DNA of 36,105 bases from Deltaproteobacteria bacterium (lineage in GTDB: Bacteria; Desulfobacterota; DSM-4660; Desulfatiglandales; Desulfatiglandaceae): NCBI GenBank assembly GCA_021737425.1, contig JAIPDZ010000008.1:1-36105 (forward strand). Direction: 5' to 3'. Every line of letters begins with the position of its first letter. Position 1 is the stretch's first letter. Of this stretch, positions 1 to 36,105 are shown in pieces. The notes beneath the pieces are model-generated. The model was given only the letters and a program-made list of their open reading frames with translations. It made no database searches and was not told the DNA's origin. The position numbers and the translations under genes are program-made.

Positions 1-575
1 GGATCAATGGATGGATAGAACCGATACTGGGGTATGGTAAGTTCCGGGGAAAAAAGGGCCGACGAAAAAATGGCCGCATCATATTGTTCCACATAAGGCT
101 TAAGAAACTCCCAGAGTTGGGGATTTGGGTGGGAAAGATCAATGTGACATCTCCACACCCACTTGTTTTTACGATCTTGGTTGAAGTGTATGAGGGCCGC
201 TGGCTGCGGATCATGGATGACGATGAGATCTTCGTCGAAATTCAGTTTTTCCGCATTTTTCTCATTATAGGCCATGAAGGTCTCAAAGTCCGTTTCCGTG
301 AAATGATCTTCCTGGCCCTGCAAGGCATTGTGAAACCGCTTGGTGATCTCGAAAAATTCCGGTTCTCCCTCAATGACGTCCCAGGTCACCGTAAGACCCA
401 TCTCATTTAAAAGCGGCACTATCCGGTGAAGCATTTCAGCCACGCCCCCGCCCACTTTGGTGGAGTTCACCATCTTGATGGAACGGCTCCCCACATGTGA
501 AGCCATGATGGTGAGTTCCTCGATAATATCCGGGCCCACCACCTCCCGATAATCAAAAAGGCTCGGTGTTGTCAT
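1..575 (-). CDS. Trehalose synthase (TreT-like) GT4-type glycosyltransferase, N-terminal part; runs off the window start
   Basis: Own reverse-strand translation from ATG at 575: MTTPSLFDYREVVGPDIIEELTIMASHVGSRSIKMVNSTKVGGGVAEMLHRIVPLLNEMGLTVTWDVIEG...; VNSTKVGGGVAEML-type motif of TreT family; GGAGGCGG RBS upstream. Confidence 0.8.
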   Translation of the reverse strand, partial: MTTPSLFDYREVVGPDIIEELTIMASHVGSRSIKMVNSTKVGGGVAEMLHRIVPLLNEMGLTVTWDVIEGEPEFFEITKRFHNALQGQEDHFTETDFETFMAYNEKNAEKLNFDEDLIVIHDPQPAALIHFNQDRKNKWVWRCHIDLSHPNPQLWEFLKPYVEQYDAAIFSSALFSPELTIPQYRFYPSID

Positions 576-638
576 TCGCCGCCTCCTGAGGGGGTTTCAC
601 AGGCCTGGCAGCTCTGTCCCCAAGAATCAACTCCTTGT

Positions 639-1286
639 TCAATTTTCAAGATATTCATCCATCAGTTGGATGATCCGGGCTCTGAGCCCTTCCAGGGTGA
701 AGACATTGATATCAATTTTTCTGATGTTTCGGGCCAGGTCGGACATTCCCAGACTCTCTTCTATCCACGCTGAAAAATCATCCCATTCCAGCTTCGTATG
801 CAGGCGCGACTCAATGTAATGGTAATAGAGGGAATAGATGCTGATACTTGCTATGGCATCCCGGAAAGAGGGGAGGTCATAGGCGAATTTGTCCGTGAGG
901 TAGACCACGCGCATGACATCGTACAGGTAGAAGGGGTCATCCCCGACCTTTTTACGGCAGTCCGGATTGTGACGGACATGCTCCTCAATGATGGCACTCA
1001 GGCGGTTCCTGAGCCGCTTTACACTGTTATGCTCGGAAAAATCAATGACCATCAGTTTTTCCGCCAGGGCCGTCTCATGGAAACTCCGATATGCCCAAAA
1101 GGCAAAGTCGCTGTTATACGGGAGTTGAACCTCACGCATTTTCATAAAGGCGGAGAAGGTGTGGTAGAAAATGGACGACTCGGAACAGGTCTTGATCAGA
1201 TGGAGCAAACCGTCAATATCAAACGCCTTCCTCCCGGTCAGCATTTCCAGCGATGCACTGGATGAGAATTGAAATACGGTGTTCAT
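639..1286 (-). CDS. DUF5752-like conserved protein of unknown function, next to the treT-like gene
   Basis: 215-aa ORF with uninterrupted frame; adjacent and co-directional with the treT-like gene; family assignment from recall of sequence style (YYHYIESR, FxLYD) only. Confidence 0.65.
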   Translation of the reverse strand: MNTVFQFSSSASLEMLTGRKAFDIDGLLHLIKTCSESSIFYHTFSAFMKMREVQLPYNSDFAFWAYRSFHETALAEKLMVIDFSEHNSVKRLRNRLSAIIEEHVRHNPDCRKKVGDDPFYLYDVMRVVYLTDKFAYDLPSFRDAIASISIYSLYYHYIESRLHTKLEWDDFSAWIEESLGMSDLARNIRKIDINVFTLEGLRARIIQLMDEYLEN

Positions 1287-1425
1287 GATGAAATCTCCCT
1301 TTTTTTTATCCTATCAAATAACTGGATGATCTCTCAAGAGAGTTTTCCTCGGTTTTGGAGAAACCGGGCGGCCTTGCGGATATACAGGTAAAGGAAAAGC
1401 GGGATGTCCTGCTCAGTGCAAATAG

Positions 1426-1458
1426 AAAAGGGGTGGCTCGGTATGAGCACCCCTTAAA
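1426..1458 (-). terminator. Rho-independent terminator downstream of tRNA-Glu (minus-strand transcription)
   Basis: Stem aaggggtg-(g)-ctc / gag-caccccTT (1428-1439 / 1445-1455), loop ggtat; on the minus strand the stem is followed by TTTT. Confidence 0.55.
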
Positions 1459-1464
1459 AAAAAC

Positions 1465-1542
1465 TGGCGTCCCCAAGGGGATTTGAACCCCTGTCGCAGG
1501 CGTGAAAGGCCTGTGTCCTGGACCTGGCTAGACGATGGGGAC
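1465..1542 (-). tRNA. tRNA-Glu (anticodon TTC), 3' CCA encoded
   Basis: Minus strand GTCCCCATCGTCTAGCC...CCTTTCACGCC...GGGGTTCAAATCCCCTTGGGGACGCCA; cloverleaf with GGGGAC/GTCCCC acceptor stem. Confidence 0.95.
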
Positions 1543-1621
1543 GTTATTTAACCCAATAACGTTTAGAAATGGTCACCGTCGGGCATATGACCCGGATGCG
1601 GTCCAACGATCTTTTCTGCAA

Positions 1622-1698
1622 TGGTGGGCCGTACAGGAATCGAACCTGTGGCCAACGGATTAAAAGTCCGCTGCTCTACCTGGCTGAGCTAACGGCCC
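1622..1698 (-). tRNA. tRNA-Lys (anticodon TTT), 3' CCA encoded
   Basis: Minus strand GGGCCGTTAGCTCAGCCAGGTAGAGCAGCGGACTTTTAATCCGTTGGCCACAGGTTCGATTCCTGTACGGCCCACCA. Confidence 0.95.
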
Positions 1699-1749
1699 TG
1701 ACATAAACTTTAATTTATAACACCTCACATCCCATTTGTCAAAATATAT

Positions 1750-2814
1750 TTAGCGCCCAAAGATATTTCTTTGGATCAGCTCGATCTCTTCTGTGTTGGG
1801 CGGATAGGGGTAGTTCCACTGTTTCACATCCGGAAGACAATTTCCGAAAGGACGGTTGCAGGCGACTTTCCCCTCGTTATCCGTGCATCCGGTGGTCATA
1901 AAGGGTATGCCCGAATGGATTGCCGCGGTCACTTCATCTTGGGGACCGCCCATGTGGATGAGACGGCCTTCTGGACTGAAAGTCATGTCTTTCACGCGTA
2001 GAGATCGCTCTTCGATCATGTACCGGGCCAGTTGAACCCTCAGATAGGAATCCCAGGGGGGTTGGGGCCGATCCCATAATCGGGAGCCTTCTTCGGCAAA
2101 AAAGGAAAAAAGGTGGTTGCACACGCCCATGTGCCACAACCGGTCCATGAGGGTGATGATGTCTCTTTCGGTTTCGCCCATACCCACCATGAGATGGGCC
2201 CCGGTGTTATACGGCCCATAGATGTCAATGGCATGGGTCAGGATGTCCCAGTATTTCGCCCATCGGTGAGGGCCGGATACCCCCGTTCCCCGGTATTGGT
2301 CAAAAAGCGTCTGTGTGGTTAGATCCAGGGCCACCCCGATTTTATCCGCACCACTTTCCTGATAGCCCGTTAGATCGTCCCTGTCCAGGATGGTGGGCGC
2401 CACGAGAATGGATATGGGCAGATCGGTCTCCTGCTTGAGGCGTTGGGTCATTTCCATGGTGTGTCGGCGGCACTTTCCGTTGGTAATCATGGAAATGCAG
2501 GTTCGCTTCACATAATGGGGAGCCTTGTTGATGGCCTCAATGATCTGGTCCATGGAGAAAAGCGGCCAGTCCACATGGATGAAACTCTTGTCTTGATAGG
2601 TCCCGGGACGTTTTTTTGCCAAACCGCAATAGGCACAATTGGCTGAACACCCTTCATCATAATGCACCAGCAGGTTCACACACCGGTTTACCGCCCCCCT
2701 GTACATCCTGCCCTGAATGAGGTCCAGGGAAATGGCTGTGGCCTGGCTCATCTTGGCGTAAGCAGGGCTTTGGATTGGCGATTGGCGATTGGTGATTGAC
2801 GATTGAAAAGACAT
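1750..2814 (-). CDS. Radical SAM protein, candidate LipS1/LipS2-type lipoyl synthase subunit
   Basis: CSANCAYCGL radical SAM CxxxCxxC motif; further conserved C-terminal cysteines (TTGCTDNEGKVACNRPFGNC); genomic neighbour of lipoate ligase and H-protein. First ~21 residues (MSFQSSITNRQSPIQSPAYAK) derive from the heptad repeat arm; likely ancestral start at M22. Confidence 0.75.
   Translation of the reverse strand: MSFQSSITNRQSPIQSPAYAKMSQATAISLDLIQGRMYRGAVNRCVNLLVHYDEGCSANCAYCGLAKKRPGTYQDKSFIHVDWPLFSMDQIIEAINKAPHYVKRTCISMITNGKCRRHTMEMTQRLKQETDLPISILVAPTILDRDDLTGYQESGADKIGVALDLTTQTLFDQYRGTGVSGPHRWAKYWDILTHAIDIYGPYNTGAHLMVGMGETERDIITLMDRLWHMGVCNHLFSFFAEEGSRLWDRPQPPWDSYLRVQLARYMIEERSLRVKDMTFSPEGRLIHMGGPQDEVTAAIHSGIPFMTTGCTDNEGKVACNRPFGNCLPDVKQWNYPYPPNTEEIELIQRNIFGR
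2773..2807 (+). repeat. Left arm: five tandem 7-mers gattggc-gattggc-gattggt-gattgac-gattgaa
   Basis: Direct reading; 35 bp = 5 x 7, inverted relative to the arm at 3213-3247. Confidence 0.95.
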
Positions 2815-2835
2815 GATAAATCTGTACCTTCTGAT

Positions 2836-3192
2836 TTACGATCGGCCCTGCCGGGCGGTTTTTCTACTTGCGATAAAAATGGATGAAAGTTCATGCGCTT
2901 CGGTAAATAGAGGAACAATTTTTTCCTTTTGCATTAATTCCTCGTCCATAATGAATTCCAGCCAGAATTCAGACTCGTCTGTCTCTTCTATCACAATGCT
3001 CAGTTTGGAGATGAAGGCTGCCTTGGACTGCGATTGAAGGGCGGCCCGGTAATTGGCGGCAACCGATGTCGAACATCTTATCAATTGGCCGCTAACATGA
3101 TCGCCCAACTTTGTTTTGGGCAGAGACAAAGCGAGTTTCACGCATCGATGCGCAAAAGCCTTTGTTCTTCCTTTCAGTTCCTGAGCGTTCAA
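2836..3192 (-). CDS. Four-helix bundle protein (23S rRNA IVP / S23 family-like)
   Basis: 118 aa, TTG start; typical pattern ...LPKTKLGDHVSGQLIRCSTSVAANYRAALQSQSKAAFISKLSIVIEETDESEFWLEFI... Confidence 0.85.
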   Translation of the reverse strand: MNAQELKGRTKAFAHRCVKLALSLPKTKLGDHVSGQLIRCSTSVAANYRAALQSQSKAAFISKLSIVIEETDESEFWLEFIMDEELMQKEKIVPLFTEAHELSSIFIASRKTARQGRS

Positions 3193-3212
3193 TGGCTATT
3201 TGAGACCTCTTT

Positions 3213-3247
3213 TCCAATCAACAATCGCCAATCGTCAATCGCCAATC
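3213..3247 (-). repeat. Right arm: five tandem 7-mers (minus sense gattggc-gattgac-gattggc-gattgtt-gattgga)
   Basis: Direct reading; begins at the nucleotide right after the TAG stop (3250-3248) of the lipoate ligase gene. Confidence 0.95.
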
Positions 3248-4315
3248 CTACAGTCTCACCTGGTTCTCCTTGGCCAGCAAAATGGCCTGGGTCAGTGTGG
3301 GCAGATCCACCCCGTAGATCATGTCCTTTTCCCATACCGATTTCAGGTTCTTTTCAATATGCTCGGGCCGGGCCGAGGTCCATTTCAGGGCGTTTTCCAG
3401 ACGGTGTATCTGGGCGGATGTGGAGAAGAAATCGCCGGTGATCAATACACTCTCAATGCTGGCCCCTGACAGGGAAAGGTAGATTTCCAGAAGGCCTCCC
3501 TGACTCTTGAGCTGGCCCACCCCCATTCTGGACCTGGGATGCTTGTGGGAAAAGATCCATTCCCTTTTGGTGTAGCGGTTTTGAATATAATGCTGAATGG
3601 TCTGTTGCTCCCAGGGGTCGGGGCGATCTTCTTGGAAAGCAATGCCGAATTCCTGTTCAAAGGCCTGTTGGATTGCCTCCATCATGGATTCGACGGAGAG
3701 GTCATGCCCCAGTTGCTCCCTGACCGTGGTCATCCGTTGGCTGAAGCAGTTGTATCCCTTGTCCCGAACCTTGACGAGAGGGGTGTTCATGATGTCGAGC
3801 ATGAGGGAGACGTCAAAATCCACCAAGAGACTGGTGTGAAACAGCAAGCTATTGTCCGCCTCGGATGCAGCAGACAGACCCGCGATCTTTTTCCCTGCCG
3901 CCTCCAGATCGTTTTTAGGCTGAAAACAGGCTTCAATCCCCACCCACTGGAGGGCATGAATCAGCACCCGGCTTAGAGATTCAAATACGCCCCCCACGCC
4001 TTTTTTAAGGCCGGGATAGTCCACATTAATGCCCAGGCCCAGGGCCACCACCCTGGGGCCCATGATGACGGTACCCCCGCCGGTGCTCCGCCTGTTCACC
4101 GCTATCCCCCGGGCCTGACACCGCTCCAGCCGGAGCGCCGCCTCGATATCCTGATATTTCCCCACAATCACGGAAGGGACAAATGTATACAGGTGCAGTA
4201 TGGGGGGAGAGTGGTGTAAGGCCACGGACTGGGGCAGAGTGTCATCAATGGCCAGGCCTTCTTGAGTGGACAGCATATGCCCACTCCCCTTAAAAAGACG
4301 CCATGTATCCGGCAT
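3248..4315 (-). CDS. Lipoate-protein ligase, apparently LplA catalytic domain plus C-terminal LplB/accessory domain
   Basis: NRRSTGGGTVIMGP and NDLEAAGKKIAGLSA ligase motifs; C-terminal GVGQLKSQGGLLEIYLSLSGASIESVLITGDFF typical of lipoate ligase accessory domain. Confidence 0.85.
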   Translation of the reverse strand: MPDTWRLFKGSGHMLSTQEGLAIDDTLPQSVALHHSPPILHLYTFVPSVIVGKYQDIEAALRLERCQARGIAVNRRSTGGGTVIMGPRVVALGLGINVDYPGLKKGVGGVFESLSRVLIHALQWVGIEACFQPKNDLEAAGKKIAGLSAASEADNSLLFHTSLLVDFDVSLMLDIMNTPLVKVRDKGYNCFSQRMTTVREQLGHDLSVESMMEAIQQAFEQEFGIAFQEDRPDPWEQQTIQHYIQNRYTKREWIFSHKHPRSRMGVGQLKSQGGLLEIYLSLSGASIESVLITGDFFSTSAQIHRLENALKWTSARPEHIEKNLKSVWEKDMIYGVDLPTLTQAILLAKENQVRL

Positions 4316-4323
4316 AACCCTGC

Positions 4324-4770
4324 TCAGGCCTTTGCTTTCTCCGCCTCGGTCTTCTCGATTTCCTTATCTATGAAATCACTCACTGCATCCCCATGAATCA
4401 GGTTTTCCAGCTCATCCGCCAGGTCGTCTTCATCTTCCGCCTCAATCACCAGGATCCAGCCCTTCCCATACGGGTCCGAGTTGATAAGACTGGTGTCCTC
4501 TTCAAGGTCTTCGTTGATCTCCGCGATCTCTCCGGATACCGGGGCCACCAGCTTTCCGATCCATTTTCTGGACTGAATTTTTCCACAGGTTTCCCCCTGT
4601 TCCACATCGTCTTCCTCTTCGGGCAGGTCCACAAAAACAATATCACCGGCCTCTTTCTGGAACATGTCGGTCATCCCCACGGTCACTTTCTTGCCATCCA
4701 CCCGGGCCCAACTGTGTTCTTCGTGATAGTAGAGCTCATCCGGCATGTTATACCCTTTTATTACAGCCAT
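4324..4770 (-). CDS. gcvH: Glycine cleavage H-protein-like lipoyl carrier (GcvH/LbpA-like)
   Basis: HSWARVDGKKVTVGMTDMFQKEAGDIVFVDLPEE; lipoyl-lysine region GKIQSRKWIGKLVAPVSGEI; acidic C-terminal tail. Confidence 0.85.
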   Translation of the reverse strand: MAVIKGYNMPDELYYHEEHSWARVDGKKVTVGMTDMFQKEAGDIVFVDLPEEEDDVEQGETCGKIQSRKWIGKLVAPVSGEIAEINEDLEEDTSLINSDPYGKGWILVIEAEDEDDLADELENLIHGDAVSDFIDKEIEKTEAEKAKA

Positions 4771-4828
4771 TTCTAACCTCCTAAGATCTGATTTGGGTTT
4801 TGATGTACCATCTCAATCCCAAGGGGAT

Positions 4829-4876
4829 AAACCCTCGGACCCTGAAACCCTTACACCTTGGAACCTCTGTCCCTCC
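4829..4876. repeat. Six tandem degenerate octamers (plus: aaaccctc ggaccctg aaaccctt acaccttg gaacctct gtccctcc; minus consensus NARGGTNY)
   Basis: Direct reading; 48 bp abutting the hisD stop codon. Confidence 0.65.
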
Positions 4877-6168
4877 TACTTAAACCTGGCCTTTATGGCT
4901 TTGGCATGAATGGGAAGCCCTTCCGCCTCGGCCAGGGTAATGACGGTGTCTTTCAGTCCGGCCAGCCCCTCTTTGCTCAGATACTGAAAGGTCGGTTTTT
5001 TGATGAAATCATCCAGGGACAGTCCGGAAAACATCCGGGCACACTGGCCGGTGGGCAGCACATGATTGGTGCCCGAGGCATAATCTCCGACCGGCACCGG
5101 GGCGTAGGGCCCTAAGAATATGGAACCGGCATGCTTTATCTTGTTCAAGGTGATAAAGGGATCTTTGGTCATGACCTGGAGATGTTCGGTGGCATATTCA
5201 TTGGTAAATGCCACGGCCTGGTCCATATCCCGGGCAATAAACACATAGGAATGCTTTTTCAAAGAGGATTCAAAGATCTCTTTGCGCGGGAGGGTTTCGT
5301 ACTCCCGGGCGATGATGTCGCACACGGCCGTGGCCAGAGATTCGGAGGTGGTCACCAGGACCGCGGCCGAGTCCGGATCATGTTCCACTTGAGAGAGGAA
5401 ATCCACGGCAATGAGTTCCGGATCGCCGGTATCGTCCGCCAGGATCAGGGCCTCACTGGGCCCGGCAGGAGAGTCGATGTCCACGTGCCCATAGACCATC
5501 ATTTTGGCGGCGGTCACATATTTGTTCCCGGGTCCGACGATCTTATCCACCTTGGGCATGGTCTCTGTGCCATAGGCCAGTCCGGCCACGCCCCAGGGCC
5601 CCCCCACCTTGAAAATGCGGTCACATCCGGCGATATCCGCCGCCACCAGGGTGGCCGAATTGGCCTTCATCCCCTTGCTGGGCGGCGTAATGGCCACGAT
5701 CTGCTCCACACCTGCGACCTTTGCCGGCAGTACCGTCATAAGGATGGAGCTGGGGTAGATGGCGCTTCCCCCCGGGATGTAACATCCCACCACGTCCATG
5801 GCCCGGGTGACCCGTCCGGCCAGGATGCCCTCACACACTTCAATGGACCACATGGAACGCTCTTTCTGGGCCTCATGAAATTTGGTGATGTTCGCGGCCG
5901 AAACTTTCAAGGCGTCCACCACCTTTGGGTCCACGTCTTGGTATGCTGCCTCGATCTCCTGTTTTGTCGCTTCCAGATCAGCAGGGGTGATATCGGACTT
6001 GTGTTTCACGTAGTGCTTGAGGGCCACGGCATCGCCGTTATCCCGGACATCATTGACAATGGACCGGACATCTTCAAAGATGGAAGAGATGTCCTCCATG
6101 GAGCGCTCCATGACCGCTTTTCGTCTTTCAGGGCTCAGGGCATCGATTTTTTCAGGTGTCATTTTCAT
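4876..6168 (-). CDS. hisD: Histidinol dehydrogenase
   Basis: Full-length 430 aa; GGSAIYPSSILMTVLPAKVAGV, GPGNKYVTAAK, DSPAGPSEALILAD, EHLQVMT motifs. Confidence 0.97.
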   Translation of the reverse strand: MKMTPEKIDALSPERRKAVMERSMEDISSIFEDVRSIVNDVRDNGDAVALKHYVKHKSDITPADLEATKQEIEAAYQDVDPKVVDALKVSAANITKFHEAQKERSMWSIEVCEGILAGRVTRAMDVVGCYIPGGSAIYPSSILMTVLPAKVAGVEQIVAITPPSKGMKANSATLVAADIAGCDRIFKVGGPWGVAGLAYGTETMPKVDKIVGPGNKYVTAAKMMVYGHVDIDSPAGPSEALILADDTGDPELIAVDFLSQVEHDPDSAAVLVTTSESLATAVCDIIAREYETLPRKEIFESSLKKHSYVFIARDMDQAVAFTNEYATEHLQVMTKDPFITLNKIKHAGSIFLGPYAPVPVGDYASGTNHVLPTGQCARMFSGLSLDDFIKKPTFQYLSKEGLAGLKDTVITLAEAEGLPIHAKAIKARFK

Positions 6169-6712
6169 GCCTTGCTTTTTCTCCTTTATTATTTTTATGG
6201 GTCCTTATATGTGAAAAATAGTCACGTAATGCATCGGCGGTGCTTTGGAAGGCCAGATTCTGCCACGGGATAGTTGCCTCTGAGAACATTTTGGCCTCCC
6301 GAGTTTCATCTCCTGAAATCATTTCTCCGCCCACAGCTTCCGCCATATAGACGATCACCACCGGTATCTTCCCGGGATAGGAATAAACCCCGAGGAGTCT
6401 TTTGATTCGTATCTCCAGGCCGCATTCCTCCTGGGCCTCTCTTACCGCGGCTTGGGGTACCGGCTCGCCCCGGTCCACGTAGCCCCCGGGGAGAACCCAC
6501 TTGCCGCTTTGGGGTTTTATGGCCCGCTTTAGCAGGACGATGTTCCCCTCTGTCTCCAACACAGTGCATGAGACCACTTTGGGGTCCAAGTACAGCACAA
6601 AATCACATGCCGAACACACCAGTCTTTCCGGTTCCCCCCACTTGATACACGTTGAATGAACAGGTCCCCCGCATACAGGGCAAAAGTGAAATTCCGGATT
6701 ATGGTGGTGCAT
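6152..6712 (-). CDS. NUDIX hydrolase with N-terminal zinc ribbon
   Basis: CPVCGG...CSAC zinc ribbon; NUDIX box GGYVDRGEPVPQAAVREAQEECGL; overlaps hisD start by 17 bp. Confidence 0.92.
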   Translation of the reverse strand: MHHHNPEFHFCPVCGGPVHSTCIKWGEPERLVCSACDFVLYLDPKVVSCTVLETEGNIVLLKRAIKPQSGKWVLPGGYVDRGEPVPQAAVREAQEECGLEIRIKRLLGVYSYPGKIPVVIVYMAEAVGGEMISGDETREAKMFSEATIPWQNLAFQSTADALRDYFSHIRTHKNNKGEKARHENDT

Positions 6713-6788
6713 TTGTATAGTTTATCATGGTTGATTGCCGGTTAGAAAACACCTTAAAAAACAGGATCCTTCATGAACGGCGCCCCAA

Positions 6789-7763
6789 TCATTTTTGTAA
6801 AGGCTCCTTTGACCTGGCCGGGTGTGGTCTCGGGGGGTGCATCATGGGGGTCCCGGCCGAGCACCCGCTGGTAAGCCAGACATAATCGCCCATGTTTTTG
6901 TTCATGCGGGAGGCCTCTGTCAAGGGGTACAACAGGACCGAGGCCATGTCTACGGGGACTCGACGCACCACCCTGTCCGGGATTCCGAAATGGTGTATGA
7001 TATGGCCATTGCCGGTAAAAACAACCATTTTTCCCCGGGTGTTCCGGAGACGGCGTGCGATTTCCTGGGCCATGGTCTCCTCCCACACACACTGGGCCTG
7101 GTAAAAATAGTCAAAATGTTTCATCTCACGCTGAGGATGCGCCTCATACACCTCAAGAAGATACTCCCGGTGGGCCTGGTTTTCGAGATCCATATGATCG
7201 GCCACCTGCTTTCGCTCTTCCGGGGTCAGGCTTTTTAGACCGGACCGGGCCACTTTTTTCACGATGGGACCGGGGGCATTGACGGCGAAAAGCGGATGGC
7301 CGTTTTCTCTCAGCGATAAGATCAGGGGGCGATAGAAGTGATAGGGAAACGACCAGTTCTTATGCCACTCCACTTCGTCAAGAAAGGCGGTTTCGTCCAG
7401 GTCCCCTTTCATGTATTGATTTACCGCACCTTGCCGGGGGACGGTTAGGAACTCCAAGGCCACGCTCAGCGTATCATGGCGGGCCGTCAGGGCCTGGAGA
7501 ATCTGCGTCTCTATGAGGTGATGCTCCGGGTTGTCATGGACCTCTCCCACGAAAACGAGCCTTACGGAATCAAGGGCATTTATGAGTTGGGCAAAAGTGA
7601 TGGTCTTTCCCGTTTTCATATCGATAATCTGGCCTTGCATAAAATGGCCGGGAACCCCCTCTATGCTCGCCAACGGGAACCTTTTTGGCGCACATCCCCC
7701 TGTAATCATTAAACATACGAGAAAAACAAAACCCAAAACAGTTTGAAACGAGACGTGGTTCAT
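6789..7763 (-). CDS. ChaN-family (haem-binding/Tiki-like) lipoprotein
   Basis: VFVGEVHDNPEHHLIE, GNGHIIHHFGIPDRV; signal peptide with lipobox (MITGGC) when started at M at 7763 rather than ORF start 7868. Confidence 0.85.
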   Translation of the reverse strand: MNHVSFQTVLGFVFLVCLMITGGCAPKRFPLASIEGVPGHFMQGQIIDMKTGKTITFAQLINALDSVRLVFVGEVHDNPEHHLIETQILQALTARHDTLSVALEFLTVPRQGAVNQYMKGDLDETAFLDEVEWHKNWSFPYHFYRPLILSLRENGHPLFAVNAPGPIVKKVARSGLKSLTPEERKQVADHMDLENQAHREYLLEVYEAHPQREMKHFDYFYQAQCVWEETMAQEIARRLRNTRGKMVVFTGNGHIIHHFGIPDRVVRRVPVDMASVLLYPLTEASRMNKNMGDYVWLTSGCSAGTPMMHPPRPHPARSKEPLQK

Positions 7764-7797
7764 GGCTTCAGAGAGTCCCTCCCGTAAAACAGTGCAC

Positions 7798-7825
7798 TTG
7801 ACTGAATAGAGATGTTCTGTATCAT
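7798..7825 (+). promoter_or_regulatory. Candidate sigma70 promoter for uvrC (TTGACT-N16-TATCAT)
   Basis: Hexamers read directly at 7798-7803 and 7820-7825. Confidence 0.5.
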
Positions 7826-7827
7826 TA

Positions 7828-7845
7828 TTGCATACAAATATGCAA
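7828..7845. promoter_or_regulatory. Perfect inverted repeat TTGCATA-CAAA-TATGCAA, candidate operator
   Basis: 7-bp perfect arms with 4-bp spacer, 3 bp downstream of the candidate -10 and in the divergent intergenic region. Confidence 0.5.
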
Positions 7846-7900
7846 CCTCTTTCCACGGCCGTGCCCATGAGCCCATAGGAATGACCCAGGATACCCGGAC

Positions 7901-9787
7901 ATGAATAGCAGAACTCTTATTCCGCTCAGCGAGCAGCTAAAACGAAATCCGCTTCCCCAGGGACCGGGGGTGTATCTGTTTAAGGATGCACAGGATCGAG
8001 TCATCTATGTGGGGAAGGCCAAAAATCTTCATAAGCGGGTTTTGTCCTACTTCAGGCCGGATGCGGATCTCTCCACAAAGACGGTGCTGATGATGAAGCG
8101 GGCCCAGGGACTGGGGTCCATATTGACGGCCACCGAGAAAGAGGCCTTTATCCTTGAAAGCAACCTGATCAAAAAATACCTGCCGCGGTATAACATCATA
8201 TTACGGGATGACAAGCGCTACCCCTGCCTTCGGCTGGACATTCATTCTCCGTTCCCGCATCTGCGCATTGTCAGAAAGATAAAAAAGGATGGCGCCCTCT
8301 ATTTTGGTCCGTTTTCTTCGGCCAATGCCGTTCGCAGTACCCACAGGGTGATCGACCGGGTGTTCAAGCTTCGCAAATGCAGACACCGGGAGTTGAAGAA
8401 ACGATCAAGACCCTGCCTGAATTTCCAGATGAATCGATGCTTGGCCCCCTGTTCCTACGCTATTTCCCCTGAACAATACGGCGACATCGTGCACCAGGTC
8501 CGGCTCTTTCTGGAGGGGCGAAACCAGGAACTCCTCAAACGTTTACGAAAAGACATGGATATTGCAGCTGCGGCATTGGATTTTGAAAAAGCGGCCGGGA
8601 TCCGGGACCAGATTGCGGCCATAGAAAAAACAGTGGAACGTCAGCATGTGGTTTCCCCCAGAATGGAGGATCAGGACGTGATCGGCATTTCCCGGAAGGG
8701 GAACCTGCACCAGGTGGTCCTGCTGTATGTCCGCAAAGGGTATTTGATGGGGACCCGCGGCTACCTCTTCAAGGATAAAACGGCTTCCCCTTCGGATATT
8801 TGTCAGGCCTTCTTAAAGCAGTACTATGCCCGTGGCGTCTTTTTACCCGCACAGATCCTTCTGTCTCATCCTGTTGAAGATCAGGCTGCCATCAATGAGT
8901 GGCTTTCCGGTCTGGCCGGGAAAAAGATCCTGATTCGGACCCCCCGACGGGGAGAGAAAAGAAAATTGATTTCCATGGCGGTTACCAATGCGGAGAATCT
9001 GCTTCAGCGACAGTCCGCAGATGCACAGGAGGATATTATGGATCGTGTCCAGCGGGCCTTAGGGTTACACAACCGCCCCAGGATCATTGAGGGACTGGAT
9101 ATTTCCAACCTCCATGGAGGCATGGCGGTGGGATCGGTGGTCTCTTTTGTGGGAGGGCAGCCCCATACAGCCGATTACAGAAACTATCGAATCAAGGACT
9201 TTGACGGCATTGATGATTACGGCATGATGGGCCAGTTGGTTGCACGGCGGTTGAAACAGGGCAACCTGCCGGATCTCTTTGTCATTGACGGCGGTAAAGG
9301 TCACCTGCGAGCGGTCAAGCGGGTGGTAGACGGATATGCGCGGGAGGCCGCCCTGCGGAAAGGATATGCAAAGGCTGCTGATACCCGTGGCCCTGTGCCG
9401 GGTCTTTTGTCCATTGCAAAACCGGATCGAAGCCGAAAAGAGACCTCCGACAGGATCTACATCCCCGGGCGGAAAAATCCGTTACCGTTGAGAGACGATG
9501 ACCCGGTTCTCCTGTTAATGATGCATATCCGGGACGAAGCCCACCGTCGGGCCATCGGGTATCACCGGAACTTGAGGAACAAAGGCCTGACCCACTCGGA
9601 CTTAAACGACATCCCCGGCGTGGGTCCCAAACGGAAGCAGCGTCTACTTCAACATTTCAATGGGTTACAAGAGATTTCGCAGGCCAGCGTAACGGCCCTG
9701 GAACAGGTCCCCGGCATCCATCACACCTTGGCCGAAGCCATTGCCTCTTTTTTCAAAGAGGGCCGGTCGTTTACGGAAGGAGGGTAA
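7901..9787 (+). CDS. uvrC: Excinuclease ABC subunit C
   Basis: GVYLFKDAQDRVIYVGKAKNLHKRVLSYF GIY-YIG motif; UVR region; C-terminal HhH (DLNDIPGVGPKRKQRLLQHF). Confidence 0.97.
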   Translation: MNSRTLIPLSEQLKRNPLPQGPGVYLFKDAQDRVIYVGKAKNLHKRVLSYFRPDADLSTKTVLMMKRAQGLGSILTATEKEAFILESNLIKKYLPRYNIILRDDKRYPCLRLDIHSPFPHLRIVRKIKKDGALYFGPFSSANAVRSTHRVIDRVFKLRKCRHRELKKRSRPCLNFQMNRCLAPCSYAISPEQYGDIVHQVRLFLEGRNQELLKRLRKDMDIAAAALDFEKAAGIRDQIAAIEKTVERQHVVSPRMEDQDVIGISRKGNLHQVVLLYVRKGYLMGTRGYLFKDKTASPSDICQAFLKQYYARGVFLPAQILLSHPVEDQAAINEWLSGLAGKKILIRTPRRGEKRKLISMAVTNAENLLQRQSADAQEDIMDRVQRALGLHNRPRIIEGLDISNLHGGMAVGSVVSFVGGQPHTADYRNYRIKDFDGIDDYGMMGQLVARRLKQGNLPDLFVIDGGKGHLRAVKRVVDGYAREAALRKGYAKAADTRGPVPGLLSIAKPDRSRKETSDRIYIPGRKNPLPLRDDDPVLLLMMHIRDEAHRRAIGYHRNLRNKGLTHSDLNDIPGVGPKRKQRLLQHFNGLQEISQASVTALEQVPGIHHTLAEAIASFFKEGRSFTEGG

Positions 9788-9824
9788 TGCCGGGTCCGCA
9801 CAGCATTATGGCGATCCCTATTCC

Positions 9825-10040
9825 TTATTCCTCTACGGGTATCCCCCACCAATCCTGTTGCTGGGATTTCTGACCGGTCGCTGGAGTGGGGTGTTTGTAG
9901 CCGAACCAGCTGTATTTGAGGTGATCCCAGTTTTTGTACATGGTGCTGTGCTCCCAGAATCCGGACTCTTTGGCCGCGGCGCCACATCCACAAAGGAATA
10001 ATCCAGCAACAATCAACAAAAACAGTTTTTTCATTATCAT
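9825..10040 (-). CDS. Small predicted lipoprotein, unknown function (71 aa)
   Basis: MIMKKLFLLIVAGLFLCGCGAAAKE signal and lipobox; RBS ggggagg upstream. Confidence 0.7.
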   Translation of the reverse strand: MIMKKLFLLIVAGLFLCGCGAAAKESGFWEHSTMYKNWDHLKYSWFGYKHPTPATGQKSQQQDWWGIPVEE

Positions 10041-10200
10041 TCTCCTCCCCTTGATTCTGATCTTATCCCCTCCGGCAATCGTACGGTGTTGCCGTGACTC
10101 TTTATACAGCCTCTTCCTATGCTGCCGGAAGTTGCCTTTTACCTAAGGGTGAAGTATATGAAATCCGTAATAAGATTACAAGGAAAATCAGCCCTTGCAG

Positions 10201-11568
10201 TCAACCGCTCATTCGCAGGAAAATGGTGACCAGCCCCAAGTATATAAACAGACTCAGGATATCATTGGAGGTGGTGACGAAAGGGCCTGCGGCCAGGGCC
10301 GGGTCCACATTGAATCGTTTAAGGGCCAGGGGCACCGCCGCACCGATCAAACCGGAGATGAGAATAATGAGGGTCAGGCTCAGGGTTACAATGATCCCCA
10401 ATCGATAATCCCCGAGCCAGAGGCCTACAATCACCCCCAAAAGGGGTCCGCATACCAGGCCGTTTATGAGGGCAACCCGCAGTTCCATGCACAGCCGCTT
10501 TCCGATGTTCACCAGACTGATATCCCCGGTGGCCAGGCCCCTTACCACCACTGTGGCCGCCTGGGTGCCGGTATTCCCCCCCATGGCCATGATGACCGGG
10601 AAGAAAAAAGAGAGGGCGATCATCTTTTCAAGGGAGGCCTCAAACTGATTGATAACCAGAGCGGCAAATACACCGCCGAAAAGGGCCCCGACCAGCCAGG
10701 GCAATCTGGCCCTTGAGATTTTCAGACTCGATTCTTCCGTAATCTCCTGGGCGATGACACCTGCCATCAGGGACATATCTTCATCCGCCTCATCCTCCAT
10801 CACATCGATAATATCGTCATAGGTGATCCGGCCCACCATCCGGTTGCGGTCGTCCACCACCGGGATATTGACCAGGTCGTATCGCTTGACCAGCTGAACC
10901 ACCTCCTCCTGATCGGCGCCGGCGTTCACTGAGATCACCTCGCGGTTCATGACGTCACTGATTTTGGCGTCCGGAGACTCAATAACCAGATCCTTAACCG
11001 ATATTACCCCCAGCAGCCGGCCGTGGTCATCTGTCACCCATATGTAGTAGAGATTTTCTACCTCCTTTCCGCTCTCTCTGATGGAGTCGATGGCATCCTG
11101 CACGGTTTCATCGGCCCTGACCGCAACAAATTCAAGGGCCATGATCCCGCCGGCCGTATCGTCCGGGTAGGGGAGCAGCTTCTCGAGTTCTATGGAGACT
11201 TCATCGCCGAGAGATCGAATCACCGCTTTTGCGCGATCTTCGGGCAGGTCGCCCACCAGATCGGCCGCATCGTCCGAATCCAGTTCCTCCACGATCTCAG
11301 AAATGGACTTGGTGTCCAGATCTTTGAGGATGCGTTCCTGAATCGGGTGCTCTATCTCTACGAAGACCTCCCCGGCCCCCTCGGGTTCCAGCAACTTAAA
11401 AAGGAAGAGTCGCTCATCCGCGCCCAAGTGTTCGATGAGATCCGCCAGGTCAGCGGGCCGCAACTGGTCAATCACCCGTTCCAGTTCGTCCGCCCTTTTT
11501 TGTTCAATGAGTTCCTTGACGTCCTCTACCAGGTCGGCGTCAATGATTCTCCCTTTAAAATCGGTCAA
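10201..11568 (-). CDS. mgtE: Magnesium transporter MgtE
   Basis: MgtE N-domain, CBS pair, GGNTGTQAATVVVRGLATGDI transmembrane motif. Confidence 0.96.
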   Translation of the reverse strand: MTDFKGRIIDADLVEDVKELIEQKRADELERVIDQLRPADLADLIEHLGADERLFLFKLLEPEGAGEVFVEIEHPIQERILKDLDTKSISEIVEELDSDDAADLVGDLPEDRAKAVIRSLGDEVSIELEKLLPYPDDTAGGIMALEFVAVRADETVQDAIDSIRESGKEVENLYYIWVTDDHGRLLGVISVKDLVIESPDAKISDVMNREVISVNAGADQEEVVQLVKRYDLVNIPVVDDRNRMVGRITYDDIIDVMEDEADEDMSLMAGVIAQEITEESSLKISRARLPWLVGALFGGVFAALVINQFEASLEKMIALSFFFPVIMAMGGNTGTQAATVVVRGLATGDISLVNIGKRLCMELRVALINGLVCGPLLGVIVGLWLGDYRLGIIVTLSLTLIILISGLIGAAVPLALKRFNVDPALAAGPFVTTSNDILSLFIYLGLVTIFLRMSG

Positions 11569-11594
11569 TTTTCACCTCCTTTAACAGTGGATGC

Positions 11595-12605
11595 TTATTT
11601 CTTTCCCTTAATCCTTGCAAGGATTAGTTTTTCCAGATCCATGTCTTTACCGGTTGCCTGATGAATCTTTTCCAATGGGACTTCGGCCCGAGCCGCACTC
11701 TTGTGGCCCCCGGCAAGGCCTTCCCACGAACCGAACCACTTTTTGGCGCGATCTCCCGCATCTCCCCTGATGTCCGCGTTTCGGATAATAACAATGAGTT
11801 TTTCTTCGTGTACCCCGGCCACCACGCTCCATTGAGCCTCTGCGAGTTTCATGAAAAAATCAGCGATAATCACCAGATGGTCGGGGTTGGAGAGCTTATC
11901 CATGTAAACAAATGCCTTATCCCTGACCAGAGTCAGATGTTCCATGGCAAATCGGAGCTGGTCCAAGGTATCCCGGGTTATTTCCGAGGACTCAATCTTT
12001 TTTATGGTGTTCATGTTGGCATAGCGGTAGAGATATTGAAAGGCGTTGATATCTTTGGGGAGCGATTCCCTGACAAAAGCATCGGTGTCTGTTTTGATGC
12101 CGTAAAAAAGGGCCGTGGCAAGGCGCGGGGAAGGGGTAATTTTAGCGGCCCTGAGATATTCGGTCATGATGGTGGAATTGGCGCCGTAATCCTCTCTGAC
12201 ATCTAAGAAACGGGCCTTTGTGGAGGGTAAGAGGGGATGATGATCGATGACAATATCAAAGAGGTGATTCTCGAACGGTTTATAATGCGCCGGCTGCGAA
12301 TCCACTATGGCCCATCTCTTGATTTTCCGTCCCCTCATGGAACGGATGCGGGTTTGCTTGATCTTAAGCAGTTTGATCAAGGCCAGGTTATCCGGACGTT
12401 CAATGGGATTGACGTGGTACAGCACAACCCGCTTGACCCTTCGCCACATAAGCCGCTTCAGGGCCAGGGCACTGGCCATGGCATCGGGGTCGGCACTCAT
12501 GACGACCCCCAACGGTTCATCCGAGTCCAGGGTTTCAAAAAGTCGGGCGCACCTTTCCGTGGCCGGCATTGATTTGGGAAGGGGATGGTCCATGAAAGAT
12601 GTCAT
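11595..12605 (-). CDS. DHH-family phosphoesterase (NrnA-like)
   Basis: MSADPDAMASALALKRL, VDSQP, VIDHHPL; start at ATG 12605 (AGGAG RBS) preferred over ORF start 12773. Confidence 0.85.
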   Translation of the reverse strand: MTSFMDHPLPKSMPATERCARLFETLDSDEPLGVVMSADPDAMASALALKRLMWRRVKRVVLYHVNPIERPDNLALIKLLKIKQTRIRSMRGRKIKRWAIVDSQPAHYKPFENHLFDIVIDHHPLLPSTKARFLDVREDYGANSTIMTEYLRAAKITPSPRLATALFYGIKTDTDAFVRESLPKDINAFQYLYRYANMNTIKKIESSEITRDTLDQLRFAMEHLTLVRDKAFVYMDKLSNPDHLVIIADFFMKLAEAQWSVVAGVHEEKLIVIIRNADIRGDAGDRAKKWFGSWEGLAGGHKSAARAEVPLEKIHQATGKDMDLEKLILARIKGKK

Positions 12606-12730
12606 GAAAGTACTCCTGCTGCATGGTTTATCCGTCTCGAAAACCCGGTCATGAGACTTGATAGCGGTTGGTTCACCGTACTTCAGGTACATGCAAAAGG
12701 CAATACCATAAGGGGGTATCAGGTAGAGGA

Positions 12731-13516
12731 TCACCAGGGACAGAGCGCTTCCAAGTACTTTATACTGGGCCACAGCGCCTCTGCCCTGTGCGGCTCCAGG
12801 GTTATGGTGTGCGGGGATCTGTCTAAGGCATTGAGATGATGGAACAGTTTTTTGAAATCAATGTTGCCGGTCCCCAGCGCGAGGTGATCATCCCGGCTGC
12901 CGGTGTTGTCGTGCAGATGGAGTTGGACCAGAAAAGGCGCCAGGGTTTCCACCCAAGTTTCCATGGGGGCTGAACCAAAGACCGACTGGTGGCCTGTATC
13001 CAGGCAGAAGCCGACCGCCCGGGATTGAAGGGGTTTTAAAAGCTCGCCCAATTCCTGAGGGGTTTGTTCGTAGACATTTTCCAAGACCAGCACCGAGCCC
13101 GCGTTTTGAATCTTATCCCCGGCCCATGTCCAGAAACGGAGACTGTTTTCGAGCCAGGTATCGCGAATGTGCCAGTATCTTCGATGATCATATCCCGTGT
13201 GACAGACCACGGTCTTGGGTTTAAAAACGGGCACTATCTCCATCAGTTGCTCAAACCGATGCCGGGTGACGGCCCTGATTTCGGGATCCGGGGACCCGGG
13301 GGAGAGATCCATGAAAGGGCCGTGGAGGGTCACATGTAATGCGTTTTGGTGGAGTCGTCTGGCCATAGCCCCCAATTCAGCCGGAGTGTATCTATCCAGG
13401 GCATCGGCATCAAACCCGATTTCCGGGTTGAGTCCATGCTGGATAAAACGATCCAGGTAGGATTCATAGAACATCTTACAGGGGATATTGACTTGGAGGG
13501 TAGGGGTCATCTTCAT
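12731..13516 (-). CDS. Sugar phosphate isomerase/epimerase (TIM-barrel, AP endonuclease 2-like fold)
   Basis: ALHVTLHGPFMDLSPGSPD, VCHTGYDH, LVLENVYE, GFCLDTGHQSVF, HLHDNTGSRDDHLALGTG. Confidence 0.88.
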   Translation of the reverse strand: MKMTPTLQVNIPCKMFYESYLDRFIQHGLNPEIGFDADALDRYTPAELGAMARRLHQNALHVTLHGPFMDLSPGSPDPEIRAVTRHRFEQLMEIVPVFKPKTVVCHTGYDHRRYWHIRDTWLENSLRFWTWAGDKIQNAGSVLVLENVYEQTPQELGELLKPLQSRAVGFCLDTGHQSVFGSAPMETWVETLAPFLVQLHLHDNTGSRDDHLALGTGNIDFKKLFHHLNALDRSPHTITLEPHRAEALWPSIKYLEALCPW

Positions 13517-13543
13517 ATTTGTCTACATTTTGCATAGGGGACA

Positions 13544-13572
13544 TTGACAAGGTGTAAGTATTGGGTTATACG
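13544..13572 (+). promoter_or_regulatory. Candidate sigma70 promoter TTGACA-N17-TATACG
   Basis: Hexamers at 13544-13549 and 13567-13572 upstream of ORF 13606. Confidence 0.6.
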
Positions 13573-13605
13573 GAATTTTGATTTTCCTTATTATGGCCTG
13601 ATTTC

Positions 13606-13950
13606 ATGAAAAAAGCAATTACTTCACCCTTATGTTCCGCATTCGTCATCCCCGGACTGGGTCAAATCATCAATGCTGATTTGAAAAAAGGGATCATCCT
13701 TTTGTGCGGGGTCTTCCTGTTGTTTGTCTTGGGGATCATCAAGCTGGTCCGGCTCATCCATGCCGTGTTCCCATCCGGTGAGATTTCATCCGCACCCCCG
13801 GAGATACTCAATAGGCTCAGAGCAGAAGACTTTTCCGTCTTGTGGTGTATCCTCGCGGCCTTTGCAATCCTCTGGCTTTACTCGGTGATTGACGCCTTTT
13901 GGAAGGGACGGAAGATGGATCACATCGAGGCGGGGGGAGGAGACACATGA
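13606..13950 (+). CDS. Small membrane protein, TM2/DUF5683-like
   Basis: 114 aa, SAFVIPGLGQIINADLKKGIILL start and several hydrophobic segments. Confidence 0.7.
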   Translation: MKKAITSPLCSAFVIPGLGQIINADLKKGIILLCGVFLLFVLGIIKLVRLIHAVFPSGEISSAPPEILNRLRAEDFSVLWCILAAFAILWLYSVIDAFWKGRKMDHIEAGGGDT

Positions 13951-14279
13951 AGGGCTACCTGATCGACGAATTTTCTCCCCCGGACATGAAAAAGATCATC
14001 GCATTTCTCGAAAAAGTGGCCATTCGTTCCAGCCTGGAACAGATCTTCTGGATTCCCGTCCCCCGGGATATGCTCAGCACGACCCAGTTCCTCCACACGG
14101 ATTGTCAACCCCATGTGTTTGCCCTGGAGTTGGGAGATCAGTGGATCAAGGCGGAGTTTTTTGTCCGGACCCTGAAAACCATGCGGTGTGACTGTCCGGG
14201 ATATTGCACTCCACAGCAACGAGAATATGTGTTGAATTTTACCAACGGCATGTTGGATCAATTGGGGATTTCCACCTGA
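13947..14279 (+). CDS. Conserved hypothetical protein (CDCPGYC motif)
   Basis: ATGA start/stop overlap with upstream gene; 110 aa from ATG 13947 (MKGYLIDEFSPPDMKK...). Confidence 0.7.
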   Translation: MKGYLIDEFSPPDMKKIIAFLEKVAIRSSLEQIFWIPVPRDMLSTTQFLHTDCQPHVFALELGDQWIKAEFFVRTLKTMRCDCPGYCTPQQREYVLNFTNGMLDQLGIST

Positions 14280-14314
14280 GGCGTCTTCTTTATTCCTGTG
14301 GCCCTACCCCCGTG

Positions 14315-14716
14315 TTACGTCTTTTCAAAAAGGATCTTGCGGATCTTTTCTTTGACAATATGGGATGCCTCTTTTTCACCGAACACCCCCACCCGTATAA
14401 TGACCTTGGTCTTTTCCGATGATTCATAATTCAGTTTGAGATTGACCGGCTTGCCGTCCTGAAACTCAGCCCAGATGGTGCCTGAGGTAATGTCATGCTG
14501 GGACCGCTCAATGGTACAATCCATTTCCTTGAGGGCCTGTCGGGAGGCATCCCAGGTCTTTTTGAAAGGGGCCTCGTAAATGACGATCAGGGCGCCTTCA
14601 TAGAATTTGTACCCGGCAATACCGGCTGCAGCCCCTGCTCCGGCCAGGAGCATTGCACCGCATCCGCTGGACAGAAACCACAAGGCGCTCAACAGTAGAC
14701 ACTTTCCCTTGGTCAT
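14315..14716 (-). CDS. DUF3568-like lipoprotein
   Basis: LSSGCGAMLLAGAGAAAGIAGYKFYEGAL ... ERSQHDITSGTIWAEFQDGKPVNLKL. Confidence 0.75.
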   Translation of the reverse strand: MTKGKCLLLSALWFLSSGCGAMLLAGAGAAAGIAGYKFYEGALIVIYEAPFKKTWDASRQALKEMDCTIERSQHDITSGTIWAEFQDGKPVNLKLNYESSEKTKVIIRVGVFGEKEASHIVKEKIRKILFEKT

Positions 14717-14831
14717 AATCCACTCCCCTCTCCATTTTGGATGAACCCCGTTTTTCTGAACAAAATTTTCTCATACAGGCTAACGCCGGGCGTGTCAACC
14801 TCAGATTATGCATCATTGACCGATTATGAAA

Positions 14832-14860
14832 TTGACTTGACCCAGGGGTTCTGATAATTT
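14832..14860 (+). promoter_or_regulatory. Candidate ileS promoter TTGACT-N17-TAATTT
   Basis: Hexamers at 14832-14837 and 14855-14860, upstream of ileS start 14894. Confidence 0.4.
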
Positions 14861-14893
14861 GCCCTTTTATCAAAATTCCCGGAGGCGCGTTTT

Positions 14894-17692
14894 ATGGACT
14901 ACAAGCAGACATTGAACCTACCCAAGACAGCTTTTCCCATGAAGGCCAACCTAATCCATAAAGAGCCCGAGATGATCGCAAAATGGGATGAAGAGGATCT
15001 TTATCAGGTTATTCGCAAGACCTCCAAGGGACGAAAGCCATACATGCTTCACGACGGCCCCCCCTATGCAAACGGACATATCCATATGGGTACCGCCTTT
15101 AATAAGGTCCTCAAGGACATCATTATCAAGTCAAAGCAGATGGCTGGTTTTGACACCCCGTATGTGCCGGGATGGGACTGCCACGGCCTACCCATCGAAC
15201 ACAAAGTGGATGGGGAACTCGGTCCCAAAAAGAAAGAGATGACCCAGGCGCAAATCAGAGGATTCTGTAGACGGTATGCTGAAAAGTACATTGACATTCA
15301 GCGGAATGAATTTAAACGCCTCGGCGTTCTGGGGGAGTGGGACAATCCCTATCTGACCATGAATTTTCCGTTCGAAGCCACCATTGTAAGAGAATTTGGG
15401 AAATTCGCATTAAACGGCAGCCTCGTCAGAAGCAAAAAGCCCATCTACTGGTGTACCTCCTGTCAGACCGCGCTGGCCGAGGCAGAGGTGGAATACGAGG
15501 CGCACAGCTCCCCTTCCATCTTTGTAAAGTTCCCCATGATTTCAGACCTGTCGAATCTGGACCCTCTATTTAAAGGAAGATCGGTGTCCATCGTCATCTG
15601 GACCACTACGCCATGGACCCTCCCTGCCAACCTGGCCATTGCCCTTCACCCGGATTTTGAGTATGCGGCGGTAGAGACTGATGGGGGTGACATCATGATC
15701 CTTGCCGAGGGCCTCGTGGATAGTTGCATGCAGAAATTCGGCATGGAACCCTATCAGGTGGTAAAACGCCTCAAGGCGGCGGATTTGGAGCATTTACAGG
15801 CGAGGCATCCCCTGTACGACCGCTCGTCCGTGATCGTGTTGGCTCCGTATGTGACCCTGGAGGCGGGTACCGGATGCGTGCATACGGCGCCGGGACACGG
15901 ACGTGAAGATTATGAAACCGGGCTTGAATACAATTTGGATGTGTATTCACCGGTGGATGGAGCGGGGCGCTTCACTCCGGAGGTGGAGTTTTTCGCGGGG
16001 ATGGAGGTGTTTGCAGCCAACCGGGCGGTCAACGACAAACTGACCCAAGTGGGGGCCCTCTTAAAGGAGGAAGAGATCATCCACGAATATCCCCACTGCT
16101 GGCGATGCAAAAAACCGGTCATTTTCCGATCCACTGAACAGTGGTTTATCTCCATGGAAAAAAACGGGCTCAGAGAGAAGGCCCTCAATGCCATCCGGAG
16201 AGTCAACTGGATTCCGTCGTGGGGTCGGGAGCGGATCTATAACATGATTGCCAATCGTCCGGATTGGTGTATATCCCGGCAACGCTCCTGGGGAGTACCC
16301 ATTACGGTATTTTTCTGTGCAGCGTGCGGCGAGGTGGTTATCTCCCAGGAGATCATCGACCACATTACGGCAATGGTGGAGACATCAGGTGCGGATATCT
16401 GGTTCACTGCGTCGGAAAGAGAACTCTTGCCGCCTGGCACCCGGTGCCCTGGGTGTGGCTCTGAGCGGTTCCAAAAAGAGACCGATATCCTGGATGTGTG
16501 GTTTGACTCCGGGGTCAGTTATGCCGCGGTAATGGAGCAAAGGGATTATCTAAACAGCCCCTCGGACCTCTACCTCGAGGGAAGCGACCAGCACAGAGGC
16601 TGGTTTCACAGCTCGCTCCTGTGCTCTGTGGGGACAAGAGGGGAGGCCCCTTACCGCAACGTGCTTACCCACGGGTTTGTGGTGGACGGCGCCGGCAAGG
16701 CCATGCACAAATCGGCGGGAAATGTCATCGCCCCGGAGGAACTGATCAAGAGTTACGGCGCGGAAATCCTGAGACTTTGGGTGGCTGCCGAAGACTACCG
16801 GGACAATATCCGACTATCCCAAGAGATCCTGCAGCGGCTCACCGAGGCCTATCGTCGCATTCGAAATACCTGTCGGTACCTCCTGGGAAATCTGAATGAT
16901 TTCAACCCCGAGACCGATGCCGTTCCCTACGAGGACATGGAAGAGCTGGATCAATGGGCACTGAACCGCCTTTGGGAATTGAACGACCGTTTACTCAAGG
17001 CGTATGACGCATTCGAATTCCACCGCGTTTACCACAACCTCCACAATTTCTGCGCACTGGATTTATCCTCCTTCTATCTCGATATCATAAAAGACCGGCT
17101 GTATACGTCGGCCGAACAGGCCGCCATCAGGAGATCCGCCCAGACCGCCATGAACGCCATCCTGGAGACCCTGGTCAGGCTTATGGCGCCTATTCTTTCC
17201 TTTACGGCCGACGAGATCTGGCAATACATGAAAGCGGAGGATGCCCCCTTAAGTGTCCATGCAGACGTGTTCCAACGGTTGGATGATCAACACAGAAATA
17301 AGGCCCTGGCCCAGCGCTGGGAGGATGTGGTGGCGGTTCGAAGAGAAGTGACCAAGGCCTTGGAACTGGCCCGAAAGGAGAAAACGGTCGGGCATCCCCT
17401 GGATGCGGCCATCATACTGGGCCTATCCCCGGAATTAATGGAAAAATTGATGCGGTACAGGGACCAACTGAGATCCATTTTTATCGTCTCAGACGTCACC
17501 TTGATCCCTCTGGACGAACTGAAAGAGGGGATGGAAAGTGAAAATCTCCCGGGGGTAAAGGTGCTGGTGTTGCCCTCTTCGGAACCTAAGTGTGAACGCT
17601 GCTGGGTGCACGACCCCACCGTGGGTCAAACCCCTGAACATCCCACTCTCTGTAATCGATGCCGAAACGTACTAAGCGAAATTACCGGGTAA
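14894..17692 (+). CDS. ileS: Isoleucyl-tRNA synthetase
   Basis: 932 aa; DGPPYANGHIHMGTAFNKVLKD; WDCHGLPIEHKV; KAMHKSAGN (KMSKS variant); C-terminal zinc site CERCWVH...CNRC. Confidence 0.97.
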   Translation: MDYKQTLNLPKTAFPMKANLIHKEPEMIAKWDEEDLYQVIRKTSKGRKPYMLHDGPPYANGHIHMGTAFNKVLKDIIIKSKQMAGFDTPYVPGWDCHGLPIEHKVDGELGPKKKEMTQAQIRGFCRRYAEKYIDIQRNEFKRLGVLGEWDNPYLTMNFPFEATIVREFGKFALNGSLVRSKKPIYWCTSCQTALAEAEVEYEAHSSPSIFVKFPMISDLSNLDPLFKGRSVSIVIWTTTPWTLPANLAIALHPDFEYAAVETDGGDIMILAEGLVDSCMQKFGMEPYQVVKRLKAADLEHLQARHPLYDRSSVIVLAPYVTLEAGTGCVHTAPGHGREDYETGLEYNLDVYSPVDGAGRFTPEVEFFAGMEVFAANRAVNDKLTQVGALLKEEEIIHEYPHCWRCKKPVIFRSTEQWFISMEKNGLREKALNAIRRVNWIPSWGRERIYNMIANRPDWCISRQRSWGVPITVFFCAACGEVVISQEIIDHITAMVETSGADIWFTASERELLPPGTRCPGCGSERFQKETDILDVWFDSGVSYAAVMEQRDYLNSPSDLYLEGSDQHRGWFHSSLLCSVGTRGEAPYRNVLTHGFVVDGAGKAMHKSAGNVIAPEELIKSYGAEILRLWVAAEDYRDNIRLSQEILQRLTEAYRRIRNTCRYLLGNLNDFNPETDAVPYEDMEELDQWALNRLWELNDRLLKAYDAFEFHRVYHNLHNFCALDLSSFYLDIIKDRLYTSAEQAAIRRSAQTAMNAILETLVRLMAPILSFTADEIWQYMKAEDAPLSVHADVFQRLDDQHRNKALAQRWEDVVAVRREVTKALELARKEKTVGHPLDAAIILGLSPELMEKLMRYRDQLRSIFIVSDVTLIPLDELKEGMESENLPGVKVLVLPSSEPKCERCWVHDPTVGQTPEHPTLCNRCRNVLSEITG

Positions 17693-18156
17693 TGGTCTGG
17701 ACCACATTCCTGGTTGTGGCCCTGGACCAAATTTCCAAATGGTGGGTCACCCAGCGATTGCAGATCTATGAATCCTTCCCGGTCATAGAGGGGGTATTTG
17801 ACCTGGTCCATATCCGCAACCGGGGGATGGCCTTCGGATTGTTGAACGGCCCCCATGTTGACTTCAGGTTCTGGTTCCTTCTGCTGGCGAGTCTAACGGC
17901 GGTCGCTATCCTGCTGATCTGGTTCTTTAGGCTCAAGACCGGAGATACCTGGACCACCCTTGCAATCTCCCTGATCCTGGGGGGAGCCGTCGGAAACCTC
18001 ATCGACCGGATCCGGTACCGAGAAGTGGTGGATTTTCTCGATTTCTATTTCCGGTCCTATCACTGGCCGGCATTTAATGTGGCTGATGCGGCCATAACCG
18101 CGGGCACCTGTCTTTTGGTGATCACACTGGTTTTCAGGCGTCCACACGGCGAGTGA
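17659..18156 (+). CDS. lspA: Lipoprotein signal peptidase II
   Basis: LDQISKWWVTQRL; GGAVGNLIDRIRYREVVDFLDF; PAFNVADAAI; overlaps ileS 3' end by 34 bp. Confidence 0.95.
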   Translation: MPKRTKRNYRVMVWTTFLVVALDQISKWWVTQRLQIYESFPVIEGVFDLVHIRNRGMAFGLLNGPHVDFRFWFLLLASLTAVAILLIWFFRLKTGDTWTTLAISLILGGAVGNLIDRIRYREVVDFLDFYFRSYHWPAFNVADAAITAGTCLLVITLVFRRPHGE

Positions 18157-18171
18157 GGCAATGGGACCCCT

Positions 18172-18936
18172 ATGTTTCCCGATCTGTTTTCCATAGGCCC
18201 TTTCACCCTGCACACCTATGGCCTCTTTGTGGCCATGGGTTTTTTTGCGGCCATCATGGTGACCCTTACACTGGGCAAGGCAGAGGGTCTGGATCCCAAA
18301 CAGATAACCGATATGGGGTTTTATATCATTCTGGCCGCAATCCTGGGGTCAAGGGCCATGTATGTGCTCATGAATTTTTCCCACTATATGGATCGGCCCC
18401 TGGACAGTTTCAAGATATGGGAAGGCGGTCTGGTTTTCTCTGGAGGAATCGTGGCCGCGCTGTTAACCGTCATCGCGTATGTCAAAAGACACCGGCTTTC
18501 CTTTTTGCGAATCGGGGATTTGTGGGCGCCGGGTCTGGCCCTGGGCCAGGGGATCGGCCGTATCGGGTGTCTCATGGCCGGGTGCTGTTATGGCAGGCCC
18601 ACCAATGGGGATTGGGGCATCGTGTTTACCAACCCCCGGGCCCTGGCCCCCTTACATATTCCCCTCCATCCCACTCAGATCTATGCATCGCTCAGCGGTT
18701 TCCTCTTGTTTGGCATCCTGCTGTTCATAAGAAAAAAGAAGCAGTTTCAGGGACAGGTAGTTGTCTGGTTTTTGATCCTTCACAGCACGGCAAGGCTGTT
18801 TATGGAACGGTTTCGCGGAGATGACAGGGGCATGCTGCTGGGCAGCGAGATGACTCTCACCCAGGGGCTTACCCTGCTGATTTTGGTGGGTGCAATTGTC
18901 GCTCTCTTCGTGCTGAAGCGAAAAAGACCCCTCTGA
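18172..18936 (+). CDS. lgt: Prolipoprotein diacylglyceryl transferase
   Basis: GPFTLHTYGLFVAMGF; GLVFSGGIV; GQGIGRIGCLMAGCCYGRPTN; HPTQIYAS. Confidence 0.95.
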   Translation: MFPDLFSIGPFTLHTYGLFVAMGFFAAIMVTLTLGKAEGLDPKQITDMGFYIILAAILGSRAMYVLMNFSHYMDRPLDSFKIWEGGLVFSGGIVAALLTVIAYVKRHRLSFLRIGDLWAPGLALGQGIGRIGCLMAGCCYGRPTNGDWGIVFTNPRALAPLHIPLHPTQIYASLSGFLLFGILLFIRKKKQFQGQVVVWFLILHSTARLFMERFRGDDRGMLLGSEMTLTQGLTLLILVGAIVALFVLKRKRPL

Positions 18937-19030
18937 CCCCCCCTTTTTGTGACAATCCTCACACCGTCCTGAGATTTACCGCCACCCCTCCAGGCCTGTA
19001 ATCCCCAGGAATTTTTTCAAAACATGGAAT

Positions 19031-20464
19031 TTATCCCTTTTGTCCGGCCTGTGCATTCTGCTTGTTCCGGATATGGGCCACTGCCTTGTCGATCCTTTGG
19101 ATGACCACATTCTGACCCAGGACCGCCATGATTTCAAATAGGCCCGGACTGGCGGTTTTACCTGTGAGGGCCATTCGTAAGGGTTGGGCAATCTTTTTTA
19201 ATTGAATCCCGTTTTCGTCCAGGAAGGCCGCAAACGCTTCCTCAAGTGCATTCTGGTCGAATCGGGATAATGAAGACAATTTGTCTCGCAACCTTATGAG
19301 GAGATTCGCCACATCCGGTGTTAGGAATTTCGTTTCCCCTTTTTCCTCATATTGTATTTCCTTTTCAAAGCAGAATCGGGCCCCTTCGGCCATATCCACC
19401 AGGGTCTTGCTCCTGGGCTTGAGCAGGGGAACCACGTCTTGGAGCCGTTGGGAATCTATGTCTCGGAGACCCAGGTTCTGGAGGAAAGGACCGAGCTCCC
19501 GGGCCAGGGTCTGATCCGGGGTTTCCCGAATGTACCTGGCATTTAGATCCAGAAGTTTTTCTGCATTAAAGATCCCGGCCGCCTTTCCCACGTGAGAGAG
19601 GGAAAATTTCTCGACAAGTTCATCCAAGGAAAACTTCTCCTGATCGCCATAGGACCAGCCGAGCCGGGCCAGGGCATTGAGCAGGGCATGGGGCAGGTAG
19701 CCCATGTCCCTATATGTCAGGACAGATGTGGCACCGTGCCGCTTGCTCAGCCGGGTCTTATCCGGGCCCAGAATCATGGGTAGGTGGCCGTATTGGGGAA
19801 GAGGCTCTCCCAAGGCCTTATAGATAAGGATCTGTCTCGGGGTGTTGTTGACATGATCATCCCCCCTGATGACGTGCGTGATATTGAGATCGATGTCGTC
19901 GGCCACGACTGCCAGGTGATAGGTGGGACTGCCGTTTGAACGACGAATGATCAGATCGTCCAGTTCCTCATTCTGGAATGTAATGGCCCCCTTGATCAGA
20001 TCTTTGAATCGGGTGGCGCCTGAAAGGGGTGTTTTGAGCCTGACCACGGCTTCTGCCTTGGGACCCAGGCCCAGTTCTCTGCATCTGCCATCGTACTTGG
20101 GCTTCAGCCCTTTTTGCATTGCCGCCTTTCGCCTTTTCTCCAGCTCCTCGGGCGTACAGTGGCAATAATAGGCCTGTCCCCTGTCCAACAAGCGATCAAT
20201 TACCGCATTGTAGATATCATACCGCCTTGATTGAAAATAGGGTCCTTCATCCCAGGTCAGCCCCAGCCACGACATGGATTCCAGGATCGCCTGGGTGGCC
20301 TCTGGTGAGGATCTTTGCACATCCGTATCTTCGATTCTGAGGATGAACTTCCCCCCTTTTTGTCTCGCATACAGCCAGTTAAAAAGAGCCGTTCTGGCTC
20401 CTCCAATGTGGAGGTAGCCGGTGGGGCTGGGTGGAAAACGGGTGATGATCTGTTCTGTTGACAT
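19031..20464 (-). CDS. gltX: Glutamyl-tRNA synthetase
   Basis: TRFPPSPTGYLHIGGARTALFNWLYAR; KTRLSKRHGATSV. Confidence 0.96.
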   Translation of the reverse strand: MSTEQIITRFPPSPTGYLHIGGARTALFNWLYARQKGGKFILRIEDTDVQRSSPEATQAILESMSWLGLTWDEGPYFQSRRYDIYNAVIDRLLDRGQAYYCHCTPEELEKRRKAAMQKGLKPKYDGRCRELGLGPKAEAVVRLKTPLSGATRFKDLIKGAITFQNEELDDLIIRRSNGSPTYHLAVVADDIDLNITHVIRGDDHVNNTPRQILIYKALGEPLPQYGHLPMILGPDKTRLSKRHGATSVLTYRDMGYLPHALLNALARLGWSYGDQEKFSLDELVEKFSLSHVGKAAGIFNAEKLLDLNARYIRETPDQTLARELGPFLQNLGLRDIDSQRLQDVVPLLKPRSKTLVDMAEGARFCFEKEIQYEEKGETKFLTPDVANLLIRLRDKLSSLSRFDQNALEEAFAAFLDENGIQLKKIAQPLRMALTGKTASPGLFEIMAVLGQNVVIQRIDKAVAHIRNKQNAQAGQKG

Positions 20465-20546
20465 GGGTGATCAAAAACCTCCTTGTTAGGGAATCAGGGT
20501 CCCCGGACTGGGGCAGGTGTAAAAGAAGGAATCTCTGCGAAACGGG

Positions 20547-21608
20547 TCACGCATCAGGGGCATAGACCCAGCTGTAGGGGATAGGGTTGGCTGACAAGGC
20601 ATCCAGCTTGGGATGAAGCAGTTCCTGGTTGAGCCTGAGCCAGTTGTAGGCGGGTCTCAGTTTCCTGAGCCTCCCGTCTTCCGGGGGCATGGAATGGCGC
20701 GTATGGGTATAAGGGGCCTCGAGTACGGCCAGAAAGTTCTTCCCTTCCGGGTGGAGATAGCACCTTTCGAGAAAATCCGCCTCCACGTTTTCGCGCTGGG
20801 CCAAGGCATTTACCTGCTCTCGAGTCAACTGGATCAAAAAAAACTTGGAGATGCCCCGCTCCGAATACCGGTACAGGGTTCGGGACTCGGAACTGGAGAC
20901 AAAGGTGGTGGTGATACAGTTCAGCTGCCGTAACAGCTGTGCGGCAATAAGTCCCGCAGTTCGTCTGCCTCCCACGCTGTGATGACATCCATAATATTCG
21001 AAAAGCTTGTTCTGGAGTATCCTGGCCTGCTCATCGCCATTTTCATACAGATTATGCTGAATGTACCGAAGCCATTTGGCCAGGTCTTCGGCCGCATCCG
21101 CAATGGGCCAATCGATTTTTACGTGGAAATGGGTTAATGAATATCTGTTTTTTTTCTTCACAGAGGGATCCGGTTGAATGAGCAGGGCATAGTCGATATC
21201 CAGCAATCCTTCCAGAAAATCAAGGAACCGCTGGCTTTCAAAATAACGCAGATTTTGATAAAATCGTTTGTAAATGGTAAAGTTGGCATGGTAGCGTAGA
21301 TTCTGTTTGATGACCCTGTTTTCCGGGAAGAAGCGGATATAGTTTTTGAGGTTGCTGCTTACCACATCCTCGCACATGATCACGAGAAAGGTGTTAAAGA
21401 ATTCCGATTCCTTTTCCATTTTCTTGGATTTCGGTTTCAGCTCCTTTTTGTCCACAAATCGGAAGGGAATATCATGTGTCTGAAAATTATGGTAGGAATC
21501 CACGAGCGAGATTTTCATCAATTTCCGTTCAAGGGCATCTCTCAGGATCTCGTAGATGGATCGTCGGATCTTTTTATAATAATTGAGGCGTTCTCTGTAT
21601 ATCCACAT
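20547..21608 (-). CDS. Uncharacterised 353-aa protein
   Basis: Long uninterrupted ORF with ordinary soluble-protein composition, co-directional with gltX; no recognised domain. Confidence 0.7.
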   Translation of the reverse strand: MWIYRERLNYYKKIRRSIYEILRDALERKLMKISLVDSYHNFQTHDIPFRFVDKKELKPKSKKMEKESEFFNTFLVIMCEDVVSSNLKNYIRFFPENRVIKQNLRYHANFTIYKRFYQNLRYFESQRFLDFLEGLLDIDYALLIQPDPSVKKKNRYSLTHFHVKIDWPIADAAEDLAKWLRYIQHNLYENGDEQARILQNKLFEYYGCHHSVGGRRTAGLIAAQLLRQLNCITTTFVSSSESRTLYRYSERGISKFFLIQLTREQVNALAQRENVEADFLERCYLHPEGKNFLAVLEAPYTHTRHSMPPEDGRLRKLRPAYNWLRLNQELLHPKLDALSANPIPYSWVYAPDA

Positions 21609-21864
21609 GGTCTTATTAAGGTAGTCTTTTTCGATCCACCCGCCCCCACTGTATTACGGGGATAGGGGATAAGCCGTCCTGGGGTACTGTTGACAAAATA
21701 TCTGTATTCAAAATACCTGGAAAAGCCATAAGTGTCAATAAAAAAAGGGAAATTGGCGCGTTTTGCCGGTAAATTGAGACCGGCTTGCCCCTCACGGGCA
21801 CATCGGTTCGCTCCGCATTTGCACAGCTGTATTTTGACAATGTATAAACCGGAAGATAAACTTC

Positions 21865-21892
21865 TTGACAATGGAGGGACTTTTCATATACT
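21865..21892 (+). promoter_or_regulatory. Candidate sigma70 promoter TTGACA-N16-TATACT for the yceD-rpmF-plsX operon
   Basis: Hexamers at 21865-21870 and 21887-21892; ~60 bp upstream of DUF177 gene. Confidence 0.65.
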
Positions 21893-21952
21893 TGCATGCT
21901 TTGGCTCCGGAGGCGGCACGTTGCCCATTGGGGGCGGACAGGGTTTTAGGTG

Positions 21953-22486
21953 ATGATCATTGACCTCAGGCATATTTCACATGAGCCTCGCCGTTTCGAC
22001 TTCACGTTTCAACCCACCTGGTGGCAGAGTGAAGCTGTGGATGATCAGATCATAGGACCTGATGGCCCGCTGACCGTCCGGATGACCATCCATAAAGAAG
22101 GTACAAATTACGTTGTGGATGGTCAGTTGACCGGAAGGTTCAACGTTCGATGTGACCGATGTCTGGACCCCTATGCACTCGATCTGAAGCCCGATTTCAG
22201 GCTTGTTCTCGATGTGACATCTCCGGATTATGGTCAGGGAGAATACGAATTACTGCAGGAGGATCTGTCGGTCCGGTTCATTGACGACCTGCACCTGGAT
22301 GTGGATGACATGGTGCGGGAGCAGATTTACCTGTCGCTCCCCATAAAATATCTGTGTGGAGAGGATTGTGCCGGACTTTGTCCGGTGTGTGGCCGGAATC
22401 TCAATCAAGGCACTTGTTCATGTGAACGGGAAACCGGACATCCCGCCTTTTCAAAATTAAAAGATCTGAGATTGAATGAAGATTAG
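21953..22486 (+). CDS. yceD: DUF177 / YceD-family protein (23S rRNA accumulation protein)
   Basis: CDRCLDPYALDLKPDFRLVL; CGEDCAGLCPVCGRNLNQGTCSCE; directly upstream of rpmF. Confidence 0.88.
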   Translation: MIIDLRHISHEPRRFDFTFQPTWWQSEAVDDQIIGPDGPLTVRMTIHKEGTNYVVDGQLTGRFNVRCDRCLDPYALDLKPDFRLVLDVTSPDYGQGEYELLQEDLSVRFIDDLHLDVDDMVREQIYLSLPIKYLCGEDCAGLCPVCGRNLNQGTCSCERETGHPAFSKLKDLRLNED

Positions 22487-22578
22487 CCATAACTTTAACA
22501 AAAGCCATTAAGCCGCTGAATAGATAAGTAAAAATTATTTTTATGCCGGCGGAGATGGTGCTTAGAACGGAGTTAGAC

Positions 22579-22764
22579 ATGGCAGTACCCAAGAAGAAAA
22601 AGTCAAAGGCCAAACGGGACACGAGACGGTCCCATGATGCCATCACCCTGATCCACGGCACCACATGCCCTCAATGCCATGAGCCGGTTATGCCCCATCG
22701 GGTTTGCCCCGAGTGCGGCACCTACAGGGGAAGGACCCTACTGAAGACCGAAGAGAGTGCATAG
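22579..22764 (+). CDS. rpmF: 50S ribosomal protein L32
   Basis: MAVPKKKKSKAKRDTRRSHDA...CPQCHEPVMPHRVCPECGTYRGRTLL; start at ATG 22579. Confidence 0.95.
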   Translation: MAVPKKKKSKAKRDTRRSHDAITLIHGTTCPQCHEPVMPHRVCPECGTYRGRTLLKTEESA

Positions 22765-23768
22765 TGAAGATAGCAGTGGATGCCATGGGGGGGGATAATG
22801 CACCCGGCGTGGTGGTCCAGGGGGCAGTGGATGCAGCCTCCGAAAGTCAGACCCAAATCATACTCGTAGGACACGAACAGGTGGTGACCGAAGCCCTGGA
22901 TGGGCGTGCGGCCCGGCTTCCCATCACCGTGCACCATTGTGAAGAGATGGTGGAGATGGGAGAATCTCCACTCAAGGCCCTCAGGAAGAAGCGGGACACC
23001 TCCATCGGCGTGGCCTTTGATCTGGTGAAAAAAGGAAAGGCGGATGCAGTCATCAGTGCGGGCAATTCCGGGGCCACCCTGGCGGCGGGGGTTCTGACCC
23101 TGGGCCGGATGGAGGGGGTGGACCGGCCGGCCATTGCCAGCATTGTTCCGACGGATACCGGACCTGTGGTTCTCATCGATGTGGGTGCAAACGTGGATTG
23201 CAGGCCGGGCCATCTGCTTCAATTTGCAGCCATGGCCCATGCCTTTGCCACAGTGTGCCTCGGCATTCAGGATCCCAAGGTGGGGTTGTTGAGTATCGGC
23301 GAGGAGGGGTCTAAAGGGAATGAACAGGTTCGTCTGGCCCGGGAATTGTTCCAGGCGAGCCGACTCAATTTCATGGGGAATGTGGAGGGTCGCGATATCT
23401 TCGGCGGGAAGGCCCAAATTGTGGTATGCGACGGCTTTGTGGGAAATGTCGCTCTGAAGGTGACTGAAGGGGTTGTGGAGGCCATGACCCGTATGATGGA
23501 CAGAGAACTGAGCGGCTCTTTTTGGGGCCATATAACCAAGGCCGTTACCGGGAAGACATTGAGGCAAATCAGGCGTGAATTTGACTATGAGGAATATGGA
23601 GGGGCCCCGCTTCTGGGAATACGCGGGGTGGGCATGGTTTGTCATGGAGGGTCGTCTGCCAAGGCCATCAAAAACGCGGTTAAACTGGCGGCTCAATATG
23701 TGAACAGCGGTGTGTTGGACAAAATGAGCCTCCAGTTGAGCGCGGTCGGGGACCTGAGTGCCCTTTAA
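22764..23768 (+). CDS. plsX: Phosphate acyltransferase PlsX
   Basis: GTG start overlapping rpmF stop (TAGTG); KIAVDAMGGDNAP; SAGNSGATLA; CDGFVGNVALK. Confidence 0.96.
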   Translation: MKIAVDAMGGDNAPGVVVQGAVDAASESQTQIILVGHEQVVTEALDGRAARLPITVHHCEEMVEMGESPLKALRKKRDTSIGVAFDLVKKGKADAVISAGNSGATLAAGVLTLGRMEGVDRPAIASIVPTDTGPVVLIDVGANVDCRPGHLLQFAAMAHAFATVCLGIQDPKVGLLSIGEEGSKGNEQVRLARELFQASRLNFMGNVEGRDIFGGKAQIVVCDGFVGNVALKVTEGVVEAMTRMMDRELSGSFWGHITKAVTGKTLRQIRREFDYEEYGGAPLLGIRGVGMVCHGGSSAKAIKNAVKLAAQYVNSGVLDKMSLQLSAVGDLSAL

Positions 23769-23842
23769 CTCTATGGAGTTTGGCAGGACCCAATGCGTTG
23801 CAGAGGGGAATGATCTGGTGAGGATGAAAAATGGAGGACGTC

Positions 23843-24604
23843 ATGGATAATTCCCATTCCGGTTTCGATCCCAGGGTGGTGGTTATCACAGGAGGGTCGA
23901 AAGGGATTGGTCGTACAGTGGCCCATGCATTTGCAGCGGAAAAGGCGCGGATCGTTCTGGTCCATTATGATCCGGATGACGCTGCATGTGATGAGACCCT
24001 GAAATCTCTAACTGAAAAGGGGATTGAGGCCGAGGCCCACAGGGTGGATGTATCCTCGTTTAGGGACGTGAATACCTTGTTTGAGAATATCTTTTCCAGA
24101 TTTAAAAGGATTGATGTCTTGATCAATAACGCCGGCATTACCCGCGATACCCTCCTGATGCGTATGACGGAACAGGATTGGGATGCCGTGCTGGCCGTCA
24201 ACCTCAAAAGTGTATTCAACTGCACCCAGGCGGTTATTCGTGCCATGATCAGGCAAAAGGGCGGGCGGATGGTGAATATCGCCTCAGTGGTGGGCCAGAC
24301 CGGAAACCCCGGCCAGGCCAACTACGCCGCTTCAAAGGCCGGGATTATGGGATTTACCAAGACTGTGGCCAAAGAGGTGGCCGGAAGAGGGATTACGGTC
24401 AATGCGGTGGCCCCCGGGTTTGTTGATACAGAGATGACAGCGGTGCTTCCAGAAAAAGTGAAGCAAGGCTTTTTGAGTCAAATTCCCATCGGGAGGATGG
24501 GCACACCGGAGGAGGTGGCGGATGCCGTGTATTGGCTTTGCTCTCCAGGCGCCGGTTACGTGACAGGACAGGTTATTCATGTGAACGGCGGATTGTTCAT
24601 GTAG
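23843..24604 (+). CDS. fabG: 3-oxoacyl-ACP reductase FabG
   Basis: VVITGGSKGIGRTVA; NNAGITRDTLLMRM; YAASKAGIMGFTKTVAKE; GGLFM C-terminus; GGAGG RBS 5 nt before ATG 23843. Confidence 0.95.
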   Translation: MDNSHSGFDPRVVVITGGSKGIGRTVAHAFAAEKARIVLVHYDPDDAACDETLKSLTEKGIEAEAHRVDVSSFRDVNTLFENIFSRFKRIDVLINNAGITRDTLLMRMTEQDWDAVLAVNLKSVFNCTQAVIRAMIRQKGGRMVNIASVVGQTGNPGQANYAASKAGIMGFTKTVAKEVAGRGITVNAVAPGFVDTEMTAVLPEKVKQGFLSQIPIGRMGTPEEVADAVYWLCSPGAGYVTGQVIHVNGGLFM

Positions 24605-24682
24605 GCGGGGCGAAGGTTTTTTTAGAATGGATTAAGGCTCGATGTATTGGAAAACATACCACATTTCGGAGGTGAAAACTTT

Positions 24683-24922
24683 ATGGCGGCGATTGAGGAA
24701 AAGATCAAAAAAATCATAAGTGAACAGTTGGATGTTTCAGAAGAAGAGGTGGTTCCCGGGGCATCGTTTGTGGATGATCTGGGGGCGGATTCCTTGGATC
24801 AGGTCGAGCTTATCATGGCCATGGAAGAAGAATTCGATGTCTCCATCCCTGACGAAGAAGCGGAAAAGATTGCTACCGTGCAAGATGCCATAGATTATGT
24901 CCACAACGCCACAGCAAAATAG
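24683..24922 (+). CDS. acpP: Acyl carrier protein
   Basis: [66 protein letters not shown]. Confidence 0.97.
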
Positions 24923-24946
24923 CGTTATTTCTATCTGAAACAGCAC

Positions 24947-25000
24947 CCATGCAATGTCCGGGGCATGGAACCTTGACAGGGAAGGGTTCCATGCTGTCAA
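24947..25000 (+). promoter_or_regulatory. Interlaced inverted repeats between acpP and fabF (mutually exclusive hairpins)
   Basis: gcatggaacc (24963-24972) / ggttccatgc (24985-24994); ttgaca (24973-24978) / tgtcaa (24995-25000); ccatgc (24947-24952) can also pair with gcatgg (24963-24968). Confidence 0.55.
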
Positions 25001-25038
25001 AAGTGGTCTTCCAACAACAGGATTTAGGGGGAAATAAA

Positions 25039-26280
25039 ATGAGTAGAAGGGTCGTTGCCACCGGCGTAGGCATGGTCACCCCCCTGGGAACTGGGGTCCA
25101 AAAAAACTGGGAGGCGGCATGTGCGGGAAGATCCGGAATCGGGCCCATTACCAAATTTGATGCCTCCCCATTTTCCTCGCAAATCGCTGGCGAGGTCACT
25201 GACTTTACCTCCGAGGATTTTATGGATAAGCAGCAGGTCCGCCGCTTTGACATATTTATCCACTACGCCATCGCCTCGGCCAGGATGGCCCTGGAAGAAT
25301 CGGGTCTCAAGATCAATCCCAAAAACGCCTCGAGGGTGGGGTGCGTGACCGGTACGGGTCTGGGTGGGTTGGCCACATTGGAACGGTATCATTCAATCCT
25401 TTTGGAGAAAGGGCCCAAGCGGATCAGTCCCTTTTTTATCCCCGGTATTATCGCCAATATGGTTCCCGGACAAATCGCCATTGAATTCGGGGCCAAGGGA
25501 CCCAACCTTTCCATTGAAACCGCATGTTCGGCCAGCGCCCATGCGGTGGGTGAAGCCTTTCGAATGATCCGTGAAGGCATATCAGACGCCATGATCACGG
25601 GAGGCTCAGAGGCGGTAATCACGCCTCTCGCCTTAGGGGGATTCTGTTCCATGCGGGCGCTTTCCACCCGAAATGATGATCCGGAAAAGGCATCCAGACC
25701 TTTTGAATTGAACCGGGACGGGTTTGTCATGGGAGAAGGGTCCGGGATTTTAATCCTGGAAGAATTGGAGCATGCCCTGGAACGGGGGGCCCCCATCTAT
25801 GGAGAGGTCATCGGCTACGGTCTCTCCGGTGACGCATATCATGTCTCAGCTCCCGAGCCGGAGGGAGAGGGGGCCATCACCTGTATGCAGGCGGCACTGG
25901 ATTACGCCGGAATCAGAGCTGAAGACATAGACTATATCAACGCACACGGTACCTCCACCAAACTCAACGATCTGTCGGAGAATAAGGCCATAAAGGCGGT
26001 GTTTAAAGAACACGCCTACAAGGTTTGCATTAGTTCCACAAAATCCGTAACCGGTCACCTGCTGGGCGGTGCCGGTGGAATCGAATCGATTTTCACCCTA
26101 CTGGCACTCAAGTACGGGGTGATTCCTCCCACAGCCAATTATGAAACCCCGGACCCCGAGTGTGATTTGGATTATGTGCCCAATGAGGCCAGAGAGCTTC
26201 CCATTCGCATTGCCATGTCCAATTCATACGGTTTTGGCGGCACCAATGCCACATTGATTTTCAGGGCATATCATTCGTAA
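25039..26280 (+). CDS. fabF: 3-oxoacyl-ACP synthase II
   Basis: RRVVATGVGMVTPLGTGV; IETACSASAHAVGEAFRMI; NAHGTSTKLND; KSVTGHLLGGAGGIE; SYGFGGTNATLIF; start at 25039 preferred. Confidence 0.96.
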   Translation: MSRRVVATGVGMVTPLGTGVQKNWEAACAGRSGIGPITKFDASPFSSQIAGEVTDFTSEDFMDKQQVRRFDIFIHYAIASARMALEESGLKINPKNASRVGCVTGTGLGGLATLERYHSILLEKGPKRISPFFIPGIIANMVPGQIAIEFGAKGPNLSIETACSASAHAVGEAFRMIREGISDAMITGGSEAVITPLALGGFCSMRALSTRNDDPEKASRPFELNRDGFVMGEGSGILILEELEHALERGAPIYGEVIGYGLSGDAYHVSAPEPEGEGAITCMQAALDYAGIRAEDIDYINAHGTSTKLNDLSENKAIKAVFKEHAYKVCISSTKSVTGHLLGGAGGIESIFTLLALKYGVIPPTANYETPDPECDLDYVPNEARELPIRIAMSNSYGFGGTNATLIFRAYHS

Positions 26281-26384
26281 CGTCTTGCCGCCTGCAGCTT
26301 ACATTGAGCCAAGCCTTTCATGAGAGCCGTCTGGGATTACCGCGGAGGGACGGTGACCATCATGGAACCGGAAGGATCGACATT

Positions 26385-26822
26385 ATGGACATCATCATCG
26401 GGGCGGATCATGGAGGATTTGATCTGAAAGAGGCCTGCAGAACCCATCTCGAAGGGATCGCCTCTATTGAGGCGGTTCGGGATGTAGGGGTCTTCGGACC
26501 AGCCTCTTCCAATTATCCGGATATCGCCCACCAAGTGGCCAGGGCCGTGGCCCAGGCCCGGTATGGGCAGGGAATCCTGATCTGTGGGACCGGCATCGGG
26601 ATGAGTCTGGTGGCCAACCGTTACAAGGGTGTACGGGCGTGTTTGTGTCATAATCTATTTACCGCCCGTCTGAGCAGACAGCACAATGATGCCAATATCC
26701 TGGTGATGGGGGGACGGGTGATCGGTCCGGGGCTTGCCCTTGAAATGGTGGATATCTTTCTCACCACCCCGTTTGACGGGGGACGTCATGAGCAGAGGAT
26801 CAATCAAATTGATGGAAGGTAA
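26385..26822 (+). CDS. rpiB: Ribose 5-phosphate isomerase B
   Basis: [71 protein letters not shown]. Confidence 0.94.
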
Positions 26823-28080
26823 GCCGTTTCATCAGGATTTGCTGGAAGGAGCGGACCCCGAGGTCTCTAAAGCCATACGGGCGGAAGTCGACCGGGAGCA
26901 AAATACTCTGGTCATGATCGCCTCGGAAAACTACGCCAGTCCCGCCGTCATAGCGGCCCAGGCCAATGTGATGACGAACAAATATGCGGAGGGGTATCCC
27001 GGGGCCCGATACTATGGCGGATGCGAGTTCGTGGACCAGGTGGAAAGCCTGGCCACAGACCGGGTCAACCGGCTGTTCGGCTCAGAGCACGCCAATGTTC
27101 AGCCCCATTCCGGTTCACAGGCAAATATGGCCGTTTACCTCGCCTTTTTGAACGCCGGAGACACCATCCTGGGCATGGACCTTTCCCACGGGGGCCACCT
27201 CACCCATGGGAGCCCGGTGAGTTTTTCCGGAAAGTTCTACCATGCCGTTCCCTATGGGCTGGATCCCCATACCCAGCAGATCGACTATACGCAATTGAGA
27301 GAGCTGGCAAAAAGGCACCATCCCAAGCTTATCATTGCCGGCGCCAGTGCCTATCCCCGGTATATCGATTTTTCCTTATTCAGTGAAATCGCACGGGAAG
27401 TGGATGCCTATCTCATGGTGGACATGGCCCATATTGCGGGGCTGGTGGCCGTAGGCCTTCATCCCTCGCCCATCGGAAAAGCCGATTTTATCACCTCCAC
27501 TACTCATAAGACCTTGAGGGGGCCGAGAGGCGGATTGATCCTCACCACGGAAATCCATGGTCCCAAGCTGGATAAAGGTATTTTTCCAGGGGTTCAGGGC
27601 GGTCCGCTTATGCATGTGATTGCGGCCAAGGCAGTGGCCTTTGGGGAGGCGTTACGCCCTGAGTTCAAGGAATATCAGGTGCAGGTCATTCAGAACGCCA
27701 AGGTCCTGGCAGAAGAACTGGTCAATCATGGATTTGACCTGGTTTCCGGAGGTACGGACAACCACCTGGTGCTGATAGACCTGACCCAAAAAGGGATTAC
27801 CGGGTTGGAGGCGGAGCGCGCTCTGGGCGATGCAGGGATTGTGGCCAATAAAAACAGTATCCCGTTTGATAAAAAGGGCCCTATGGTCACCAGCGGGTTG
27901 AGATTGGGGACTCCGGCCATCACCACCCGCGGCATGAAAGAACCGGAAATCAAAGAGATCGCCCGGCTCATCAGTGATGTTCTGAAAGCCCCCGGGTCCG
28001 CCGGCACCCGGACCTCGGTGCGAAGCACCGTATCCACCCTCTGCCACAGCTTTCCCATTTACCCTCACCTTGATCCATGA
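26788..28080 (+). CDS. glyA: Serine hydroxymethyltransferase
   Basis: [57 protein letters not shown]; start at [11 protein letters not shown] (26788) or MEGKPF (26812). Confidence 0.95.
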
Positions 28081-28098
28081 TGCTGCAGGGGAAGACCA

Positions 28099-28545
28099 TT
28101 GCCCAGACCTTCATGGAATGAATATTTTATGTCTATCACTGAGATGGTGGCCAGCCGCTCCACCTGTTTGCGCCGTCGTGTGGGCGCCAGTCTCGTCAAA
28201 GAAAAACGGATCCTGGCCACTGGATACAATGGGGCCCCCGCAGGGTTGCCCCACTGTGAAGTGGTGGGTTGTCTGAGAGAAAACAGTCATATCCCCTCCG
28301 GCACCCGACACGAATTGTGCAGGGGCCTTCACGCAGAACAAAATGCCATACTGCAGGCCGCGCATTACGGAATCCCCATTGCCGGTTCTGTCCTGTACTG
28401 CACCAATAAGCCGTGTGTCATATGCGCCAAGATGATTATTAATGCCGGGATCACCGAGGTGATCTATGGAGAAGGGTATAACGATCCCCTGGCCGATCAG
28501 TTGCTTGAGGAAGCCCATGTCCGGATTAAGAGGTTTGAGCCATGA
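28099..28545 (+). CDS. dCMP deaminase (ComEB-like)
   Basis: [60 protein letters not shown]. Confidence 0.92.
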
Positions 28546-29015
28546 AGTGCCCCTATTGCACCGAGATCAATAACAAGGTCATAGACAGCCGGTTGAGCAA
28601 GGATGCACGTACCATCAGGCGGCGGCGGGAGTGCCTGGCCTGCAAGCGACGGTTTACCACCTATGAAAAGCTGGAAGATGTCCTTCCTATGGTGGTTAAA
28701 AAGGATGGCAGGCGCGAGCCGTTCAGCCGGGAAAAGATCATCTCTGGAATCCGAAAGGCGTGCCAGAAACGCGCAGTGAGCGTCACCAAGATGGAAGATT
28801 TTGTGGATTCGCTGGAGCTTTATTTCCAAGAGGCGGGCCGGAAAGAGATCGATAGCTCCGAAGTGGGGGAGAAGGTGATTAATGCATTGAAGGAATGGGA
28901 TGAAGTGGCCTACGTTCGGTTTGCATCTGTTTATAGACAATTCAAAGATATCAATGAATTCATGGAAGAACTTCAAGAAATACTTAAAACTAAGCAGGAC
29001 CGAGACATTGAGTGA
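28542..29015 (+). CDS. nrdR: Transcriptional repressor NrdR
   Basis: [46 protein letters not shown]-cone; ATGA overlap with upstream gene. Confidence 0.96.
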
Positions 29016-29050
29016 CGGGACCATTTTTGTCCTAAGGTACAACGATTATT

Positions 29051-30205
29051 TTGGCCGATCAATCTCTCTGTGTTGGAGACGAGTTGCCCGAATTCACGTC
29101 CAACCATGACAAATTTATGAGAGAGGCCCTTAAAGAGGCCCGTAAGGGCCTGGGCCGAACCTCGCCCAACCCTGCAGTGGGGGCGGTAGTGGTCAGGGAC
29201 CATCGCGTCATCGCCAGAGGATATCACCACCAGGCCGGGCTTCCCCACGCTGAGGTGGAGGCCCTCAGCAAACTGGGTAAGGTCTCGGCCCAAGATACCC
29301 TTTACGTGACCCTGGAACCCTGCAATCACCAGGGGAGAACCCCTCCGTGTACGCGTGCCATTCTCGCCAGCGGTGTCAGGCACGTGGTGGTGGGTATGCT
29401 GGACCCGAACCCTGGGGTAGAAGGGGGGGGGTGTCAATTTTTGAAGGATCAAGGGATCCAAGTCACCACGGGCGTCCTGGAGCGCGAGTGCCGCATTTTG
29501 AACGAGGTGTTCATAAAATTCGTCACCTCGGAAAGACCTTTTGTGATGGCCAAATCGGCCCTCACCTTGGATGGATGGTGTGCCACCTCACGCCGAGATG
29601 CCAAGTGGGTGACCAATGAGGCATCCAGACAGTTCGCGCACCGGTTGAGAGATCGTGTGGATGCGGTGATGGTAGGGGTGGGCACCGTGCTGGCCGATAA
29701 CCCGTCCTTGACCACCCGGCTCAAAAGGGGACCGGGAAGAGACCCGCTGCGCATTGTATTGGATACCCATTTGAGAACGCCCCCGGACGCCGCCATTGTG
29801 ACCCAACGCTCCCCGGCCGGGACACTGCTGGTCACAGGGGCAGATACGGGGTATGACAGGCCCCTGAGGGGGAGTGACCCCGGACGCGTTACCCTCCTCC
29901 GGGTCTCCCTAAAGAAGGGGAAAATTGATCTTCATGCCCTGTTGAAGAAATTAGGAGAGATGTCCATCACCAGTCTGCTGGTGGAGGGGGGGGCAACCCT
30001 GATGGGGTCACTCATCAGGCAACAGCTGATCGATAAATTCTATATTTTCAAGGCCCCGAAAATCCTGGGGGGCCAGGACGGGATCCCCATGGCAGCCGGT
30101 GTGGGGAGTGAAAAAATGGACCAGTGCCTCACCCTCAACAGGATAAAGACCCGCCGTTTTGGGGAAGATCTCCTCATTACAGGATATCCGGTCTATACCT
30201 ATTAA
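29051..30205 (+). CDS. ribD: Bifunctional diaminohydroxyphosphoribosylaminopyrimidine deaminase / 5-amino-6-(5-phosphoribosylamino)uracil reductase
   Basis: MREALKEARKGLGRTSPNPAVGAVVV; HAEVEAL; LEPCNHQGRTPPCTRAI; SALTLDGWCAT; LLVEGGATL; start codon uncertain (TTG 29051 or ATG 29117). Confidence 0.93.
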   Translation: MADQSLCVGDELPEFTSNHDKFMREALKEARKGLGRTSPNPAVGAVVVRDHRVIARGYHHQAGLPHAEVEALSKLGKVSAQDTLYVTLEPCNHQGRTPPCTRAILASGVRHVVVGMLDPNPGVEGGGCQFLKDQGIQVTTGVLERECRILNEVFIKFVTSERPFVMAKSALTLDGWCATSRRDAKWVTNEASRQFAHRLRDRVDAVMVGVGTVLADNPSLTTRLKRGPGRDPLRIVLDTHLRTPPDAAIVTQRSPAGTLLVTGADTGYDRPLRGSDPGRVTLLRVSLKKGKIDLHALLKKLGEMSITSLLVEGGATLMGSLIRQQLIDKFYIFKAPKILGGQDGIPMAAGVGSEKMDQCLTLNRIKTRRFGEDLLITGYPVYTY

Positions 30206-30239
30206 GTATGCAGATAGGGATGAAATTTGCCGCCCGCCT

Positions 30240-31058
30240 TTATGGACCCAGTGCCTCGATGATTTCTTCCCAGAGCCTGGCCAGGAGAGGGCCTGAGTGA
30301 CGGGTCACGGCCAGCACATCGTCAAGGGTGGTTTTTTCCATGCAGTCCGGCAGGTTCTTGTTGGTGATGACCACAATGGCCAGGATCCGGAGTCCGCAGT
30401 GGACCCCCACCGTGGCCTCGGGAACAGTTGACATGCCCACTGCATCGGCACCGATTTGTCTTATAAAGCGCGTTTCCGCAGGGGTTTCCAGGGAAGGGCC
30501 CATCACTGCCGCGTAGGTCCCTTCTCTCAGGGATATGCCCAATTGACGGGCTTTTTCACCGGCCAAAAGGACCAGATCGTCAGCATAAACCTGAGTCATG
30601 TCCGGGAAGCGGGGGCCGAAATCGTCCAGGTTCGGCCCTCGTAAAGGGTTGTGGCCCTGCAGGTTGAGATGGTCGGTGACCACCATCAAATCCCCCGCTT
30701 CAAACCGGGGATGGAGTCCCCCTGCCGCACTTCCAATCAGGAGGTATTTTACCCCCAACATGGCCATCACCCGTACGGGAAAGGTGACTTGGGCTGCAGA
30801 ATAGCCTTCATAGAGATGAAATCTCCCTTGCATGGCCATAACCGATCTCCCTCGAATCCGTCCGGCCACCAGGCTTCCATGATGTCCTTCAGTGGTGGAC
30901 TGCAGAAAATTGGGGATCTGATCATAGGGCACATGAACACTCTCTTGGATTTGCTCTGTAATCTGGCCCAGACCGGTTCCAGTAATAATACCGATTTCCG
31001 GAGTTCCTGATACGGTGGAGGCAAGGAAATCCGATGTCTGTCGTATTTTATCAAGCAT
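30240..31058 (-). CDS. Purine nucleoside phosphorylase (class I)
   Basis: GIITGTGLGQITEQI; GHHGSLVAGRI; MQGRFHLYEGYS; GSAAGGLHPRFEAGDLMVVTDHLN; GMSTVPEATVGVHCG; VVITNKN. Confidence 0.93.
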   Translation of the reverse strand: MLDKIRQTSDFLASTVSGTPEIGIITGTGLGQITEQIQESVHVPYDQIPNFLQSTTEGHHGSLVAGRIRGRSVMAMQGRFHLYEGYSAAQVTFPVRVMAMLGVKYLLIGSAAGGLHPRFEAGDLMVVTDHLNLQGHNPLRGPNLDDFGPRFPDMTQVYADDLVLLAGEKARQLGISLREGTYAAVMGPSLETPAETRFIRQIGADAVGMSTVPEATVGVHCGLRILAIVVITNKNLPDCMEKTTLDDVLAVTRHSGPLLARLWEEIIEALGP

Positions 31059-31376
31059 TGAGACCCTCCATGACGTTCTCCTTTTTATTAGGCGAGAGAC
31101 GGCGTAAAGTCAAGGGTTGCGGGCTTTACTGAGGCGGAGTGTGTCCCTAAGGGCACAATGTCCGCTGAAATGCCACACATTTTAAGAGGTATCCGGGGGA
31201 GTGAGCGCTGATGAAATTTTATGAAATGAATAGGTTATGGATGTGGACGGTTTCTGGTACAAAAAATGCTGGTGCGGATGTAAGAGCGCGTTCGCCAAGG
31301 GGGTCTTCTCCACCGAACCGCATGGGAATAAGATCCTGTACCCAATCTCCAGGCAAACGGAAACAGGAAAAAGGCC

Positions 31377-31404
31377 TTGACAATACGGCAGCCGTAGCTA
31401 AATT
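31377..31404 (+). promoter_or_regulatory. Candidate sigma70 promoter TTGACA-N16-TAAATT upstream of the lytic transglycosylase gene
   Basis: Hexamers at 31377-31382 and 31399-31404. Confidence 0.45.
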
Positions 31405-31434
31405 TACCAAAATTTGATATTCGGGAGGTCGATA

Positions 31435-32082
31435 ATGGACGACGATTCATTCGTAACATCACTTCCAGCTAAGCTCCTGGGCATCCTCGGCACAGGGATC
31501 CTGCTGGTGCCGTTGATCGCCTTTACACTTCTTACCAACGGACCCATTTCCACGAACGGGTGGAAAACCCAGCAAAGGGAACAGGAGCAAACGCCGATCC
31601 TGTACAGGGGTAGCCCTGAGCAGGACCTGGGGCAGGAGAAGGTTAAGATTGACTCATCCCCTTCCAAATTCCAGGAGTTTGATCCCATTATTACCCGGGT
31701 GGCCCATCATCACCAGGTGGATCCGGCCCTGGTAAAGGCCATTGTCATGGCTGAATCCGGATTTGACCCGCTCGCTGTATCCTCACAGGGTGCGGAAGGA
31801 CTCATGCAATTGATGCCCAGGACGGCCCGGGCCCTGGGGGTCAAGGATACCTTTAATCCGGAACATAACATTGACGGGGGCGTGCGGTATCTCAAGTCGC
31901 TCATTGGCAAGTTTGACAACAATATCCGTTATGCATTGGCCGCCTATAACGCGGGCAGCAGCAAGGTCAAAAAACACAATGGGGTCCCCCCCTTTCCAGC
32001 CACTCGCAGTTATATCGAAAAAGTCTTTACATACTATCACTATTACAAAGACAAAATCCGATACACCACAGCAGGGGCCTGA
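31435..32082 (+). CDS. Membrane-anchored lytic transglycosylase (SLT domain)
   Basis: VDPALVKAIVMAESGFDPLAVSSQGAEGLMQLMPRTARALGVKDTFNPEHNIDGGVRYLK; N-terminal hydrophobic segment. Confidence 0.93.
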   Translation: MDDDSFVTSLPAKLLGILGTGILLVPLIAFTLLTNGPISTNGWKTQQREQEQTPILYRGSPEQDLGQEKVKIDSSPSKFQEFDPIITRVAHHHQVDPALVKAIVMAESGFDPLAVSSQGAEGLMQLMPRTARALGVKDTFNPEHNIDGGVRYLKSLIGKFDNNIRYALAAYNAGSSKVKKHNGVPPFPATRSYIEKVFTYYHYYKDKIRYTTAGA

Positions 32083-32221
32083 GTAGGGTCCCCCCCGGGT
32101 TTCCATACCCTGAAACCGGCCGGCTGCTTTCCGCCTTTCTGCACTTTTCATCTTGACCTCCATTCCACTTGTACCCTATAAGAAACCCTTGAAATTGAAT
32201 GATAAGGGAGATGGGTCAGCC

Positions 32222-33256
32222 ATGATGTCTGAAACCGGGACGGGACAGAGAGCCCTTATTGATGAAATCATAAACCAGGATCTCTGCGTTCGCTGTGGCG
32301 CCTGTGTGGGCTTTTGCCCTTACTTCAGCTACTTTGACGGTCAGGTGGTGGTCTTGGACAGGTGCCAAGCGAGTGCAGACCGGTGTTTTCAGGTGTGTCC
32401 AGTGGCCCGAGAGCAGGGCACACGGGAACCCCGAATTCGTGAAGGGAGTGAAATCGGTCCCATAGAGCGGGTCTTCATGGCCCGCGCCATGAATTCGGAC
32501 ATTCGAGAGGTCGCACAATATGGGGGCGTGGTGACGGCACTGGTGACCTATGCCCTGGAGCAGGGGCTCATGGAATCCGCAGTCCTGACGGACAGGGGGG
32601 ACCTGTTTTCGCCTGAGGGAAGAGAAGTGCAGGACAAGTCAGCGGTGCGCCAATTCTCGGGATCCAGATATACAGCGTCAGGAGGCCTGGCCGCATTGAA
32701 CCGGGCGGTCAAGCAGGGTCGACGGAAGATCGGGGTGGTGGGCCTGCCCTGTCAGATGAGCGCCCTGGCCAAAATGGCTGAATCGACGGAAGATCCCCGT
32801 GATCTCGACGACCGGATCACCATGAAACTGGGCCTGTTCTGCACCTGGGCCCTTGACTTTCGAAAGCTGGTGGAATTCTTGAAAAAGCAGGGCGTGAAAG
32901 GCCCTTATGTAAAGTTTGATATCCCGCCGCCCCCGGCGGAGATATTCCAGGTGGAAAGTGAAGAGGGGTGGACGGAGTTCCCATTATCAGAGATCAGACC
33001 CTCTATTCAAAAGGGGTGCCTGTTGTGTGAGGATATGACCGCTGAGAAGAGCGATATTTCTGTAGGGGTGGTGGAAGGGCAGCAACAGTGGAACACGGTC
33101 ATTGTAAGGACCCAAAGAGGGGCAGAACTCCTGGATAAGGCGAGCCAAGACGGGTGGCTTGAAACAGGCCCATTGCCCCCGGAGAACCTCGAGCACCTCA
33201 AGGATGCGGCGCGCGGAAAAAGAGAAAGAGGAAGAAGGGTCAGAGATGATCAGTGA
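32222..33256 (+). CDS. Coenzyme F420 hydrogenase/dehydrogenase beta subunit (FrhB)-like iron-sulfur flavoprotein
   Basis: LCVRCGACVGFCPYFSYFDGQ ferredoxin motif; YGGVVTALVTYALEQGLMESAV; GVVGLPCQMSAL; KKGCLLCEDMTAEKSDISVG. Confidence 0.85.
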   Translation: MMSETGTGQRALIDEIINQDLCVRCGACVGFCPYFSYFDGQVVVLDRCQASADRCFQVCPVAREQGTREPRIREGSEIGPIERVFMARAMNSDIREVAQYGGVVTALVTYALEQGLMESAVLTDRGDLFSPEGREVQDKSAVRQFSGSRYTASGGLAALNRAVKQGRRKIGVVGLPCQMSALAKMAESTEDPRDLDDRITMKLGLFCTWALDFRKLVEFLKKQGVKGPYVKFDIPPPPAEIFQVESEEGWTEFPLSEIRPSIQKGCLLCEDMTAEKSDISVGVVEGQQQWNTVIVRTQRGAELLDKASQDGWLETGPLPPENLEHLKDAARGKRERGRRVRDDQ

Positions 33257-35150
33257 CAGAGAAGGGGGGAAAGAAATTTTGCTTCAGGGAAATGAGGCCA
33301 TTGCCAGAGGGGCCCTGGAGGCGGGAGTGGCCTTTTGTGCGGGATATCCGGGCAACCCCTCATCGGAAATCATTGAAAACCTGGCCAAAGCCTCCCAGCG
33401 ACTCCCCATCTATGTGGAATGGTCTGTTAATGAAAAGGTGGCCCTGGAGGCGGCCACGGCAGCCTCCTTTGCAGGATGTCGCGCCATGGCCTGCATGAAA
33501 CAAAACGGGGTGAATGTGACCTCGGATTTTCTGACCAATCTATCCCTCTCCGGTACAAAAGGGGGGCTGGTCCTGGTGAGTTGTGACGATCCGGGCGGCA
33601 TATCCAGCACCAACGAGGAAGATGCCAGGTGGTTTGCGCGGTTGGCCTGTATCCCGTTACTGGAGCCGGCCACGCCCCGGGAAGCCCTGGAAATGACCCG
33701 GTGGGCCTTTGTGCTTTCAGAGGCCATAGAGAATATTGTGTTGTTACGAAGTGTATCCCGGCTGTCCCATACCCGGTCCAATGTATTGATCCGCGGACTC
33801 CCCGAATTTGATGTCAAGGCCCGGTTCGACCCGGATATCCCGTTTCACACCTTTCCGGTGGTGGACAAAGACCGGGCACGCCATGAAAAACTGAACCGGG
33901 CGGCCCATGACTTTGAAACCTCGGTCTTTAATTCATATGATGGGCCGGAGAATCCGGAGTTGCTGATCATCTCTTCAGGATGTGCCTGGAGCTATGCCAG
34001 GGAGAGTGTGGAGATCCTAAGGCTTGAAGAACGAGTGGGGCTCCTCAAGATGGGAACCACATGGCCGCTTCCCCAGGAGCTTTTGAAGAGACATCTGAGG
34101 CAATGTGATCAAATCCTGTTTGTGGAGGAAATCGACGCCTTTTTGGAAGACAATGTCAAGGCCTTTTGTGCGGATGCGGGAGAGGAGACGGGGACCAAGG
34201 TGTTTATGGGAAGGTCCTCGGGTCATATCCCCCTGTGCGGAGAACTCTCGCCGTCGATCCTGCTGCAGGTGTTGGGGGAGCACTTTGACCAGGCATGGGA
34301 ACAGGACCGATTTCAGGCCCATGTCAACTCCCTTATGCCGGAAGATCTGCCGCCAAGGGCGTTCGGTTTTTGTCCGGGATGTCCGCACAGGGGCTCCTAT
34401 TATGCCATCAAAACCGCACTGGCCTGGGACAACAGGGACGGATTTGTGTCCGGCGATATCGGCTGTTACAGCCTGGGACTCTTTCCCACCGGATTCAACC
34501 AGGTGAAATCGGTGCATGCCATGGGATCGGGACTGGGCTTGGCCTCGGGTTATGGAAAGCTGGATCTCTTCGGCTTTGACCAGCCGGTGATCACGGTGTG
34601 CGGAGATTCCACCTTTTTTCATGCAGGCCTTCCAGGGCTGATCAATGCCAAATTCAATCGCGCTGATATCCTCCTGTTGATCCTGGACAACAGTGCCACG
34701 GCCATGACCGGATTTCAGCCTCACCCCGGGATCGACACCACGGCCATGGGCCAACCCACCGATCCTGTGGATCTGGAAAGCCTCTGCAGGTCATTGGGGA
34801 TGCCGGTGGAGGTGGCGGATCCCTATGACATCAATGAGTCGGCCCGAACCATCTACGGATTGTTAAAACAAGAGGGGCCCAGGGTGCTGGTGATGCGCCG
34901 AAAGTGCGCACTGGTCCAGGGGAGGGAAGGGGGCTTTCCCTATCGGATGCGGGTTGATCCGGACGCCTGCGCGGGAGAGGAGTGTGGGTGTAATCGGTAT
35001 TGTACGCGCATATTCCGTTGTCCCGGCCTCATATGGAATACACTGAGTAAAAAGGCGGAGATTGACTCGGTGATCTGTGTGGGATGTGGGATCTGCGCGG
35101 ATATCTGTCCCCAGGGGGCCATTGAGCGAACAGTGGTGGAAGAGGAATAA
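33246..35150 (+). CDS. iorA: Indolepyruvate:ferredoxin oxidoreductase alpha subunit
   Basis: LLQGNEAIARGALEAGVAFCAGYPGNPSSEI; TPP-binding GDIGCYSLG...VCGDSTFFHAGLPGLINAKFN; C-terminal ferredoxin-like domain; 11-bp overlap with upstream gene. Confidence 0.93.
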   Translation: MISDREGGKEILLQGNEAIARGALEAGVAFCAGYPGNPSSEIIENLAKASQRLPIYVEWSVNEKVALEAATAASFAGCRAMACMKQNGVNVTSDFLTNLSLSGTKGGLVLVSCDDPGGISSTNEEDARWFARLACIPLLEPATPREALEMTRWAFVLSEAIENIVLLRSVSRLSHTRSNVLIRGLPEFDVKARFDPDIPFHTFPVVDKDRARHEKLNRAAHDFETSVFNSYDGPENPELLIISSGCAWSYARESVEILRLEERVGLLKMGTTWPLPQELLKRHLRQCDQILFVEEIDAFLEDNVKAFCADAGEETGTKVFMGRSSGHIPLCGELSPSILLQVLGEHFDQAWEQDRFQAHVNSLMPEDLPPRAFGFCPGCPHRGSYYAIKTALAWDNRDGFVSGDIGCYSLGLFPTGFNQVKSVHAMGSGLGLASGYGKLDLFGFDQPVITVCGDSTFFHAGLPGLINAKFNRADILLLILDNSATAMTGFQPHPGIDTTAMGQPTDPVDLESLCRSLGMPVEVADPYDINESARTIYGLLKQEGPRVLVMRRKCALVQGREGGFPYRMRVDPDACAGEECGCNRYCTRIFRCPGLIWNTLSKKAEIDSVICVGCGICADICPQGAIERTVVEEE

Positions 35151-35151
35151 A

Positions 35152-35763
35152 ATGGCGATGGCGTTGAATATCATTATCACCGGTGTGGGGGGCCAGGGAA
35201 ATGTACTGGCATCACAGATTATCGGTCGGGCAGCGGTGAATCGGGGGTATAACGTCACCATAGGTGAGACTTTCGGACTCTCCCAGCGGGGGGGTCCGGT
35301 GATGAGTCATATCCGCCTCTCCGAAAATAAGACCTGTGGCCCGCTCATCCCCCCCAATATGGCCCATATGGTGGTCGGCCTGGAACCGCTGGAAACCTTG
35401 AGGGTTTTGAAAGAATTCGGTAATTCTGAGACCGTTTTCATCGCCAATGCAAGGCCCATCTATCCCTTGAACGTGATTGCCGGTGATGTGGAATATCCCG
35501 ATCTTGAGTGGATCAGGGATGTCCTCGACCAGTCGGCGGGCCGGCTTTACTGGCTTGATGCCACTGACACGGCCGTGGAACTGGGCGGCCCCATTATGCT
35601 GAATATGATTTTACTGGGAGCACTTTGTTCCTTGTCTCCCTTTCCTCTCGATACCGGGGATATTGAAACGGTCTTAACCGCTTTCTTACCGGACAGCAAA
35701 CTGCCGGCCAACATCAAGGCCCTGGCAATGGGAGCAGAATTGATACACCGCTATGAAAATTGA
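35152..35763 (+). CDS. iorB: Indolepyruvate:ferredoxin oxidoreductase beta subunit
   Basis: NIIITGVGGQGNVLASQIIGRAAVNRGYNVTIGETFGLSQRGGPVMSHIRL. Confidence 0.93.
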   Translation: MAMALNIIITGVGGQGNVLASQIIGRAAVNRGYNVTIGETFGLSQRGGPVMSHIRLSENKTCGPLIPPNMAHMVVGLEPLETLRVLKEFGNSETVFIANARPIYPLNVIAGDVEYPDLEWIRDVLDQSAGRLYWLDATDTAVELGGPIMLNMILLGALCSLSPFPLDTGDIETVLTAFLPDSKLPANIKALAMGAELIHRYEN

Positions 35764-36105
35764 TCTGCACATCCATTCCAGAGACGGCTCTGACGGCAAG
35801 ATGACCCTGGCCGAGATATTCGAGACCGCCCACGCTCGGGACATCTCCCATCTTTCCATAACCGATCATGACAATATCGCCTGCCAGGCATCTGCCGAAC
35901 GATTGGCGGTCCACTACAAAATCGCCTATCTCACCGGTGTAGAGTTGAACATCTCTTTTTCCCATGCGGATTATAAGGACGGGAAGGCCGTGTCCCTGGA
36001 TGTCTTGGGATACGGATTTAATCCCGACGATCAAGCCCTTACAGCCAAATTGACAGCACTTCGGAAACACCGGCGATTCCGTGCGGAAAAAATTCTGGAA
36101 AATAT
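35753..36105 (+). CDS. PHP-domain metal-dependent phosphoesterase, N-terminal part; runs off window end
   Basis: Own translation MKIDLHIHSRDGSDGKMTLAEIFETAHARDISHLSITDHDNIACQASAERLA...; overlaps iorB stop by 11 bp. Confidence 0.88.
   Translation, partial: MKIDLHIHSRDGSDGKMTLAEIFETAHARDISHLSITDHDNIACQASAERLAVHYKIAYLTGVELNISFSHADYKDGKAVSLDVLGYGFNPDDQALTAKLTALRKHRRFRAEKILEN

What the first reader, a model, noticed from the sequence alone, without database searches (positions are those of the whole stretch)
2773..3247. Four-helix-bundle gene packaged between perfectly phased inverted arrays of degenerate heptamers: candidate undescribed minimal mobile cassette
Seen directly: left arm gattggc/gattggc/gattggt/gattgac/gattgaa (2773-2807) and right arm, in minus sense, gattggc/gattgac/gattggc/gattgtt/gattgga (3213-3247). 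Each arm is exactly 5 x 7 bp, GATT-G is invariant in all ten units and variation is confined to the last two positions. The arms are inverted and enclose one 118-aa four-helix-bundle gene and nothing else. Established: the S23/IVP four-helix-bundle family is known from 23S rRNA intervening sequences, and the DGR accessory protein Avd shares the fold; neither context is present here. Inference: the arms are terminal recognition sequences for a ~475-bp element, with the four-helix protein (or a host enzyme acting in trans) handling the repeats. A 7-bp unit conserved by position rather than as an exact copy suggests a protein-binding or templated-addition mechanism rather than ordinary duplication.
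Basis: partly seen in the sequence, partly recalled or inferred. Interest (0 to 1): 0.88.

Follow-up and report, generated by a model that had tools for sequence, protein, structure and literature searches.

The report
Mobile four-helix gene between heptamer arrays
A tiny gene for a four-helix protein of unknown function sits between two mirror-image arrays of a seven-letter DNA repeat, and the same arrangement, with a repeat whose letters change along with the protein, turns up in more than ten bacterial phyla as a mobile cassette that lands between genes of an operon, which points to a widespread and so far overlooked kind of selfish element.

Summary
The arms flank a TIGR02436/PF05635 (S23/23S-IVP) four-helix-bundle (FHB) gene at the lplA-lipS2 junction. 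This is one case of a general rule: in 77 FHB genes from this and related genomes and about 80 named loci from at least 12 phyla, the gene almost always lies between inverted arrays of degenerate 7-mers (sometimes 8- or 9-mers); 91-92% exceed the 95% level of control positions (p 4e-23, 2e-37). The unit differs by locus but tracks FHB protein identity (Mantel r 0.52). The cassette is mobile: all 27 relatives with a readable lplA-lipS2 junction lack the gene there (some junctions tight, some with solo GATTG arrays, one with an FHB-less GATTG pair), and 68-76% identical FHBs sit at other loci with matching arrays. The gene is co-directional with its operon in 103 of 108 operon-type sites, its upstream array usually starts at the upstream stop codon, and the two arrays are predicted to pair in RNA, as in 23S rRNA intervening sequences. 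No reverse transcriptase is required. The moving enzyme and any protein-repeat binding are unproven. I found no prior report of the link in the papers held.

The parts
2773..2807 (+). downstream arm (relative to the FHB gene): five GATTGNN units, reading inward; lies in the 5' coding region of the lipS2-like ORF
2836..3192 (-). four-helix-bundle gene, 118 aa, TTG start; TIGR02436 / PF05635 (S23, 23S_rRNA_IVP) family
3213..3247 (-). upstream arm: five GATTGNN units, reading inward; abuts the lplA stop codon
1750..2814 (-). host gene downstream: radical SAM, LipS2-like lipoyl synthase; N-terminus MSFQSSITNRQSPIQ is encoded by the arm, relatives have MSKQQSPEYAK
3248..4315 (-). host gene upstream: lipoate-protein ligase (LplA)

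Best explanation
The segment ~2773-3247 is one copy of a widespread selfish cassette: an S23/IVP-type four-helix-bundle gene bounded by inverted arrays of a degenerate short tandem repeat that is specific to the protein's clade. Shown: the gene is present at the lplA-lipS2 junction in this genome only, related cassettes sit at unrelated loci in other genomes, and unit and protein co-vary. Supported by prediction: it lies sense-oriented in an operon transcript, usually starting at the upstream stop codon, and its two arrays pair into a stem around the ORF, the architecture of 23S rRNA intervening sequences, so the gene can be expressed by read-through from the host operon. Inferred: the pentameric protein (same fold as the DGR accessory protein Avd) binds its own repeat in RNA or single-stranded DNA and steers host enzymes to copy or insert the hairpin and to seed or extend arrays. 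FHB-less pairs and solo arrays are then non-autonomous derivatives or scars.
For: Exact inverted arms. Association in 77 FHB genes of this and related genomes and about 80 named loci. Against control positions, inverted-arm score exceeds the 95th percentile in 92% and 91%, with direct-repeat scores mostly at background. FHB-sized inverted pairs are nearly absent in 782 kb of random sequence: 28 arrays, one pair, which is a 19-bp-gap hairpin. Unit similarity rises with protein identity, Mantel r 0.52, p 0.001. Empty or partial sites at lplA-lipS2. Same-clade FHBs (68-76%) at other loci, flanks unrelated between most of them, arrays KATTGNN. Multi-copy, 77-95% identical, flank-unrelated copies in one genome. 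Orientation 47:2 and 56:3 in operon-type sites (baseline of ordinary genes 133:31; Fisher p 5e-4). Array start within -7..+15 bp of the upstream stop in 64%. Arrays pair with each other over at least half their length in the predicted RNA in 76% of 70 elements, median z -3.2; window z -4.15. GATTGNN load higher in genomes with the cognate FHB, median 34 vs 3, p 0.0016; genus level p 0.001. Fold match to 2RLD, 2GSC and Avd 4DWL/8UB7.
Against: Shuffling unit order does not reduce arm complementarity, so the arms are not maintained as exact copies or as an optimised stem. Some array-rich genomes lack a close cognate FHB (G064, G001, G065, G015), and many dispersed arrays match none of the FHB units sampled for that genome. 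No target-site duplication was identified. Two FHB families have conventional-looking terminal inverted repeats outside the arrays and may simply be carried by an ordinary transposon. The protein is only mildly basic (mean net charge about +2). Orientation bias could come from selection for read-through expression alone. An FHB gene in a CRISPR operon has no flanking arrays.
Confidence: 0.55

Rival explanations
1. DNA-level two-component element that works like REP/RAYT: FHB binds arrays in DNA and, with a host recombinase or replication fork, moves array-flanked DNA in trans; RNA pairing is incidental.
For: Symmetric inward-pointing arms; dispersed solo arrays and FHB-less pairs; trans-type correlation of GATTGNN load with cognate FHB; unit order not conserved, so binding of units rather than a precise stem.
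Against: No catalytic domain in the 118-aa protein; a symmetric DNA element has no reason to be co-directional with the operon in 103 of 108 operon-type sites, other than later selection.
Confidence: 0.25
2. Hitch-hiking: FHB cassettes are moved by unrelated TIR transposons or recombination; arrays are slippage-prone simple repeats tolerated at operon junctions.
For: TIRs outside the arrays in G055 copies and in the MRDHTKLRAF group; whole-unit copy-number change between Planktothrix strains.
Against: Slippage does not make inverted arms sharing a unit, nor units that follow the protein clade across phyla; no TIR at the window copy; random arrays are almost never in inverted pairs.
Confidence: 0.12
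3. DGR/retroelement accessory: FHB acts like Avd with a reverse transcriptase in trans that writes degenerate repeats.
For: Same fold as Avd; variable positions within a fixed frame suggest templated writing.
Against: The genome with most GATTGNN matches (G035, 313), and G001, G065 and G066, have no RVT_1 hit; no RT hit on the window's contig.
Confidence: 0.05
4. Ordinary host repeats with a regulatory role (e.g. translational control at operon junctions), the FHB gene being a resident operon gene.
For: Heptamer arrays occur in many intergenic regions without FHB; earlier papers propose regulation (PMC4679880, PMC2700814).
Against: FHB absent from this junction in all 27 relatives compared and FHB loci scattered; inverted pairing is nearly specific to FHB.
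Confidence: 0.03

Closest known systems
23S rRNA intervening sequences (IVS) with an S23p ORF (Coxiella, Leptospira)
   Same: Same protein family, ORF in the loop of a terminal inverted-repeat stem, ~430-480 nt, sense orientation; Coxiella IVS even carries 2-3 tandem heptamers GACAGAT plus GACAGAA next to the ORF, varying between strains (PMC4990558)
   Different: Here the host is a protein operon, not rRNA; arms are degenerate tandem arrays on both sides with a unit that follows the protein clade; RNase III excision untested
REP/REPIN and RAYT (TnpA_REP)
   Same: Gene flanked by its own inverted repeats; many non-autonomous copies; repeat and protein co-diversify (PMC3116915)
   Different: No HUH/Y1 transposase; repeats are tandem 7-mers, not palindromes; cassette itself is multi-locus and horizontally spread
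Heptamer arrays of bacteria: GGGAATC in Xanthomonas (70 and 75 convergent pairs in two species) and GGGGAYT in Nostoc (PMC4692102), TAACTGA in Beggiatoaceae and cyanobacteria (PMC4679880), paired octa/heptamer sites in Geobacter (PMC2700814)
   Same: Tandem 7-8-mers, intergenic, in some cases paired on opposite strands
   Different: The passages read in these papers make no link to four-helix-bundle genes; many of those arrays may be the non-autonomous part of this system (inference)
Avd accessory protein of diversity-generating retroelements
   Same: Fold (4DWL, 8UB7); homology to PF05635 noted in PMC10053308
   Different: No RT, TR or VR found here

Membership tests
TIGR02436 / PF05635 S23-IVP four-helix-bundle proteins | profile score over the curated cut-off and family fold | tested here: met
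   68.9 vs 24 bits and 49.9 vs 33.8 bits; 2RLD E 6.7e-31; Foldseek 2RLD TM 0.87
23S rRNA IVS | inserted in a 23S rRNA helix | tested here: not met
   lies between lplA and lipS2
23S rRNA IVS | terminal inverted repeats forming a stem around the ORF | tested here: met
   arms pair in MFE and centroid, z -4.15; 76% of 70 elements; prediction only
23S rRNA IVS | excision by RNase III | not testable with these tools
   needs RNA work
REP/RAYT | HUH/Y1 transposase gene | tested here: not met
   only PF05635 matches; four-helix bundle
REP/RAYT | gene flanked by inverted repeats that also occur dispersed | tested here: met
MITE / insertion sequence | fixed terminal inverted repeats with target duplication | tested here: not met
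   window copy has none beyond the arrays; G055 and MRDHTKLRAF copies do have TIRs; duplications not found
DGR with Avd | reverse transcriptase with template and variable repeats | tested here: not met
   no RVT_1 on the window contig; array-rich relatives lack any RVT_1 hit; template and variable repeats were not searched for
STRR-type heptamer arrays | degenerate tandem heptamers in intergenic DNA | tested here: met

The most novel reading that the evidence does not exclude
A separate class of bacterial mobile system: a transposase-free selfish element in which a small pentameric four-helix protein recognises a short degenerate tandem repeat in its own transcript or DNA. Its specificity evolves by drift of the repeat unit, and it seeds heptamer arrays genome-wide, so that 23S rRNA IVSs and the orphan heptamer repeats of cyanobacteria, Xanthomonas and others are parts of one system.
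Probability: 0.4. Interest if true: 0.93.

Novelty: new variant of a known kind. Interest (0 to 1): 0.86.

Why it matters
It would give a genomic role to a common protein family of unknown function, would explain a class of bacterial heptamer repeats that earlier papers left without an explanation, and would place 23S rRNA intervening sequences inside a broader family of elements that insert between genes of operons. Protein clade and repeat unit co-vary, so the recognition code is directly testable, and the protein is small and of known fold.

Tried and rejected
Unit-order permutation, to see whether the arms are maintained copies or an optimised stem: negative. Reverse-transcriptase dependence: rejected. 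FHB core in the G035 lplA junction: no homology to the FHB gene, so it is an FHB-less pair and not a recognisable decayed gene. Matching every dispersed array to an FHB of the same genome: only partial, own genome 3-4 of 6, G035 2-3 of 13, G003 0 of 9, with incomplete FHB lists. Phage carriage: only two distant hits. Plasmid empty sites: all three Planktothrix records carry the gene, so only array changes were seen. Literature searches for the FHB-array link found nothing, but subscription papers and bioRxiv preprints are mostly not held.

Full report
Observation. The two arms are present at the stated coordinates, each five exact GATTGNN units, inverted, and far beyond chance: 6 matches, all exact although 2 mismatches were allowed, against 0.15 expected. 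Between them lies one ORF, 2836-3192 (-), TTG start, 118 aa, a TIGR02436/PF05635 protein. AlphaFold2 gives a four-helix bundle (mean pLDDT 97.4) that matches the S23-family structures 2RLD and 2GSC and, more weakly, the DGR accessory protein Avd (4DWL, 8UB7). The neighbours are GcvH-like, LplA and a LipS2-like radical SAM enzyme, all on the minus strand (the GcvH name is my reading of the ORF and was not searched). The upstream arm begins directly after the lplA stop. The downstream arm runs into lipS2: its product starts MSFQSSITNRQSPIQ-SPAYAK where relatives have MSKQQSPEYAK.

The rule behind it. PF05635 has ten hits in this genome. Almost all others are also flanked by inverted degenerate arrays, each with its own unit: GCAGNNN, GGTCANT, AGGTTCAG (8-mer), GGGCANA, ACTTGAT, CGGAACN. 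In 77 non-redundant FHB genes from this and related genomes the same holds for most, with 7-mers in the majority and 8- or 9-mers in some. In named genomes and plasmids of Cyanobacteria, Chloroflexota, Acidobacteria, Verrucomicrobia, Planctomycetes, Bacteroidota, Deltaproteobacteria, Nitrospinia, Omnitrophota, Magasanikbacteria, Lentisphaerae, Bipolaricaulota and Spirochaetota the window subfamily and its neighbours show it too. Against ORF-flanking and random control positions in the same loci, the inverted score is above the 95th percentile in 92% (74 genes) and 91% (82 genes), Mann-Whitney p 4e-23 and 2e-37, while direct-orientation scores are mostly at background. In 782 kb of random sequence from three genomes there were 28 arrays, none inside ORFs of 250 codons or more, and a single inverted pair, a hairpin with a 19-bp gap.

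Unit and protein go together. Array similarity between loci rises with FHB protein identity (Mantel r 0.43, 0.37 and 0.52 for the relatives, the pan-bacterial set and both; p 0.001 each). In the window subfamily across phyla most units fit GATTNNN or GAATNNN (GATTTTA, GATTGCA, GATTGAC, GAATGCG), with the upstream arm reading toward the gene. The closest relatives of the window protein (68-76% identical) carry KATTGNN arrays. The own-genome copy L006, of the same subfamily, is an exception with CGGAACN. In the family of this genome, the load of GATTGNN arrays is higher in genomes that encode a close relative of the window protein, intact or as a fragment: median 34 against 3, p 0.0016, genus-level p 0.001. 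Four array-rich genomes (G064, G001, G065, G015) have no close one, so arrays can outlive or exceed the gene.

Mobility. The lplA-lipS2 neighbourhood was readable in this genome and 27 relatives, and only this one has the FHB gene there. Some relatives are tight (G036: stop and start overlap; G010, G007, G063, G018, G029, G028: 16-37 bp). G035 has inverted GATTG arrays at the same junction around about 210 bp with no homology to the FHB gene. G066 and G004 have a GATTG array directly after the lplA stop and no FHB. G001 and G015 have ATTGAAT arrays there. The window-type FHB occurs at other contigs in G035, G004, G066, G061, G008 and G012, with homology mostly confined to the cassette (L237/L239 and L238/L240 share their loci). 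In G055 eight copies are 77-95% identical over about 370-620 bp with unrelated flanks. Those copies have extra inverted ends outside the arrays (5' GGATCATCTCCCGATTAGTTG, 3' CAACTAAATTGGAGAAGAACC), and another group has GTAACTAC.CAGGT ends, so in some families the cassette rides in, or has become, a TIR element. No such ends flank the window copy.

Site and orientation. Where both neighbours point the same way, the FHB gene is co-directional in 47 of 49 and 56 of 59 cases; ordinary middle genes in this genome give 133 of 164 (Fisher p 5e-4). The upstream array starts within -7 to +15 bp of the upstream stop codon in 64% of 90 cases; short intergenic gaps in operons may account for part of this. 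As RNA the two arrays pair with each other in the predicted fold of 76% of 70 elements, median z -3.2; for the window z is -4.15. This is the architecture of 23S rRNA IVSs, whose Coxiella example encodes the same family and has tandem heptamers beside its ORF (PMC4990558). However, arm complementarity does not depend on unit order: what is kept is the unit, not an exact stem. Between Planktothrix agardhii strains the FHB gene is nearly identical while both arrays change, mostly by whole units.

Mechanism. Shown: a cassette present or absent at one junction, a repeat-protein link, copies across loci and genomes, sense orientation in operons. Inferred: the protein recognises its own unit, the arrays act as its handle in RNA or single-stranded DNA, and host enzymes do the cutting and copying. 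A reverse transcriptase is not needed: the richest genome (G035, 313 matches) and three more have no RVT_1 hit. Whether the element moves as RNA or DNA is open; the orientation bias favours a transcript-linked life but may reflect selection for read-through expression.

Known or new. Heptamer arrays are described in Xanthomonas, Nostoc, Beggiatoaceae and Geobacter, some as inverted pairs (PMC4692102, PMC4679880, PMC2700814), and the protein family is described from 23S IVSs and as an Avd relative (PMC4990558, PMC10053308). I found no paper in the held library that links the two. The closest kind is the 23S IVS, whose defining site is not met, so this is filed as a new variant, with a real chance that it is a class of its own.

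Noticed in passing
L323 (G003 contig 1) 9117-11429: An FHB gene without flanking arrays sits in a type I-E CRISPR-Cas operon between a PF08798 (Cas6e-type) gene and cas1e; a CAAATNT-type heptamer array appears to lie inside its coding sequence, near the C-terminal part. Possibly a domesticated copy.
   Followed up: partly
L117, L118, L119 (Planktothrix, Gloeocapsa, Chlorohelix plasmids): FHB cassettes sit inside defence-type operons: drmD - FHB - MmeI (DISARM), and DUF1156 - FHB - Swt1/HEPN in two phyla.
   Followed up: no
L034 (own genome contig 8) 8365-8477: Two arrays (GCAGAGG-type and CAATCAC-type) appear to interrupt the coding region of an ArsA-like ATPase; whether the frame is kept was not checked.
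   Followed up: no
L033, L035, L037, L039 near the GATTGNN arrays: A dispersed repeat with the motif CATTCCGG..GAATCCAG lies next to or between GATTGNN arrays, as in the FHB-less pair at L035 4902-5275.
   Followed up: no
L213 (G068), lplA-lipS2 junction: The junction holds a ~740-bp insert with two short ORFs that look like a BrnT/BrnA-type toxin-antitoxin pair instead of an FHB cassette (recognised by eye, not searched).
   Followed up: no
genome G010: 51 reverse-transcriptase hits, many scoring identically: a recent expansion, perhaps of group II introns.
   Followed up: no
G055 copies L281-L286, L079, L291: A ~600-bp element with terminal inverted repeats, 8-mer arrays and an FHB gene, at least eight copies in one genome.
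   Followed up: partly
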